Assembly (NCBI GenBank): GCA_024413635.1
Contig: JAKSTT010000002.1
Coordinates: forward strand, 1 to 64,000
Reading direction: 5' to 3'
Length of the DNA: 64,000 nt
Source: Treponemataceae bacterium
GTDB lineage: Bacteria > Spirochaetota > Spirochaetia > Treponematales > Treponemataceae
A program made the translations under genes and the position numbers. This document shows, piece by piece, positions 1 to 64,000 of the stretch. The notes under the pieces are model-generated. The model ran no database searches, was not told the DNA's origin, and saw nothing but the letters and a program-made list of their open reading frames with translations. Each line of letters opens with the position of its first letter. The first letter of the stretch is position 1.

Positions 1-12
1 CTGGTATGCTTT

Positions 13-18
13 TATAAT
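13..18 (+). promoter_or_regulatory. -10 box upstream of the first aspartyl-protease-like gene
   Basis: A perfect TATAAT lies 27 nt before the ATG at 46, in a very AT-rich stretch. The matching -35 box would fall outside the window, so this is only half a promoter. The gene has no clear ribosome-binding site. Confidence 0.4.
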
Positions 19-45
19 AAATAAAAAATTATAGATAAAAAAAGT

Positions 46-1095
46 ATGACACAATTCTCAATTTTTCTCATTGAACTGAAACTGTCCTTAAAAAGATGGT
101 GTACTGATACCGTCATCCGACGGTGGTGTATCGGTATAGTTCTTGCGCTGGCAGCGCTGATTGCCTGCTACAGATTGATAGACGGCAGGACATTTCAGAT
201 ACACCGGAATATGCCGGATACCGAAATTTTCGACCGGCCTTTTGGACCGGTTACCTTTCATGTAATCACCTATGATGTGGAACAGTATGGCCACGATGCC
301 TACACCCTTCCGGTTTCAGACATTTTTTCCGGTAATCCGCTGCCGTTTACCCTTCATTTTCCTCATGCGGTCGGTGTACCCGTCATTAAAATACAGTACG
401 AAGGCAGTACGTATTTTCTGGGTATTGATACCACCCAGACGGAAAATTTCCTCCTGGCCGATGGAAACCTGAGCTCCCGGACAGAAAAGTATTACAGCCG
501 CTACAACCTTCTTTCCATGGATTTCCTTTCCCCAAACCAGCCGGGAGATTTTCAGTTTTCCTCTTCTGATGATGAATCCAGGGAACCGGTACTTGCAGGG
601 CTTTTGGGTCTTTCCTGGCTGCAGAAATTTGACAATGTGGTCATCGATTACCAGGCACAGCAGATCCGGTTCAATGAACCTGCCATATCAGAACATGCTG
701 TCCCCATGGAAAAAACTGCCATCTGGGAGTATCTGTTTGTCCGGTTCAGTGCCCGGGGACGTGAAGAAACCGGTATTATCGATACGGCATCTTCAACTTT
801 TGTTATACGGCGTGATCTGGGGAATGTTTCAAAACTGCCGGAAAATTTCTTCCTGTGGCGTGAAACAATCAATGATCTTCCAGAAGCAACACATGGAATG
901 AAAGCGGTAAAGGACGTTCAGGTGGGTTCAATGAACCTGGGGACGATTAAGGCCCATGACAATCTGTATTGGAATTATCAGGGGGCTACCCGCATCAAGC
1001 GGATGGCCGATTATTACTCGTTCCTCGGTTATCCCCTCTGGCAGAATCACGTAATCCAACTGGATTTTACGGATACCGTATTCAGAATAAAGTAA
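46..1095 (+). CDS. membrane-anchored two-lobed aspartyl-protease-like protein, catalytic motifs lost
   Basis: 349 residues with one membrane segment at about 28–43, so most of the protein should lie in the periplasm. It is a paralogue of the next gene. Each lobe has the retropepsin/pepsin layout: a position for an Asp-Thr-Gly motif, then a hydrophobic LG-x-x-W-x-Q segment and a short D-x-x-x-x-x-x-F strand (LAGLLGLSWLQKF, then NVVIDYQAQQIRF; C-terminal LGYPLWQNHVIQLDF). The Asp-Thr-Gly motifs read D128-T-T and D246-T-A, so the glycine is missing in both and protease activity is doubtful. It may be a binding or regulatory partner of its neighbour, 15 nt downstream. The ATG at 46 is the first start in frame; no strong ribosome-binding site is seen. 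Fold assignment is from motif reading only. Confidence 0.6.
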   Translation: MTQFSIFLIELKLSLKRWCTDTVIRRWCIGIVLALAALIACYRLIDGRTFQIHRNMPDTEIFDRPFGPVTFHVITYDVEQYGHDAYTLPVSDIFSGNPLPFTLHFPHAVGVPVIKIQYEGSTYFLGIDTTQTENFLLADGNLSSRTEKYYSRYNLLSMDFLSPNQPGDFQFSSSDDESREPVLAGLLGLSWLQKFDNVVIDYQAQQIRFNEPAISEHAVPMEKTAIWEYLFVRFSARGREETGIIDTASSTFVIRRDLGNVSKLPENFFLWRETINDLPEATHGMKAVKDVQVGSMNLGTIKAHDNLYWNYQGATRIKRMADYYSFLGYPLWQNHVIQLDFTDTVFRIK

Positions 1096-1110
1096 AAAAG
1101 TGAGAAGCAA

Positions 1111-2121
1111 ATGAAAAAAAGTGTAAAACAAACCCTCTGGGCGCTGTGCGGTGCCCTTGTGCTGGTTCTGGCCATTCTGCTGTTTGGTGGCTTTGAGTGG
1201 ACCTTCCATCCTGATTGGGTTTCTGCCCAGACAAAAGAAATCCGTATCTGCCGTCTGGTTATCCGTCTGGAAATGAAAGTGGATAAGGAACTGGCAAAAA
1301 AAGCCTATAAGCTGAAGGCCGGACGCCTTACGGATTCAGAATTTGACTTTATGCTTGATTTCCCTGGTATGCCGGGGATTCCTGTCATTAAGGTACGGTA
1401 CGATGACCTGACCATGTACTTTATGGTTGATACCGGTGCTCCCATGAATATCCTGTTCCGGAACGGTGATTTCAGTTCCATCAACGATATATCAGATAGG
1501 GGCATCAACTGGCCGCTGTATGATAAAAACGGCACGCAGCTGCCCATGTATTGGCCTGATGATATGGAATATTCCGAAATTGCAGTAGCCGGCAGCATAA
1601 CGGAAATGCCGGTACTTGCCGGTATTCTGGGGCTGCCCTGGATGCAGCTGCATGACAATGTGGTATTTGACTATCAGGAACAGAAACTGCTGTTTGACCA
1701 GAAACCCCTCAGTTCCAACCGGATGAACATGTTTCTTGCCGACGGATACCACTGGTGGATTGAATATACGGTGGATGCAGTTCCGGAAATCGGCATAATC
1801 GATACGGGCTGCTCCTGGTACGTTGTCCGCAAGAATATCGGTGACGGTGCTGAATATACAAATATTGATGATGTAGTCTGGTGGATGCAGAATGGTTCGT
1901 TCGGTAAGGTTCCGTCGTTTTTCCCGGTCCATGTGCCCAATATCCGCATCGGTAATTATACGGCTGGTTCAAAACACGGGCTTCGCGCTAATTATTATAA
2001 AATGGTCAATGCTGATAATACCCGTCGGTTCTGCTCCCTGTATTCATGTCTTGGGAACGCATTCTGGCAGGACCATGCCATCCAGCTGGATTTTAAAAGG
2101 CAGGCGTTCAGATTTAAATAA
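1111..2121 (+). CDS. membrane-anchored two-lobed aspartyl-protease-like protein with two DTG motifs
   Basis: 336 residues. An N-terminal membrane segment (about 9–28) predicts a periplasmic catalytic part. Two Asp-Thr-Gly motifs are seen, D107-T-G-A and D231-T-G-C, 124 residues apart. Each is followed by the same closing pattern (LAGILGLPWMQL with VVFDYQEQKLLF; CLGNAFWQ with AIQLDFKRQAFRF), so the protein is an internal duplication. Retropepsins carry one DTG and dimerise; pepsins carry two in one chain, as here. Both motifs are intact, so this copy could be an active aspartic peptidase. It probably forms an operon with the degenerate paralogue just upstream. Substrate unknown. It lacks the usual pepsin DTGSS wording, so a retropepsin-like duplication is the safer description. 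Confidence 0.65.
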   Translation: MKKSVKQTLWALCGALVLVLAILLFGGFEWTFHPDWVSAQTKEIRICRLVIRLEMKVDKELAKKAYKLKAGRLTDSEFDFMLDFPGMPGIPVIKVRYDDLTMYFMVDTGAPMNILFRNGDFSSINDISDRGINWPLYDKNGTQLPMYWPDDMEYSEIAVAGSITEMPVLAGILGLPWMQLHDNVVFDYQEQKLLFDQKPLSSNRMNMFLADGYHWWIEYTVDAVPEIGIIDTGCSWYVVRKNIGDGAEYTNIDDVVWWMQNGSFGKVPSFFPVHVPNIRIGNYTAGSKHGLRANYYKMVNADNTRRFCSLYSCLGNAFWQDHAIQLDFKRQAFRFK

Positions 2122-2122
2122 G

Positions 2123-2149
2123 CCGGAAACCGGTACCTCCGGTTCCCGG
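2123..2149. terminator. hairpin between convergent genes
   Basis: Arms CCGGAAACCGG (2123–2133) and CCGGTTCCCGG (2139–2149) pair over 11 bp with one mismatch around a 5-nt loop. It sits in the 37-nt gap between two genes that face each other, so it could stop transcription from both sides. There is no T-run, so this is a likely but not classical terminator. Confidence 0.5.
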
Positions 2150-2158
2150 CAGTGTATG

Positions 2159-4078
2159 CTACAGTTTGAAGATGGCGGTTTTTTCTACCATCTGCCGGGT
2201 GGCCTCGGCATTGGTGGTAACGGCATCTCCAACAACGTCTACTGACTCAGTTACCTGTCCGGTGGCGGCAGCAATGGAATTCATGCTTTCGTTAATCTGG
2301 TGGGTAATGTCTGCCAGTTTCTGCATTTCAATGACAATTTCCTGGCTGCCGGCCAGCATCTGGGCAGAGTTGTTCTGCACTTCAGTAGAAGAATCGTTAA
2401 TGTCGTGCATGGCGTTCAGTACCTGGGTACTGCCGCTGCTCTGTTCCTGCATTGCCTGCATGATGACCTGTTCCTGGGACCGTACTTTCTGGGTCAGGTC
2501 AAAAATGCGTCCGAACTGCTGCTGAATCTCATTAACGTTATCAATAACGGTGGTAATGGAAACACCCAGATCTTCAAGGCGGGCAGAAATGGACTTACTC
2601 TGCTCATTGGAGTCTTCCGCCAGTTTCCGGATTTCATCGGCAACTACGGCAAATCCCTTACCGGCTTCGCCTGCATGGGCAGCCTCAATGGCGGCGTTCA
2701 TTGCCAGAAGGTTTGTCTGTTCGGCAATGTTCTGGATAATCTGGCTTGCTTCCTGCATACCTTCAGATTCTTCTGCAATTTCCTGCGAAGTTGCTACAGC
2801 AGCTTCTACCTTCTGCTGGCCGCTGGAAGATTCCCTGTCCAGTTCTTCTACCATTTCTGCGTTTTTCTCAAGAATATCAGTTACGGACCGGATGTTGGCT
2901 ACCATTTCTTCAATGGCTGCCGTTGATTCAGATACACTCATACTCTGTGACTTGATGTTCTGGTCAAGGACGGTGATGTTTTCAGAAATATGGACAACGG
3001 TAGCCTGGGTTTCTTCTACACCGGCACTCTGGTTGATCATTTCGTTCTTTACCGCATCAAGCTGGGTAACAATGGCGTTTACGTTGGAAGAAATTGCCCC
3101 GATACTTGCATCAAGCTGTTCTGCGGCCTGCTCAGATGTATGTCCTGAGTTCTTGATGTCACCAATCAGCAGACGGGTCTGGTCAGCAAAGGCGTTCAGG
3201 CTCATGGTCAGGTTTCCGAATGCATCGCGGGAAGTAATCGGCATGTTCTTTATGCTGTAATCACCGCTCTGAACCTTGTCTGCAAATGCTTCCAGATTAG
3301 TAAGCTGCCGTTCACGTTCCCGCATTTCTGCGGTTACGGCAAACATGGCAGAAAAGCCTGAAACAAGGGCAAATGGAATTACTTTATCAAAGAACGTCAG
3401 AATATTAGCCATGGAGAATTCACCGATGCTATCTGCAGATATGGTGAACATGGCAGACAGCAGGGTACAGATGATGCCGACAACTTCAAAACCGACAATA
3501 ATCAGGATGCTGGTTGTCATTTTGACATCCTGGAATTTCCTTACGATGGGCACAAAGCTCATGTAGTGCGAAAGTTTCTGTTTCAGGGGGACATAAAACA
3601 GGGATCCCATGATACATTCGCTGGAAAGACCGGCAAGGATGATGGGGACACCGTCTACGCCGCTGAACCGTACTCCTACGGAATGCAGGCAGAAGAACGG
3701 CATGGAAAGTACAACAAAGGTAGGCAGCAGGATTGCCGTATCCAGGAAGATTTTATAGGCCTTGTTGGCGTTATAGGTTGTTTCTTCCGATCCGGTAAAA
3801 CTGCGGATAATACCCAGGGAAACGTTGTAAATCAAACTGGGGAAAAACAGATTAATCCAGAAATACGCAACATATGTTCCTGACTTGAGCATGTTGATGG
3901 TGGTGCGGTAGGGCACAAAACCAAACCAGAACAGCTGAACAGTAAAGTACGCCATGGGAATGATGTACATACAATACGTAAGAACACAGATGGAGAAAGG
4001 AGGCTTAGGCAGGTCCTTATTCTTTTTGATTTTACTGAAAGTCATGGAATAATGATAAATCCCTTTTTTTTTCTGCAT
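2159..4078 (-). CDS. methyl-accepting chemotaxis protein with six-helix membrane domain
   Basis: About 639 residues. The N-terminal 250 residues are strongly hydrophobic, with about six predicted membrane helices and no large periplasmic loop, so the signal may be sensed in or near the membrane. A HAMP-like linker follows (around [21 protein letters not shown]), then a long coiled-coil signalling domain whose hairpin tip contains [19 protein letters not shown], the part that binds CheA and CheW. Gln/Glu-rich heptads on both sides are candidate methylation sites. The start is uncertain: a TTG at 4084, ATG at 4078 or ATG at 4045, none with a good ribosome-binding site. The last has a TATCAT box 6 nt upstream. 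It stands alone, diverging from recQ. Confidence 0.9.
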
Positions 4079-4127
4079 AAGCAATTTTTTTCCACAAAAA
4101 GTACAATATTATTATTGGTAGCAAAAT

Positions 4128-6059
4128 ATGAAAAAAACTTTAGAAAACGTTCTGAAAAAATATTTCGGATATAAGACATTCCGTCCCGGGCAGCTGGAAA
4201 TCATCAGTGCCGTCCTCTCTGGTAAAGATACCCTGGCGGTTCTGCCCACCGGTGGCGGTAAATCCCTCTGTTATCAGGTGCCGGCTCTGGTATTCAAAGG
4301 ACTGACGGTTGTTGTATCTCCGCTGATTGCGTTGATGCAGGATCAGGTGGCCCAGCTGGATGCCCTGGGAATACCGTCACTGTTCCTCAACAGCAGTCTT
4401 GAATGGGAAGAATACACAGCCAACATGGACCGGATCCGGAAAGGTGAAATCAAGCTGCTGTACTGCGCACCGGAAACCCTGGTTACGGAGCGGGTCCAGA
4501 GCCTCCTGCAGCAGGTGGAAGTAAGCTGTTTTACCATTGATGAAGCACACTGTATCAGCGAATGGGGACATGATTTCCGGCCTGAATACTGCCAGCTGTA
4601 CGACATTCGGGTACGGTATCCTGCGGCAGTCTGTCTGGCACTGACGGCAACGGCAACGGAGCGGGTCCGTCATGATATAAAAACCACATTGGGCATGGGT
4701 AGGGGCCGTGAATACTTTGAATATGTTGCAAGCTTCAACCGTCCCAATATCTTTATTGATGTGCAGCCCAAGTCCGGAAGCGGGTCAGGGCGGAAACTCG
4801 GTAAGGCAAAACTGAACCGGGCCGATGAACTGGTACTGGATTTTATTGATGACCACAAGGGCGAAAGCGGCATTGTCTACTGTCTTTCGCGGCGGCAGGT
4901 AGATGAAACCACCACACTGCTGAATGCTGCCGGAGTAAAGGCATTGCCCTATCACGCAGGTCTGGCTGACGATGTGCGCGCCAGAAACCAGACGGCTTTT
5001 GTTCATGATGATGTGGCCGTTATTGTGGCAACGGTGGCCTTCGGTATGGGCATCAACAAGCCAAACGTACGGTGGATTATCCACTATGACCTGCCCAAGT
5101 CTGTTGAACAGTACTATCAGGAAATCGGCCGTGCCGGGCGTGATGGCGAGCCGGCCCATGCCCTGCTGCTGTTCAGTGCCGGAGACGCCGGAAAAATCAG
5201 GTTTTTCTTCCGGGATAAGGACAGCGATGAACAGGCCATTGCAGAAAAACAGCTGCAGTCCATGCTGAATCTGGCGCAGACCCGCCAGTGCCGGCGCAGT
5301 ATCCTTCTGGGCCATTTTGGTGAAGTATATCCGTCATCTGACGGCAAGGGTACCGTAGAAGCCGACTGCTGCTGCGACATCTGTCTGCAGGGCGGCGGAG
5401 CCAATGCCGTTGCCGTGGATGTAACCATTCCGGCCCAGAAAGTCATGTCTGCAGTGGTCCGTACCGGCGAACGGTATGGGGCAGCCTATGTGGTAGACGT
5501 ATTGTTGGGCAGCCGGATGAAACGCATTATCGATAACGGACACCATAAGCTTTCGGTGTATGGCATTGGCACTGAGTATGCAAAGGAAGACTGGATGGAA
5601 ATTGTCCGCCTTCTGATTGAGGCCGGATTCCTCAGGAAAAGTGAAGATTACCAGGTGCTGAGTATTACCCGTGATGGCATGGATACGCTGAAAGAGCGGG
5701 GCCTTGTCATGCTGCCCTTTGTACCTTCCGGCCGGACCGGTGTCGGGTATGCCAGTGAGCAGGAAAAACGGCTGAAGAAGGGCAGTGGAAAAAGCCTGTT
5801 TGCCGGAGCTGAACGTCTTTCTGCCGATGACACGGTGGGGCAGCAGATTGCGGTGGAACTGAAAAAGGTGCGGAAACGGCTGGCGGAAGACGCGGGAGTG
5901 CCGCCCTATGTCATTTTTGGTGATAAGACGGTGGAAGATATAGCAGTAAAAAAGCCCCGCCAGATGACGGAGCTTTCAGGTATTTACGGTATTGGAGATG
6001 TAAAGGCAGAAAAATTCGGCAGTTACATCCTCCGTGTTGTCAACGACCACGTGTCTTAG
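4128..6059 (+). CDS. recQ: ATP-dependent DNA helicase RecQ
   Basis: 643 residues. RecQ unwinds DNA 3'-to-5' in recombination and fork repair. Helicase motifs are clear: Walker A TGGGKS at 41–46, DEAH at 138–141 followed by CISEWGHDFRPEY (the RecQ aromatic-rich loop), and QYYQEIGRAGRDG as motif VI. The zinc-binding RQC segment is marked by RQCRR and DCCCDIC. A winged-helix part follows, and a single C-terminal HRDC-like segment (about 570–640, PRQMTELSGIYGIGDVKAEK). Length fits the bacterial family. The ATG at 4128 has only a weak ribosome-binding site; a TACAAT box at 4102–4107 would give a 5' leader of roughly 14 nt. Its stop codon overlaps the hisB stop by 4 nt, tail to tail. Confidence 0.95.
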   Translation: MKKTLENVLKKYFGYKTFRPGQLEIISAVLSGKDTLAVLPTGGGKSLCYQVPALVFKGLTVVVSPLIALMQDQVAQLDALGIPSLFLNSSLEWEEYTANMDRIRKGEIKLLYCAPETLVTERVQSLLQQVEVSCFTIDEAHCISEWGHDFRPEYCQLYDIRVRYPAAVCLALTATATERVRHDIKTTLGMGRGREYFEYVASFNRPNIFIDVQPKSGSGSGRKLGKAKLNRADELVLDFIDDHKGESGIVYCLSRRQVDETTTLLNAAGVKALPYHAGLADDVRARNQTAFVHDDVAVIVATVAFGMGINKPNVRWIIHYDLPKSVEQYYQEIGRAGRDGEPAHALLLFSAGDAGKIRFFFRDKDSDEQAIAEKQLQSMLNLAQTRQCRRSILLGHFGEVYPSSDGKGTVEADCCCDICLQGGGANAVAVDVTIPAQKVMSAVVRTGERYGAAYVVDVLLGSRMKRIIDNGHHKLSVYGIGTEYAKEDWMEIVRLLIEAGFLRKSEDYQVLSITRDGMDTLKERGLVMLPFVPSGRTGVGYASEQEKRLKKGSGKSLFAGAERLSADDTVGQQIAVELKKVRKRLAEDAGVPPYVIFGDKTVEDIAVKKPRQMTELSGIYGIGDVKAEKFGSYILRVVNDHVS

Positions 6060-6673
6060 CAGATGACACCTTTGGTAGACGGAATTGCTCCGTTCCGGCG
6101 CGGGTCAATTTCTGTTGCCTGACGGATAGCACGGGCAGCAGCCTTGAACAGGCCTTCCATTTTGTGGTGGTCGCTGCGGCCGCGGATGGTATCCAGGTGC
6201 AGGTTGCACCGGCCGGTGCTGACAAAGCCTTGCCAGAAGTCTTCAAAGCAGTCGGTCTGGAAACTGGCTTCCTTTCCGGCAGCATTGATGCTTACCAGCG
6301 GAATGCCGGTAAGGGAAGCGTTGCATACCAGATACGGGCGGCCGCCAAAGTCTACGGCTGCCTGACACAGGCTTTCATCCATGGGGTACAGGCAGCTGCC
6401 GCTCCGGTAAATACCGGCACAGTCGCCCAGTGCTTTGGCAAATGCCATGCCCAGGGCAATACCGGTGTCCTCAATCAGGTGGTGCTGGTCAACTTCCAGG
6501 TCTCCCTGAATGGATCCGGAAAGATCAAAAAGTCCGTGTTTGCAGAATGAATTCAGCATGTGGAAAAAGAACCCGATGGGGCAGTCCACATCACACTTTC
6601 CGGTACCGTCAATGTTCAGTGTCAGCGTTATCTGTGTTTCTTTTGTGTTCCGTTCAATAGTTGCCGTTCTCAT
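6056..6673 (-). CDS. hisB: imidazoleglycerol-phosphate dehydratase
   Basis: 205 residues, a monofunctional HisB that removes water from imidazole-glycerol phosphate to give imidazole-acetol phosphate. The paired metal-binding histidine motifs are present: DQHHLIEDTGIALG (62–75) and RSDHHKMEGLFKAA. The first histidine motif, normally F-x-D-H-M, reads GFFFHML with Phe37 in place of Asp, while the metal-binding His38 is kept. The start codon overlaps the hisG stop (ATGA), so the two genes are translationally coupled under the hisG leader. There is no fused phosphatase domain, as expected outside the enterobacteria. Confidence 0.93.
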   Translation of the reverse strand: MRTATIERNTKETQITLTLNIDGTGKCDVDCPIGFFFHMLNSFCKHGLFDLSGSIQGDLEVDQHHLIEDTGIALGMAFAKALGDCAGIYRSGSCLYPMDESLCQAAVDFGGRPYLVCNASLTGIPLVSINAAGKEASFQTDCFEDFWQGFVSTGRCNLHLDTIRGRSDHHKMEGLFKAAARAIRQATEIDPRRNGAIPSTKGVIC

Positions 6674-7524
6674 GCCATTACCTTGCGCAGGTCATATTCC
6701 AGAATATCAGTAGCGCCCAGTGCCTTCAGTTTTGGCAGCAGGTTCGGAACTTCAGATTTCTTAACGGCAATTTTGATTGCATAACCGTCATCACCATACA
6801 GTGGAGAAATGGTCGGGCTCTTCATTGAAGGCAGTCCTTTTACCAGGTCTTCAAAGCGGGCGCGGGTAACGTTCATTTCGAGCATGACGCGGTCACGGGC
6901 ATCGATAACGGCTTCAAAGAGCATTTTCAGTTCCATGATTTTCTTTTTCTTGTCAGGATCTTCCATGGCAGCTTTTGAGGCGAACATGCAGGTAGAACTG
7001 GTCATGATGGTATCAACGATGCGCAGTCCGTTTTCAATCAGGGTGCGGCCGGTGGCGGTGTTATCGATAATCATGTCGGCATCGTCCGGTGGGAAAACTT
7101 CGGTGGCACCGTAGGTCCGGATTACCTGGCTGTCAAATTTGTTGGAATCAAGCCATTCTTTTGCAATGTTTTCGTATTCGGTGGCAACGATCATGTGGCG
7201 GCTTTTAATGGCAGCGTCGTCAATTTCGTTTGGAACGGCGGCAACAATGCGTACCTGGTCAAAGCCCAGGTCCATGATTTCTACAACATCAGCATTGGTT
7301 TCCTTAATCCAGTCGCGGCCGGTAAATCCAACGTCATGAGCACCCAGTTCCAGCAGTTTACCGATGTTCTGCGGTTTCATTACTTTTGCTTCCAGATCGT
7401 CCTGGTTAACGGTTGGGCGGTAGGCGCGCTCCGGCAGTTTGATGGTGATGCCGGCGCCGGTGAACAGGCCTACAACGTTGTCGTAAATGCGTCCTTTTGG
7501 TAACAGAATCTTTAATTTTTCCAT
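6670..7524 (-). CDS. hisG: ATP phosphoribosyltransferase, long form
   Basis: 284 residues. It catalyses the first step of histidine synthesis, joining ATP and PRPP. The N-terminal LLPKGR and VGFTGRDWI segments and the phosphate-binding region around PDDADMIIDNTATGRTL are typical. The length and the C-terminal block (LPSMKSPTISPLYGDDG, then AIKIAVKKSEV) match the long HisG form, which carries its own ACT-like regulatory domain and is inhibited by histidine without HisZ. The ribosome-binding site AAGGAG lies just before the ATG. It is first in hisG-hisB and sits about 340 nt behind a predicted promoter, with a histidine leader peptide and a terminator in between. Confidence 0.95.
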   Translation of the reverse strand: MEKLKILLPKGRIYDNVVGLFTGAGITIKLPERAYRPTVNQDDLEAKVMKPQNIGKLLELGAHDVGFTGRDWIKETNADVVEIMDLGFDQVRIVAAVPNEIDDAAIKSRHMIVATEYENIAKEWLDSNKFDSQVIRTYGATEVFPPDDADMIIDNTATGRTLIENGLRIVDTIMTSSTCMFASKAAMEDPDKKKKIMELKMLFEAVIDARDRVMLEMNVTRARFEDLVKGLPSMKSPTISPLYGDDGYAIKIAVKKSEVPNLLPKLKALGATDILEYDLRKVMA

Positions 7525-7549
7525 AGGGTACTCCTTGTTATAAATATCA

Positions 7550-7683
7550 GCACAACTCTACCGGCAGTCTGGGGATGGCCAAAAACGCTCGATATCGTCG
7601 CTATTGGCGGAGCCTGGCAAGGAAACTATCGTTCCAGGCTCCGACAATTTTTGTCCATCCCCATCCCGCCTCCCGAGTTGTGC
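7550..7683 (+). repeat. structured non-coding element, copy 1 of a covarying repeat
   Basis: Three nested stems lie in the hisG leader. Outer: GCACAACTC/GAGTTGTGC (7550–7558 with 7675–7683). Middle: TGGGGATGG with CCATCCCCA (7570–7578, 7655–7663), continued by CAAAAA/TTTTTG after one mismatch. Inner: CGGAGCCTGG/CCAGGCTCCG (7608–7617, 7634–7643) closing the loop CAAGGAAACTATCGTT. Between middle and inner stems is the palindrome CGATATCG, followed by TCGCT. A second copy at 28696–28833, in opposite orientation, keeps the loop and this arrangement but uses other stem bases. This orientation is antisense to hisG. Confidence 0.75.
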
Positions 7684-7720
7684 AGCTTTTTTGCTACAGA
7701 CTCAGTGGGCTTCAGGGTAT

Positions 7721-7764
7721 AAAAAAAGCCGCTCTCCTTTGACTTTGGGTCAGGATGCGGCTTT
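7721..7764 (-). terminator. his operon attenuator terminator
   Basis: Read on the minus strand, AAAGCCGC pairs with GCGGCTTT, extended inward by TCC/GGA, and is followed by seven Ts (7727–7721). It lies 41 nt after the stop codon of the histidine-rich leader peptide and about 200 nt before hisG, the position expected of an attenuator. The opposite strand also ends in a T-rich run, so it may act both ways. Confidence 0.8.
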
Positions 7765-7805
7765 CTTTTTTACTGCAGATGCAGCAATCACAACGGCTCA
7801 CAATC

Positions 7806-7862
7806 CTAACGGCCTTTATGGTGAGAATGGTGGTGATGTGCGTGCAGTCTTACTGAAGTCAT
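7806..7862 (-). CDS. hisL: histidine operon leader peptide
   Basis: An 18-codon reading frame encodes MTSVRLHAHHHHSHHKGR, with seven histidines, four in a row. Its only sensible role is to sense charged tRNA-His: a ribosome stalled on the His codons would change folding of the downstream leader and block the terminator at 7721–7764. The His-codon RNA can pair with the stretch just after the stop codon (ATCAC and CTCAC with GTGAG and GTGAT), which fits a 1:2 pairing. The start codon lies only 7 nt after a -10 box, so the message should be leaderless. No ribosome-binding site is seen. The competing antiterminator was not resolved by eye. Confidence 0.85.
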   Translation of the reverse strand: MTSVRLHAHHHHSHHKGR

Positions 7863-7869
7863 ATCAAAA

Positions 7870-7898
7870 TTATTAAACTCATGTTTTGTTTTTGTCAA
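7870..7898 (-). promoter_or_regulatory. promoter of the histidine leader and hisGB
   Basis: A perfect -35 TTGACA (7898–7893), 17-nt spacer and -10 TAATAA (7875–7870) lie on the minus strand. The -10 ends 7 nt before the leader peptide ATG, so transcription should begin at or next to that codon. Confidence 0.75.
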
Positions 7899-7932
7899 TA
7901 GTAACATGAGCTGCCCCGACCACACAGATACA

Positions 7933-7962
7933 TGGACTCATACGGGCTTGCTGCGGTACAAT
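7933..7962 (+). promoter_or_regulatory. likely promoter of the arginase gene
   Basis: TGGACT (7933–7938), 18-nt spacer, TACAAT (7957–7962). The -10 ends 8 nt before the ATG at 7971, which predicts a leaderless or nearly leaderless message. The GAGG just before the ATG would then not be transcribed. Confidence 0.45.
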
Positions 7963-7970
7963 GAGGGCGT

Positions 7971-8879
7971 ATGAATATCCATGTTCTTGAAATGCCTTTG
8001 GACTTTGGTGCCAGCCGCCATGGTTCTGATATGGGCCCTTCTGCCATCCGTCTGGCAGGTCTCCGTGAAACATTGCAGCGTCTGGGGCACACTACCGCCC
8101 AGTATTTTTCCCCTATGAACGTTGACCCTCAGGAATATCAGACTCTGATTAACCAGAAGGCAAAATATCTGCGTCCCATCAGCTCTGCCTGCACCCAGCT
8201 GGCAGAAGCCGTAGACAATATAGCCAGTTCCGGCGAGTTCCCGCTGATTCTTGGCGGTGACCACAGTGTCGTACTGGGTTCTCTGGCCGGTATGTCAGCT
8301 GCCTGCCGCAAAAGCGGAAAGAGTCTGGGGGTACTGTACGTTGATGCCCATGGTGACTTCAATACCTGTGATACCTCGCCCAGCGGAAACATTCACGGTA
8401 TGTGCCTTTCTGCATCCTGCGGCGTCGGTATTCCGGAGCTGACCAATCTGTATTTTGACGGCGTAAAGGTAGACCCGAAAAATGTCTGTTATGTGGGACT
8501 CCGTGATATTGATGCGGAAGAACGCAATCTTATGAAGGCAGCTGGAGTTACCGCCTTTACCATGACTGATATTGACCGGCAGGGTTTTAACACCGTTGTC
8601 CGTCAGGTTGTAGAGTTCTTTACCGGCCGGGTAGACCAGATTCACCTCAGTTTTGACCTTGACGCCATTGATCCCCAGTGGGCTCCCGGTGTCGGCATTC
8701 AGGTTCCCGGCGGACTGACCAGCCGTGAAGCCCTGTTCCTGATGGAAGAAATGAGCTGTACCGGGCTGGTAAAATCTGCCGACTTTGTAGAAGTCAACCC
8801 CAGTTGTGACGTGCAGAATAAAACTGCCCGCATGGCTGTTGCGCTTATTGCACGTCTTTTGGGCGACCGGCTGTACTGA
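7971..8879 (+). CDS. rocF: arginase-family ureohydrolase, probably arginase
   Basis: 302 residues. Arginase hydrolyses L-arginine to ornithine and urea at a two-manganese centre. Metal ligands are visible: GGDHS (His98), DAHGDFN (Asp125, His127, Asp129) and SFDLDAIDP (Asp229, Asp231). The segment TSPSGNIHGM after DAHGD is the amino-acid recognition loop typical of bacterial arginases, not agmatinases, so arginase is preferred over SpeB. The gene diverges from hisL and converges with the lipoprotein gene that ends 3 nt past its stop. Confidence 0.82.
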   Translation: MNIHVLEMPLDFGASRHGSDMGPSAIRLAGLRETLQRLGHTTAQYFSPMNVDPQEYQTLINQKAKYLRPISSACTQLAEAVDNIASSGEFPLILGGDHSVVLGSLAGMSAACRKSGKSLGVLYVDAHGDFNTCDTSPSGNIHGMCLSASCGVGIPELTNLYFDGVKVDPKNVCYVGLRDIDAEERNLMKAAGVTAFTMTDIDRQGFNTVVRQVVEFFTGRVDQIHLSFDLDAIDPQWAPGVGIQVPGGLTSREALFLMEEMSCTGLVKSADFVEVNPSCDVQNKTARMAVALIARLLGDRLY

Positions 8880-8881
8880 GT

Positions 8882-10111
8882 TTACTGAATGCTTGCGCGG
8901 ACTGCCTCAAAGAAGGCTGTCCGTTCGCCTTTGCTGGTAAAGGCGCTGCCCATATCCTGTACCAGTTCATCGCTGGCTGCAGCCCAGAAACGTACGTTGT
9001 TTGCCTGGCTGTCAGCTGCTTCTGCGGCAGAGGTTAACGGTGCCAGTCCGCTGACAATGCTGATTTCCGAAAGTTCATCATTACCGGTCAGAAAATCAAG
9101 AAGCCGCAGGGTTTCGGCATCGGCGCCCTTTGCTTTCTGATGAATTCCTGCTGCGCACAGGGCCGGAATGACCAGGGACCGGGAAAAATCTGCGCCGTTC
9201 TGGCGGTTTACCGGCATGAAGCTTTCCGTAAAGTTCTGGACAACCCGGAAATTCATGGTGCGGTGGATGGAAAGCGGCATGAACACTATTTCTGCCTGAC
9301 CGTCTTCCATCAGTATTTCAACATAGTTGGGCTTGCGGGTTTCCCATTCGGGGTGCAGCAGGTCGTCTGCCCGCCACTGGTTCAGCATGTCTATAACCGT
9401 CTGCAGTGTGGCTCCATCAGCGTTCAGCGGCACATCCTTCACTTCATCGTACACAGAGATCACTTCCAGTCCTTTGGCTTTTCTTGAAGCTGCCAGGGCC
9501 TTCTGTTCCGTTTCCGTTATCAGTCTGTTCAGGTTTTTCGCTGTTTCCGCATTCCAGGTGGCTTCAACCAGGGATGTCATGAACAGTGAAAGTGCCCGGT
9601 CATCCTGTCCCGGCAGGACTATGGGCCAGCGTGCAACGTTTTCTTTTCCCTGGATACTTCCGGCGTATGCGGTAACTTCCTCCAGGGTGCGGGGCATGCC
9701 TTCTTTCCGGTTCCGTAGATTACGCAGGCGGTATGCAATTTCTGAGTGGTCGCCCAGCAGGGGAACCCAGGTTGATGACAGATTCCGGACCGTCGTGGGG
9801 TACCGGTTATACAGTGCCGGATCCGGAGTGATCAGTTTTTTGTCAAGGTCGTCTGAATCCGGCCCGAACCATGAAATGACCAGGGATACCTGTTTCTGCT
9901 TTTTCAGGGCTTCTGACAGGGGAAGGGAGTCATCAAGCGTGATGACGGAATAGGGAGTATCACCGAAAAATCGCTTAAAACTATCAGAAAATGATTCCCG
10001 GGTCTGTGTATTTACGCCATAAAAGCCGATATTAGGAATAGTATTCTGTTTGCAGGAAAAAAATATGGAAAATATTCCCAGAAAACAGAAAAGTGTCACA
10101 ACTCGCTTCAT
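8882..10111 (-). CDS. lipoprotein resembling an extracellular solute-binding protein
   Basis: 409 residues. The first 20 form a lipoprotein signal (MKRVVTLFCFLGIFSIFFSC), with Cys20 as the predicted lipidated residue. The rest resembles family-1 (sugar-type) solute-binding proteins: a two-lobed size, a hinge-like stretch around LPGQDDRALSLFMTSLVEA, and repeated aromatic and polar patches. No permease genes lie next to it, so it is an orphan binding protein or a receptor subunit, and the ligand is unknown. There is no ribosome-binding site. A -10 box (TACACT) ends 6 nt before the ATG, suggesting a leaderless message. Confidence 0.6.
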   Translation of the reverse strand: MKRVVTLFCFLGIFSIFFSCKQNTIPNIGFYGVNTQTRESFSDSFKRFFGDTPYSVITLDDSLPLSEALKKQKQVSLVISWFGPDSDDLDKKLITPDPALYNRYPTTVRNLSSTWVPLLGDHSEIAYRLRNLRNRKEGMPRTLEEVTAYAGSIQGKENVARWPIVLPGQDDRALSLFMTSLVEATWNAETAKNLNRLITETEQKALAASRKAKGLEVISVYDEVKDVPLNADGATLQTVIDMLNQWRADDLLHPEWETRKPNYVEILMEDGQAEIVFMPLSIHRTMNFRVVQNFTESFMPVNRQNGADFSRSLVIPALCAAGIHQKAKGADAETLRLLDFLTGNDELSEISIVSGLAPLTSAAEAADSQANNVRFWAAASDELVQDMGSAFTSKGERTAFFEAVRASIQ

Positions 10112-10117
10112 AATTGT

Positions 10118-10146
10118 AGTGTAGCATACATTGAAACCTTTGCTAA
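10118..10146 (-). promoter_or_regulatory. divergent promoter for the lipoprotein gene
   Basis: On the minus strand TTAGCA (10146–10141), 17-nt spacer and TACACT (10123–10118) end 6 nt before the ATG at 10111. It overlaps the -35 box of the plus-strand promoter at 10140–10145, so the two promoters may compete. Confidence 0.4.
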
Positions 10147-10168
10147 ATCGTTCTTTTGAAATTATAAT
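10140..10168 (+). promoter_or_regulatory. promoter for the exported protein pair at 10188–12726
   Basis: TTGCTA (10140–10145), 17-nt spacer, perfect TATAAT (10163–10168). Transcription should start near 10175, leaving about 13 nt that include the ribosome-binding site AGAGGAG before the ATG at 10188. Confidence 0.65.
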
Positions 10169-10187
10169 GTTTGCACAAAGAGGAGCT

Positions 10188-11267
10188 ATGAAACATCTTT
10201 TTTTAACGCGTCTGGCCGCTGTTGCCGCCCTTGTCGTTATCCTTCCTTTTGCAGCCTTCGCACAGCAGGCTAATGTTGATATTTACGACAAAATTGATGA
10301 CGCGTTCATGACCAAATCGCCGGAAAGCGTACGGATCCTGCTTGAGAGCAACCGTAATTCCAGTCAGTATCCGGCCATTGAAGAGTATGTCCTGAAAAAG
10401 TCACGTGGTCTGCTTATTTCCAATCAGCTGGAGCTGATTCAGGATATGACCATGGCCATCATCGATAACAATCTTGACTGTACGGATGCCGTTAACCTGT
10501 ATATCATTGTAGAACGGGCCATTGATAAACGTGATGCTTCCCTTGAAAGTGAACGGGCTCAGGCTGCAGCCGATGCCCAGTATGTTGCCAGTGTTTCAGA
10601 GGAACAGAAGGAAAAGGCAAAAAAGTCATATTCTTCCATGGCTAATGAAACAACCGGAGAAGCCGTTTATCTGAACGCCAATGCAAGTAAGTATTATTCT
10701 CCCGTAACCTGGAATGCAATGCTGCTGGTAGGGGATCTGGGAATTATTACTGATAACGGTCTTGATATGAAAATCGGTCTTGGTGCTCAGGGTGGCCTGT
10801 TCTTCCGTGATGACCGTTTTTCTGTAGGACTGAACGTATATGCTGATGACCTGCTGATTGCATTTACGCCGGAAAACAAAAACAATGGTGTTATCGACCT
10901 GATTCCTGCCATTTCGTATGTTCCGGTCAGCGAAGACCTGTTCCTGCGTACCGGTTTTTCCCTGCAGCAGAATGAAGGCGTATCGTTCTTTTCACCGGTT
11001 ATCGGTATCGGTATGACTCATGCCATGAGTGCCCTCAATACTGCCTCCTGGTTTGTTGATTACTATCCGGCCCATCTGGCATTCATGTATAACCTGGCCT
11101 TCTGTGGAGGCGCCGGTGCCAATATGAGTTTCGGTCTGTCCAGAGTTGGATCAAATGTTCTGTCTCTGACTGTAGGTGTCCGTGAGAACCTGATGGTAAC
11201 AAAAAAAGGTGATGTAAAAAGCCGTACCCGTATAAACCTTGGATTTGGAGTGGGATGTAATGAATAA
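10188..11267 (+). CDS. exported protein with a probable beta-barrel C-terminal half
   Basis: 359 residues from the ATG at 10188, chosen over an in-frame start 57 nt upstream because AGAGGAG lies in front of it. A signal peptide ends at FAAFA-QQ. The N-terminal half (to about 170) is helical and charged. From about 175 on, alternating hydrophobic and polar strands rich in Gly and aromatics (MKIGLGAQGGLFF, FSVGLNVYADDLL, LFLRTGFSL, VLSLTVGVRENLM, INLGFGVG) suggest an outer-membrane barrel. I do not recognise the family. It overlaps the next gene by 8 nt and so is translationally linked to it. Confidence 0.6.
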   Translation: MKHLFLTRLAAVAALVVILPFAAFAQQANVDIYDKIDDAFMTKSPESVRILLESNRNSSQYPAIEEYVLKKSRGLLISNQLELIQDMTMAIIDNNLDCTDAVNLYIIVERAIDKRDASLESERAQAAADAQYVASVSEEQKEKAKKSYSSMANETTGEAVYLNANASKYYSPVTWNAMLLVGDLGIITDNGLDMKIGLGAQGGLFFRDDRFSVGLNVYADDLLIAFTPENKNNGVIDLIPAISYVPVSEDLFLRTGFSLQQNEGVSFFSPVIGIGMTHAMSALNTASWFVDYYPAHLAFMYNLAFCGGAGANMSFGLSRVGSNVLSLTVGVRENLMVTKKGDVKSRTRINLGFGVGCNE

Positions 11268-12726
11268 AAAGATTGTTTCAGCTCTTTTGTTGCTCTGTCT
11301 GATCTGTTCTGCCGTATTTGCTCAGAATGCGCTGACGGACCGGTATTTAAAGGCAGCAAGTGATCAATATGCCAACCGCAACAATGCAAAGGCATTTGAA
11401 CACATTAACTTTGTCTTGAAGCAGTATAATGATAAGACGCCGCCCCAGAATGTCGTTCTGCTGGCTCAGGCCATTTATGCAGACTGTCTTTCTGAAATTA
11501 AGGCAACCAACGATAAATTCCGCTTTACTGAGTTTCAGGCAAACCTGAAAGAGTTCCCCTATGTAGCTGATGATAATCTGTCGCGGGAACTGCGTATCGT
11601 TACTGCCCAGTTCATTGCCCAGGCAGAAGAAGCAGAACGCCAGGCCCGTGAAGCCCTTGCCAATTCAGAAAACCGCAACGACTCTCCTGCCATGAAGGAA
11701 ATTCTTGAAGCTACTGAACGGGCAGAACGGAATTCTGCTGCAGCAATGCGTGCATTGTATGAGGACTTTACCCGTGCCTATGACGCTAACCAGCAGAACC
11801 AGCGTGAAGAACAGGAAGCTGCCAACAACCGGCTGCTGAATACCGTAAGGGAAAGCCTGGAAGCTTCAAGTTCTGAAACTGCAGCACAGTCCAATAAACT
11901 GCTGATTATCCTTATTGTCATTGCCGTACTTTTCATCGTTGCCATTATTGCTGTAATAATCAGCGTAAATATGTCACGGAAACAGCAGCAGATGTTTGCA
12001 CAGACCCTGCGTGTTGTTTCTGAACTGCAGCGTATTCCGTACGAAGAAAGCGGCAGCCTGAAACTGGCAAACATGTACGCCGGTATGCGTAACATTGAAG
12101 CTGCCGGAGAAGGAACCAACCGGCCACGGCTGCAGCAGTTTGAACAGCATGAAGTAAATGATGAACTGCGCGCAGAACTGCGTGATCTGGCTGCTGAATG
12201 TGAAGCAAAAGGCCAGCAGATTGATAAAGTTACCGGCCGTAAGAATAACAGCAAGAACGTTGCAGAACTGGTATTCAAGATTGCCCAGAAAATGAACCTG
12301 GGAGAATATACCAGCATGCTCTATTTCTGTGCTTCCATGGTATATGACATTGGTTTCCTGGCCATTGATCCAACCCTGCTTGAAAAAGAGAAGCTGACGG
12401 AAGAAGAAAAGTACCAGATTCGTGGCCATGTTAAGGCCGGTGTTGAACAGATTGACTTTGTACCGGAAAAATTCCGGGGTGTTTTCATTGAGGCAATTCT
12501 GATGCATCATGAAAACCTGGATGGTTCCGGATATCCTGACGGTCTGCAGGGAGATGCAATTCCTCCGGTTGCCCGTATTATCCATGTAGTTGAATCATTC
12601 ATTGCACAGATTTCCAAACGTAATTACCGTGGAATCTTTGACAAGGAAACAGCTATACAAGAGCTGCGGTCACATCCTGACCGGTACGATGGTGCAATCA
12701 TCGATGCTTTGGATACGCTGATTTAA
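11260..12726 (+). CDS. exported membrane protein with a degenerate HD-GYP domain
   Basis: 488 residues from the ATG at 11260, which overlaps the previous stop; GGAG lies 9 nt upstream. A signal peptide (to AVFA-QN) is followed by about 190 helical, coiled-coil-prone periplasmic residues, a membrane segment (about 213–236), and a cytoplasmic part. That part ends in an HD-GYP-like domain: RGHVKAG (His390), MHHENLDGSGYP (415–426). HD-GYP proteins normally cleave cyclic di-GMP. Here the signature HD pair reads Tyr362-Asp363 and the upstream conserved His is Asn330, so catalysis is doubtful. A signal-binding or transducing role, with the upstream exported protein as partner, is an inference. Confidence 0.7.
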   Translation: MNKKIVSALLLLCLICSAVFAQNALTDRYLKAASDQYANRNNAKAFEHINFVLKQYNDKTPPQNVVLLAQAIYADCLSEIKATNDKFRFTEFQANLKEFPYVADDNLSRELRIVTAQFIAQAEEAERQAREALANSENRNDSPAMKEILEATERAERNSAAAMRALYEDFTRAYDANQQNQREEQEAANNRLLNTVRESLEASSSETAAQSNKLLIILIVIAVLFIVAIIAVIISVNMSRKQQQMFAQTLRVVSELQRIPYEESGSLKLANMYAGMRNIEAAGEGTNRPRLQQFEQHEVNDELRAELRDLAAECEAKGQQIDKVTGRKNNSKNVAELVFKIAQKMNLGEYTSMLYFCASMVYDIGFLAIDPTLLEKEKLTEEEKYQIRGHVKAGVEQIDFVPEKFRGVFIEAILMHHENLDGSGYPDGLQGDAIPPVARIIHVVESFIAQISKRNYRGIFDKETAIQELRSHPDRYDGAIIDALDTLI

Positions 12727-12739
12727 GCCTTGAGAACAA

Positions 12740-12766
12740 CCCGCGGACAACACCGCGGGCTTTTTT
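12740..12766 (+). terminator. intrinsic terminator after the degenerate HD-GYP gene
   Basis: CCCGCGG and CCGCGGG form a 7-bp GC stem around ACAACA and are followed by C and six Ts. It ends the 10188–12726 pair 13 nt after its stop codon. Confidence 0.85.
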
Positions 12767-12793
12767 CTTTCTGCCCCACAGGAGGATAGTGTT

Positions 12794-13795
12794 ATGAAAA
12801 AAACGGTAAAACCGGTATTCGCTTTGTTTCTTGCAGCGCTTCTTTTGTCCGGTTGTACGTCCACGTCATCAATGGAACGGGAAATTGAAGCTATTCCCGG
12901 CGTTCCCCCACTGATTTGTGCTGCACTGGCAGACAATTATTCTGCCTTTCTGTATTTTTTGGACCGGTATGACGGCTCTGCTGCCGGATGGACCAGTGCA
13001 GACGGACTGACGGTTCCGATAGCCATCGGATATTTTTCCCTTTCCAACTTCAAGAAAGCCTGTAACCTGCTGGCAAACAAAGGGTATAACCTGGATGAGC
13101 CGGACTACTACAACCGCTCTCTGCTCAGTTATCTGGCTGCCGGCTGCGAATATGAAAAAATCCGGTACCTTCTGAGGTTCTCGCCGGATGTACAGCGTGC
13201 TGAAACCATTACCGGGCTCAAACCCATGGATTATCTGCAGTATGCAGCATATCCCTTTACCACTACCGGAACGGTGACTGCAGAAGATCTTGCCAGACGT
13301 GATGAAACCCGCCAGCTGCTGCTTTCTGCAGGATCTCCGGACATAAAGTTTACAAACTTTACGTTGAACAGTTACGGCAATTTTGTGTTTGCCCTGCTGA
13401 ACGTACTGTCCACCCTGAACCCATCAGTAACGTACGCTGATGTTAACGGTCCGTTCTTTGATACACAGAGTATTGACGGCCGTGAGGTGTATCTGTATAA
13501 GACAGAAGCACTGCCGACTATCTTCAAGCAGAATGGAGTTACCGCACGGGTTCTGGTTGTACATGATGAGTTTGACTCAGTGATGCATCAGATGGCAGAA
13601 TCTGAAAACTACTGTTATCTTCTGGGCGATATGGGAAACAGCCCCTTTGTTACCCATAACTGGGTGAATATCGACAATCCCTATGCAGGAAACCTGTATA
13701 TGAAAACCAGCGATCCGGATATGCGGACTGGTAGTCTGATATACCGGATTCAGGACATCCGCCAGCTGATGGTGGTAGAACTTCTGGAACAGTAA
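12794..13795 (+). CDS. ankyrin-repeat-like lipoprotein
   Basis: 333 residues. The lipoprotein signal ends LLLSGC (Cys21). Residues about 40–180 read like two or three ankyrin-type helix pairs (FKKACNLLANKGYNLDEPDYYNRSLLSYLAAG, written here only as a pattern of A/L-rich helices with N-L-D-E-P turns; the next is EKIRYLLRFSPDVQ). The C-terminal 150 residues match no family I know and are rich in aromatics (YCYLLGDMG, VTHNWVNIDNP). GGAGG 9 nt before the ATG supports the start. It follows a strong terminator, so it is probably transcribed alone. Confidence 0.55.
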   Translation: MKKTVKPVFALFLAALLLSGCTSTSSMEREIEAIPGVPPLICAALADNYSAFLYFLDRYDGSAAGWTSADGLTVPIAIGYFSLSNFKKACNLLANKGYNLDEPDYYNRSLLSYLAAGCEYEKIRYLLRFSPDVQRAETITGLKPMDYLQYAAYPFTTTGTVTAEDLARRDETRQLLLSAGSPDIKFTNFTLNSYGNFVFALLNVLSTLNPSVTYADVNGPFFDTQSIDGREVYLYKTEALPTIFKQNGVTARVLVVHDEFDSVMHQMAESENYCYLLGDMGNSPFVTHNWVNIDNPYAGNLYMKTSDPDMRTGSLIYRIQDIRQLMVVELLEQ

Positions 13796-13814
13796 CCGTA
13801 TAAATATACCCCTA

Positions 13815-13844
13815 TTGTGCATAAGTATGCATTTTTGATACACT
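13815..13844 (+). promoter_or_regulatory. candidate promoter with internal inverted repeat before hisA-IE
   Basis: TTGTGC (13815–13820), 18-nt spacer, TACACT (13839–13844), ending 6 nt before the ATG. The boxes are imperfect. An inverted repeat TGCATA-AG-TATGCA (13818–13831) overlaps the -35 box and the spacer, a good place for a repressor site. No ribosome-binding site precedes the gene. Confidence 0.4.
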
Positions 13845-13850
13845 GAAATT

Positions 13851-15173
13851 ATGATTATATCATCTATCGACTTAAAAGACGGAAAAGTTGTACAGCTCAA
13901 AAACGGCAAGGACCTGATTATTGAGCGTGACGATCCGGATGCCCTTATCAATGAATTCAACATGTACGGCGAAGTTGCCGTTATCGACCTTGATGCCGCT
14001 TTGGGCAACATCATTACTGAAGGAAAGAACCGCGGCACTACTGCCAATACTGAACTGCTGAAAAGCCTTCTGCGGAAAGGCAATGTACGTGTTGGCGGCG
14101 GCATTAAAGACGTAAAAAAAGCCAAAGAGCTGATTTCTCTTGGTGCAGAAAAAGTAATTATCGGGTCAGCCGCCTGGGCCTCTGCCGAAGACCGTGCTGA
14201 AGGAAAACTGCTGAATACTGAGTTCCTTGATGAGCTGACTGCAGCCATCGGTAAACAGCGCATCATCATCAGCGTAGACGCCATAAACGGTAAAATTGCC
14301 GTAAAAGGCTGGACTGAAACCAACGGCATTGACCTGATTGACGGTGCCAAGGCTGCAGAAGCCTATGCCAGCGAACTGCTCTTTACCTGTGTAGAAAAAG
14401 AAGGCTGCATGCAGGGAACTGATATGGAAGCCGCAAAAAAACTGCGTGAAGCCGTAAAATGCCGTATCGTTGTTGCCGGTGGTGTTTCAACCCTGGAAGA
14501 AGCTGTTGCCCTTGAAAAAATGGGTTGTGACGTTCAGATGGGCATGGCCCTGTACACCGGTAAGGTATCCCTGAAAGATGCCTTTATTGAATGCCTGAAC
14601 TGGGAAAAGGCTGCAGAAACCACTGCGGGCCTTATTCCGGTAATTGCCCAGAGCCCTGACGGACAGGTTCTGATGATGGGCTACGCCAACAAAGAAGCAT
14701 TCAACAAGACCTTTGACGTAAAGAAACTGACGTTCTGGAGCCGTACCCGTAACGTACTCTGGACTAAAGGTGAACACAGCGGTCACCATCTGAGCGTACT
14801 GAAACTGCGTGTTGACTGCGATCGTGATACCGTTCTTGCTACGGTTATTCCCCATGGCGGCGTATGCCACACCGGCAGTTATACCTGTTTTTCTGCAGAA
14901 CCTGATGCTGCAAGTACCATGGAACGGCTGTATGCCACCATTGCTGACCGTTTTGCCAATCCGGTTCCCGGTTCGTATACCGCAACCCTCAACGACAAAC
15001 GGGTACGTGAAAAGGTAGAAGAAGAAGCTGAAGAAGTAACGGAAGCTGAAGGCAAAGATGAAGTTATCTGGGAGTGTGCAGACCTGCTCTACTTCCTGAA
15101 CGTTCTGATGTATAAAGAAGGCGTAACCTGGTCCGATGTAATGGCTGAACTGGACCGCCGCCACAAAAAATAA
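13851..15173 (+). CDS. hisIE: HisA–HisI–HisE triple-domain histidine biosynthesis protein
   Basis: 440 residues. Residues 1–250 are a HisA/HisF-type barrel: IDLKDGKVVQL with catalytic Asp7, VRVGGGI, SVDAINGKIAVKGW with Asp143, VVAGGV. Residues about 255–350 are HisI (phosphoribosyl-AMP cyclohydrolase): TFWSRTRN, GEHSGHHL, VDCDRDTV, GGVCHTGSYTC. Residues about 355–440 are HisE (phosphoribosyl-ATP pyrophosphohydrolase), with the EEEAEEVTEAE helix and ECADLLYF. Three consecutive steps of the pathway are thus in one chain. The barrel departs from HisA in two places: the Asp-Gly of the isomerase loop is Glu184-Gly, and the phosphate loop reads MGMALYTG. hisD follows 9 nt later. Confidence 0.88.
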   Translation: MIISSIDLKDGKVVQLKNGKDLIIERDDPDALINEFNMYGEVAVIDLDAALGNIITEGKNRGTTANTELLKSLLRKGNVRVGGGIKDVKKAKELISLGAEKVIIGSAAWASAEDRAEGKLLNTEFLDELTAAIGKQRIIISVDAINGKIAVKGWTETNGIDLIDGAKAAEAYASELLFTCVEKEGCMQGTDMEAAKKLREAVKCRIVVAGGVSTLEEAVALEKMGCDVQMGMALYTGKVSLKDAFIECLNWEKAAETTAGLIPVIAQSPDGQVLMMGYANKEAFNKTFDVKKLTFWSRTRNVLWTKGEHSGHHLSVLKLRVDCDRDTVLATVIPHGGVCHTGSYTCFSAEPDAASTMERLYATIADRFANPVPGSYTATLNDKRVREKVEEEAEEVTEAEGKDEVIWECADLLYFLNVLMYKEGVTWSDVMAELDRRHKK

Positions 15174-15182
15174 GGAGTTATC

Positions 15183-16526
15183 ATGAGCGACATCACCATT
15201 GTAAAGGGAAATGATGTTTCCCCGGATTTTTTTGAACCGCGTACACTTGCCAGCGATGTTCATGACATTGTTCAGGGCATTCTTGATGACGTAAAACACC
15301 GTGGTGATGAAGCGCTCCATGAAATGAGCCGGAAATTTGACCAGGCTGCTCCGGAAAATCTGGCCATCGGAAAAGAAGCTCTGAAAGCCTGCGCAGAAAA
15401 ACTGGAAAAAGAAAATCCGGACCTGTATCAGGCACTGTCCTTTACCTATTCGCTGACCTACGGGTTTGCAAAAAAACAGCGGGAATGTTTTACCGACTTT
15501 GAAACTGAACTGGTACCCGGCCTGATTACCGGCCAGAAAACCATTCCGGTTGAACGGGCAGGACTGTATGCTCCTGCCGGACGGTTCCCGCTGTTCAGTA
15601 CCCTGATTATGTGTGCTGCTCCTGCAAAAGCTGCCGGTGTTTCGGAGCTGGTTATGTGTACCCCGCCACGCAAACACCCCTCCGGCGATGACAAACTGCC
15701 ATGGGCAGATGAAAACATCCTGGCTGCAGCCTACATCTGTGGCGTAGATACTGTTTTTGCCTGCGGTGGTGCGCAGGCTGTGGCCGCCATGGCATATGGT
15801 ACTGCCAGCATTCCAAAAGTAGATGTTATTGTAGGACCGGGAAATAAGTTTGTAACGGAAGCTAAACGCATTCTGTATGGGCAGGTCGGCATTGACTTTG
15901 TTGCCGGCCCTACAGAGGCCTTCATCATTGCAGATGATACGGCAAATCCTGCCTGGGTTGCCGCAGACCTTCTGGCACAGGCTGAACACGATCCTGATGC
16001 CCAGGCTGTTATGGTAACCTGTTCAGAAAAACTGGCAGAAGCCGTAGCTGCAGAAGTTGATAAACAGCTCTCTGTCCTGCCGACAGCTGAAACTGCTCGG
16101 GAATCCATCAAGCGCAATGGACGCATCATTCTTGCAGATTCGCTGTTCCAGGCTGTTGATATTGCCAATAGAAAGGCTCCGGAACATCTGGAAATTGCCA
16201 TGGACCCGGGAACCAATATGGACTATGTCATGAGCAAGGCACACAACTACGGCACCCTGTTCATCGGTCACCACGCTGCAGAAGTTCTTGGTGATTATGC
16301 CGCCGGTTTGAACCATGTTCTGCCTACCAGTGGCAGTGCCCGCTTTACCGGCGGATTAAGTGTCCGGAATTTCATTAAAACCGTAACGACCCTGCGTACT
16401 GAACAGGATCCTCACGGTGCTTTGTATGAAGGTGTGGTTAAGTCAGCACAGACTGCCGTTATCCTTGGAGAAACAGAAGGTCTTATTGCCCACAGCCGTG
16501 CTGCAGCAATCCGTCTGCAGGGCTGA
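15183..16526 (+). CDS. hisD: histidinol dehydrogenase
   Basis: 447 residues. It oxidises L-histidinol to histidine in two NAD-dependent steps, the last of the pathway, at a zinc site. Recognisable blocks are VERAGLYAPAGRFPL, VDVIVGPGNKFV, VGIDFVAGPTEAF, AQAEHDPDAQ and the catalytic HVLPTSGSARFTGGLSV. The length is normal. AAGGAG before the ATG and the 9-nt gap place it in one operon with the HisA–HisIE fusion. Its stop is 7 nt from that of the convergent ppk1. Confidence 0.96.
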   Translation: MSDITIVKGNDVSPDFFEPRTLASDVHDIVQGILDDVKHRGDEALHEMSRKFDQAAPENLAIGKEALKACAEKLEKENPDLYQALSFTYSLTYGFAKKQRECFTDFETELVPGLITGQKTIPVERAGLYAPAGRFPLFSTLIMCAAPAKAAGVSELVMCTPPRKHPSGDDKLPWADENILAAAYICGVDTVFACGGAQAVAAMAYGTASIPKVDVIVGPGNKFVTEAKRILYGQVGIDFVAGPTEAFIIADDTANPAWVAADLLAQAEHDPDAQAVMVTCSEKLAEAVAAEVDKQLSVLPTAETARESIKRNGRIILADSLFQAVDIANRKAPEHLEIAMDPGTNMDYVMSKAHNYGTLFIGHHAAEVLGDYAAGLNHVLPTSGSARFTGGLSVRNFIKTVTTLRTEQDPHGALYEGVVKSAQTAVILGETEGLIAHSRAAAIRLQG

Positions 16527-16533
16527 GTGAATC

Positions 16534-18615
16534 CTAGTTATTCCGCCGTACGGTGAACTCATTGGAAAGCTGCTGGTCTTTCAGGCTGGCAGCTTTTTTG
16601 TATTCAGCGTACAACTGTTCCTGGCTCCGGATTTTCTTCTCATCATCTGACCGGGTTTTCCGTACCCAGGTTCCGTCACTCTGCAGGACATGTGCCTTCT
16701 GGTTATCCTGCAGGTACAGCTGCAGCTGTTTTTTCAGGGTGGCGGCAATGTCCTTATCAAGCACGGGGAACAGCAGTTCTACGCGGCGGTCCAGATTGCG
16801 CGGCATCCAGTCTGCACTGGAAAGATACAGTTCTTCTGCACCGGCATTCTGGAAATAACAGATACGGGCATGTTCCAGATACCGGTCTACAATACTGACA
16901 ACCTGAATGTTTTCACTGAGCCCGGGAATGCCGGGAACCAGCTGGCAGATGCCGCGGACGTTCAGCAGGATGCGGACATTATGCTGGCTTGCCGTATACA
17001 GTGCCTGGATAACATCTTCATGGCACAGACTGTTCATCTTGGCCATGATGAGTCCGGGAGATTCCGGTGTAGAGCAGGCGGTTTCCCGGTGTATCAGCTC
17101 AATCAGCCGTTTTTTCATCGTTACCGGCGACAGGGAAAGCCGGCTCATGGTCTGAATGGCAGAATAGCCGGAAATCATATTGAAAAACAGGGTAGCGTCC
17201 GTGGCCAGTTCCAGATTGGTAGTAAACAGGGAACAGTCGCTGTAGAGGGAAGCCGTTTTTTCGTTGTAGTTACCGGTACTTAAATGTACATAGCGCATGA
17301 TACCTGTTTCTTCACGGCGTACCACCAGTAGCACTTTTGCATGCACTTTCAGGTTTACCAGACCATAGATGACAATGGCACCGGAATGTTCCAGCCGGTT
17401 AACCCAGGAAATATTCCGCTGCTCATCAAAGCGGGCTTTCAGTTCCACAAATACGGTAACCTGTTTGCCGCTGCGGGCTGCCCGTTCCAGAGCGTGGACA
17501 ATGGGAGAATCGCCGCTGGTGCGGTACAGGGTCATTTTTATGGCAAGAACAGTGGGATCATCGGCGGCATCGTTGATGAACTGGATGAGAGGATCAATGC
17601 TCTGGTAGGGGGGACACAGGAGCAGGTCGCGGTCACGGAGGAAACTCCACATGGGTGTACCCGGTTCCAGTTCTACCGGCCAAAAATGCTTCCATTCCGG
17701 GTATCGCAGGTGGTCAAAGCCGGATACGTCAGTCAGCTCTGAAAGGGTTGCCAGATCCGGCATGCCGTCCAGCTGGTACAGGTCATCATCAGAAAGCCCC
17801 AGCTTTAACTGCAGCAACCGGCTTAATTCACGTTCAACCCGGTCACCTTTCCGGTAGGATACTTACAGCCGTACGGGTTTTGAAAACTTCCGTTCGGAAA
17901 GTACGGTTTCCATGGCATCTATAAAACTGCCGTAGGAATCTTCATCAACGGAAATATCAGCGTCACTGGTTACGCGGAAGAACAGGCAGCCGGTTACATT
18001 GTAGCCGGGGAACAGCATGGTTCCGCACAGGGTAAGCACATCATCAATCAGCGTAAACTGCCGTTTATCACCGTCAGAAGGCAGCCAGATAACGCGGGGA
18101 AGGCTGGGAGGAATCTGCAGCAGACTGACGGGAGCAGCAGCGTTCTGGTCATCAGACTCAACAAAACTATCCAGAGTGTAGGCAACGTGCAGGCGGCGGC
18201 TTGCTATATAGGGGAACGGCAGCTGGTCTTCTACCCGCAGTGGGGTCAGAATGGGGAACAGTTCCTGAATGAACAGGGTGTTTACAAACTGTTCCTGTTC
18301 TTTTGAATACCGGGAGTGGGGCACGTATATCAGGCCCTGGTCTGCCAGCCGGGGAAGAATATCCTGGTTCAGTGCGTTGTACTGGGTGGTTACCAGTTCA
18401 TGTACCCTGCCTGAAACCTGCGCCAGAGTGTTCAGGTCCTTTGCCCGTTTCAGCCCGGAAACCCGCACCATAAAGAATTCATCAAAGTTACTGGAAACAA
18501 TCTGCAGGAACCGGAGCCGCTCCAGCAGTGGTACGGAAGGATTAAGGCCTTCACTGAGAACGCGGGCGTTGAACTCAATCCAGGATAATTCACGGTTGAA
18601 GTACAATGGGTTCAT
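16534..18615 (-). pseudogene. ppk1: polyphosphate kinase 1 interrupted by one in-frame stop codon
   Basis: Both halves of a full-length Ppk1 (about 693 codons) are in the same frame. The N-terminal part runs from MNPLYFNRELSWIEFN to SERKFSKPVRL, then TAA (17865–17863), then VSYRKGDRVERELSRLLQ continues into the catalytic half. That half holds the autophosphorylated histidine in YVHLSTGNYNEKTA and DRYLEHARICYF. Ppk1 makes polyphosphate from ATP reversibly. The family usually has Glu after VRL, so GAA to TAA is the simplest explanation. It could be a true pseudogene, a strain polymorphism, a read error, or a site of readthrough or re-initiation (TTG at 17817). The ATG at 18615 is preferred because GGAGGA lies 6 nt before it. 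It lies 11 nt downstream of ppx. Confidence 0.85.
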
Positions 18616-18626
18616 GGGCTCCTCCA

Positions 18627-20156
18627 TTACAGCAGCAACAGTTTGTAACCGAAAATCGATTCAAAAACATCGCCTTTTTCTGTCAGGGCGATTTTTTCCA
18701 GCGTGCAGTCCTGAGTATCCTGGATACGCAGAATAAGAGTGTTGTCCTTAATCTGGCAGGTGAACTGATTCATTTTCTGGGTATGACTCCGGTCCAGGGC
18801 GTCAGCAATACGCATCAGGGCACTGAGTTTCAGGATTTCAACGCGCATGGTACGGGGAAGCAGGGCAAAGTCCTCATCATGGCGCGAAGGGTTTGCACCG
18901 CGATGATAGCGTGCTACCCGTGAAATGATTGCCATGTCATCTTTTGAAAGCCCGAAAATATCGGAATTGGCAATGATGTACTGGCTGTGCAGATGATGAT
19001 CGCTGGCACGGATGAAGGAGCCTGTATCATGGAGGATGGCAGCAATTTCCAGAAGCTGCCGGCTGTGTGCCGTAAGCCCCAGGTCGTCGCCCATAAAGTC
19101 ATACAGTTTCAGCGATGTTTCCCGGACGTATTCGGCATGGGCTTCATCGTAGTGGAACTTCTGGCCCAGGGAGCGGGCAGCTGCGGTAATCTGCTGGTTG
19201 AATTCTTCCTGGAATGTGGCATTGGGACCTGCCAGCAGACTGAGGATAACACCTTCACGGATGGAAGTATCGGTTACCAGAATTTCTTCTGCGTTGGTCG
19301 GAATAAGGAACAGCTTGTAGGCCAAGAGACCGATACCGAATGCACGGGCATCGGTGTATGAAAGATTGTAGCGGGCCATACATTCTTCAATGGAAAGGGT
19401 CTGTACCCGGTCTACAAAGGATATGAAATCATCAACGGCAATGGTCCAGAGACCGGGATGAATCAGGGTACCCACTTCGCCGGCAGCGATTTTCGTTTCG
19501 ATACCCATGGTGATAAAGGAATGAATCTGCTTCAGGTTGATTTCGGTACGCAGATTTGCTTCGGTGTTATCGATGAACTCTTTCAGAAACCGGTAAATAT
19601 CGGCGGCGGTGTTGATGCTGGGTATCAGGTTCTGCCCGATGATGACGGTGCCCAGGCGAAGAGTATGGGCGGCAGCCATGCGTCCCCGTTCCAGAACCAT
19701 AATTTCTGTGGAACCGCCGCTTATTTCAAGAATGATGGAGTTGTTGGTGCGGAACCGGCTGACCTGGGAACGGAGAGAGTCCTGTACTGCCAGGTACATG
19801 AGCCGGTTTTCTTCAATACCATCAATAACCCGCACCGCAAAGCCGGTTTTGACCAGAATGCGGTCGACAACCGAGTCGCGGTTTTTTGCTTCACGCAGGG
19901 CAGAGGTGGCAATGACGTGGATATGGTCCGGTTCGATATTCCAGGTGGCAAGCTGTTCCTTGAAGCGGTTCAGAATGGTCAGACAGAGCATGAGGGTATC
20001 GCGGGAAACGTATCCACTGGTGAATACGTCGTTTCCTATTGAAACCGGAGCTTCTGAGTGATCAAGTACAGTCCATGAAACTGAGTCGTTAATCTGGCAC
20101 GCCATGAGGCGGATACCGGTAGACCCGATTTCAATTACAGCCTCAAGGGAACTCAT
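18627..20156 (-). CDS. ppx: exopolyphosphatase/guanosine pentaphosphatase family protein
   Basis: 509 residues. Ppx/GppA proteins remove phosphate from the ends of polyphosphate or convert pppGpp to ppGpp. The ASKHA nucleotide fold is seen in VIEIGSTGIRLMA (phosphate-1 loop, with GST where most have GSN) and LEISGGSTEIMV. The C-terminal half carries an HD-type motif, ILHDTGSFI, and ARYHRGANPSRHDEDF, as in the longer GppA-type members. AGGAAG precedes the ATG. It is the middle gene of a three-gene operon: glycosidase-like gene, ppx, ppk1. A kinase and a phosphatase side by side imply polyphosphate turnover, although the kinase gene is broken here. Confidence 0.88.
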   Translation of the reverse strand: MSSLEAVIEIGSTGIRLMACQINDSVSWTVLDHSEAPVSIGNDVFTSGYVSRDTLMLCLTILNRFKEQLATWNIEPDHIHVIATSALREAKNRDSVVDRILVKTGFAVRVIDGIEENRLMYLAVQDSLRSQVSRFRTNNSIILEISGGSTEIMVLERGRMAAAHTLRLGTVIIGQNLIPSINTAADIYRFLKEFIDNTEANLRTEINLKQIHSFITMGIETKIAAGEVGTLIHPGLWTIAVDDFISFVDRVQTLSIEECMARYNLSYTDARAFGIGLLAYKLFLIPTNAEEILVTDTSIREGVILSLLAGPNATFQEEFNQQITAAARSLGQKFHYDEAHAEYVRETSLKLYDFMGDDLGLTAHSRQLLEIAAILHDTGSFIRASDHHLHSQYIIANSDIFGLSKDDMAIISRVARYHRGANPSRHDEDFALLPRTMRVEILKLSALMRIADALDRSHTQKMNQFTCQIKDNTLILRIQDTQDCTLEKIALTEKGDVFESIFGYKLLLL

Positions 20157-20166
20157 ACTGCGCTTC

Positions 20167-21600
20167 CTAGAGCTTATCTACCAGGAGTGAACATTTACCG
20201 GACGGCATAGGCAGTTGTTTTTTCTTGAGACCAAGAATATTGATGGTGAAGTAGAACAGTTTTTCGCTTTCCATCTGCAGTTCCCAACCGCGCTGGCTTT
20301 TGTTTGAAAGAATGGTAATGAAGTTACGTTTCAGTGAAAGTTTTTCAATACCCATAATCTCAAGGTTTGGAATAATCCAGTCTACGGTTTTCTTTGGCAG
20401 GCTGATTTCCAGACCGATAACGTTTTCAATCATCAGTGCAATGGTAGAAAGACCGGCAGCCTGAACACAGCGGGTGCGTGGCCAGGTATCATTGCCGTCC
20501 ATGGTTGCCATTCCGGCTTTGTTCGGCAGGTAGGCTTCCCACAGGTCACCTTTTACTTTAGAGTCGCCGGGGAACATGCCGTCCAGCAGGTAGTACAGGT
20601 GGCGGATAGCACATTCGCGGGCAAGGTCCCACCGCTGGTATTTTTCCAGACCTTTGAAAACCATGTAGTTTAAGGCCGGGAATACTGAACCGCAGTAGCC
20701 GTTACCGTTTTCTGAGAAATGAGGATCATCGGCAGAAAGGGAGGGGAACGGATGGTCAGTACCAAAGGTTTCCGGATTAGTCAGGTGTGAAATCAGGGCG
20801 TCTGCCTTGTCTTCGTTTGGAATTTCTGCCATAAGCGGCCAGAATCCGGCGATGGTTTTAGCAGACAGCTGGTTTTCGTCTTTATCAATATCGTAGTAGA
20901 AGCCGGTGTCCGGATTCCACATTTTTGAGTTGATGCGGGTTTTCAGCGAGAAATACTGGCGTTTGTACTGGAAGCTGATTTCCTTATCGTTCAGGATATC
21001 ACCCAGCTGCGACATATACAGGGCATTTACGGCCAGGGCACTGTTAAAGTCTACCGGATAGTAGGCTTCTGCACGTGGAGAATTGCACATGTTGGAGCAG
21101 GTGTAGGGCACTGCGTACAGACCGTTTTCCTGTTTGAAGGTAGCGTCAATCCATGCCATATAACTCTGCAGTACCGGCATGATTTCCTTTACGCGGCGTT
21201 TGTTTGCAGATTTGTGGTACAGGTTGTATTCTGCCCAGGCAAACAGCGGCATACCGATACCCTGCGGGTTATCTTCTGTAAGTACTGCAGAATCTTTCTG
21301 GGTGTCATACTTCCAGCGGATGGCACCATCTGCTTCCTGATGGGCATAGAAGTAGTCCAGGTTCTGGTTAGCAGGATAGTTGCGGTTGGAATATACGAGG
21401 AAAAAAGAAGATAAGATTGAATCAAACTGATCAAGGATATACGTATCATCTTTGGGGTATACAAAATAACCGGTGTCAGTAGACAGCTCTTTTGTTTTTA
21501 CATCAACCCAAAAGTTTTCAAGCCAGTTCCAGGTCTTATCATAAATATCTACAAAATCCTGATCATAAAAATGGATTGTAGGAAAAACGCCTTTTTTCAC
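20167..21600 (-). CDS. (alpha/alpha)6-barrel glycosidase-like protein, GH63/trehalase-like
   Basis: 477 residues, no signal peptide, so cytoplasmic. Features of the GH37/GH63/GH15-like six-hairpin barrel are seen: YILDQFDSILSSFFLVY, ADGAIRWKYD, EDNPQGIGMPLFAWAEYNLY, SPRAEAYYPVDFNSALAVNALY, MWNPDTGFYYDIDKD, FWPLMAEIP, NGNGYCGSVFPALNYMV and DLWEAYLP. Asp/Glu residues in these blocks are candidate catalytic acids. The sugar cannot be told; an alpha-glucoside such as trehalose or a short oligosaccharide is plausible. The GTG start has AAGGAG 6 nt upstream. It is the first gene of the operon with ppx and ppk1, which hints at a link with storage or stress metabolism. Confidence 0.65.
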   Translation of the reverse strand: MKKGVFPTIHFYDQDFVDIYDKTWNWLENFWVDVKTKELSTDTGYFVYPKDDTYILDQFDSILSSFFLVYSNRNYPANQNLDYFYAHQEADGAIRWKYDTQKDSAVLTEDNPQGIGMPLFAWAEYNLYHKSANKRRVKEIMPVLQSYMAWIDATFKQENGLYAVPYTCSNMCNSPRAEAYYPVDFNSALAVNALYMSQLGDILNDKEISFQYKRQYFSLKTRINSKMWNPDTGFYYDIDKDENQLSAKTIAGFWPLMAEIPNEDKADALISHLTNPETFGTDHPFPSLSADDPHFSENGNGYCGSVFPALNYMVFKGLEKYQRWDLARECAIRHLYYLLDGMFPGDSKVKGDLWEAYLPNKAGMATMDGNDTWPRTRCVQAAGLSTIALMIENVIGLEISLPKKTVDWIIPNLEIMGIEKLSLKRNFITILSNKSQRGWELQMESEKLFYFTINILGLKKKQLPMPSGKCSLLVDKL

Positions 21601-21671
21601 GGAGGCTCCTTGCGCAGCAACTAGTAAACTGTTCCGCTGTTTTCAAACATAGAAAATAACGGTAACATACA

Positions 21672-21750
21672 ATATACCATATCGACATAAAAAGTGGTAT
21701 ATATTATCTCGCCTATTGTAGATTTTTATGGTATTTCTGAGAAATACCAT
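21672..21750 (+). promoter_or_regulatory. two inverted repeats upstream of the GatB–asparaginase fusion
   Basis: ATATACCA/TGGTATAT (21672–21679 with 21695–21702) and the perfect 9-bp hairpin ATGGTATTT-CTGAG-AAATACCAT (21728–21750). Both contain GGTAT/ATACC half-sites, so they may be operators of one regulator. The second may instead be an RNA hairpin just before the ribosome-binding site. They lie between two divergent genes and could serve either. Confidence 0.5.
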
Positions 21751-21773
21751 ACTGGAAAAGGGGAACCGTCAAC

Positions 21774-24122
21774 ATGTATCAGTCTCATGTGTATCTGGAA
21801 GTTCGTATGCTGGTTACCGGCGCACAGCCTGTGTTTACCGAAAACACTGACGGTTCTTTTGCCGTTGATCCGGATATTTTAAAGAAAGTAGCATTACTGT
21901 CACAGGCACTGGGCTGCACCTGGCTGTCTGACGCTGCTTTTGAGCACATAACCAGTACCATCACCGTTCCCACCAGCTATGGCCTGAAAGCCCTTTCGCT
22001 GAAGATTGCCAAAGGCGGCCATCTGGGCGTTGCCTTCCATGGCAGCACCAAAGAAATTGCCATTGAAGAAATCCGCATTGAAGAAGATGCCGGACGCCTG
22101 ACCCACAGCACGGGAAAAACCCGTATGGACTATACCAATGCCGGTATGGCAAGTATCCGCATTAAAACGGCCGATACCATGGAACTGGGAGAAGAAGGCT
22201 TTATTTTCCTTGATGAACTGCGCCGTCTGGTTCAGTATCTTTCCCTGTATCCTGCCAAAGATGCCGAAAGCCTTATCCGCTGCAATGCCTATGTGGCTCT
22301 TTCCCAGTATCCCAACCGGCCGGGATATTACGTAAAACTGCGTAACCTGAACAGCTTTAACTTTGTCCGGAAGGCCATCAATGCCGAATTGACCCGTCAG
22401 GAAGAAATCCTTACCTCCGGCGGCACCGTCGTATCAGAAAGCCGTCTGTGGAATGAGCGCCAGAATATTACTGAATCCTATAAGGCCCGTGCAGCCAGCA
22501 TTGTCCGTCAGTTCGAACCGCTTCCGTCATCGGCTTCTCCTGCTGCCGGCTTCCCCTTTCCGCACACCTCCATGCCTCAGGTTGAACTGCCTTCTGACCG
22601 CCGTAACCGCATGGCAAAACAGTACGGCATTTCACGGTCCCGGGCAGAACTCATCTGCGACCAGAAAGAACGGGCTGATTTTTACGAAGCCTCTGTAGAA
22701 CAGGGGGCTGACCCCATGGATGCTGCCCATTGGCTTTCTACGGAAGTCATCAAACTGGAAAAAATCCACGGCAGCCGGAAAGTCTATGACAATCTGACCG
22801 CCGCCCGTTTTGCCCGCGTCATCATCCTGCTGACTGAAAAGACCATTCACAGCGCCATTGCAAAACAGCTGCTTTCACAGACTGCTGCAACCGGCCGCGA
22901 CCCGGATGACATCATCAGTAAGAATCATCTGCTGGAAATTACCGATGAAAAAACACTGCTGCCCCTGATCCGTCACGTAATGGATGCCAATCAGGCACAG
23001 ATTGACAAACTGGCCCAGGGCGATATGGCACCGCTGGAATACTTTACCGGTGTCATCATGAAAAAGACCAACGGTATGGCAAATCCGCAGGTGGTAAAAA
23101 AGCTTATCAAGCGCGAACTGAACATCAGTGTGGTGTATATACTGCCCCAGGGTGGTGCCATGTGCGGCCGCCGTCTTGAAGATGGTGCCATTGCCGTCCA
23201 GGAAGGAAAAATCAAACTGCCGGCGCTGGAGTCTGTTGATTCTGCCATCCGCTATCAGGTTGTTCCTCTGAAACCCATTATGAGTGAAGAACTGGAACCG
23301 GGTGACTGGGGACCGCTGATTGAAGAAGTTGCCAACCGCATTCAGGCCGGCACTGCCAACGGCATCGTCATTGCCCATGGAACCGATACCTTGAGCTATA
23401 CGGCAGCCCTGCTGTTCTGGCTGTTCAGCGATGCCGGCGTTCCTGTCGTACTGACTGCCAGTTCCGCAACACCGGAAGAATCAGATGAAGCCCGCATCAA
23501 CATGAAACTTGCCGTGCAGACTGCCTGCGAGAAAACAAACGGTGTCTATGTGGTTTTTGGCGGCAAAGTCCTTTCTCCGCTGAACCTGAAGTTCATCCGG
23601 CCGGACGCAGACGGCTTTGTAAACTGGAACCTGAAGGAACCGGTGTTTGTATCTGATGCTCCCCTTACCAAACAGGTTGCCGGGGCCAGTGAAGAGTTTG
23701 ATGCATTTGTATTAAAGCAGATCCTGCAGAATGCCAGTGACGAAATGATGCCGTTAAAGGTATATCCGGGCTTAAAGGCAGAACGGTATGCTACCCTGAT
23801 TGATGACGGTGTCACCAGTTTTATTCTTGAACTGTATGCGGCCGGAACCGGTAACATGCGGGGCAGCGACTACTCACTGAAATCGCTGCTTTTAAAAGGC
23901 CGTAAAAAGGAGTGCCGGTTCTACTGTACTTCACAGCAGGAAACACCGCTGGCCCTTTCTGAATACTCAACCAGCCGCCGGGTATGGCGCGAGGGTGCGC
24001 TTCCCATGGGACGCCTGACAACAGAATCGGTTGTTGCGCTCTATTACGCTGCATCCCTTATGTGTGATTCCCAGGAAGAACTTGACCAGTGTATGGAAAC
24101 CTACGCTGAACTGTATCAGTAA
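21774..24122 (+). CDS. GatB-like protein fused to an asparaginase-like domain
   Basis: 782 residues. Residues 1–450 follow GatB, the tRNA-dependent amidotransferase B subunit: IRIEEDAGRLTHS (101–112), LRNLNSFNFVRKAI, ETR-type SESRLW, and the YqeY-like tail ending FTGVIMKKTNGMANP. Residues 455–782 follow L-asparaginase/GatD: VIAHGTDTLSYTA (Thr537, Asp538) and SPLNLKF (Lys606). Key residues are missing in both halves. The GatB LEVH motif is LEVR, the YFYPD segment is absent, the SEPD glutamate is gone, and the asparaginase nucleophile motif TGGTI reads QGGAM (Thr to Ala462). Archaea make Gln-tRNA with separate GatD and GatE; this resembles a fused GatE–GatD pair. Canonical activity is unlikely and the true function is unknown. 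It is transcribed alone, with a 7-nt overlap with the convergent gene. Confidence 0.8.
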   Translation: MYQSHVYLEVRMLVTGAQPVFTENTDGSFAVDPDILKKVALLSQALGCTWLSDAAFEHITSTITVPTSYGLKALSLKIAKGGHLGVAFHGSTKEIAIEEIRIEEDAGRLTHSTGKTRMDYTNAGMASIRIKTADTMELGEEGFIFLDELRRLVQYLSLYPAKDAESLIRCNAYVALSQYPNRPGYYVKLRNLNSFNFVRKAINAELTRQEEILTSGGTVVSESRLWNERQNITESYKARAASIVRQFEPLPSSASPAAGFPFPHTSMPQVELPSDRRNRMAKQYGISRSRAELICDQKERADFYEASVEQGADPMDAAHWLSTEVIKLEKIHGSRKVYDNLTAARFARVIILLTEKTIHSAIAKQLLSQTAATGRDPDDIISKNHLLEITDEKTLLPLIRHVMDANQAQIDKLAQGDMAPLEYFTGVIMKKTNGMANPQVVKKLIKRELNISVVYILPQGGAMCGRRLEDGAIAVQEGKIKLPALESVDSAIRYQVVPLKPIMSEELEPGDWGPLIEEVANRIQAGTANGIVIAHGTDTLSYTAALLFWLFSDAGVPVVLTASSATPEESDEARINMKLAVQTACEKTNGVYVVFGGKVLSPLNLKFIRPDADGFVNWNLKEPVFVSDAPLTKQVAGASEEFDAFVLKQILQNASDEMMPLKVYPGLKAERYATLIDDGVTSFILELYAAGTGNMRGSDYSLKSLLLKGRKKECRFYCTSQQETPLALSEYSTSRRVWREGALPMGRLTTESVVALYYAASLMCDSQEELDQCMETYAELYQ

Positions 24123-25855
24123 TGCAGCCGGATGGTTTCAATTTCGCTGCGCTGGTGGTATTTCAGCAGCAGGGTGTTGGTATCGGCCTGGTGAACGTAA
24201 CCTGACGAGTTGTAGGTTTCAAACCGCGGGTCGGTACGGAACTGCAGGCCGTAAATTTCAATGCTCTTGAATGCCGGAATACCGCTGATAATCATGTAGT
24301 GGGTAGCTGATACGGGAAAGTTTGCCGTAATGATGGTTTCGTCTGCAGTGCGGGCAATGGCGGCACTTTTTGCACAGGTCCAGGCCCAGATTTTTTCATC
24401 AGCAGTTTCTGCAAGCACTTCCACGTGGGGATACCAGGTATTGTCAGTTACCAGCAGTGGATAGATGGTACCGTAGGTATCGTAATCAAGGGCATTGGCA
24501 CTGTTCATGGCAGAAACAACCAGCAGCCGGCCGGTGGCCATCAGTGTCTGGTCATCCTTATATTCACCGTAGCGGAGCAGGGCTGCTCCGGCTTTAACCA
24601 CGTCAATCAGATTTGCCTTAACACCTTCTTCCGGATACAGCAGCAGCATGTCATCGGCTACTACGGAAATGGTCCGCAGGTAATCAATGCACTTCTGCAG
24701 GGCCGGCTCCAGAATCTGGGCCTGACCGGTTCCCATGGAAGTCAGTACGGACCAGGCGTTCAGGATACCGGCTGCCTGGCCGACGGTGGTAACGGCAACG
24801 TTTTCCCGCAGCGGCAGGTTCAGCACTGCTTCTACGGCAGAAGCCGGCGAAAGTTTCAGGTAGGAATCAAAGAAATCAAGTCCGTAAATGTCCGGGTTAC
24901 TGGCCGTCAGGGAGTAGTTCATGCGGTTGGTAATGTTGTCAATCTGCATGGTCAGGGTACGGTTCATGGCTACCAGGGAGTTAAAGTACGGAGCCGAAAG
25001 ATACGACCGGCGGGCAGTGGCGTTTTTGAAACTGGCGCTTACGGCGTTGACACCCTGGGTATACTGGCCGTTGCGTCCCATTTCTGCAACCGCCGCAACA
25101 ATGGCCTTTTCTGAAATACCGTCAGGAACGTTCTGCTGCAGCAGGGCGCCGACAGCGGTGCAGACCTGTTTTACGATGGCATCGTAAGCATTTTTCTGGG
25201 CCATGCTGTAGGTTACGATTTCATCAAAGGTAAATTCGTGGTTTTCTATGTATTCGTTACAGGTGAAGCCCTGTCCGTTGTTGTACAGGGTTACCTGACG
25301 GGTTTCCAGGGCAGGAGCCGTCATCAGGAACTGTTCCCCTTTGGTGGTCACCAGATAACCACCGGCTTCCAGATATTCTGCACTCATGAAGCTGCTCATC
25401 TTGAATGGCAGGGTAATCTGGGTAATGGTGTTGTTCGGATTGGAAACGGTAACGTTGAACGGCAGTGTTGCCAGCAGGGTTGTTTCTTCATTCAGGGTAA
25501 TGTCGGAACCGGCAAACTCAATGGTGGTGCCGTCAGTAAAGTGCAGGGCAACACCCTGGGCAGAAATCTGCTCCCAGGATTCAAGAACCAGCGGCTGGGT
25601 AAAGATTTCGGTACCGGCAAGAACCGGGTTAACGCCATCAGAATAGAACGTCAGGCCGTTAAAGGTAACCTGGAAGGTATTCTTTAAGCTGGTATTGTTG
25701 TTTACATCTTTTGTTTCAGTTAAAATCAGACGCAGGGCGCCAAAAGTTTTGGATATTACGGAATCGTTTCTAAATTGGATGGCAAAAATGCCGAAAAGTA
25801 TAATCAGATAGAGGAATGAAAAACCTAACAATTTTCTAATGGGAACACGTGTCAT
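24116..25855 (-). CDS. hypothetical membrane-anchored exported protein
   Basis: 579 residues with one N-terminal membrane segment (about 9–27) and a large exported part. Residues about 60–230 are beta-rich (FQVTFNGLTFYSDG, VALHFTDGTTIEF), and 230–480 are helical. The terminal 60 residues are beta again. I do not recognise the family. There is no ribosome-binding site before the ATG, but a good promoter ends 8 nt upstream, so a leaderless message is likely. It diverges from a TPR lipoprotein gene. Confidence 0.6.
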   Translation of the reverse strand: MTRVPIRKLLGFSFLYLIILFGIFAIQFRNDSVISKTFGALRLILTETKDVNNNTSLKNTFQVTFNGLTFYSDGVNPVLAGTEIFTQPLVLESWEQISAQGVALHFTDGTTIEFAGSDITLNEETTLLATLPFNVTVSNPNNTITQITLPFKMSSFMSAEYLEAGGYLVTTKGEQFLMTAPALETRQVTLYNNGQGFTCNEYIENHEFTFDEIVTYSMAQKNAYDAIVKQVCTAVGALLQQNVPDGISEKAIVAAVAEMGRNGQYTQGVNAVSASFKNATARRSYLSAPYFNSLVAMNRTLTMQIDNITNRMNYSLTASNPDIYGLDFFDSYLKLSPASAVEAVLNLPLRENVAVTTVGQAAGILNAWSVLTSMGTGQAQILEPALQKCIDYLRTISVVADDMLLLYPEEGVKANLIDVVKAGAALLRYGEYKDDQTLMATGRLLVVSAMNSANALDYDTYGTIYPLLVTDNTWYPHVEVLAETADEKIWAWTCAKSAAIARTADETIITANFPVSATHYMIISGIPAFKSIEIYGLQFRTDPRFETYNSSGYVHQADTNTLLLKYHQRSEIETIRLHY

Positions 25856-25863
25856 TGTACATA

Positions 25864-25892
25864 ATTGTACCTAATGACTGGTACCTTTTCAA
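25864..25892 (-). promoter_or_regulatory. promoter for the 24116–25855 gene
   Basis: TTGAAA (25892–25887), 17-nt spacer, TACAAT (25869–25864) on the minus strand, 8 nt before the ATG. Both boxes match five of six consensus bases, and they place the transcript start at the start codon. Confidence 0.65.
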
Positions 25893-25920
25893 CCTCATCA
25901 GTATTTCCCTGGAGTTATGT

Positions 25921-27354
25921 ATGAATAAAAAAGTCGGATATATGCTGCTGACCGTTTCAGCTGTTTCCCTGCTGTTTCTTGCAGCACTGACCGGTTGTGC
26001 ATCAAAACCGGAATCTGTTCCACAGCCACCGGTAGAAATTCCTGCAGAACCGGAACCGGAAGTTTTTACGGAAGAAGGTTTTATCGTCAGATTGCAGCGG
26101 GCTCTCCGCGAAAGTACCGTAGAAGATGCTCTGGCCCTGTATGACGAACTGCCTGAAGAATATGCGGATGACTTTGACCTGCTGTACTTAAAGGCAACAC
26201 TGCTTTTCTCCATTGCTGACTACGAAGGGGCAGCCGCCCAGGCTGATGAACTGGAAGAAATTGATCCGGTAAATACAGACCTGATGATGCTCCGGATGAT
26301 GCTGGCAAAGGCATCAGGAAACGCAGCCGACAAGCAGAAAGTACTGCAGGACCTGCTGAAGGTGGATCCGACCAATACTGATGCCAATACGGAACTGGGT
26401 GATGAATGGATGCTGAAGCGCAATTTCAAGAAGGCAAACCAGTATTACATCAAAGCCCTGGCAGGCGATGCCAACAATGTGGACGCCCTTCTGGGATACG
26501 GCCAGAGCTGTTACTACCTGGGCGAACTGCAGAAAGCCCAGGATACCTTTGAAAAGCTGACATCTGTTGATCCTACCAATGCCTTTGCCTGGTCATTCCT
26601 GGCAAAACTGGACTGTGAATACGAAGACTACGCCTCCGCCATCAAAAACATCAGACACGCCCTTGACCTGGAACCGGAATTCTATGACTACTGGGTTGAT
26701 TACGGTCTGTATCTGAATCACCGTAACCTGAACCAGGAAGCCATTGATGCCTGGACCAGAGCCATTGAACTGCGCCCGGATTACTTTCTGGCTTACGTGT
26801 ACCGCGGCGGTATTTACGACAGCCTGAACCGCCTGGAAGATGCCCTGAACGATTTTGTTACGGTAACAAAACTGAATAAAGAGTATTACTACGCAGATGA
26901 ATCCATAGCCGTGCTTTTGTGGGGACTGCAGGATTACACCCGGAGCCGCGCCTGGTTTGAGAAAACCCTGGAACTGTACCCGTCAAGCAAATCCTACTAC
27001 ATGATGATTGCCCTGACCTATTTCATGGAAGGCACCAAAGAGGCAAAGAAACAGGGACGCGATTACCTGAACAAGGTCGTAATGAAAAAGTACAGCAAGG
27101 ACAGTGCCGAATACGCCGTTGCCCGTCTGTTCTACGATAACCTGCAGCCGGCACAGGTAGATACCAAAGTAAAAGCCATAACCAACGCCAACGAACGGGG
27201 CCGGTGGCTGTTCTACCTGGGCATGTACTTCCACATCAACGGTAATGACGAGATGGCCTATAAATACTATAGTGAAGTAGATAATATCCAGAGTGCCCAG
27301 TTCTTTGAGTTCCGTCTGAACGAATGGGCCATGAAAGGAATCAATGTAAAATGA
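25921..27354 (+). CDS. TPR-repeat lipoprotein
   Basis: 477 residues from the ATG at 25921, preferred over an in-frame start 72 nt upstream because TGGAGTT lies just before it and the lipoprotein signal begins there (MNKKVGYMLL to LAALTGC). A Pro/Glu-rich linker (PQPPVEIPAEPEPE) is followed by about eight tetratricopeptide repeats, for example DLLYLKATLLFSIADYEGAA, VDALLGYGQSCYYLGELQKA and AFAWSFLAKLDCEYEDYASA. Such proteins are scaffolds for protein complexes at the envelope. It overlaps the TraB-family gene by 4 nt (ATGA), so the two are made together. Confidence 0.8.
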   Translation: MNKKVGYMLLTVSAVSLLFLAALTGCASKPESVPQPPVEIPAEPEPEVFTEEGFIVRLQRALRESTVEDALALYDELPEEYADDFDLLYLKATLLFSIADYEGAAAQADELEEIDPVNTDLMMLRMMLAKASGNAADKQKVLQDLLKVDPTNTDANTELGDEWMLKRNFKKANQYYIKALAGDANNVDALLGYGQSCYYLGELQKAQDTFEKLTSVDPTNAFAWSFLAKLDCEYEDYASAIKNIRHALDLEPEFYDYWVDYGLYLNHRNLNQEAIDAWTRAIELRPDYFLAYVYRGGIYDSLNRLEDALNDFVTVTKLNKEYYYADESIAVLLWGLQDYTRSRAWFEKTLELYPSSKSYYMMIALTYFMEGTKEAKKQGRDYLNKVVMKKYSKDSAEYAVARLFYDNLQPAQVDTKVKAITNANERGRWLFYLGMYFHINGNDEMAYKYYSEVDNIQSAQFFEFRLNEWAMKGINVK

Positions 27355-28526
27355 GTCAGACCGAAAAACGCCTGATCCTTGGCGACCGCGAAATTGTTCT
27401 TGTTGGAACAGCCCATATATCTCAGGAAAGTGTAGAAGAAGCAAAACAGGTAATCATCACTGAACATCCTGATTGTGTAGCCATTGAACTTGATGACCAG
27501 CGCCTGGCATCACTGAAAAACCCTGACAGCTGGAAGCAGCTTGATATCGTTAAAGTACTGAAAGACGGCAAGGGATTCCTGATGCTGGCAAATCTGGTAC
27601 TCAGTTCATTCCAGAAACGTCTGGGAGCCGATGTAGGAGTAAAACCTGGTGATGAAATGAAGGCTGCCATTGCCTGTGCTGAAGAAAACGGTATTCCTAC
27701 TGCCATGGTAGACCGCCCCATTCAGACTACCCTGCGTCGGGCCTGGGCAAAAAACTCCTTCTGGGGAAAATGCAAGCTGCTGGGCGTACTTGTTTCCAGT
27801 GCCTTTGAGACAGAAGAAGTGTCAGCAGAAGAAATTGAAAACCTGAAGAACTCCAGCGAAATGGATTCCATGATGAATGAAATGGCAGAATACCTGCCGG
27901 CCGTCAAGCAGGTTCTTATAGATGAACGGGACCAGTATCTGGCTTCCGGTATCTGGAATGCTGCCGGTAAAAAAGTGGTAGCCATTCTTGGTGCAGGCCA
28001 CCTTCCCGGCGTAGAACGCCACCTGAACGCCTATGCTGCTGCCACAGAAAGTTCAGACGTGTCAGAAATCAACGTAATTCCGCCGGCAGGCATCGGAGCT
28101 AAAGTTGCCGGATTGATCTTTCCTGTGGCCATTATCGCCCTTCTGGTGGCAGGATTCTTTACCAGCGGTGCGGGAACTTCCCTGAACATGCTTATCCAGT
28201 GGCTCTTGTGGAATGGTTCTCTTGCAGCCCTGGGAACACTGCTGGCTGCAGGCCATCCGCTGGCAATCCTCACCGGCTTTGTAGGTGCTCCCATTGCCAC
28301 CATCAACCCGGTTATCGGCGTCGGCCTCTTTACCGGTATTGTACAGGCTACTTTTGTTAAGCCAAAAATCAAGGATATGGAGTCTTTGAATGATGACGTT
28401 ACCAGCGTGAAGGGGTTCTACAGAAACAGAATCCTCCGCACGCTGCTGGTATTCTTCCTGTCATCCATCGGCGGTATGATCGGAAACTTCATCGCTGTCC
28501 CCAACCTGATCGCGAGTCTGCACTAA
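27351..28526 (+). CDS. TraB/PrgY-family membrane protein
   Basis: 391 residues from the ATG at 27351, overlapping the previous stop as ATGA. The TraB family is marked by two GX2H motifs and conserved acidic positions: VGTAHISQES near the N-terminus, CVAIELDDQR, and ILGAGHLPGV (about 227–236). Four or five hydrophobic segments fill the last 130 residues. Members were named for control of peptide pheromone in Enterococcus, and the fold is thought to be protease-like (EreA/ChaN/Tiki clan). The pairing with a TPR lipoprotein suggests an envelope quality-control or signalling role, which is inference. Confidence 0.85.
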   Translation: MSQTEKRLILGDREIVLVGTAHISQESVEEAKQVIITEHPDCVAIELDDQRLASLKNPDSWKQLDIVKVLKDGKGFLMLANLVLSSFQKRLGADVGVKPGDEMKAAIACAEENGIPTAMVDRPIQTTLRRAWAKNSFWGKCKLLGVLVSSAFETEEVSAEEIENLKNSSEMDSMMNEMAEYLPAVKQVLIDERDQYLASGIWNAAGKKVVAILGAGHLPGVERHLNAYAAATESSDVSEINVIPPAGIGAKVAGLIFPVAIIALLVAGFFTSGAGTSLNMLIQWLLWNGSLAALGTLLAAGHPLAILTGFVGAPIATINPVIGVGLFTGIVQATFVKPKIKDMESLNDDVTSVKGFYRNRILRTLLVFFLSSIGGMIGNFIAVPNLIASLH

Positions 28527-28532
28527 GTATCC

Positions 28533-28670
28533 AGTCTCACAAAAGCGGGCCCCAGCGACGACAAAAAAAGCAAGGTATCTCCCGTCATTCACTCTGCAGA
28601 TGCGCTGCGCGCCTGCATCGTTGACGGGTCCTCCTTGCTTTTTTTGTCTGCGTCCCACTTTTGTGAGACT
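28533..28670. repeat. large nested inverted repeat downstream of the TraB-family gene
   Basis: Three nested perfect stems: AGTCTCACAAAAG/CTTTTGTGAGACT (28533–28545 with 28658–28670), GACAAAAAAAGCAAGG with its complement (28560–28575, 28633–28648; 16 bp), and CCCGTCA/TGACGGG (28581–28587, 28622–28628). A GATGC/GCATC hairpin lies inside. The 16-bp stem has T-runs on both strands, so it could terminate both convergent operons. It shares the word CGTCGCT (minus strand) with the elements at 7550 and 28696. No reading frame lies within. Confidence 0.75.
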
Positions 28671-28695
28671 AGCTGACAGACTGTCAGACTGTAGG

Positions 28696-28833
28696 GAAGT
28701 AAATACGGGAAGGAAGGCAGAGTCTGGCAAAAACTGTTGCAGGCCGGTACAATAGTTTCCTTGCCGGCCTGCACCTGTAGCGACGCTAGCGAGCGGTTTT
28801 GCCAGACTCTGACTGACTGGCAGTATTTACTTC
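28696..28833 (-). repeat. structured non-coding element, copy 2 of the covarying repeat
   Basis: On the minus strand this matches the 7550–7683 element in layout. Stems are GAAGTAAATAC with GTATTTACTTC (11 bp, outer), CAGAGTCTGGCAAAA with its complement (15 bp), and TGCAGGCCGG with CCGGCCTGCA (10 bp) around the 16-nt loop CAAGGAAACTATTGTA. The small palindrome is CGCTAGCG, again flanked by GCT and TCGCTA. All stems differ in sequence from copy 1 yet stay paired. The outer arm runs 7 nt into the 3' end of oppF. Confidence 0.75.
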
Positions 28834-29843
28834 TGGTACAGCCAGCAGGCTACCTGATGGTCTTTGCCTGCTTCCGCATGTTCTTCCAGCTTCGGCAGAC
28901 TGGTCTTACAGCAGTCCATATGCTTTGGACAGCGGTCATAGAAGGCACATCCGGGGCGCTGTACCGTCGGTGATGGAACATCACCCGGCAGAATAATGCG
29001 CTGGCGCTGTGCTTCAATTTCCGGATCCGGAATAGGTGCTGCAGAAAGCAGTGCCTGGGTATACGGATGCATAGGGTTCTTGTACAGATCCTCGTAGTTT
29101 GCAATTTCCACGATTTTTCCCAGATACATTACGGCAATGCGGTCTGAAATATACTGGATTACTGCCAGGTCATGGGCAATAAAGAGGTATGTCAGTCCCA
29201 TTTCCTTCTGAACTTCCTTGAACAGGTTCAGGATCTGAGCCTGAATGGAAACGTCCAGTGCAGAAACCGGCTCGTCGGCCAGAATCAGCTTTGGTTTCAG
29301 GGCAAGCGCACGGGCAATACCGATTCTCTGACGCTGACCGCCGGAAAATTCGTGGGGATACCGGTTCTTAAAGTAGTGGGAAAGACCAACCAGTTCCATC
29401 AGCCGGTCTACTTCCTTGTCAATTTCTTCATCGGTCATGTGGATAATGCCGCGCTGGCGGTAAATAGCCATAGGTTCGGCAATAATCTGACCGGTGGTCA
29501 TACGGGGGTTCAGTGAACTGTAGGGATCCTGGAATACCATCTGCATGTCTTTGCGGCTGGCAAGCAGCTCTTTTTTGGACATGGTACACAGGTCTTTGCC
29601 GTCCAGCAGAACTTCACCGGCAGTAGGCTTATACAGCTGTGCTACAGCCCGGGCAACGGTAGATTTACCGCAGCCTGATTCACCTACCAGACCCAGGGTC
29701 TCACCCGGTTTAATGGCAAAGTTTACGCCGTCTACGGCATATACATAGTTCTTCTGTCTGCTGAACAGACCTTTGCTTCCCATGGGGAAATGCATTTTCA
29801 GGTCTTTTACTTCAAGCAGGTATTCGCTTTTCTGTTCGCTCAT
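28827..29843 (-). CDS. oppF: oligopeptide ABC transporter ATP-binding protein OppF
   Basis: 338 residues. It is one of two ATPases that power peptide import. Walker A is GESGCGKST, the signature is FSGGQRQRIGIARAL, and Walker B is KLILADEP. The C-terminal extension typical of Opp/Dpp ATPases holds a cysteine cluster (GCAFYDRCPKHMDCCK) that may bind an iron-sulfur centre, as reported for this family. The ATG overlaps the oppD stop (ATGA). It is the last gene of the operon; the outer arm of a structured repeat begins within its final codons. Confidence 0.95.
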   Translation of the reverse strand: MSEQKSEYLLEVKDLKMHFPMGSKGLFSRQKNYVYAVDGVNFAIKPGETLGLVGESGCGKSTVARAVAQLYKPTAGEVLLDGKDLCTMSKKELLASRKDMQMVFQDPYSSLNPRMTTGQIIAEPMAIYRQRGIIHMTDEEIDKEVDRLMELVGLSHYFKNRYPHEFSGGQRQRIGIARALALKPKLILADEPVSALDVSIQAQILNLFKEVQKEMGLTYLFIAHDLAVIQYISDRIAVMYLGKIVEIANYEDLYKNPMHPYTQALLSAAPIPDPEIEAQRQRIILPGDVPSPTVQRPGCAFYDRCPKHMDCCKTSLPKLEEHAEAGKDHQVACWLYQK

Positions 29844-30865
29844 TGTGCATCTCCTTCAGCCATGGCAGCCTTAATATCTTCCGGTCCTGCGTACTGCCAG
29901 CATGAAGCACTGTGTCCGTTTTCAAATTCTTTCAGCGGAGGATACTTCTTCTTACAGATTTCGCTGGCTTTGCTGCACCGTGGATAGAACGGACAGCAGG
30001 GTGGCAGGTCAATAACGTTGGGTGGAAGACCGGGGATGGAATACAGCTTGTCTTTGGTCGGCTTATCCAGACGCGGTACCGAATCAATCAGTCCCTGGGT
30101 ATAGGGATGTTTTGGTTCCTTAAAGATATCAGCAGTAGAACCGCGTTCTACAACACGTCCAGCGTACATAACCATGATGGTGTCACACATACCGGCAACA
30201 ACACCCAGAGAGTGGGTAATCATGATTACGGCAGTACCCAGGCGTTCAGTCAGGTCCTGCATCAGTTCCAGAATCTGTGCCTGAATGGTTACGTCCAGTG
30301 CAGAAGTCGGTTCGTCAGCAATCAGGATTTCCGGGTTACAGGAAAGACCCATGGCAATCATTACACGCTGGCGCATACCGCCGGAAAACTGGTGTGGATA
30401 GCAGTCAATGCGTTCTTCTGCAGCAGGAATACCGGCCAGTTTCAGCATTTCAATGGCTTTTGCCTTGGCATCTTTCTTGTTCAGTCCCTGATGCAGCTGA
30501 ATGGTTTCAATCATCTGGGTTGAAATTTTCAGGAATGGGTTCAGTGAACTCATAGGATCCTGGAAAATCATGGAAATTTTGTTACCACGGATCTTCCGCA
30601 GCTCTTTTTCGTTCAGTTTCAGGATGTCCTGACCGTTGAACAGTACTTCACCGGCTTCAATACGGCCGGGAGTCTGAACCAGATTCATGATGGAAAGGTT
30701 GGTAACACTTTTACCGGAACCTGATTCACCTACGATACCGATGGTTTCACCCTTGTGCAGGTCAAAGTCGATGCCGTTTACAGCACGCACAACGCCTTCA
30801 TCGGTGTAGAAAAATGTTTTCAATCCTTTTACTTCAAGGATTTTTTCGTCACTTACAGGTTTCAT
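29840..30865 (-). CDS. oppD: oligopeptide ABC transporter ATP-binding protein OppD
   Basis: 341 residues, partner ATPase of OppF. Walker A reads GESGSGKSV, the signature [15 protein letters not shown], and Walker B EILIADEP. The C-terminal Cys cluster is [18 protein letters not shown]. OppD and OppF form the cytoplasmic heterodimer under the OppBC channel. The gene starts 8 nt after oppC and is coupled to oppF by overlapping codons. Confidence 0.95.
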
Positions 30866-30873
30866 CGTCTACC

Positions 30874-31932
30874 TCACACCTTGTTCTTGCTCTGTGGGTC
30901 AAATGCATCACGTAGACCGTCACCAAGGAAGTTCATGGCAAACAGGAAAATGGTCATGATGATGGCCGGAACCAAGAGCTGCCATGGATACAGTTCCATA
31001 CCTTTTACACCGTCAGAAACCAGGGATCCCCAGCTGGCCAGAGGAGCAGAAACACCCAGACCAAGGAATGACAGGAAACTTTCGTTCATGATGAAAGAAG
31101 GCAGACTCAATGATGAGTAAACGATGATGATACCGATGGTATTGGGCAGCAGGTGCTTGGCAATGATGCGGGCAGGACTTGCACCCATTGATTTGGCAGC
31201 CTGAACGAACTCACTGTTTTTCAGTGAGATGATCTGGCCACGGACTACGCGGGCAATGGAAAGCCAGGAAACCAGCGCGATGGCAACGAACAGGATGACG
31301 ATATTGCGGCCCAGTAAGGCCATCATGATGATAACGATAAGCATGTAGGGAAGCCCGTACATGATGTCGACAAAGCGCATGATCAGGTTATCAAGCCAGC
31401 CGCCGGCATAGCCTGCAACGGCACCAAAGAAAATTCCGACGATAAGGGCAGTAATGGTACCGATGATACCGATGGCGATGGAAATACGGCCACCGTAAAG
31501 GGTACGGGAAAGCATATCGCGGCCCAGGGAGTCAGTTCCCAGGATGTAATGGCGCTGATGAACCGGATTGGTAGCAACATCGGCGCGCATGGCATCAAGT
31601 TCGGCCTGTTCTTCTGCGTTGTATGACGAGCGTTTCTGCTTAGCCATAACCTTGTGGAAATATGCTTCACGCTGCTGGATCATTACTTCACCGGCTGCCT
31701 TGAAACTTGGCGGCAGGTTGGTGTGTTCCAGTACCTGTTCTTCATAGGGATGAATAGGCAGGATAGGAGTAACCAGGGCTAAAAGGCAGTACAGTCCTAC
31801 AACCCACAGACCTATGAGGGCCATCTTGTTTTTCTTCAGGCGTTTCCAGGCGTCATCCCACAGTGAAACAGGCTTAACGTACTGGTTGAATTCATTCAGT
31901 GCCTGTTCAGTTTTTTTGTTGAATTTAAACAT
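30874..31932 (-). CDS. oppC: oligopeptide ABC transporter permease OppC
   Basis: 352 residues with six membrane helices. It begins with the OppC N-terminal domain (SLWDDAWKRLKKNKMALIG) and has the BPD permease loop near AAKSMGASPARIIAKHLLPN, which docks on the ATPases. A charged insert of roughly 60 residues between helix 1 and the TDSLGRD segment (EAYFHKVMAKQKRSSYNAEE) probably faces the periplasm, as in other long OppC proteins. AGGAGG precedes the ATG. It lies 14 nt after oppB. Confidence 0.93.
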   Translation of the reverse strand: MFKFNKKTEQALNEFNQYVKPVSLWDDAWKRLKKNKMALIGLWVVGLYCLLALVTPILPIHPYEEQVLEHTNLPPSFKAAGEVMIQQREAYFHKVMAKQKRSSYNAEEQAELDAMRADVATNPVHQRHYILGTDSLGRDMLSRTLYGGRISIAIGIIGTITALIVGIFFGAVAGYAGGWLDNLIMRFVDIMYGLPYMLIVIIMMALLGRNIVILFVAIALVSWLSIARVVRGQIISLKNSEFVQAAKSMGASPARIIAKHLLPNTIGIIIVYSSLSLPSFIMNESFLSFLGLGVSAPLASWGSLVSDGVKGMELYPWQLLVPAIIMTIFLFAMNFLGDGLRDAFDPQSKNKV

Positions 31933-31946
31933 AATCAGGCACCTCC

Positions 31947-32876
31947 TTATTTGTAACTGATGCGTGGGTCCAGAAGACCGTACAGAATGTCTACGATAAA
32001 GTTCATGAGTACCAGAATCAGTGAGTATACGATAACGGTACCCATAATCAGGGTGTAGTCGCGGTTCAGGGCAGACTTAACAAAGAAGTTTCCAAGACCG
32101 GGAACCAGGAAGATCTGTTCAACTACAACTGAACCGGTGATGATACCGGCAAATGCAGGTCCCAGGTAGCTGACAACAGGCAGCATGGCACCTTTCAGAA
32201 CGTGTTTGAACATGATTTTTGCCTGGGAAAGCCCCTTTGCCCGGGCAGTGCGGATGTAGTCAGAACGGAGCGATTCAAGAACGCTTGAGCGGGTCAGGCG
32301 GGCAATGTAGGCAAAATAGGGGAACGACAGGGTAATGGCCGGCATGATCATGGTTTTAAGACCGGCACGGCTGTTGATCCATCCTGAGGTAGGCAGCAGT
32401 TTCAGCTTCATGGCAAAGGTCAGCATCATAACCGGGCCGACGACGAACAGGGGTATGGATATACCTATGACCGCTATGGACATGGTCAGGTAATCCACCC
32501 AGGAGTTCTGCTTGACCGCCGACACAATGCCGACCAGTACACCGAAAAACAGTGCAACGGCCAGGGCTACAACACCCAGAATGATAGAGTTTGGAAGGCT
32601 GGAACCAATCAGTTCATTAACGGTATAGTCCTTGTTCTTGAACGAAGGTCCCAGATCTCCACGGAGAACATCACCCATATAGCGCAGGTACTGCTTATAC
32701 AGTGGTTCATCCATGTGATATTTTTTCAGAAGATTCTGCATTACTTCTTCTGTAACTTTCTTTTCGCTGGAAAATGGTCCACCTGGAGCCAGGCGGATTA
32801 AAAAGAAGCTTAACGTAACAATGAGGAACATTGTCGGAATTAAGCTTAGAAAACGGCGTATAGCAAAGCGACCCAT
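31947..32876 (-). CDS. oppB: oligopeptide ABC transporter permease OppB
   Basis: 309 residues from the ATG at 32876. An in-frame start 99 nt upstream is rejected because MGRFAIRRFLSLIPTM is the normal OppB beginning and AGGAAA lies 7 nt before it. Six membrane helices are predicted. The conserved APGGPF segment follows helix 1, and the ATPase-docking loop reads RTARAKGLSQAKIMFKH. OppB and OppC form the channel. A hairpin 61 nt upstream separates it from the highly expressed oppA. Confidence 0.95.
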   Translation of the reverse strand: MGRFAIRRFLSLIPTMFLIVTLSFFLIRLAPGGPFSSEKKVTEEVMQNLLKKYHMDEPLYKQYLRYMGDVLRGDLGPSFKNKDYTVNELIGSSLPNSIILGVVALAVALFFGVLVGIVSAVKQNSWVDYLTMSIAVIGISIPLFVVGPVMMLTFAMKLKLLPTSGWINSRAGLKTMIMPAITLSFPYFAYIARLTRSSVLESLRSDYIRTARAKGLSQAKIMFKHVLKGAMLPVVSYLGPAFAGIITGSVVVEQIFLVPGLGNFFVKSALNRDYTLIMGTVIVYSLILVLMNFIVDILYGLLDPRISYK

Positions 32877-32936
32877 ACTTTTTTCCTGTGTTTTTTGCGT
32901 TAAAAATCCCGAACGGGGACACTGTAGTATATACGG

Positions 32937-32971
32937 AAAATGGACCCCTGAGCATGCCAAGGGTCCATTTT
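32937..32971. terminator. hairpin between oppA and oppB
   Basis: AAAATGGACCC and GGGTCCATTTT pair perfectly over 11 bp around a 13-nt loop. In the operon's direction the stem ends in four Ts. A partial terminator or 3'-end stabiliser here would make more OppA than membrane subunits, a common pattern in binding-protein operons. Confidence 0.7.
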
Positions 32972-32993
32972 TCAAAAGGGTTTTCTGAAAAAC

Positions 32994-34574
32994 TTATTTT
33001 TTCAGTTTCAGACCAACATATGGGTGGATATCCTGGGTGTTCATGTACCAGCCATCCCATTTGTCCAGGTCAATCAGGTTCTGTGAAACGTAGAAGTAGA
33101 ATGGAATGATTGCCTGATCACGGGTAACCAGCATTTCTTCTGCTTCCATCAGAACGTCCAGACGAGCCTGACCAGCTGGCATTGAAGCAGCTTTAGCCAT
33201 GGCAGCATCAAATTCCGGATTAGCATAACGACCATCGTTGTTTCCGCTTTCGGTCAGGAACAGTTCCAGGAAGTTTGAAGGATCCTGATAGTCACCTACC
33301 CAACCGGCACGTGCGATGGCAAAGTTGTTGCTCTGGCGTTCATCCAGGAAGGTTGCCCATTCCAGGTTTTCCAGAACTACATCAATACCAAGGTTTTTCT
33401 TCCAGATCTGCTGAACGTATTCAGCAATCTTTTTGTGTGCTTCGTTGGTATTGTAGATAATGGTCATCTTCGGGAAGCCCTGTCCGTTAGGATAACCGGC
33501 TTCAGCCAGCAGTTTCTGAGCTGCAGCTACATCGTAGTGGTTACCTTTTGCAGGAGTGTATCCTGGCATTGGCGGACAGTATCCGTCAGCAGCAATCTGG
33601 CCACCGCGGGTAACTTTGTCTACCAGTTCCTGGCGGTCAATAGCCATGGCCAGTGCTTTACGAACGCGAACGTCTTTCAGTACAGGATCGTTCATGTTCA
33701 GGTAGTAGTAGTAAGAAGACAGCTGTGGAGCGGTCTGGAAGTCATCGCGAAGTTTAACTTCATCAATCATTTCCAGTGGAATACCGGTGCTCCAGTCCAT
33801 TTCACCGTTCTTGTATTTCTGGTAAGCGGTGGTGTCGTTTTCAATAGCCAGGAAGGTAATGCGTGACAGGAATACGTTTTCTTTGTTCCAGTATTTGTCG
33901 TTTGGTACAACAGTTACTTTTTCCTGTGGAACCCATGATTCCAGTACGAATGGACCGTTTCCTACGAAGTTTCCTGGTTTGATCCAGTCAGCACCGTATT
34001 TTTCCATTGCGTGCATTGGCAGACAGGCAAATGCATAGTGTCCCATCATGTCAACAGCGTAAGCAACAGGACCTACCAGCTGAACTTCAAAGGTCTTGTC
34101 ATCTACAGCGCGGATTCCTACAGCTTCTTTTCCGGCTTTACCGGCGTTGTAGTCTTCAGCACCTTTAATGATCATTGCAGGCATGTAAGCATATTCAGCT
34201 GCAGTTTCTGGAGCCAGGTAGTACAGCCATGAATCTACGAAAGTCTGTGCGGTAATTTTTACACCATCACTCCAGGTGCAGTCGCGCAGTTTGAAAGTGA
34301 TAACAGTCTGGTCAGCACTGCGGGTCCAGCTTTCGGCAACGCCTGGAACGGCAGCATTGGTTTCAGGATCGTATCCAACAAGGCCTTCAAACAGAGCCAT
34401 GTAGATGCGGTGTTCAGGAACACCCTGAATTTTAGATGGGTCAAGAGACTGTGGTTCAGTACCGTTGTTCAGGATGAACTCAGCACCAGTAGAAGCTGCT
34501 TCCTTTTTACCACCGGCAAAAACCATTGAGGTAGCAAGGACAACCAGAAGCAGTACACTAAGTAATTTTTTCAT
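32994..34574 (-). CDS. oppA: oligopeptide-binding protein OppA, periplasmic
   Basis: 526 residues, an SBP family 5 protein that captures peptides for OppBCDF. Family features are NNGTEPQSLDPSKIQGVPE near the N-terminus, the conserved VADKTFEVQL-type strand (DDKTFEVQLVGP), and RKALAMAIDRQELV. The signal peptide ends SMVFA-GGKKEA. No cysteine is present at the cleavage site, so it should be free in the periplasm and not a lipoprotein, unlike many spirochaete OppA proteins. GGAGGATTAA precedes the ATG. It is the first gene of the operon, behind its own promoter. Confidence 0.95.
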   Translation of the reverse strand: MKKLLSVLLLVVLATSMVFAGGKKEAASTGAEFILNNGTEPQSLDPSKIQGVPEHRIYMALFEGLVGYDPETNAAVPGVAESWTRSADQTVITFKLRDCTWSDGVKITAQTFVDSWLYYLAPETAAEYAYMPAMIIKGAEDYNAGKAGKEAVGIRAVDDKTFEVQLVGPVAYAVDMMGHYAFACLPMHAMEKYGADWIKPGNFVGNGPFVLESWVPQEKVTVVPNDKYWNKENVFLSRITFLAIENDTTAYQKYKNGEMDWSTGIPLEMIDEVKLRDDFQTAPQLSSYYYYLNMNDPVLKDVRVRKALAMAIDRQELVDKVTRGGQIAADGYCPPMPGYTPAKGNHYDVAAAQKLLAEAGYPNGQGFPKMTIIYNTNEAHKKIAEYVQQIWKKNLGIDVVLENLEWATFLDERQSNNFAIARAGWVGDYQDPSNFLELFLTESGNNDGRYANPEFDAAMAKAASMPAGQARLDVLMEAEEMLVTRDQAIIPFYFYVSQNLIDLDKWDGWYMNTQDIHPYVGLKLKK

Positions 34575-34608
34575 TTAATCCTCCAAAAAAATGAATAAAT
34601 ATGCAGAA

Positions 34609-34637
34609 AGTATACACATATCAAAGGAGGAATACAA
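34609..34637 (-). promoter_or_regulatory. oppA promoter
   Basis: On the minus strand TTGTAT (34637–34632), 17-nt spacer, TATACT (34614–34609). This gives a leader of roughly 28 nt containing GGAGG, so the oppA message is conventionally led. Confidence 0.6.
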
Positions 34638-34650
34638 TAAAAAATTGAAG

Positions 34651-34674
34651 TTTTACTAAAAAAATGTAGTAAAA
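34651..34674 (-). terminator. AT-rich hairpin after radA
   Basis: TTTTACTA and TAGTAAAA pair over 8 bp around an 8-nt loop, 10 nt past the radA stop. The stem is AT-only apart from one GC pair and no T-run follows, so it is a weak terminator candidate at best. Confidence 0.3.
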
Positions 34675-34683
34675 TTAAAGTTT

Positions 34684-36039
34684 TTACCCGAACAGGGCTT
34701 TTACCAGGCCCGAAATATCCTTTACGCAGGTCACGCCGGCATCCTTTTCAGGGGCAATAACCGTGGTAAAGCCCAGATCCCGGGCTGTTTTGGACCGGAG
34801 CTTGACGTTCTTAACCGGCCGGATTTCCCCTGCAAGCGAAAGTTCTCCCAGAATGGCCGTATTATCCGGCAGCGGCAGGTCCGTACGGGCAGAGTACAGT
34901 GCGGCTGCCAGGGCTGCATCTACGGCACTTTCAGAAAGCCGGACGCCGCCGGCAACGTTGATGTACAGGTCATGGTCACTGAACCGGAGCCCGGCCCGTT
35001 TTTCAAGTACTGCTGCCACGCGGCTGACCCGGGCAGAATCAATGTTGTCAGAGTATACCCGCGTTATGGAAGATTTTGCCGGCACCGTCAGTGCCTGAAT
35101 TTCAACCATAAAGCAGCGGGATCCTTCCATGGCGGGTACTACGGCAACTCCGGCCGGCAGTTTCCCCTCCCGGCGGATCATGAACATACCGCTGGGATCT
35201 TTTACCGGACTTAACCCTTTTGCGCCCATGCTGAATACGCCCAGTTCGTCTACGGAACCAAAGCGGTTTTTCTGGGCCCGCAGGAACCGGATATCATCAT
35301 CATTGCGTTCAAAGCTGATGACGGTATCAACCAGATGTTCCAGGGATTTTGGGCCGGCAATGCTGCCTTCCTTTGTAACGTGGGCAATCAGGAAAAGGAC
35401 GCAGTCCCGCTCCTTAACCCAGCTGACCAGTTCGTTGGCGCAGTATTTCAGCTGGTTGACGGTACCGGGCACAACGCCGGCTTCCGTGCTCCATACGGTC
35501 TGGATGGAGTCCACGATAACGAATACCGGATTGATGTTGTTCAGGGTATTTTCTATATCTTCCAGGCGGGTAGTGCAGAGCAGTTCAATACCGGACGTCG
35601 GCAGTTCCAGCCGGTCAGAGCGGTTACGTATCTGGGCGGCAGATTCTTCGCCTGAAACATAGAGGACCCGGCCTCCTTTATTTGCTGCTGCAATGGCACT
35701 GGCGGTCTGCAGAAGGAGCGTTGATTTTCCAATGCCGGGTTCACCGCCGATAAGGACGGCAGAACGCTTCATGGCGCCACCGCCTAATACCCGGTCCAGT
35801 TCTTCAATACCGGTACATAGACGGGTGCCTTCCAGCGGGTTTACTTTTTCAAGAGGCAGGGGACGGGCAGATTTTGCTGCGGCAGCTTTTCCCGGCAGCT
35901 GGCTGTCACCTGATTCAATGGTTTCTTCAAAGGTATTCCATTCACCGCATTCGGGGCATCTGCCAAGCCAGCGTGGCTGGGTAAAACCACAATTTGAACA
36001 CTTAAAGACGGTTGTCTGTTTAGATTTTTTTACTGCCAT
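34684..36039 (-). CDS. radA: DNA repair protein RadA
   Basis: 451 residues. RadA is a RecA-like motor that aids branch migration in recombination. Domains in order: a zinc finger C14-C17-C28-C31, a RecA core with Walker A GEPGIGKST (99–107), the RadA-specific KNRFGSVDELGVF, and a C-terminal Lon-protease-like domain (from about 330) without peptidase function. The start is supported by GAGGATTTC before the ATG. It is transcribed alone from a TATAAT box about 80 nt upstream. Confidence 0.97.
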   Translation of the reverse strand: MAVKKSKQTTVFKCSNCGFTQPRWLGRCPECGEWNTFEETIESGDSQLPGKAAAAKSARPLPLEKVNPLEGTRLCTGIEELDRVLGGGAMKRSAVLIGGEPGIGKSTLLLQTASAIAAANKGGRVLYVSGEESAAQIRNRSDRLELPTSGIELLCTTRLEDIENTLNNINPVFVIVDSIQTVWSTEAGVVPGTVNQLKYCANELVSWVKERDCVLFLIAHVTKEGSIAGPKSLEHLVDTVISFERNDDDIRFLRAQKNRFGSVDELGVFSMGAKGLSPVKDPSGMFMIRREGKLPAGVAVVPAMEGSRCFMVEIQALTVPAKSSITRVYSDNIDSARVSRVAAVLEKRAGLRFSDHDLYINVAGGVRLSESAVDAALAAALYSARTDLPLPDNTAILGELSLAGEIRPVKNVKLRSKTARDLGFTTVIAPEKDAGVTCVKDISGLVKALFG

Positions 36040-36121
36040 GAAATCCTCTGAAAAAAATTACGATAATTAGCACTATTTAAAGGTATTTTAATTGACTTCC
36101 ACTGTAGATTTTCTTACTCTA

Positions 36122-36127
36122 ATTATA
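36122..36127 (-). promoter_or_regulatory. -10 box for radA
   Basis: A perfect TATAAT on the minus strand, 82 nt before the radA ATG. No good -35 is seen at normal spacing, so the assignment is tentative. Confidence 0.4.
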
Positions 36128-36158
36128 GCTTGTAAAAAGCTGATAAACTCTCTCCGAA

Positions 36159-36215
36159 GTCCAGTTTGCTGGACGGGAAGCCCCGGGTAGCGTCGCTCTC
36201 GGGGTCTTCTTTTTT
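36159..36215 (+). terminator. two hairpins with a terminator-like T-run between radA and cysE
   Basis: GTCCAG-TTTG-CTGGAC (36159–36174) is followed by GAAGCCCCG paired with CGGGG-T-CTTC (36177–36209, one bulge), then a run of Ts. The loop contains TAGCGTCGCT, a word shared with the repeats at 7550 and 28696. In this orientation it is a classic terminator, but no plus-strand gene lies upstream. It could end a small RNA starting near 36100, or act on cysE transcripts despite the missing T-run on that strand. Confidence 0.5.
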
Positions 36216-36227
36216 AAATCACGTCCA

Positions 36228-37121
36228 TCACTTCCGTGGCTGCAGGGTTTCCTGTTTTGCAATGGTCGTGCTGCCTGCCGGTACCGATTCCGTCAGCCAT
36301 ACGTTACCGCCGATGACACTGCCTTTTCCGATGACGGTGCCGCCTCCCAGAATGCTGGCTCCTGCATAAATCGTAACATCGTCCTCAATGGTAGGATGCC
36401 GCTTTTTATCACACAGGTCCTTTTTAACGCTGATGGCACCAAGGGTTACGCCCTGGTAAATCTTTACGTTGTTTCCGATTTCCGTGGTTTCGCCGATGAC
36501 GATGCCGGTTCCGTGGTCAATGCAGAATGAAGATCCGATGGTGGCTCCGGGATGGATGTCGATACCGGTTTTTCCATGGATATATTCGCTCATGATGCGG
36601 GGAATTAACGGAACGCCATTCTGATGCAGGAAGTGGGCAATGCGGTGTACGGTTATGGCTTCAAAGCCCGGATATGAAAGAATGACTTCTTCCATTGAGC
36701 GGGCAGCAGGATCGCCTTCAAATGCAGCCTTTGCATCCAGCAGCAGTTTCTTCCGCAGGGCAGGAATTTCTTCCAGCAGTGAAAGGACCGTGCTTTCTGC
36801 AAGACTGAAGCAGTGGGATTTCTGTGCATCAGACTTGATGAACAGCATGGCCTTCTGTACTTCCTGGGTTAAATCACGGGCAATGCGGCTGATTTTTTCA
36901 GCGGTCAGGTAGGGAAGCATGTCAGCGGTAATCTGTTCTGCCGTCTTGAATCCCGGAAAAAGCAGGGATTGTATATCTTTTAGTGAAAAAATTACTGCTT
37001 CGGTATTGGGGAAATTATGTAATTCTGATATATTGATACCGCCGATGTCCTGGTAAGAGGAAAGAATTGATGCGGTAAGCGCGTCGAATGTCGGTTTGTT
37101 TGAAACAATTTTGCTATCCAT
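36228..37121 (-). CDS. cysE: serine O-acetyltransferase
   Basis: 297 residues from the ATG at 37121; an upstream in-frame start is rejected because a promoter lies between. The enzyme makes O-acetylserine for cysteine synthesis. An N-terminal helical domain precedes a left-handed beta-helix of hexapeptide repeats containing [20 protein letters not shown] and [20 protein letters not shown], with the catalytic His of IDHGTG. It resembles the longer EpsC-type branch. There is no ribosome-binding site, and a -10 box ends 7 nt before the ATG, so a leaderless message is predicted. No cysK is adjacent. Confidence 0.92.
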
Positions 37122-37128
37122 ATTGAGA

Positions 37129-37157
37129 AATATAGTAGCTTCAAATAAAAAAATCAA
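37129..37157 (-). promoter_or_regulatory. cysE promoter
   Basis: On the minus strand TTGATT (37157–37152), 17-nt spacer, TATATT (37134–37129), 7 nt before the ATG. The position implies transcription starting at the start codon. Confidence 0.6.
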
Positions 37158-37184
37158 ATTATTTGAAAATTGTTGCAAACATGC

Positions 37185-37213
37185 TTGACAAAAATAATTC
37201 TTACTTGTACATT
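37185..37213 (+). promoter_or_regulatory. promoter of the tRNA-Thr–rpmG–tRNA-Trp–secE–nusG run
   Basis: Perfect TTGACA (37185–37190), 17-nt spacer, TACATT (37208–37213). Transcription should start near 37220, 39 nt before tRNA-Thr. No other strong promoter is seen before rplK, so it may drive the tRNAs and protein genes together. Confidence 0.7.
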
Positions 37214-37258
37214 ATGCAAACCGAATGACGCAAGACAAACCCGCCGCGTCAATCACAT

Positions 37259-37331
<73 letters not shown>

Positions 37332-37373
37332 TTTTCCAACAATTTTTATTGTTAAAATGAAAGGAGACCAGAC

Positions 37374-37550
37374 ATGGCTGCCAAGAAGAAAGGTGCTGTA
37401 GAAATCATTGCTCTTCAGTGTTCTGAATGCAAAAGAAGAAACTACACTACTTATAAAAACCGTAAAAATATCCAGGGTAAACTGGAACTGAACAAATATT
37501 GTCCGTTCGACCGCAAACATACCCTGCACAAGGAAACCAAAGTAAAATAG
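37374..37550 (+). CDS. rpmG: 50S ribosomal protein L33
   Basis: 58 residues. L33 sits near the exit site of the large subunit. The sequence follows the zinc-type form ([31 protein letters not shown]), but the fourth cysteine of the CxxC…CxxC set is Asp (CPFD), so only three cysteines remain and zinc binding may be weak or lost. AAGGAG precedes the ATG. It lies between tRNA-Thr and tRNA-Trp and is probably excised from the same transcript. Confidence 0.95.
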
Positions 37551-37608
37551 GCTTTGATCCTAAGCTCTTGTTTATAATCCCGGCCATTCGGTCGGGTTTA
37601 TATATATT

Positions 37609-37681
37609 AGGTCAATAGCTCCAACGGTAGAGCGGCGGTCTCCAAAACCGCATGTTGGGGGTTCGAATCCCTCTTGGCCTG
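37609..37681 (+). tRNA. tRNA-Trp (anticodon CCA)
   Basis: 73 nt. The acceptor AGGTCAA pairs with TTGGCCT (one T-G), discriminator G. The anticodon loop CTCCAAA holds CCA at 37642–37644 between GCGGT and ACCGC. The T arm GGGGG-TTCGAAT-CCCTC is intact. CCA is not encoded. tRNA-Trp directly before secE is the usual bacterial arrangement. Confidence 0.95.
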
Positions 37682-37718
37682 TACCTGATTAAAAAACAAT
37701 AACGTGAGAGGACAGAAA

Positions 37719-37895
37719 ATGAAAATGGTTCAGTTTTTCAAAGAATGCGGCGCAGAGCTTAAGAAAGTAGTATGGCCATCAAAAGATGATGTTCTGTCTT
37801 CTGTAGGCGTTGTACTCGTATCTACCATTATCGTAGCTGTTGTTCTGGGGCTTCTTGACTTCCTGTTCACCACAGGAATGAACCTTATTTTCTAA
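37719..37895 (+). CDS. secE: preprotein translocase subunit SecE
   Basis: 58 residues, the single-helix form of SecE that clamps SecY in the translocon. An amphipathic helix with KKVVWPS, the family signature, is followed by one membrane helix (about 25–47). The ATG at 37719 is chosen because GAGAGGA lies 7 nt upstream; a GTG 15 nt earlier overlaps that site. It is followed 21 nt later by nusG. Confidence 0.93.
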   Translation: MKMVQFFKECGAELKKVVWPSKDDVLSSVGVVLVSTIIVAVVLGLLDFLFTTGMNLIF

Positions 37896-37916
37896 TAAAA
37901 CTGCGAGGATATATAC

Positions 37917-38477
37917 ATGGCAAAGGGTTGGTATATTCTTCATGTCTATTCAGGATATGAAAAGAAAATCGAACGCACTATCCGTGCTCTCCTCGAAAAC
38001 GGTGACCTCAGTTCAGATATCGTACTTGATGTAAAAGTTCCTGTTGAAGAAGTAACTGACATCAAGGACGGAAAAAAGAAAACCACCAAAAAACTTATTC
38101 TCCCCGGTTACCTGATGATTGAACTTGACCTGCCAGACAGTGGCTGGAAAGATGTTTGTTCATCAATCCGCCGTATCCAGGGTGTAACCGGATTTACCGG
38201 TCTTGTTAATCACAATGAAAAACCACGTCCTATTTCCAATGATGAAGCAGTTCGTCTGCTCCAGAAATCAGGCGATATCAAGGGCGAAAAAACTGTTCGC
38301 ATGAAACAGTCATATAACGTTGGTGAACAGGTTAAGATCATCGACGGTCCATTTGCTTCTTTCACCGGTTCTATTGAAGAAGTAAACATGGAAAAGAACA
38401 AGCTGCGTGTTACCGTTGCTATTTTTGGCCGCGCTACGCCAGTTGAAGTCGACCTTCTGCAGGTCGAAAAGGTCTAA
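37917..38477 (+). CDS. nusG: transcription termination/antitermination protein NusG
   Basis: 186 residues, the standard size. NusG binds RNA polymerase and links it to ribosomes or Rho. The NGN domain opens KGWYILHVYSGYEKKIE and holds LILPGYLMIELDL. The C-terminal KOW domain contains VGEQVKIIDGPFASFTG. GCGAGGA precedes the ATG. It is followed by a structured leader for the rplK operon. Confidence 0.97.
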   Translation: MAKGWYILHVYSGYEKKIERTIRALLENGDLSSDIVLDVKVPVEEVTDIKDGKKKTTKKLILPGYLMIELDLPDSGWKDVCSSIRRIQGVTGFTGLVNHNEKPRPISNDEAVRLLQKSGDIKGEKTVRMKQSYNVGEQVKIIDGPFASFTGSIEEVNMEKNKLRVTVAIFGRATPVEVDLLQVEKV

Positions 38478-38489
38478 TTTAGAAGATAT

Positions 38490-38627
38490 AAGTCCATTAG
38501 GACTTTTTCTTGTTTTGGGAGAGGCTTTGGTCCGTTGGACAGAAAAGCCTCGCTAGAGGAAAATACCCTGCTTTGCAGCCAATAATCAGTTTTCTGAAAA
38601 AAAAGGCTTGTGAGGACAGGGTTTTCC
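38490..38627 (+). promoter_or_regulatory. structured leader of the rplK-rplA genes
   Basis: Three paired elements lie between nusG and rplK. AAGTCC-ATTA-GGACTT, then TTTTC, is terminator-like (38490–38509). GAGGCTTT/AAAGCCTC encloses GTCC-GTT-GGAC (38521–38551). GGAAAA-T-ACCCTG pairs at long range with CAGGGTTTTCC (38558–38570 with 38617–38627). In other bacteria this gap holds the L1 autoregulation site, so translational feedback is a fair guess. No promoter was picked out with confidence. Confidence 0.55.
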
Positions 38628-38650
38628 CGCACCAACTTAAGGAGAAATAG

Positions 38651-39082
38651 ATGGCAAAGAAAAAGATTACTGCAGTTATCAAACTTCAGTGCCCCGCAGG
38701 AAAAGCAACTCCTGCTCCGCCAGTAGGTCCAGCTCTGGGTCCACACGGTGTAAGCGCTCCACAGTTTGTACAGCAGTTCAATGACCGCACCAAATCTATG
38801 GAACCGGGACTCGTAATCCCAGTAATCATCACTGTTTTCCAGGACAAAACATTTACTTTCGTTCTGAAAACCCCACCAGCAGCAGTTCTTATCAAGAAAG
38901 CATGTGGTCTCCAGAAAGGTTCAGGAAACTCAATCCTGAACAAAGTAGGAACCCTGTCAAAAGCTCAGCTTGAAGAAATTGCTAAAACCAAAATGCCTGA
39001 CATCAATGCCAATGACATTGAAGCAGCCAAAAAAATCATCGCCGGTACTGCACGCAGTATGGGTGTAGAGGTGGAGCAGTAA
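38651..39082 (+). CDS. rplK: 50S ribosomal protein L11
   Basis: 143 residues. L11 forms the GTPase-associated centre with 23S rRNA and is the target site region for thiopeptides. The N-terminal [21 protein letters not shown] (conserved proline pair) and the C-terminal rRNA-binding domain ([20 protein letters not shown]) are typical. AAGGAG precedes the ATG. rplA follows after 1 nt. Confidence 0.97.
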
Positions 39083-39083
39083 T

Positions 39084-39764
39084 ATGAAGCACGGAAAGAA
39101 ATATCTGGAATCACTGAAAAAGTATGACGCTTCTGCTTCATATGACGTTGTGAAAGCTTGTGAAATCGTTAAAGAAGTAAAATTCGCTAACTTTGACGAA
39201 ACCGTAGAAGCTCACATGAGCCTGAGACTGGGAAAGAACCAGACCGTTCGCGATACTCTCGTATTCCCAAACCAGTTCAAAGGCGAAAAGAAAGTTCTGG
39301 TATTCTGTAAAGAAGACAGAATTAAGGAAGCTCTGGATGCAGGTGCTGCATTCGCTGGTGCTTCTGAGTACATCGACAAAGTTAAGGGCGGTTGGCTCGA
39401 CTTTGACGTTGCAGTTGCAACTCCTGACATGATGAAAGACGTTGGTCGTCTGGGTATGGTTCTGGGTCGCAAAGGTCTTATGCCTAACCCAAAAACCGGT
39501 ACCGTTACCAACGACATCGTAGCCGCTATCAACGAACTGAAAAAAGGTCGTGTTGAATACCGCGCTGACAAACAGGGAAATGTTCACATTGCTGTTGGTA
39601 AAACTTCAATGGAACCTGCAAAAGTTGCAGAAAACGTACAGACCCTTATCAACGAAATCATTCGTAAGAAACCAAGCGATGCTAAAGGTGACTATGTACA
39701 GTCAGTTTCAGTAAGCTCAACTATGGGTCCTGGCGTTTGGGTAGACTATAAGGAAGGAGAATAA
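39084..39764 (+). CDS. rplA: 50S ribosomal protein L1
   Basis: 226 residues. L1 forms the mobile stalk at the exit site and, in many bacteria, represses its own operon by binding the mRNA leader. Family blocks include LRLGKNQTVRDTLVFPN, MVLGRKGLMPNPKTGTV and GNVHIAVGKTSM. The start lies 1 nt after the rplK stop, with GGTGGAG upstream, so translation is coupled. Confidence 0.97.
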   Translation: MKHGKKYLESLKKYDASASYDVVKACEIVKEVKFANFDETVEAHMSLRLGKNQTVRDTLVFPNQFKGEKKVLVFCKEDRIKEALDAGAAFAGASEYIDKVKGGWLDFDVAVATPDMMKDVGRLGMVLGRKGLMPNPKTGTVTNDIVAAINELKKGRVEYRADKQGNVHIAVGKTSMEPAKVAENVQTLINEIIRKKPSDAKGDYVQSVSVSSTMGPGVWVDYKEGE

Positions 39765-39766
39765 GA

Positions 39767-40300
39767 ATGGCTATTAGAGCAAAAAAACTCCAGCCTGCAA
39801 AAGTAGAAGCTATTGCAGAAGTTAAAACTGTCCTTGAAGGCTACAATAACTACATTTTTACCAATTACCGCGGACTCACCGTTGAACAGATTTCAACTCT
39901 GCGTGACAAACTTCGTCCACTCAACAGTGAATACAAAGTAATCAAGAACAATTTTGCTAAAGTTGCTTTCGATGAAATGAAAGTAGAAAACGTAGCAGAT
40001 TTTCTTGCTGGCCCTACCGCTATTGCCCTGGCCGGAGACGAATCAAACGAAGTTGCAAAAGTTCTGTTTGAATTTGCAAAAGACTGTCCTGCCCTGGAAG
40101 TAAAAGGTGCTTTCGTTGATAACGAAGTATACGATACCGCTAAGATCGAAGCATTCTCAAAACTCCCTGGAAAGAAACAGCTGATCGCTATGATTATGTC
40201 TACCATCAATGCACCTGTACAGAAAGTTGCAGCTACATTGCAGGCATACGTGGAGAAAAAACAGGCAGAAGGTGGAGAAGCTCCTGCTCAGGCAGAGTAA
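39767..40300 (+). CDS. rplJ: 50S ribosomal protein L10
   Basis: 177 residues. L10 anchors L7/L12 dimers on the large subunit. The globular domain shows FTNYRGLTVEQISTLRDKLR and LAGPTAIALAG; the C-terminal helix that carries L12 dimers ends in a short Ala/Glu-rich tail. AAGGAGAATAAG precedes the ATG, 2 nt after rplA, so it is in the same run and no separate L10 leader is possible upstream. Confidence 0.97.
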   Translation: MAIRAKKLQPAKVEAIAEVKTVLEGYNNYIFTNYRGLTVEQISTLRDKLRPLNSEYKVIKNNFAKVAFDEMKVENVADFLAGPTAIALAGDESNEVAKVLFEFAKDCPALEVKGAFVDNEVYDTAKIEAFSKLPGKKQLIAMIMSTINAPVQKVAATLQAYVEKKQAEGGEAPAQAE

Positions 40301-40313
40301 CTTCACTATTAAC

Positions 40314-40387
40314 AACACGTCAGGCTTCATAGCTGTCGTCCTGTCGTGTTAAATAAGCTGAAATCCCGTCTTGAGACGGCAATCAGC
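40314..40387 (+). promoter_or_regulatory. two hairpins between rplJ and rplL
   Basis: AACACG-T-CAGG pairs with CCTG-T-CGTGTT (40314–40324 with 40340–40350, one T-T mismatch). GCTGA and CCGTC pair with GACGG and TCAGC (40357–40387). Without T-runs they are more likely mRNA-processing or stability elements, which would help make the extra L12 needed per ribosome. Confidence 0.5.
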
Positions 40388-40418
40388 AAAACAACTAACT
40401 TATTAAGGAGAAGGTAAT

Positions 40419-40799
40419 ATGGCAGCTCTCACTACAGATCAGATTCTCGATGCAATCGCATCAATGACAGTTCTCGAAGCTTCAGAACTCGTTAAAGCAA
40501 TGGAAGAAAAATTCGGTGTAACCGCAGCAGCTCCAGTAATGGTAGCAGGTGCAGGTGCAGCTCCAGCTGCAGCAGCTGAAGAACAGACCGAATTCAATGT
40601 TTCTCTGGAAGCAGCTGATGCATCTAAGAAAATTGCTGTTATTAAAGCAGTACGTGAAGTTACCGGTCTGGGTCTGAAAGAAGCAAAAGACCTGGTTGAA
40701 GGTGCTCCAAAAATGCTGAAAGAAGCAGTTTCTAAAGAAGAAGCAGCTAAAATCAAAGAAACCGTTGAAGCAGCTGGTGGTACTGTTAAGATTGCATAA
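40419..40799 (+). CDS. rplL: 50S ribosomal protein L7/L12
   Basis: 126 residues. L12 is the flexible, multicopy stalk protein that recruits translation factors. An N-terminal dimer helix pair precedes an Ala-rich hinge ([18 protein letters not shown]) and the C-terminal factor-binding domain with [31 protein letters not shown] precedes the ATG. Codon use is strongly biased, as expected for a highly expressed gene. Confidence 0.97.
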
Positions 40800-40854
40800 T
40801 TGCATCTTGCATTTACAAACCGCAAATCTAGTCTCTTAGATTGAAGTAATTTCA

Positions 40855-40884
40855 AGCTACCAGAATACGTGTATTCTGGTAGCT
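40855..40884 (+). terminator. strong hairpin between rplL and rpoB
   Basis: AGCTACCAGAATAC and GTATTCTGGTAGCT are perfect 14-nt complements with almost no loop. This is the place of the rplL–rpoB attenuator or RNase III site in other bacteria, where ribosomal-protein output exceeds polymerase output. No T-run follows, so processing or partial termination is likelier than full stop. Confidence 0.7.
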
Positions 40885-40935
40885 ATACGTGTTTTAGTAG
40901 AAAAAGCACGATTTAGTGTTTACAAGGGGTATTTG

Positions 40936-43900
40936 ATGTTCGCAAAAAGCCGGACCGTAAATCGTCAGTATATCGGTAAAAATATCCAGAACTTCATGGA
41001 GCTGCCAGATCTCATCGACATCCAGCTCTCTTCATATGAAAGCTTCCTGCAGAAAGATAAGCTCGAGAAGGGTGAACCTCTCGAAATGCAGGGTCTTGAG
41101 GAAGTATTCCACTCAGCATTCCCTATTGAATCTCCTAACGGGGACATGCTTCTTGAATATGAATATTACATACTCGACTATGAGAATATAAAATTCGGTG
41201 AACAGGAATGTAAACAGAAAGGTATTACATACTCTGTTCCACTGAAGGCTAAAATCAACCTGATTTTCCAGCAGACCGGTGAAATCCGTCAGAAGGAAAT
41301 CTACATGGGTGATATTCCACTCATGACCGACCGTGGTACCTTCATCATCAATGGTGCAGAACGCGTAGTAGTTTCACAGATTCACCGTTCTCCGGGCGTT
41401 ATTTTCAGCCACGACAAAGGCGTTTATTCAAGCCGCATCATTCCGTACCGTGGTTCATGGCTGGAATTTGAAATTGACCCTAAAAAAGAGCTCATTTACG
41501 CAAAAATTGACCGCAAGAAGCGTATCCTTGGTACCATCTTCCTGCGTGCTCTTGGTTACAGCACCCGTGAAGAAATCATCCGTGCATTCTACCAGGTAGA
41601 AAAAGTTGCACTTGAAAACACTCACGAATTCAAAGAAAGCCTCATTGATAGAGTCCTGGCTGATGCCGTATGGATTAAAGACGAAGAAGGCAATGAAAAG
41701 AAACTGTTCAAAGCCGGTTCACGTCTGCACCAGCACGATATCGATGATCTGTTTGCCCACGAATCAGTAAAAGAAATTACCCTGATTACGTTCGATACCC
41801 GTACTAACCCGGATGATCCAACTCAGGTTAACGAATCACTTGATTCAGACATCATCATCAACTGTTTTGAACGCGAAGAAATCCGTTTCCAGAAAGAAGG
41901 TGCAGAATCTGACGAACCTACCAAAGAAGATGCACTGACTGCCGTATATTCTGTACTGCAGCCTGGTGAAGGCATCACCCTGGAACAGGCTGAAAAAGAC
42001 CTGACCACCATGTTCTTCTCTCTGCGCCGTTATGATCTTGGCCGCGTAGGACGTTACAAGCTGAACAAAAAGTTCAACTATAAGGAACCAGTTGAAGAAC
42101 TGACTCTGGTAAAACAGGATATTATCGAAACCATGAAATTCTTTACCAAAGTATATATTGGTGAAGAAGCTATCGACGATATAGACCACATGGGTAACCG
42201 TCGTGTACGTTCTGTTGGTGAATCAATGACCAACAATCTGAAGACCGCTTTCAACCGCATGGAACGCATTGCAAAAGAACGCATGGGGCTGAAGGAAACC
42301 GACACCATGAAACCACAGGATTTGATTTCGATTAAACCAATCGTTGCAGCCCTGAAGGAATTCTTCGGTTCAAGTACACTTTCTCAGTTCATGGACCAGA
42401 TTAACCCTCTGGCAGAACTTACCCACAAACGCCGTCTGTCTGCATTAGGTCCTGGTGGTCTTTCCCGTGACCGTGCCGGATTTGAAGTTCGTGATGTTCA
42501 CTACACCCATTACGGCCGTATGTGTCCTATCGAAACTCCTGAAGGTCCAAACATCGGTCTTATCGTTTCTCTGGCAATTTATACCCGTGTAAACGATTAC
42601 GGCTTCCTGGAAGCACCATACCGCAAGATTGAAAACGGTAAGGCTACCCAGCAGGTTGATTACCTGACCGCTATTGATGAAGACAAGTACTACATCGGAC
42701 AGGCTTCTGCCCAGATGGATAAAGACGGTAACTTCCTTGATTCTACTCTGGCCTGCCGCCGTTACGGTGACTATTCTTCACGTGCACCAAAAGACGTTCA
42801 GTACATGGACGTTTCACCAAAACAGGTAATTTCTGTTTCTGCATCGCTCATTCCATTCCTGGAACACGACGACGCCAACCGTGCACTGATGGGCTGTAAC
42901 ATGCAGCGTCAGGCTGTACCTCTGCTGTTCCCTGAACCACCTATCGTAGGTACCGGTATGGAACGCAAATGTGCTTATGACTCTGGTGTACTTGTTAAGG
43001 CAAAGAAACCGGGTGAAGTTATCCACGTTACTTCTGACGAAGTTCGCGTTCAGAACGAAGAACAGAAGAAAACCGGTGAATATGATTCATATCCACTGCT
43101 GAAATACCAGCGCACCAACCAGGATACCTGTTATCACCAGCGTCCTGTTGTTGAACTGGGTCAGAAAGTTGAGAAGGGTACCGTTCTTGCTGACGGTCCT
43201 GCTACCTTCAATGGTGAACTGGCTCTGGGACGCAACATTCTGGTAGGTTTCGTACCGTGGAACGGTTACAACTACGAAGACGCCGTACTTATTTCACAGC
43301 GCGTAGTTAAAGAAGATATGTATACCTCTATCCATATCAAGGAATTCACCACTGATCTGCGTGAAACCAAGCTTGGTCCTGAAAAGATCACCCGTGATAT
43401 TCCGAACACTTCAGAGAAAACTCTGGATAACCTGGACTCAGAAGGTATCGTTCGCATTGGTGCTAAGGTTCGCTCCGGCGATATTCTGGTTGGTAAAGTT
43501 TCTCCAAAATCAGAAACTGAAACCACCCCTGAATTCAAACTGCTGAACTCAATCTTCGGTGAAAAAGCCAAGGAAGTTCGCGATTCTTCACTGCGTGTAC
43601 CACACGGTGTTGAAGGAACCGTAATTGACGTACAGCGTCTGCGCCGTACCGAAGGTGACGAACTGAATCCTGGTGTTGATGAAGTTGTTAAAGTACTGAT
43701 CGCCATTAAACGCAAGCTGCGTGAAGGTGACAAAATGGCAGGTCGCCACGGTAACAAAGGTGTTGTTGCCCGTGTTCTGCCGGAAGAAGATATGCCATAC
43801 CTGGAAGATGGTACTCCACTGGACGTTTGTCTTAACCCACTGGGTGTACCTTCCCGTATGAACATCGGTCAGATTATGGAATCAGAACTTGGTCTGGCTG

Positions 43901-44472
43901 GTAAATACCTGAAAGAATGGTATGAAGCTCCAGTATTCCAGTCTCCTTCAAACGAACAGATTGAAGCAAAACTGATGGAAGCAGGGTTCGATAAAACCTC
44001 TAAGGCTGTTCTCCGTGACGGCCGCACCGGTGAACCTTTCCAGAATACCGTATTCGTTGGTGTTATCTACTACCTGAAACTGCACCACCTTGTTGATGAA
44101 AAGATGCATGCCCGTTCAACCGGTCCTTACTCACTGGTTACCCAGCAGCCTCTTGGTGGTAAAGCTCAGTTTGGTGGTCAGCGTCTTGGTGAAATGGAGG
44201 TTTGGGCACTTGAAGCTTATGGTGCTGCAAACACCCTGCAGGAGCTGATGACCATCAAGTCGGATGATATGACCGGTCGTTCAAAGATTTACGAATCAAT
44301 TGTTAAGGGTGAACCTTCAACAAATGCCGGTGTACCAGAATCATTCAACGTACTGGTTCAGGAACTTCGTGGTCTTGCACTGGACTTCACCATCTATGAT
44401 GCCAAAGGAAAACAGATTCCTCTGACTGAACGTGATGAAGAACTGATTGCAAAGGCAAGTTCTAACTTCTAA
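40936..44472 (+). CDS. rpoB: DNA-directed RNA polymerase subunit beta
   Basis: 1178 residues. The beta subunit forms one side of the active cleft. The rifampicin region reads [19 protein letters not shown] then LSALGPGGL. Serine stands at the position equivalent to E. coli 531, where spirochaetes are reported to have Asn, while the residue equivalent to N518 is Ile. [18 protein letters not shown] and the C-terminal [18 protein letters not shown] are conserved. The ATG at 40936, with AGGGG upstream, is preferred to a TTG just before it. rpoC follows in the same direction. Confidence 0.98.
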
Positions 44473-44557
44473 AAACTGATCTGCCGGCCGGTTATCGGCT
44501 GGCAGTAACATCCGAATCTGCAGTCCTGTACGGGCTGCGGTCTAATAGGAGAATATA

Positions 44558-47500
44558 ATGCGTGATATCCAGGATTTTGACAGCTTAATGATTAAGCTCG
44601 CTTCGCCAGACACCATCCGTGCATGGTCTTACGGTGAAGTTAAAAAACCTGAAACAATTAACTATCGTACCCTTCGCCCAGAGAAAGAAGGTCTGTTCTG
44701 TGAACGCATCTTCGGTACCACCAAAGAATGGGAATGTTACTGTGGTAAATTCAAGTCTATCCGTTACAAGGGTGTAATCTGTGACCGCTGTGGTGTAGAA
44801 GTAACTCACTTTAAAGTACGCCGCGAACGCATGGGTCATATTGAACTTGCCGCTCCTGTATCACACATCTGGTATTACCGCTCAGTTCCTTCACGCATGG
44901 GACTTTTGCTTGATCTGCAGGTTGCTGCACTCCGCAATGTTCTGTACTACGAAAAATATATCGTAATTGACCCGGGTGAAACTGACCTGAAGAAGAACCA
45001 GCTGCTGTCTGAAGATGAATATCTTGAAGCACAGGAACGCTACGGCGGTAACTTCCAGGCTGGTATGGGTGCTGAAGCAATCAAAACCTTGCTTGAAAAC
45101 CTGAACCTGGATGAACTGGCTGCTGACCTGCGTGAAAAAATGATCGCCAAAGGTTCAAAAAGCGATAAACGTCTGCTGAAACGTATTGAAATCGTAGAAA
45201 ACTTCCGCTCATCTACCAACAAATGTTCATGGATGATTCTGGACGTTATCCCGGTTATTCCACCGGATCTGCGCCCAATGGTTCAGCTGGATGGTGGCCG
45301 CTTTGCTACTTCAGACCTGAACGACCTGTACCGCCGTGTACTGAACCGCAATAACCGTCTTAAGAGACTGCAGTCACTGGCAGCTCCTGACATCATTATC
45401 CGCAACGAAAAACGCATGCTGCAGGAAGCTGTTGACGCTCTGTTCGACAACAGCAAACGCAAACGTGTTGTAAAAGGTGCTTCTAACCGTCCTCTGAAAT
45501 CAATTTCAGACATGCTGAAAGGTAAACAGGGTCGTTTCCGCCAGAACCTGCTGGGTAAACGTGTAGACTACTCTGGTCGTTCAGTAATCGTTGTAGGACC
45601 TGAACTGAAACTGTGGCAGTGTGGTCTGCCTACCAAGATGGCTCTGGAACTCTTCAAGCCATTCATCATGAAGAAACTGGTAGACAAAGACGTTGTATAT
45701 AACATCAAGAAAGCAAAAATGCTGGTAGAACAGGAATCTCCTGAAGTATTTGCTATCCTTGATGAAGTTGTATCTGAACATCCTGTAATGCTGAACCGTG
45801 CACCTACCCTGCACCGTCTTGGTATCCAGGCATTTGAACCTGTTCTGGTAGAAGGTAAAGCTCTGAAACTGCATCCTCTCGTTTGTCACGCATTCAACGC
45901 CGACTTCGACGGTGACCAGATGGCTATCCACGTACCACTGACTCAGGCTGCCCAGATGGAATGCTGGACCCTGATGCTCTCTGCACGTAACCTGCTGGAC
46001 CCTGCTAACGGTAAAACCATCGTTTATCCGTCACAGGACATGGTTCTTGGTATCTACTACCTGACCAAAATCAAACCGTCAGGAAAAGGTACCGGTAAAC
46101 GTTTCTCTTCAGTAGAAGAAGCTATGCTTGCTGCTGAGGCTAAGAACGTTGACTATGAAGCTCTGATTAAAGTTCCGGCTCCAAAAGACGACATCAATAA
46201 GAAATTCAAGAAAGGTGACATCATCGATACCACCTGTGGTCGTCTGATGTTCAACGAAGAAATGCCGGAAGGTGTTGACTATGTAAACGATCTGCTGGGC
46301 GATAAACAGCTGAAAGGCCTTATCGAAAAAGTACTGAAAGAAAAAGGTACCTGGCTGACCGTACAGATGGTAGACGCCATCAAATCCGTAGGTTATAAGA
46401 ACGCTACCTTCTTCGGTGCAACCATCTCAATGGGAGATATTCTGGTTCCTGCTCAGAAACCTGAACTGATCGAAAAAGCAAACAAAGAAGTTGAAGGTAT
46501 CGTTAACCAGTTCTCTAAAGGTGTTATTACCCAGGACGAACGCTACAACCGCGTAGTCGACGTATGGTCAAGAACCAATGAAGAGCTGACTGATGAAGTA
46601 ATGAAGACTCTGGAAAGCGACCAGGAAGGTTTCAACACCATCTACATGATGGCCGCTTCCGGTGCCCGTGGTAGCCGTAACCAGATCCGCCAGCTGGCTG
46701 GTATGCGTGGTTTGATGGCTAAACCTAACGGTGACATTATCGAACTTCCTATCCGCGCAAACTTCAAAGAAGGTCTGTCGGTTATGGAATTCTTCATTTC
46801 TACCAACGGTGCCCGTAAGGGTCTGTCGGATACCGCACTGAAAACTGCAGACGCAGGTTACCTGACCCGCCGTCTGGTTGATATTGCACAGGACGTTGTA
46901 ATCAACGAAGAAGACTGTGGAACCATCAACGGTATCGAATACTCAGCTGTTAAAGACGGTGATGAAGTTGTAGAAACCCTCGAAAAACGCATTACCGGAC
47001 ATTTCACTCTGGAACAGGTTAAACATCCTATTACCGGTGAAGTTCTGTGTGACGTTAACGAATACATTACCGACGAACTGGCAAAAGCAATTGATAAAGC
47101 CGGTGTAGAAACCGTTAAACTCCGCACCGTACTGACCTGTGAAGCACGCTATGGCGTTTGCTGCAAGTGTTACGGACGCAACCTGGCTCATAACAAGATT
47201 GTTGAAATCGGTGAAGCTGTAGGTGTTATCGCTGCCCAGTCAATCGGTCAGCCTGGTACCCAGCTTACCATGCGTACATTCCACGTTGGTGGTACTGCAT
47301 CGAAAGTATCAGAAGATAACCGTATGGTACTCAAATATGATGTACTGGTTGATAAAATCGACGGTGTATCTGTTCCAATGGATGACGGAACCATGCTGTT
47401 TACCCGTAAGGGTCACATGACCGTAACTCCTATCATCAAGGCTTATGAAGTTCCTGCTAAGGCAGAACTGCTGGTTAAAGATGGTGACCGTGTTGCCAAA

Positions 47501-48820
47501 GACCAGCCACTGTACAAAGCCGGTAAAGATGAAGTTGGAGCAGCTGATGTTGCACGCGTAATCATCCGCGACAACACTGTATATCTGTGTAAAAACGAAC
47601 TGACCTTTGAAGTTCAGAACGGTTCAAACGTTGTAGTTAACGAAGGTGATCTGGTAAAAGCCGGTGATACCATCGCAACTTTCGACCTGTACTCAGAGCC
47701 TATTATTGCTGAAGTTTCAGGTTATGCTCACTTTGAAGACATCATCGAAGGTTCAACCCTGGCTGTTGAAGTTGATGAACAGAACGGTAACGTAGAAAAG
47801 AAGATTTCTGACCTGCACATGGATACCAAACAGCCACGTGTACACATTACCGATGAAGCCGGTAACGAACTTGGTAACTATTACCTGCCAGTAGGCGCAA
47901 TTCTTCTGATTGAAGATGCTCAGGCAATTACTGCAGGTACTTCAATTGCCAAGATGCCGAAAGAATCTTCAAAAACTTCGGATATTACCGGTGGTCTTCC
48001 ACGTGTATCTGAACTGTTTGAAGCACGCAAACCAAAGAATCCTGCCGTACTGGCAAAGATTTCCGGCGTTGTATCATTCAAGGGTATTGCAAAGGGTAAA
48101 CGTGTAATCGTAGTAACTGACGATTACGGACAGGCATTTGAACACGCTGTACCAATGGCTAAACGTCTGCTGGTACGTGACGGTGACAAGGTAATTGCCG
48201 GTGAACGTCTGTGTGACGGTGCTCTGAGCCCACACGATATCCTGAACATTCTCGGTGAAAACGCACTGCAGCGCTACCTGATGGATGAAATCCAGTCGGT
48301 ATACCGTATGCAGGGTGTAGATATCAACGATAAACATATCGGTGTTATCGTTCGCCAGATGCTCCGCAAGGTTGAAATCGTAGCAGTAGGTGATACCCGC
48401 TTCATCTACGGACAGCAGGTTGACAAGTACAAGTTCCATGCTGAAAACGCCCGTGTTATGGAAGAAGGTGGACAGCCAGCTATCGCTCGTCCTATGTTCC
48501 AGGGTATTACCAAAGCATCACTGAATGTTGATTCATTCATTTCTGCTGCTTCGTTCCAGGAAACAACCCGCGTTCTGACCAACGCAGCTATTGCCGGTGC
48601 AACCGACAGCCTGCATGGTCTGAAAGAAAACATTATTATCGGTCATATGATTCCAGCCGGTACCGGTGTTAAACACTACCGCAACGTAAAACTCTTCAAC
48701 CAGAGTGACGTTGACCTGGATGTTCAGATGAACGAAATCCTTGAGCGCCGTAAGATTGAAAAAGAAGAAAGCGCTCAGACCGAAGATGCAGCTTCTTACG
48801 ATGCTGCAGATGAGGACTAA
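44558..48820 (+). CDS. rpoC: DNA-directed RNA polymerase subunit beta'
   Basis: 1420 residues. The catalytic magnesium loop [14 protein letters not shown] is intact. The N-terminal zinc site shows CYCGKFK and CDRCGV, and the second zinc site [15 protein letters not shown]. Bridge-helix and trigger-loop regions are recognisable ([35 protein letters not shown]). The acidic C-terminal tail ([15 protein letters not shown]) is a lineage feature without known role. The 85-nt gap after rpoB holds no terminator. Confidence 0.98.
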
Positions 48821-48880
48821 CAGAAAGCGGTGAGCAGGGTTTACTGCTTCCCTTGTACGGTCAATAACTGCTGATAGTAA

Positions 48881-48910
48881 TTGACTTTAAAGAGGGAAAT
48901 TTAGTAAACT
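48881..48910 (+). promoter_or_regulatory. candidate promoter before rpsL
   Basis: TTGACT (48881–48886), 18-nt spacer, TAAACT (48905–48910). Downstream, AATTTAG and CTAAATT could form a leader hairpin. The 158-nt gap between rpoC and rpsL has no other obvious signal. Confidence 0.45.
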
Positions 48911-48978
48911 CCTGCTACTGTCTTAATTTGCTAAATTATCCGGGGTGCTGACCGGAGAAAATATAGGAGTTATGGCTA

Positions 48979-49353
48979 ATGCCTACAATTAATCAGTTAA
49001 TTCGTCAGGGACGTAAGTCAGCTGCCAACAGAACCAAGTCTCCCGCGCTTGAATCTTGTCCGCAGAAACGTGGTGTTTGTACCCGTGTAATGACCGTTAC
49101 CCCTAAAAAACCAAACTCAGCTCTTCGTAAAGTAGCTCGTGTTCGTCTGTCTAACGGTATTGAAGTTACCGCATATATTCCAGGTATTGGACACAACCTG
49201 CAGGAACACTCAGTTGTTCTGATTCGCGGTGGTCGTGTTAAGGACCTTCCTGGTGTTCGCTACCACATCATCCGTGGTACCAAAGATACCCTGGGTGTTG
49301 AAGACCGCAAACGTGGTCGTTCTAAATATGGCGCTAAGCGTCCAAAGGCATAA
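48979..49353 (+). CDS. rpsL: 30S ribosomal protein S12
   Basis: 124 residues. S12 lies at the decoding centre. The two loops where streptomycin-resistance changes arise have the wild-type sequence (TPKKPNSAL and [13 protein letters not shown]). AGGAG stands 9 nt before the ATG. A short out-of-frame ATG (48972) lies between them and encodes only six codons. rpsG follows 10 nt downstream. Confidence 0.98.
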
Positions 49354-49363
49354 GGAGTAAAAG

Positions 49364-49834
49364 ATGGGAAGAAAAAATAAAAGCGTAAACCGTCCTCTGA
49401 TGCCGGACTCAAAATACAACAGCGTAGTAGTTTCAAAATTCATCTGCCGCATGATGCTGGATGGTAAAAAAGAAACCGCTACCAAAATTATCTACGAAGC
49501 AATGGATCAGCTGAAAGCTAAAACTGACAAAGATCCACTGGAAGTATTCCTGAAAGCTCTGGATAACGTAAAACCAATGGTAGAAGTTAAATCACGCCGC
49601 GTTGGTGGTGCTACCTATCAGGTTCCAATCGAAATCCGCGAAGCTCGCCGCGAAGCTCTGGCTATGCGTTGGGTTATCGGTGCTGCCCGCTCAAAGAGTG
49701 GTCACGGCATGGGTGAACGTCTTGCTTCTGAACTTCTTGATGCATTCAACAATACTGGTACTGCATACAAGAAAAAGGAAGACACCCACAAAATGGCAGA
49801 AGCAAACAAAGCTTTTGCTCACTACCGCTGGTAG
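49364..49834 (+). CDS. rpsG: 30S ribosomal protein S7
   Basis: 156 residues, the usual size. S7 starts assembly of the 30S head and contacts the exit-site t[36 protein letters not shown] and [12 protein letters not shown] are family blocks. AAGGAG precedes the ATG. The gene ends at a strong terminator, so fusA is not co-transcribed here. Confidence 0.97.
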
Positions 49835-49840
49835 TCTTAC

Positions 49841-49875
49841 AAAAGGCATCTGCAAAAGGCAGGTGCCTTTTTTTT
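49841..49875 (+). terminator. intrinsic terminator after rpsG
   Basis: GGCATCTGC and GCAGGTGCC form a 9-bp stem (one T-G pair) flanked by AAAA and a run of ten Ts. It closes the rpsL-rpsG unit 6 nt after the stop. Confidence 0.92.
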
Positions 49876-49899
49876 ATGTTATCTTTAAAAAAGAACCAC

Positions 49900-49928
49900 T
49901 TGCATATTTTTTTTAAATAAGTTATAAG
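49900..49928 (+). promoter_or_regulatory. promoter for the pre-tuf leader
   Basis: TTGCAT (49900–49905), 17-nt spacer of A and T, TATAAG (49923–49928). Transcription from here would begin near 49935 and run about 437 nt before the tuf start codon. Confidence 0.55.
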
Positions 49929-49935
49929 TAAGTGC

Positions 49936-50260
49936 TCAACAAATATATGTTGAAGTAGTTTCAAGACTACGGGTTCTTTAAGATTCAAGTGGGAGAGGGT
50001 GAATCTCCTGGTTTACCGTAAAAATACGAAAGTATTAGGATAAACGGCCCGTCTGGTCAAAAGACTTGTTATGGATGACAGCTACCGTCGGTAGTTTTCA
50101 TATAAAGCAGATCGATATGGGTTCTTGATTACTTGAAACCATACCGGTCATCTACAAAGTTTTGATGGTAATAGGTGGTTTCAGAGGCAAACCGAAATGA
50201 TGGTTTGTTACATGAATAATTCTTTGATTCCTACCTTAATAAAAAAGTCATCAAAACTTG
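49936..50260 (+). ncRNA. candidate structured RNA or long leader upstream of tuf
   Basis: A 537-nt gene-free gap precedes tuf. From the promoter near 49930 the RNA can form TCAACA/TGTTGA, GTAGT/ACTAC, AGATTCA/TGAATCT, AATAC-GAAA-GTATT inside GTTTA/TAAAC (a GNRA tetraloop), CTACC-GTC-GGTAG, a TATGG-based stem (50116–50143), and a perfect long-range stem AAGTTTTGATG/CATCAAAACTT (50157–50167 with 50249–50259) closing a multi-branched region. No tmRNA, RNase P, SRP or 6S signature was found. From 50261 to 50371 the sequence holds AGTTCT-TT-AGAACT and AT-rich DNA. It may be a tuf 5' leader or a separate RNA. Confidence 0.5.
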
Positions 50261-50371
50261 GTTTATCACTGTGTGTGTAGTTGAATGTACAGTTCTTTAG
50301 AACTTTGGCATTCGAAAATTATACAACACTATAACTTTTTTACAGTGCCTTTAATCTGTAAGGAGGATCAA

Positions 50372-51559
50372 ATGGCAAAGGAAAAGTTCGAAAGAACCAA
50401 AATGCACATGAACGTAGGAACCATCGGTCACGTTGACCATGGTAAGACTACTCTTTCAGCTGCAATCACAATGTACTGCGCTATGAAACATGGCGACAAA
50501 GCATTGAAGTATGATGAGATTGATAATGCTCCGGAAGAAAAAGCCCGTGGTATTACAATTAACACCCGTCACCTCGAGTATCAGTCAGACAAACGTCACT
50601 ATGCTCATATTGACTGCCCCGGACATGCCGACTACATCAAAAACATGATTACCGGTGCTGCTCAGATGGACGGTTCAATCCTCGTAGTATCAGCTCCAGA
50701 CTCAGTTATGCCACAGACCCGCGAACACATCCTGCTCGCTCGTCAGGTAGGCGTTCCAAAACTGATCGTATTCCTGAACAAAATCGACCTGCTGGATGAC
50801 CCAGAACTGGTTGAACTGGTAGAAGAAGAAGTTCGTGACGTTCTCGAATCTTACGGATTCCCACGTGACACTCCTATCGTAAAAGGTTCTGCATTCAAAG
50901 CTATGGCTGATGGTGCTTCTGCTGAAGACACCGCTTGTATCCAGGAACTCCTGGACACCATGGACAGCTACTTCGACGACCCAGTTCGCGACGATGCTAA
51001 ACCATTCCTGATGCCTATCGAAGACATCTTCACCATTTCTGGTCGTGGTACCGTAGTAACCGGTAAGATCGAATGTGGTGTTATCAACATGAACGAACCA
51101 GTAGAAATCGTAGGTATTCGTCCTACCGCTTCTTCAACTGTTACCGGTATTGAAATGTTCAACAAAATGCTGGATCAGGGTATGGCTGGTGATAACGTTG
51201 GTATTCTGCTCCGCGGTGTTGACAAGAAAGATGTTCAGCGCGGTCAGGTTCTGGCAAAACCAGGTTCAATCCACCCACACACCAAATTCGAAGGTCAGCT
51301 GTACGTTCTGTCTGCAGAAGAAGGTGGACGCCACTCTCCATTCTTCAGTGGTTATCGCCCACAGTTCTACTTCAGAACTACTGATATCACCGGTACCATC
51401 ACTCTGCCAGAAGGCATCGACATGGTAAAACCTGGTGACAACACCAAAGTAATCGGTGAACTGATTCACCCAGTAGCAATGGACAAAGGTCTGAAATTCG
51501 CTATCCGCGAAGGTGGACGTACTATCGCTTCTGGTCAGGTAACTGAAATCATCGAATAA
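50372..51559 (+). CDS. tuf: elongation factor Tu
   Basis: 395 residues. EF-Tu carries aminoacyl-tRNA to the ribosome. G motifs: GHVDHGKT (19–26), DCPGH with catalytic His85 (81–85) and NKID (136–139). The segment after VVSA reads [11 protein letters not shown] where most have ADGPMPQTREH. The open frame extends 87 nt upstream, but AAGGAGGATCAA and the [10 protein letters not shown] beginning fix the start at 50372. It is followed at once by rpsJ and the S10 genes, without fusA. Confidence 0.98.
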
Positions 51560-51571
51560 TATTGGATTATG

Positions 51572-51605
51572 AACAAAATCCGGGTAATTCCACCCGGGTT
51601 TTGTT
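51572..51605 (+). terminator. hairpin between tuf and rpsJ
   Basis: AACAAAATCCGGGT and ACCCGGGTTTTGTT pair over 14 bp (one T-G) around a 6-nt loop. The 3' arm ends directly before the rpsJ ribosome-binding site TTTGGAGG. It may cut down read-through from tuf or mask translation of rpsJ. Confidence 0.65.
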
Positions 51606-51615
51606 TGGAGGAAAA

Positions 51616-51924
51616 ATGGCGACCGAAAAGATTCGTGTCAGACTCCGCGCATTTGACGTTGAGTTGATCGATCAGAGTGCAAAAGCTATCGTACAGACCG
51701 TACAGAAAGCAGGGGCTAAAGTTTCAGGACCTATCCCACTGCCAACCCGTATTAACAAGGTAACCGTTCTGCGTTCACCTCACGTTAATAAAAAGTCTAG
51801 AGAACAGTTTGAAATGCGCACTCACAAACGTCTGATTGATATCATCGAACCATCAGCTGATGTTATGGACTCACTGATGAAGCTCGAACTGCCAGCAGGC
51901 GTAGACGTAGAAATTAAACAGTAA
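51616..51924 (+). CDS. rpsJ: 30S ribosomal protein S10
   Basis: 102 residues from the ATG at 51616, with GGAGG 7 nt before it; a longer frame from 51562 runs through the preceding hairpin and is rejected. S10 is part of the 30S head and also of Nus antitermination complexes. [17 protein letters not shown] and [20 protein letters not shown] are typical. It is the first gene of the long S10 operon. Confidence 0.97.
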
Positions 51925-52003
51925 TTAAACTCTAACAATAATTACTGTAAATGGTACGGTTCCCAGGATCAGGGAATGGCGGCCAATAAGGAGAACTATC
52001 AGA

Positions 52004-52624
52004 ATGAAAGGTCTGATTGCAAAAAAAGTAGGCATGACACAGGTGTTTGACGAAAACGGAAACCTGATTCCGGTAACCGTGATCCACGTTGAACCCAATA
52101 CAGTTGTTGCCTTAAAGAACAAAGAGAACTGTGGCTACGATGCAGTTGTGCTTGGTCTTGAAGATTTGAAAGAATCAAAAGTATCTAAGCCATATGCCGG
52201 ACAGTTCACTAATGGTGTAACCCCAAAACGCCACCTGAAAGAATTCCGTGACTTTGAAAAAGAAGTTGCAGTTGGCGATGGTGTTGGAATTGAACTGTTT
52301 GAAGGCGTTCGTTTCCTTGATGTTACTGCTACCTCAAAAGGAAAAGGTTTCCAGGGTGTTATGAAACGCTGGGGCTTCCATGGTGGTCGTGCAACTCACG
52401 GTTCAAAATTCCACAGAGAACCAGGTGGTACTGGTATGAACACAACTCCAGGACATTGTTTCAAAAACGTAAAAATGCCTGGTCGTATGGGTTGTGAAAA
52501 AGTAACCGTTCAGAATCTGCGTGTTGTAAAAATTGACCCAGAAATGAACGTTGTAATGGTTCGCGGCGCAGTGCCCGGGAATAAAGATTGTACGCTGATT
52601 GTTAAGTCCAGTGTAAAGAAATAA
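52004..52624 (+). CDS. rplC: 50S ribosomal protein L3
   Basis: 206 residues. L3 starts 50S assembly and reaches the peptidyl transferase centre. The long loop reads WGFHGGRATHGSKFHREPG, TPGHCFKNVKMPGRMG. The glutamine methylated by PrmB in E. coli (GSIGQN) is Met here (GTGMNT). A small TTCCC/GGGAA hairpin (51960–51976) lies in its 79-nt leader. AAGGAG precedes the ATG. Confidence 0.97.
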   Translation: MKGLIAKKVGMTQVFDENGNLIPVTVIHVEPNTVVALKNKENCGYDAVVLGLEDLKESKVSKPYAGQFTNGVTPKRHLKEFRDFEKEVAVGDGVGIELFEGVRFLDVTATSKGKGFQGVMKRWGFHGGRATHGSKFHREPGGTGMNTTPGHCFKNVKMPGRMGCEKVTVQNLRVVKIDPEMNVVMVRGAVPGNKDCTLIVKSSVKK

Positions 52625-52639
52625 CGTCGAGAGGAACGT

Positions 52640-53278
52640 ATGGAAAAGAAAGTATTTTCAATCGATGGTAAAGAACTTCGCACAATTACCCTGGATGATA
52701 ACGTTTTCGGTCTCCCGGTTAATGAAGATGTAGTTTACTACGCCATCAACAATGAATTAGCTAACAAACGTGTAGGTACTGCTTGTACTAAGGATCGCTC
52801 TGAAGTACACGGTTCTAACGCTAAACCTTACAAACAGAAGGGTACTGGTAATGCACGTCGTGGTGATAAAAAATCTCCACTCACCAGAGGTGGTGGTGTA
52901 ATTTTTGGACCAAAACCACGTGATTTCAGTTTCACTCTGCCAAAAAAGGTAAAACGTTTGGCAATGAAATCTATTCTGTCTGAAAAAGCACAGAATGACA
53001 GACTTACTATTATCGAAGATTTTACCGTAGCTAGCGGAAAAACAAAGGATCTTGCTTCGATTCTGGCTCACTTCGGTGACGAAAGAACTGTAATCGTTCT
53101 GAAAGATGATGATGCAATGATTAAGAGAGCAGGAAATAACATTCCTAACGTTTCTTTCCTTTCATATAACCGTCTTCGTGCTCACGACCTCTTCTATGCT
53201 AGAAAAGTTCTGATGCTCGAAACAGCTGCTAAGAATCTCGCTGATTTCTATAGTGACAAAGACGGGGAGGCTAAATAA
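52640..53278 (+). CDS. rplD: 50S ribosomal protein L4
   Basis: 212 residues. L4 lines the exit tunnel and can repress its own operon in some bacteria. The tunnel loop contains KPYKQKGTGNARRGDKKSP and GGVIFGPKPRDFSF. GAGAGGAACGT precedes the ATG. The stop overlaps the rplW start by 1 nt. Confidence 0.97.
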   Translation: MEKKVFSIDGKELRTITLDDNVFGLPVNEDVVYYAINNELANKRVGTACTKDRSEVHGSNAKPYKQKGTGNARRGDKKSPLTRGGGVIFGPKPRDFSFTLPKKVKRLAMKSILSEKAQNDRLTIIEDFTVASGKTKDLASILAHFGDERTVIVLKDDDAMIKRAGNNIPNVSFLSYNRLRAHDLFYARKVLMLETAAKNLADFYSDKDGEAK

Positions 53279-53562
53279 TGAATTACGAAGATATTCTTAT
53301 TGAGCCTGTTTTATCTGAAAAAGCTACTTTATTGCGCGAAGAAGGCAAGTACGTATTCAAAGTACACCCAGACGCCAATAAAATTCAGATTAAAGAAGCA
53401 GTTGCTAAGCTCTTTGACGTAAAAGTTAAATCTTGCACTGTTATGAATGTATATGGAAAAATGCGCCGTGTTCGTGGTAGACCTGGCCGCACTTCCAGTT
53501 GGAAAAAGGCTATCGTTCGGCTCGAAGCTGGCGAAACCATTAAGGTGTTCGAAGGCGTTTAA
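53278..53562 (+). CDS. rplW: 50S ribosomal protein L23
   Basis: 94 residues. L23 sits at the tunnel exit and docks trigger factor and SRP. EDILIEPVLSEKATLL and the basic loop GKMRRVRGRPGRTSSWKKA are family features. The start codon shares one base with the rplD stop; GGGGAGG lies upstream. Confidence 0.96.
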   Translation: MNYEDILIEPVLSEKATLLREEGKYVFKVHPDANKIQIKEAVAKLFDVKVKSCTVMNVYGKMRRVRGRPGRTSSWKKAIVRLEAGETIKVFEGV

Positions 53563-53594
53563 GCCTGAGACCGCGTTAGAGAAGGAGAACCGGA

Positions 53595-54419
53595 ATGGCT
53601 CTTAAGATTTACAAGCCTATTACTGCAGGTACACGTACTCGTATTGACCTGCGTAGAGATGAGCTGACCACCGATAAGCCTGAGAAAAGCTTGACCTCTG
53701 GTCGCAAATCTAATGGTGGACGCGGTGCTAAGGGACGTATTTCAGTACGTCATCAAGGCGGCGGACACAAACAGAAGTATCGTGTAATTGACTTCAAACG
53801 TGACAAGCACGGTATTCCTGGTACAGTTAAAACTATCGAATACGATCCTAACCGTAGTGCAAACATCGCTCTGGTATTCTATGCCGACGGTGAAAAACGC
53901 TACATCATTGCTCCTAAAGGACTGCAGGTTGGACAGAAAATTGTTTCTGGTGCAAACGTTCCACCAACTCTTGGTAACGCTCTGCCACTCGAATCAATTC
54001 CAGTAGGTTTCACTGTTCACAACATTGAACTTAACCTGGGCCGCGGTGGACAGCTGGCTCGTTCAGCAGGTGCAAGTGCACTGATCGCAGCAAAAGAAGG
54101 TGAATACGTAACTATTCGTCTTCCTTCTGGTGAAGTACGTCGTGTACATCAGAAATGCTACGCTACCATCGGTGAAGTTGGTAACGAAGATCGTATGAAC
54201 ACACAGCTTGGTAAAGCTGGTCGTAACAGATGGCGGGGTATTCGTCCTACCGTACGTGGTATGGCAATGAACCCAGTTGATCATCCACTTGGTGGTGGTG
54301 AAGGTGCTGGTAAAGGTCGTAATCCTGTTACTCCTTGGGGACAGCCATGTCGTGGATACAAGACCCGCAACAAGCGGAAGGTGTCAAACAATTTTATTGT
54401 TTCACGCCGCAAGAAGTAG
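53595..54419 (+). CDS. rplB: 50S ribosomal protein L2
   Basis: 274 residues. L2 is needed for subunit joining and peptidyl transfer. [18 protein letters not shown] and the C-terminal [13 protein letters not shown] are present; the second His of the common VDHPHGGG motif is Leu here, while the first is kept. GAAGGAGAACC precedes the ATG. It lies in the canonical place between L23 and S19. Confidence 0.97.
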
Positions 54420-54433
54420 TTTAGGAGATAACC

Positions 54434-54712
54434 GTGTCAAGATCTGTTAAAAAAGGTCCTTTCATTGAAAAGAGCCTTTATAAAAAGGTTATTGAAATGA
54501 ATAAACAGTCAGACCGCAAGATGATTAAAACTTATTCTCGCTGTTCGACTATTATTCCTGAAATGGTAGGTAACACCATTTCTGTTTACAACGGCAAATC
54601 ATGGGTTCCAGTATACGTAACAGAAAACCTCGTTGGTCATAAACTCGGCGAGTTTGCTCCTACACGTATTTTCCGTGGTCACGCCGGATCTGATAACAAG
54701 GCTAAGAAATAA
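54434..54712 (+). CDS. rpsS: 30S ribosomal protein S19
   Basis: 92 residues with a GTG start preceded by TTAGGAG. S19 forms a complex with S13 in the 30S head near the A site. [32 protein letters not shown] and [15 protein letters not shown] are conserved. rplV follows after 12 nt. Confidence 0.97.
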
Positions 54713-54724
54713 TAGGTGGATATG

Positions 54725-55081
54725 ATGGCTGATAAAACAGTATATACTGCCACTACAAAATTTCTGATTGCATCACCTACCAAGGTTCGTCCTGTAGCTA
54801 ATGTTGTAAAAAGAAAGACTTGTTCAGAGGCTATGGCTATTCTTGAGAATATGCCTCAGAAAGGTGCAGAGCTGATTCACGCTACTATGAAGTCTGCAAT
54901 CGCTAATGCACTCTATGCTAACAAAAAACTTGATGAAGATATGCTCTACGTTAAGGAAATTCGCATTGACGAAGGTCCAAGATTAAAGAGAGTTTGGTTC
55001 CGCGCACGCGGTAGAGCCGACATGCTCCTGAGACGTATGTGTCATATCACCGTCGTAGTTGCTGAAAAGGCGGGGGAATAA
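54725..55081 (+). CDS. rplV: 50S ribosomal protein L22
   Basis: 118 residues from the ATG at 54725. L22 reaches into the exit tunnel with a beta hairpin. [31 protein letters not shown] and the tip [19 protein letters not shown] are seen. A GTG at 54716 and an ATG at 54722 are also in frame; AGGTGG suits the later ATGs best. It ends 1 nt before rpsC. Confidence 0.94.
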
Positions 55082-55082
55082 C

Positions 55083-55844
55083 GTGGGACAGAAAGTTAAT
55101 CCTATCGGACTGCGTCTTGGTGTAAACAAAACCTGGCCATCTCGCTGGTATGCAGATCCAAGAGAATATGCTGATTTAGTTCTCGAAGACCTGAAAATCA
55201 GAAAAATGGTACAGGACTTACCAGAATGCAAAAACGCTGATATTGCGGAAATTGAAATTGTTCGCCACCCACAGCGTGTGACTATCGTAATTCACACTGC
55301 TCGCCCAGGTGTAATTATCGGTGTTAAAGGTGCCAACATCGAAAAGATTGGTGCTGAAATTCAGAAACATCTGACCAAAAAGGTTCAGATTAAGATTAAA
55401 GAAGTTAAACGTGCTGAAGTTAACGCTTCTCTCATCGCACAGAACGTTGCACGTCAGCTGGTTAACCGTGGTTCTTTCAGAAAAGCTCTGAAACAGGCCA
55501 CCAACAACGCCATGAAAGCTGGTGCTCAGGGTATCAAAATCCGTCTGAGCGGACGCCTTGGTGGTGCTGAAATGTCTCGTACCGAAGAACACAAAGAAGG
55601 ACGCGTTCCTCTTCACACTCTCCGCGCAGACATCGACTATGGATTTGCTGAAGCATTAACAACTTTCGGTAAGATTGGTGTTAAAGTTTGGGTTTATAAC
55701 GGAATGATGTATGGTCACGAACAGAACGAAGATGCAGGTCAGCTGCTGAAAAAGAACCGTCGCGATCATTCAGAGCGCCAGGATGCTGCAGATAACTCTG
55801 AAGCCAAAAAACGCGCCCCTCGTGCTAAGGCAGATAGGAGCTAA
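55083..55844 (+). CDS. rpsC: 30S ribosomal protein S3
   Basis: 253 residues with a GTG start at 55083 ([14 protein letters not shown]); GGGGG lies upstream in the end of rplV. S3 forms the mRNA entry pore with S4 and S5 and has a KH domain containing [34 protein letters not shown] is conserved. The basic/acidic C-terminal tail ([18 protein letters not shown]) is longer than in E. coli. Confidence 0.97.
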
Positions 55845-55846
55845 GT

Positions 55847-56266
55847 ATGGCATTAAGTCCTAAAAGAGTTATGCACCGTAAGGTGCAGCGCGGTAGAATC
55901 AATGGTAATGCTACCCGTGGTAACTTCCTTGACTTTGGTGACGTAGCACTTGTTGCTCTGGAACCAATTTGGTTAAGTGCAAAACAGATTGAAGCAGCCC
56001 GTGTTGCTCTCAACCGTAAACTTGCACGTAAAGGTCAGGTTTGGATCCGCGTATTCCCGGACAAACCAGTATCTAAGAAACCTGCTGATACTCGTATGGG
56101 TAAAGGTAAAGGTGCTCCAGAATTCTGGGCTGCTGTAATTAAACCAGGCCAGATTTTGTTTGAAGTAGGTGGTGTAGATCCTAAACTGGCAGAACAGGCT
56201 GTTATGCTGGCTGGAAGCAAACTTCCTATCAAAACAAAAGTAGCTTTCAAAACCCGTGTTGAGTGA
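55847..56266 (+). CDS. rplP: 50S ribosomal protein L16
   Basis: 139 residues. L16 organises the A-site tRNA region of the 50[41 protein letters not shown] and GAPEFWAAV are present, including the Arg of TRMGKGKG that is hydroxylated in E. coli. TAGGAGCTAAGT precedes the ATG. Confidence 0.97.
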
Positions 56267-56276
56267 GGAGTAGAAG

Positions 56277-56480
56277 ATGGCAAAAGCTGCAAAGAAAGAA
56301 CTGTCTTACGCTGAACTCGTAGCAAAGCGGAATGAGCTTAGTAAGAAGTATATGGATCTCCGTTTCCAGATGGTAATCGGACACGTTGATAATCCAATGC
56401 AGAAGCGTCAGATGCGTCGCGAAATCGCACAGCTGAATACGCTCATCCGGCAGAAAGAAATCGCCGGACAGGATAAGTAG
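56277..56480 (+). CDS. rpmC: 50S ribosomal protein L29
   Basis: 67 residues. L29 lies beside L23 at the tunnel exit. The two-helix coiled fold is seen in LSYAELVAKRNELSKKYMDL and MRREIAQLNTLIRQKE. GAGGAGTAGAAG precedes the ATG. It has the usual place between L16 and S17. Confidence 0.96.
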   Translation: MAKAAKKELSYAELVAKRNELSKKYMDLRFQMVIGHVDNPMQKRQMRREIAQLNTLIRQKEIAGQDK

Positions 56481-56490
56481 GAGTTGACCC

Positions 56491-56754
56491 GTGGAAGAAC
56501 AGAAAAAAGCAGGGCAGCGTGAATTCGTAGGTATCGTTAGCAGCGACAAAATGGATAAAACCATCGTTGTTAAAGTAACTACCAAAAAACTGCACCCTCT
56601 GTACAAAAAATATGTTACCCGCGTCAAGAAATGTAAGGCACACGATGAGACCAACAGTGCTCATATCGGTGACACCGTACGTATCGTAGAATGTCGCCCA
56701 CTCAGCAAAGATAAGTGCTGGCGCCTTGCAGAAATCGTTGAACGTGCACGCTAA
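56491..56754 (+). CDS. rpsQ: 30S ribosomal protein S17
   Basis: 87 residues with a GTG start preceded by TAGGAG. S17 is an early-binding OB-fold protein. [35 protein letters not shown] and [20 protein letters not shown] are typical. rplN follows 11 nt later. Confidence 0.97.
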
Positions 56755-56765
56755 GGAGTAGAACT

Positions 56766-57134
56766 ATGATTCAGATGCAGACTAATCTGACCGTTGCTGA
56801 TAACTCTGGCGCAAAAATCGTTCAGTGTATCAAAGTTATTGGCGGATCACATCGTCGTTACGCTTCAATTGGAGACGTTATTGTAGTAGCTGTTAAGGAT
56901 GCTATCCCAACCTCTACTATCAAAAAGGGTTCAGTTGAAAAAGCAGTAATCGTACGTATCGCTAAGGAATACCGCAGACCTGATGGTACCTATATCCGTT
57001 TCGATGACAACGCTTGCGTAATCATCGATGCTAACAAAAACCCAAAAGGTAAACGTGTATTTGGCCCTGTAGCTCGTGAACTTCGTGATATGGATTACAT
57101 GAAAATCGTATCACTGGCACCAGAAGTGCTGTAA
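56766..57134 (+). CDS. rplN: 50S ribosomal protein L14
   Basis: 122 residues. L14 contacts the 30S subunit and is the docking site of the silencing factor Rsf[34 protein letters not shown] and [20 protein letters not shown] are conserved. AAGGAGTAGAACT precedes the ATG. Confidence 0.98.
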
Positions 57135-57155
57135 GGTTCTGAGGAGGAATTGAAT

Positions 57156-57470
57156 ATGAACAAGAAATTCAAAATCCGCAAGGACGATACAGTAGAAGTA
57201 ATTGCTGGAAAAGATAAGGGAAAACGCGGAAAAGTTCTCCGTGTTCTTTCTGACAAAGACAGAGTCATTGTTGAAGGCGTTAACATCGTTAAGAAAGCAA
57301 TGAAAAAAAGAACCCAGCAGGATCGTGGTGGAATCGCAGAAGTTGAAGCATCACTGCACATTTCAAATGTTGCACTGGTTTGCAAAAAATGCGGTCCTAC
57401 CAGAGTTGGTTATAAGCTCGACGGCGACAAAAAAGTTCGTGTTTGCCGTAAATGTGGAGAAACTCTGTAA
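57156..57470 (+). CDS. rplX: 50S ribosomal protein L24
   Basis: 104 residues from the ATG at 57156; a TTG two codons earlier is rejected. L24 nucleates 50S assembly through a KOW motif, here [22 protein letters not shown]-terminal zinc-ribbon-like set is complete ([10 protein letters not shown] and CRKCGETL). GAGGAGGAATTG precedes the ATG. The stop shares a base with the rplE start. Confidence 0.97.
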
Positions 57471-58021
57471 TGGATAATTACGTACCCCGGCTTAAGAAAG
57501 TCTACAAAGACACAATCGCTCCCGAACTCTTCAAAGAGCTCGGTTACAAATCAACCATGCAGATTCCTGCAATCAAAAAGATTGTAGTAAGCATGGGTGT
57601 TGGCGAAGCACTCTCTAACAAGAAACTCCTTGATGCCGCAGTAACTGACCTGACTACCATCACCGGTCAGAAGGCTGTGAAAACCAAGGCGAAGAAATCA
57701 ATTGCTAACTTCAAGTTAAGAGAGGGCAATGAAGTAGGTGTAATGGTAACTCTGCGTGGTGCAAGAATGTATGAATTCCTGGACCGCCTCATCAACGTTG
57801 CATTACCCCGTGTAAAGGATTTCCGCGGTATCAAAGCTACTGGCTTTGACGGACATGGAAACTATTCTCTTGGTATTACTGAACAGATTATCTTCCCTGA
57901 AATCGACTTCGATAAAATCGAAAAGATTTCTGGTATGAATATCAACATTGTGACCAGTGCTAAAACTGATAGCGATGCACGTGCTCTGCTTACCAAGTTT
58001 GGAATGCCTTTCAGAAAGTAA
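57470..58021 (+). CDS. rplE: 50S ribosomal protein L5
   Basis: 183 residues from the ATG at 57470, overlapping the rplX stop by 1 nt. L5 binds 5S rRNA and the P-site t[43 protein letters not shown] and [19 protein letters not shown] are conserved. Translation is probably coupled to rplX, since no separate strong ribosome-binding site is seen. Confidence 0.97.
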
Positions 58022-58036
58022 GTGAGGACTTAGTAC

Positions 58037-58222
58037 ATGGCTAAAAAATCAATGATTATTAAGGCAGCCCGCACACCTAAATACAGCACCAGAAAATATA
58101 ATCGCTGTCAGATTTGCGGTCGTCCACGTGGATATCTTCGGAAATACAAGATGTGTCGTCTGTGTTTCCGCAAGCTCGCCAGCGAAGGTCTGCTTCCTGG
58201 TGTAACCAAATCCAGCTGGTAG
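58037..58222 (+). CDS. rpsN: 30S ribosomal protein S14, zinc type
   Basis: 61 residues, the short zinc-binding form (type Z). C-Q-I-C ([14 protein letters not shown]) and C-R-L-C ([13 protein letters not shown]) make the four-cysteine site. S14 helps assemble the 30S head. GTGAGGACTT precedes the ATG. It has the normal place between L5 and S8. Confidence 0.97.
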
Positions 58223-58237
58223 TATAGGAGATTAGAG

Positions 58238-58636
58238 ATGAGTGTTTCAGACCCTATCGCAGATATGCTTACCAAAATTCGGAATGCTGCTAGTGCAGGT
58301 CACGAAAAAGTAGATGTTCCAACTTCAAAACTGAAGCTGGAAATCGTGAAAATTCTGAAAACTGAAGGCTATATCAAGAATTTCAAGAAAGTAACCCAGG
58401 ACAACGCAAACGTTATCCGTATTTTCCTGAAATATGATGATGAAAATGTACCTGTTATTCACGGTATCAAAAAGATTTCGACCCCAGGTCGCCGTGTTTA
58501 CTCAGGTTACAAGGACCTGCCCCGTGTTTACAACGGATACGGAACAGTAATTGTATCTACCTCTCTGGGCGTTACCACCGGTAAAAAAGCTTCAGAAAAA
58601 ATGGTAGGTGGCGAACTTATCTGCCAGGTTTGGTAA
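58238..58636 (+). CDS. rpsH: 30S ribosomal protein S8
   Basis: 132 residues. S8 binds the central domain of 16S rRNA and in E. coli represses the spc operon by binding near rpl[41 protein letters not shown] and [15 protein letters not shown] are present. TAGGAGATTAGAG precedes the ATG. Confidence 0.97.
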
Positions 58637-58648
58637 TAGGAGTTAACA

Positions 58649-59203
58649 ATGTCAAGAATTGGTAAACTGCCTGTTGCTGTTCCAGCAGGTGTAAAAGTAA
58701 CTGTAAACGGAACCTGCGTTCTCGTTGAAGGTCCAAAAGGTAAACTGACACAGGATTGTTCAGAACTGGTAACAGTTGAAGTAAAAGACAATGAAGTAGT
58801 AGTAAGCCCAAAAGCTAACGCTAACAAGGGTGAAGCTAAAGCTGCAAACGCAGCTCAGGGTCTGTACCGCCAGCTGATTAACAACATGGTTATCGGTGTT
58901 TCTGCCGGATATACCAAAGTTCTGATGATCAATGGTGTAGGTTACCGTGCTGAAGTACAGGGTAAAATGATCGTAATGAACCTTGGTTATTCTTCAGACT
59001 TTGTTGCTGTAATTCCTGAAGGTCTTACCGTAACTGTTGAAGGTCAGAACAAAATGACCATCGCAGGTATTGATAAACAGCTGGTTGGTGAATTTGCTGC
59101 TGAAATCCGCAAACTCCGCAAACCAGAACCTTACAAAGGTAAGGGTATCAAATACGAAACCGAGACTATCCGCCGCAAGGTTGGTAAATCAGGTGTTAAA
59201 TAA
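58649..59203 (+). CDS. rplF: 50S ribosomal protein L6
   Basis: 184 residues. L6 lies near the factor-binding centre. Two similar halves are seen; [20 protein letters not shown] opens the first, and the C-terminal [15 protein letters not shown] is the strongly conserved rRNA-binding loop. TAGGAGTTAACA precedes the ATG. Confidence 0.97.
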
Positions 59204-59214
59204 GGGTGTCGCAT

Positions 59215-59577
59215 ATGTTTAAGAGACTTAATGATAAAGACAGAAAACGCCTTAAGAGAAAGGTTCATATCCGCAAGACTCTTCGCGGAACTGCAGCCCG
59301 CCCTCGCTTAACAGTTACCCGCAGCAATACTAATCTGTATATGCAGGCAATTGATGACGATGCTGGAGTTACTCTTGCTTCTATTTCTACCCTGGAAAAA
59401 GAGTTTGCTTCTCTGAAGCCAAACACTGAAGGTGCAGAAAAACTTGGTGAAGCAATGGGTAAACGTCTTGCTGAAAAGAATGTTACTACAGTTGTTTTTG
59501 ACCGCAACGGTTATCTGTATCACGGTGTAGTAAAAGCCCTGGCTGACGGTACTCGTAAAGCCGGTATCGTATTCTAA
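59215..59577 (+). CDS. rplR: 50S ribosomal protein L18
   Basis: 120 residues from the ATG at 59215; a GTG nine bases earlier overlaps the AAGGGTG ribosome-binding site and is rejected. L18 carries 5S r[23 protein letters not shown] and [20 protein letters not shown] are typical. The stop overlaps an ATG of the next frame. Confidence 0.96.
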
Positions 59578-59588
59578 TGGAGAAAGCT

Positions 59589-60104
59589 ATGGAACACACC
59601 AAAAAATTTGATAACGAGCCAAAAGAAAAAGAGTTCGTAGAGAAACTGGTAAAACTGAACAGAACTGCAAAAGTTGTAAAAGGTGGACGCCGCTTCTCTT
59701 TCTCAGCTCTGACTGTAGTTGGTGACAAAAAAGGACGTGTTGGTTTTGGTTTTGGTAAAGCTAATGACGTTACAGAAGCTATTCGTAAGAGTACCGATAA
59801 GGCAAAACGTAACCTTATCACTGTACCGCTGAAAAACGGTACTATCCCTCACGAAATCCAGGCTCAGTACAAGAGCTCTTCTGTACTTCTGAAACCTGCA
59901 TGTTCAGGTACTGGTATTATCGCTGGTGGTGCAGTACGTGCTGTTCTCGAAGCTGCTGGTGCAACTGACATTATGTCAAAATCACTGGGATCAAACACCT
60001 CAGTAAACGTTGTACGTGCTACCTTCGAAGCCTGCAAAGGCCTGATGGACGCTAAAACTGTTGCTAAAAACCGCGGTAAAAACCTGAATGATCTGTGGGG
60101 TTAA
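59589..60104 (+). CDS. rpsE: 30S ribosomal protein S5
   Basis: 171 residues from the ATG at 59589, preferred over an ATG at 59577 because GGAGAAAG lies between them. S5 helps control fidelity and mRNA entry. [39 protein letters not shown] and [20 protein letters not shown] are conserved. rpmD follows at once. Confidence 0.96.
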
Positions 60105-60108
60105 TGAT

Positions 60109-60294
60109 ATGGCTAACAAAATCAAAGTAACCTTAGTTAAAAGCACAATCGGACAGAAACCCGAAAAACGTGCAACAGTACGTAGTCTTGGATTGAAAAA
60201 AATCAATTCAACTGTAGAACATGAAGCAAACCCAGCTATCCTTGGTATGGTTGCTGCTGTTTCACACCTTGTAAAAGTAGAGGAGATTAACTGA
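60109..60294 (+). CDS. rpmD: 50S ribosomal protein L30
   Basis: 61 residues from the ATG at 60109. The bacterial short L30 form is seen: [40 protein letters not shown]. The start lies 4 nt after the rpsE stop, with TGGGG near the end of rpsE as a weak ribosome-binding site. The stop overlaps the rplO start (TGATG). Confidence 0.96.
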
Positions 60295-60746
60295 TGTCAG
60301 AATTTAATCTTTCAGCTCCTTATGGTGCTACCCACAGCAAGAAACGCGTAGGTCGCGGTTCTTCTTCTGGTCTGGGTTCAACTGCAGGACGTGGTAACAA
60401 AGGTCAGCAGTCACGCTCAGGTGGAAAAGTATACGTTGGTTTCGAAGGTGGACAGATGCCACTGTACCGTCGTATCGCTCGCCGTGGTTTCTCTAACTAC
60501 TGGTTCAAAAAAGAGTTTTCAATTGTTAACCTCGTTGATATCGAAGCACGCTTCAATGACGGTGAAACTGTTAACCGCGAATCTCTCGTAATGAAAGGTC
60601 TGGTTAAAAAACAGGAAAGCCTCATTAAAGTTCTCGGTAACGGCGATCTGACAAAAAAACTCACTGTTGACGTTGACAAGGTATCTGCTTCTGCAAAAGA
60701 AAAGATCGAAAAAGTTGGCGGATCAGTAGTTGCTGCTGCTGAATAA
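60294..60746 (+). CDS. rplO: 50S ribosomal protein L15
   Basis: 150 residues. L15 is a late assembly protein with a long basic N-terminal arm: [20 protein letters not shown] and [20 protein letters not shown]. The start overlaps the rpmD stop; GAGGAG lies upstream. secY follows after 18 nt. Confidence 0.97.
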
Positions 60747-60764
60747 GCTTAAAGGTGAGAAAAA

Positions 60765-62084
60765 ATGGCAAATAATCCTATAGTTAACATGTTTAGAGTT
60801 GAAGAGCTGCGGAAACGCATTCTCTTTACATTCGTAGTTCTGGCTGTATTCCGTCTGGGTAGTATTCTTACTATCCCTGGAATCAATCCACAGGCACTGA
60901 CCGCATACTTCTCAAGTATGACCCAGGGCAATGCTTTTGTTGATTACATGGATTTTTTTGCCGGTGGCGCATTCTCTAACTTTTCTGTGTTCATGTTGGG
61001 CGTAATGCCCTACATCTCAACACAGATTATTATGCAGCTTGCGTTAATTATTTTCCCATCACTGAAGAGAATCGTTCAGGAAGATGGCGGACAGAAAAAG
61101 TTCAATATGTGGACTCGTGTTGGTACAGTATTTGTTTGTATCCTCCAGTCTTGGGCTATGACTATGTACGCCTACTATATTCCTGGCGCTGTAATGATTT
61201 CATCAAGCATCCTGTTCAGATGCGTATTCGTGCTGACTGTAACCACAGGAACCATGATTACCGTCTGGCTGGGTGAACAGATCACTGCTAGAGGTATCGG
61301 AAACGGTATCTCTATGCTGATTTTTGCTGGTATCGTTGCTCGTCTTCCTTCAGCCGTTTGGGAATTGATCCGCATGGTAAAAGCCGGCGATATCAATGTT
61401 GTATTTGTTATCGTTGTAATCTTAATGTTCGTTGGAATTATTGCTCTTGTTGTTTACGAACAGCAGGGTGAACGCAAGATTCCGATTCATTATGCTAAAC
61501 GCGTTGTCGGCAGAAAAATGTATGGTGGACAGTCTACCTACATTCCTTTCAAAATTAACCCATCTGGAGTTATTCCAGTAATTTTTGCTTCATCTTTCCT
61601 GTCATTCCCTCTGCAGATTGCATCTTCAATGGGAAGAGACGTACGTTGGCTGAGCAAAGTTGCTGCATTCCTTACTCCTTCAGGATGGTGGTATAACATT
61701 CTGCTTGTTTTGTTAATTGTATTCTTCGCTTACTTCTACACACAGGTAACCCTGAACCCCACTGAAATCGCAAAGAATATTCGTGAAAACGGTGGTTCCA
61801 TTCCCGGAATCAGAACTGACAAAACTGAAGAATATATGCAGAAGGTACTGAACCGGTTAATTCTTCCAGGTTCTCTGTACCTTGCAGTAATTGCTGTTCT
61901 TCCTACAATTATTCAGAACTTGTTTGGTTTCCCTCAGTCAATTTCAATGTTGATGGGTGGTACCTCACTGTTGATTCTTGTTGGTGTTGACCTTGATACC
62001 ATGAGTCAGATTGAAGCTCTTCTGAAGATGCATCATCATGACGGTCTGGTAAAAAAAGGTAAACTTCGTTCAAGAAATCTGTAG
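60765..62084 (+). CDS. secY: preprotein translocase subunit SecY
   Basis: 439 residues with ten predicted membrane helices. SecY is the protein-conducting channel. FRVEELRKRILFTFVVLAVF, the plug and GINPQALTAYF region, GVMPYISTQIIMQL, and the ribosome-docking loop near PIHYAKRVVGRKMYGGQ are conserved. AAAGGTGAGAAAA precedes the ATG. infA, map and adk, which often follow, are absent. Confidence 0.98.
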   Translation: MANNPIVNMFRVEELRKRILFTFVVLAVFRLGSILTIPGINPQALTAYFSSMTQGNAFVDYMDFFAGGAFSNFSVFMLGVMPYISTQIIMQLALIIFPSLKRIVQEDGGQKKFNMWTRVGTVFVCILQSWAMTMYAYYIPGAVMISSSILFRCVFVLTVTTGTMITVWLGEQITARGIGNGISMLIFAGIVARLPSAVWELIRMVKAGDINVVFVIVVILMFVGIIALVVYEQQGERKIPIHYAKRVVGRKMYGGQSTYIPFKINPSGVIPVIFASSFLSFPLQIASSMGRDVRWLSKVAAFLTPSGWWYNILLVLLIVFFAYFYTQVTLNPTEIAKNIRENGGSIPGIRTDKTEEYMQKVLNRLILPGSLYLAVIAVLPTIIQNLFGFPQSISMLMGGTSLLILVGVDLDTMSQIEALLKMHHHDGLVKKGKLRSRNL

Positions 62085-62120
62085 TTTTTGCGTAAACTAG
62101 GTAGAATAAGTTTCAAAAAT

Positions 62121-62187
62121 AGTGTTTAATGGGCGGATACTGAATTGTAACCATTGCGGTTTGCTAATATTCAGTATCCCAAACACT
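62121..62187 (+). promoter_or_regulatory. large hairpin in the secY–rpmJ gap
   Basis: AGTGTTT/AAACACT (62121–62127 with 62181–62187) encloses GGATACTGAAT/ATTCAGTATCC (62135–62145 with 62169–62179), both perfect, with a small AACC/GGTT stem inside. It ends 16 nt before rpmJ. In E. coli S4 controls the alpha operon by binding a leader just before rpsM, so this may be the corresponding control element. No T-run follows. Confidence 0.65.
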
Positions 62188-62202
62188 ACTAGGGGGATTC
62201 TT

Positions 62203-62316
62203 ATGAAAGTACGAACCAGTGTAAAACCCATTTGTGATAAGTGTAAGGTTATCAAAAGAAACGGCATTGTCCGCATTATTTGTTCTAACCCTAAGCATAA
62301 GCAGAGACAGGGCTGA
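62203..62316 (+). CDS. rpmJ: 50S ribosomal protein L36
   Basis: 37 residues. The zinc-binding form is complete: [20 protein letters not shown], then [14 protein letters not shown] (three Cys and one His). GGGGGATTCTT precedes the ATG. The longer open frame from 62122 runs through the hairpin and is rejected. rpsM starts 10 nt later. Confidence 0.97.
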
Positions 62317-62326
62317 GGAGTAGCAG

Positions 62327-62692
62327 ATGGCTCGAATTGCGGGAGTTGACCTCCCAAACAAACATGTCAATATCGCTTTGACATACATTTACGGTATCGG
62401 ACGTTCTTCTGCTGATGAAATTTGTGAAAAAGCAAAGATTGATCCTAACCGTATGATGAACGATCTTTCTATCGATGAAATCGGTACTCTCCGTACCCTC
62501 ATCGATAACGAGTACACTGTAGAAGGACGTCTTCGCAGTGAGATCGGTCTTAACATTAAACGCCTTATGGATATCGGCTGTTACCGGGGTCTCCGGCACA
62601 GAAAGGGTCTGCCTGTTCGCGGACAGCGCACCCGTACCAATTCACGCACTCGCAAAGGTAAGAAAAAGACCGTTGCAGGTAAAAAGAAATAA
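62327..62692 (+). CDS. rpsM: 30S ribosomal protein S13
   Basis: 121 residues. S13 bridges the subunits and touches the P-site tRNA with its basic tail. [34 protein letters not shown] and [20 protein letters not shown] are family blocks. GAGGAGTAGCAG precedes the ATG. It is followed by rpsK. Confidence 0.97.
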
Positions 62693-62709
62693 GGTGGAGG
62701 TAAAGTAAC

Positions 62710-63090
62710 GTGGCAACCGTAAAAAAACGGAAGGAAAAGAAAAGCGTTTACGAAGGTAATGTTTACATTCAGGCTACCTTCAATAACACTATCGTAACCA
62801 TTACCGACCTTAAAGGTAATGCTCTGTCTTGGGCATCTTCAGGTGGATTAGGTTTCCGTGGAGCTAAAAAATCAACTCCATTTGCTGCTCAGTCAGTAGC
62901 AGAAACCGCAGTACAGAAAGCTGTTGGTTACGGACTTCGTGAAGTTCATGTATACGTTAAAGGTCCTGGTGTAGGCCGGGAATCAGCTGTTCGCTCTCTT
63001 GGCGCTCTGGGATTAAAAGTAAAATCAATTTCTGATGTTACTCCTATTCCACACAATGGATGCCGTCCAAGAAAGACCCGCCGCATGTAA
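62710..63090 (+). CDS. rpsK: 30S ribosomal protein S11
   Basis: 126 residues with a GTG start preceded by GGTGGAGGTAAAG. S11 lies on the platform of the 30S subunit. [40 protein letters not shown] and [18 protein letters not shown] are conserved. The asparagine of PHNGCRP is present, as in typical S11. Confidence 0.97.
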
Positions 63091-63108
63091 GAGAGGAGAT
63101 AGTAACGT

Positions 63109-63744
63109 ATGGCAAGATATACAGGTCCTGTTTGCAGACTTTGTAGAACTGAAGGCAAAAAACTGTTCCTGAAGGGCGATCGCTGTAAGAGTGATAAATG
63201 TCCTCTGAACAAAAAACGTGGTGCTCCTGGTAAAGATCCTAAAGCTAGAGCTGGAAAACGCAGCGAATATGGTCTGCAGCTCCGTGAAAAACAGGGACTG
63301 AAGAGAAGATATTGTCTGCTCGAAAAACAGTTCTTCCTGACTTATGAAAAAGCTCAGCGTATGCCTGGCATTACCGGTGAAAACCTTATTAAACTTCTTG
63401 AAAGCCGCTTAGACAACGTAGTATTCAGAATGCACTTTGCTGTAAGCCGCAATCAGGCTCGCCAGCTGGTAACCCATGGCCACTTCCTGGTAAATGGTAA
63501 AGCAGTAAACATTCCTAGCTATGAATGTAAACCAGGCGATGTTATTGAGGTTAAAGAAAGCAGCAAGAAACTGGTAGCAATCCAGAACGCACTGAATGAA
63601 GTATCAAAATCAGGTAACTATCCTTGGATTAACCTGGACGTTGATGCTCAGAAAGGTACCTACGTTTCTTATCCAGAACGCGCTGCAATTACTGACCTTG
63701 CTGATGTAAAAGAGCAGCTCGTAGTAGAGCTTTACTCTAAATAA
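63109..63744 (+). CDS. rpsD: 30S ribosomal protein S4
   Basis: 211 residues. S4 starts 30S assembly and may repress the alpha operon. The N-terminal zinc-type cysteines are present (CRLCRTEGKKLFLKGDRC, then KCPL). The S4 RNA-binding domain contains LESRLDNVVFRMHFAVSRNQ and VNGKAVNIPSYECKPGD. GAGAGGAGATAGT precedes the ATG. Confidence 0.97.
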   Translation: MARYTGPVCRLCRTEGKKLFLKGDRCKSDKCPLNKKRGAPGKDPKARAGKRSEYGLQLREKQGLKRRYCLLEKQFFLTYEKAQRMPGITGENLIKLLESRLDNVVFRMHFAVSRNQARQLVTHGHFLVNGKAVNIPSYECKPGDVIEVKESSKKLVAIQNALNEVSKSGNYPWINLDVDAQKGTYVSYPERAAITDLADVKEQLVVELYSK

Positions 63745-63756
63745 TAAGGAGTACAG

Positions 63757-64000
63757 ATGGCCCGGAAAAATCTGCTTAAAGGTTTCAAGAAGCCAAAGGG
63801 AATTACTTTTGAGCACCTTGAAACTAATCCAAACTATGGAAAGTTCACTGCTTACCCATTTGAAACCGGCTTTGGTACCACTGTAGGTAACACCCTGCGC
63901 CGTGTACTGCTGTCATCAATCCAGGGTTATGCAATTACTTCTGTACGCATTACTTCGTATGATGTTGATGGTATCCAGCATGTAATTTCCAGTGAATTTG
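63757..64000 (+). CDS. rpoA: DNA-directed RNA polymerase subunit alpha, cut by the window end
   Basis: Only the first 81 codons are inside the window. [20 protein letters not shown] is followed by the alpha signature [20 protein letters not shown] and [19 protein letters not shown], the assembly surface of the N-terminal domain. AAGGAGTACAG precedes the ATG. Its place after rpsD is the usual one, and rplQ should follow outside the window. Confidence 0.96.

Follow-up and report, generated by a model that had tools for sequence, protein, structure and literature searches.

In Escherichia coli and Salmonella, the hisL leader (Rfam His_leader) consists of a short ORF containing consecutive His codons and located before hisG, alternative RNA pairings and an intrinsic terminator. 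In E. coli, a ribosome-binding site lies in a 5′ leader ahead of the hisL ORF. His attenuators are known from Proteobacteria, and predictions have been made for some Firmicutes (PMC9413887, PMC2965389); a His-run leader, a terminator and an antiterminator are placed there upstream of the his genes of the Bacillus cereus group, Peptostreptococcaceae and Erysipelotrichales (PMC9413887), and the same elements make up the attenuators of hisS and hisZ (PMC2965389). Leaderless leader peptides have been described for LeuL2, TrpL1 and IlvL of Streptomyces lividans (PMC8079986) and for trpL of Sinorhizobium meliloti (PMC7298713), where the ORF begins at the mapped 5′ end of the transcript and an attenuator comes after it.

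The region upstream of hisG in a Treponemataceae bacterium was analysed within a window of 64,000 nt, this being the whole stretch of DNA under study. With a probability of about 0.9, judged from sequence and modelled RNA folding, this region would act as a ribosome-mediated transcription attenuator for hisGB that is governed by a leaderless His-rich leader ORF. It has the elements of the enterobacterial leader, but with other sequences and spacing; no match to Rfam His_leader at the gathering score was detected in the window, nor in any of nine relatives, and its start codon, in contrast to that of E. coli hisL, is located at the predicted transcript start. Compared with the Firmicutes leaders, it belongs to another phylum and has other sequences, and no statement on leaderless leaders was found in the relevant passages of those reports. 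The S. lividans and S. meliloti systems involve other amino acids (Leu, Trp and Ile) and other phyla, and their 5′ ends were measured, whereas the one described here is predicted. The first-pass annotation of this DNA knew of no described example in a spirochaete, and none was found in the literature searched, whose coverage leaves most subscription journals outside. Therefore, the mechanism is classical, and the new elements are its occurrence in this phylum, the predicted leaderless form of a His attenuator and a design shared by two operons.

Promoter, leader ORF and terminator upstream of hisG

A promoter followed by a short His-rich frame, and a terminator with seven Ts between this frame and hisG, had been proposed in the first-pass annotation. 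Both were confirmed (Table 1), the promoter and frame on the minus strand, with the −10 box 6 nt before the ATG at 7862 and seven His residues in the peptide, and the terminator by folding. The promoter boxes are separated by an 18-nt spacer and show 11/12 consensus matches. The encoded peptide, MTSVRLHAHHHHSHHKGR, has His at 7 of its 18 codons, and its ORF lies before hisG. A homologous leader, MNLVHLHAHHHHSHHEAIR, was found in the closest relative (L002), and the differences between both sequences within the LHAHHHHSHH stretch are all synonymous. The terminator hairpin is GC-rich, with a ΔG of −21.2 kcal/mol; a simple terminator scan of the window made no call at this hairpin, which was recovered by folding.

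The hisA-hisIE and hisD genes, identified by Pfam, are located on the opposite strand at 13851-16526 and are not in the hisGB transcript. The palindromic repeat that lies before hisG has one further match in the window (28728-28815) and was not seen at the matching place upstream of hisG in the relatives compared; it is neither part of the attenuator nor needed by it.

Table 1. Features of the hisGB upstream region and operon, in window coordinates.
Feature	Position	Strand	Basis or remark
−35 box TTGACA	7893..7898	-	Promoter scan; TTGAC 35-40 nt 5′ of the leader start in 50/53 leaders
−10 box AATAAT	7869..7874	-	Gap to ATG compared across leaders (see text)
Leader ORF (hisL)	7806..7862	-	No Shine-Dalgarno site; homologous leader in L002
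Segment 1, control region (seven His codons)	7818..7844	-	Predicted to pair with segment 2, −20.6 kcal/mol
Segment 2, predicted antiterminator 5′ strand	7796..7810	-	Overlaps leader stop codon; ribosome-state folding
Small hairpin TTGCTGC-ATCT-GCAGTAA, nested within antiterminator	7770..7787	-	Ribosome-state folding
Segment 3, predicted antiterminator 3′ strand	7746..7762	-	Overlaps terminator 5′ arm; folding
Intrinsic terminator	7721..7768	-	Stem 7768-7757 with 7732-7721; 7-T tail 7727-7721; folding
Palindromic intergenic repeat	7542..7691	.	Between terminator and hisG; about 19 matches in genome
hisG Shine-Dalgarno AAGGAG	7531..7536	-	Sequence
hisG, ATP phosphoribosyltransferase	6670..7524	-	Pfam PF01634 (HisG) and PF08029
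hisB, imidazoleglycerol-phosphate dehydratase	6056..6673	-	Pfam PF00475 (IGPD); overlaps hisG

Conservation of the His leader

The upstream regions of 80 spirochaete hisG loci were collected and, together with that of the window (81 regions), were scanned over 450 nt upstream of hisG for an ORF 8-45 codons long in which at least four residues out of eight are His, and for a promoter with at least 9/12 matches located 5-10 nt before the ORF start. A His ORF alone was detected in 31/81 hisG regions, compared to 2/1620 shuffles and 9/2307 background tiles of the same contigs. With the promoter included, 28/81 hisG regions were positive and no control was (0/1620 shuffled regions, 0/2307 tiles); among the regions bearing a His ORF, the promoter was present in 28/31 at hisG and in 0/9 of the background tiles. 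The leader arrangement at hisG is far beyond chance, and the idea that the His codons are clustered fortuitously in non-coding DNA, which has nothing in its favour apart from the shortness of the ORF, is refuted by these counts.

An intrinsic terminator follows the leader stop codon in 52/53 collected leaders, mostly 18-38 nt downstream, and in many relatives both the His codons and the terminator are retained, with differing flanking residues and hairpin sequences. When the leaders were compared, the peptide was little conserved outside its His residues. Between close pairs, 11 single-base changes inside His codons were synonymous and 2 were not, counts that are biased by the choice of leaders partly by His content and promoter.

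As terminators are generally common before biosynthetic operons, this one could belong to another device, such as a T-box, a riboswitch or a protein-dependent terminator, the His ORF being incidental. This is very improbable, given that the His run recurs at the same place in many relatives beyond chance, and that a scan with Rfam revealed no family at gathering score near the locus, the sole matches in the window being two tRNAs. The T-box covariance model likewise gave no match at the locus.

A further search at class level, with 80 more upstream regions, showed that clear His leaders also exist in several further families, namely in 9/11 genomes of family f10, 3/3 of f19, 2/2 of f5 and 2/2 of f4, one of the latter with a weak promoter. 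One doubtful leader was found in family f2. No His leader was seen in the majority of the remaining families in the class, many of which have a shorter HisG frame. On a HisG tree of 81 rows, leader presence was clustered, yet at least 17 gains or losses were needed. The leader was present on both main branches, including Breznakiella homolactica and Brucepastera parasyntrophica, and absent in Treponema parvum, T. socranskii and T. brennaborense. The distribution is patchy, with many relatives devoid of a recognisable leader. A comparison of related genomes for conserved His codons and terminator, proposed in the first-pass annotation, was positive in many of them, whereas some close relatives have no leader. 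This distribution is most simply read as an old trait that was lost many times, a horizontal spread of the leader being a possible alternative.

Three other observations were made on these upstream regions. One hisG locus (L011) has a terminator and a leader whose promoter is similarly spaced, but this leader has only two adjacent His codons (MNIQLLYEYHHCAVSVSENDR), and is possibly a decaying or retuned attenuator. In one clade (L021, L025, L027, L032, L033, L035, L036, L039 and L040), the leader ends with Pro-Gly-stop on a conserved CCGGGTTGA-like sequence, which could extend the antiterminator, and the Pro-Gly end might slow termination. Finally, a repeat, GGGGCGTTGCGGGGTGTCCCCGCAGA, is common to the hisG upstream regions of two species (L002 and L050).

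A start codon at the predicted transcript start

RNA polymerase normally initiates about 7 nt after the −10 box, and the A of the ATG at 7862 is the seventh base after this box, which corresponds to the usual +1 distance. Because of this spacing, we infer that the actual 5′ end of the message would be the A of the AUG or a base within a few nt of it, with the transcript start predicted at 7862 or within about 3 nt. The gap from the −10 box to the start codon was 5-10 nt in 52/53 leaders and most commonly 6 or 7 nt, a distribution in part biased by the use of the promoter in choosing the leaders.

The mean energy of pairing with the anti-Shine-Dalgarno sequence was −1.0 kcal/mol for leader starts, −8.0 for hisG starts and −2.5 for random pieces; thus, leader starts bind it less well than random pieces, whereas hisG starts bind it strongly. 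The proposal of a leader without a Shine-Dalgarno site, whose start codon coincides with the predicted transcript start, is compatible with the leaders beyond the window, almost all of which share this gap and the missing Shine-Dalgarno signal. As far as sequence can tell, the leader ORF is probably leaderless.

The same attenuator could also work with a transcript that starts upstream, so that the leader ORF would have an ordinary though weak 5′ untranslated region. An upstream start is compatible with a start site that is predicted, and the gaps of 9-10 nt found in some relatives could produce a 5′ untranslated region of 2-4 nt. Nevertheless, we consider this variant unlikely, since unrelated leaders of two operons share an almost perfect −35 box as well as a fixed gap, and since the Shine-Dalgarno signal at the leader starts is absent, even below the random level.

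Alternative pairings and the state of the ribosome

The pairing of the His-codon RNA with the segment after the stop, also proposed in the first-pass annotation, was predicted in the window, and across loci own partners paired better than swapped ones, both for segments 1:2 (P=0.004) and for segments 2:3 (P=0.0007). A pairing search revealed that the segment 3′ of the His codons has either these codons or the terminator 5′ arm as alternative partners, in mutually exclusive structures. When the window RNA was folded up to the terminator loop with a ribosome on any of the His codons, the antiterminator was still possible (−19 to −26 kcal/mol), whereas it was destroyed with the ribosome at the stop codon; 15/19 terminator-arm bases were paired in the stalled state and 0 at the stop. 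Over 52 loci, the fraction of arm bases paired was 0.73 with the ribosome stalled and 0.32 at the stop, compared to 60% and 38%, respectively, with shuffled spacers. The difference in the stalled state (0.73 vs 0.60) was significant (Wilcoxon P about 1e-6). In parts of the family the switch was weaker, and the arm was almost fully cleared in the stop-codon state in only 17/52 loci.

With the conserved His-run ORF, the promoter geometry, the terminator and the exclusive pairings observed by sequence comparison and folding, the response to histidine would run as follows. Transcription would begin at the AUG of the His-rich leader ORF or within a few nt of it, and a ribosome would translate the leader as a leaderless message. 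With ample charged tRNA-His, the ribosome would reach the stop codon and cover segment 2, because this segment overlaps the stop, and the terminator would form before hisG. With scarce charged tRNA-His, the ribosome would stall on the His codons, segment 2 would pair with the terminator 5′ arm, and once this antiterminator is formed RNA polymerase would continue into hisG-hisB.

In the full-length RNA, the terminator was within the lowest-energy fold whatever the ribosome state. As the terminator is always the stabler final fold, the switch would have to be kinetic and decided during transcription, as in the classical model, and the small hairpin nested within the antiterminator may have a role in pausing. 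Taken as a whole, the 5′ region gave a far more stable fold than its shuffled versions (z −6.9), a score to which the palindromic repeat contributes.

Covariation of the antiterminator, suggested in the first-pass annotation as a check, did not emerge, since pair counting in one aligned group gave values not above shuffles. For the antiterminator half, RNAalifold run on 11 sequences yielded just 3 pairs, all uninformative, and the register of pairing shifted from one species to another. In contrast, the terminator stem covaried in eleven alignable sequences, with 96.6% of cells paired, 8 two-sided changes and 0/500 shuffles as high.

A second leader at the DAHP synthase gene and other operons

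The genome-wide statements are based on pattern searches for the same promoter-ATG spacing, which returned ten places. In the same genome, a Phe/Tyr-rich leader, MSTFCFAYFYYFSFYGFSRCSAEGVN, was found with a 6-nt gap and a terminator (G000:C220:7218-7255, minus strand; L211/L261), about 206 nt before a gene for DAHP synthase, which was identified by Pfam. Within the family, such a Phe/Tyr leader was present in 15 of 26 regions upstream of related genes, in all cases with a strong promoter, a gap of 6-8 nt and a terminator after the leader, compared to 2/780 shuffles and 2/1458 background tiles with such a leader and promoter. A leader peptide is also known at aroF (DAHP synthase) of Corynebacterium glutamicum (PMC3890552), in an unrelated phylum; it is likened here by gene type and not by sequence.

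This counterpart bears on whether the His-rich peptide could have a function of its own, such as metal binding, instead of acting as a sensor. His-rich peptides bind nickel and zinc, and leader peptides that act in trans are known, as peTrpL of S. meliloti (PMC7298713). Nonetheless, such a function appears highly implausible for a peptide so little conserved apart from its His residues, encoded before hisG together with a terminator, and whose counterpart at the DAHP synthase gene is rich in Phe and Tyr and not in His.

Together, the two leaders would extend a classical mechanism to a phylum for which no description was found, in a predicted leaderless form at two operons. We lean towards the view that leaderless leader-peptide attenuation is an old, shared control of amino-acid operons in the class Spirochaetia, in which the promoter-on-start-codon design would have been kept for His (hisG) and Phe/Tyr (DAHP synthase), and the sensing ribosome would normally enter on a 5′-terminal AUG, in a phylum where leaderless genes are otherwise rare. 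According to one survey (PMC3160421), such genes make up a mean of only 3.9% in those few genomes of spirochaetes where they occur at all. Their rarity, set against their steady presence at attenuators, suggests a functional reason: without a 5′ leader, ribosome loading would be tied directly to the first nucleotides made. As two named strains with complete genomes, Brucepastera parasyntrophica RmG11 (L039) and Breznakiella homolactica RmG30 (L049), carry the His leader, the attenuator is testable.

In the regions upstream of trpE, an ilvB-type gene and two HMGL-like (leuA-type) genes of the same genome, a search for a leaderless leader behind a strong promoter was negative. A Tyr-rich frame before a trkH-like gene (L255/L260) was judged to be a chance occurrence, given its poor −10 box and the unrelated gene. 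Upstream of trpE (L212; G000:C150), the palindrome GTTACT...AGTAAC is repeated and overlaps a promoter-like sequence, and its copies look like repressor operators; therefore, the trp genes are seemingly controlled differently.
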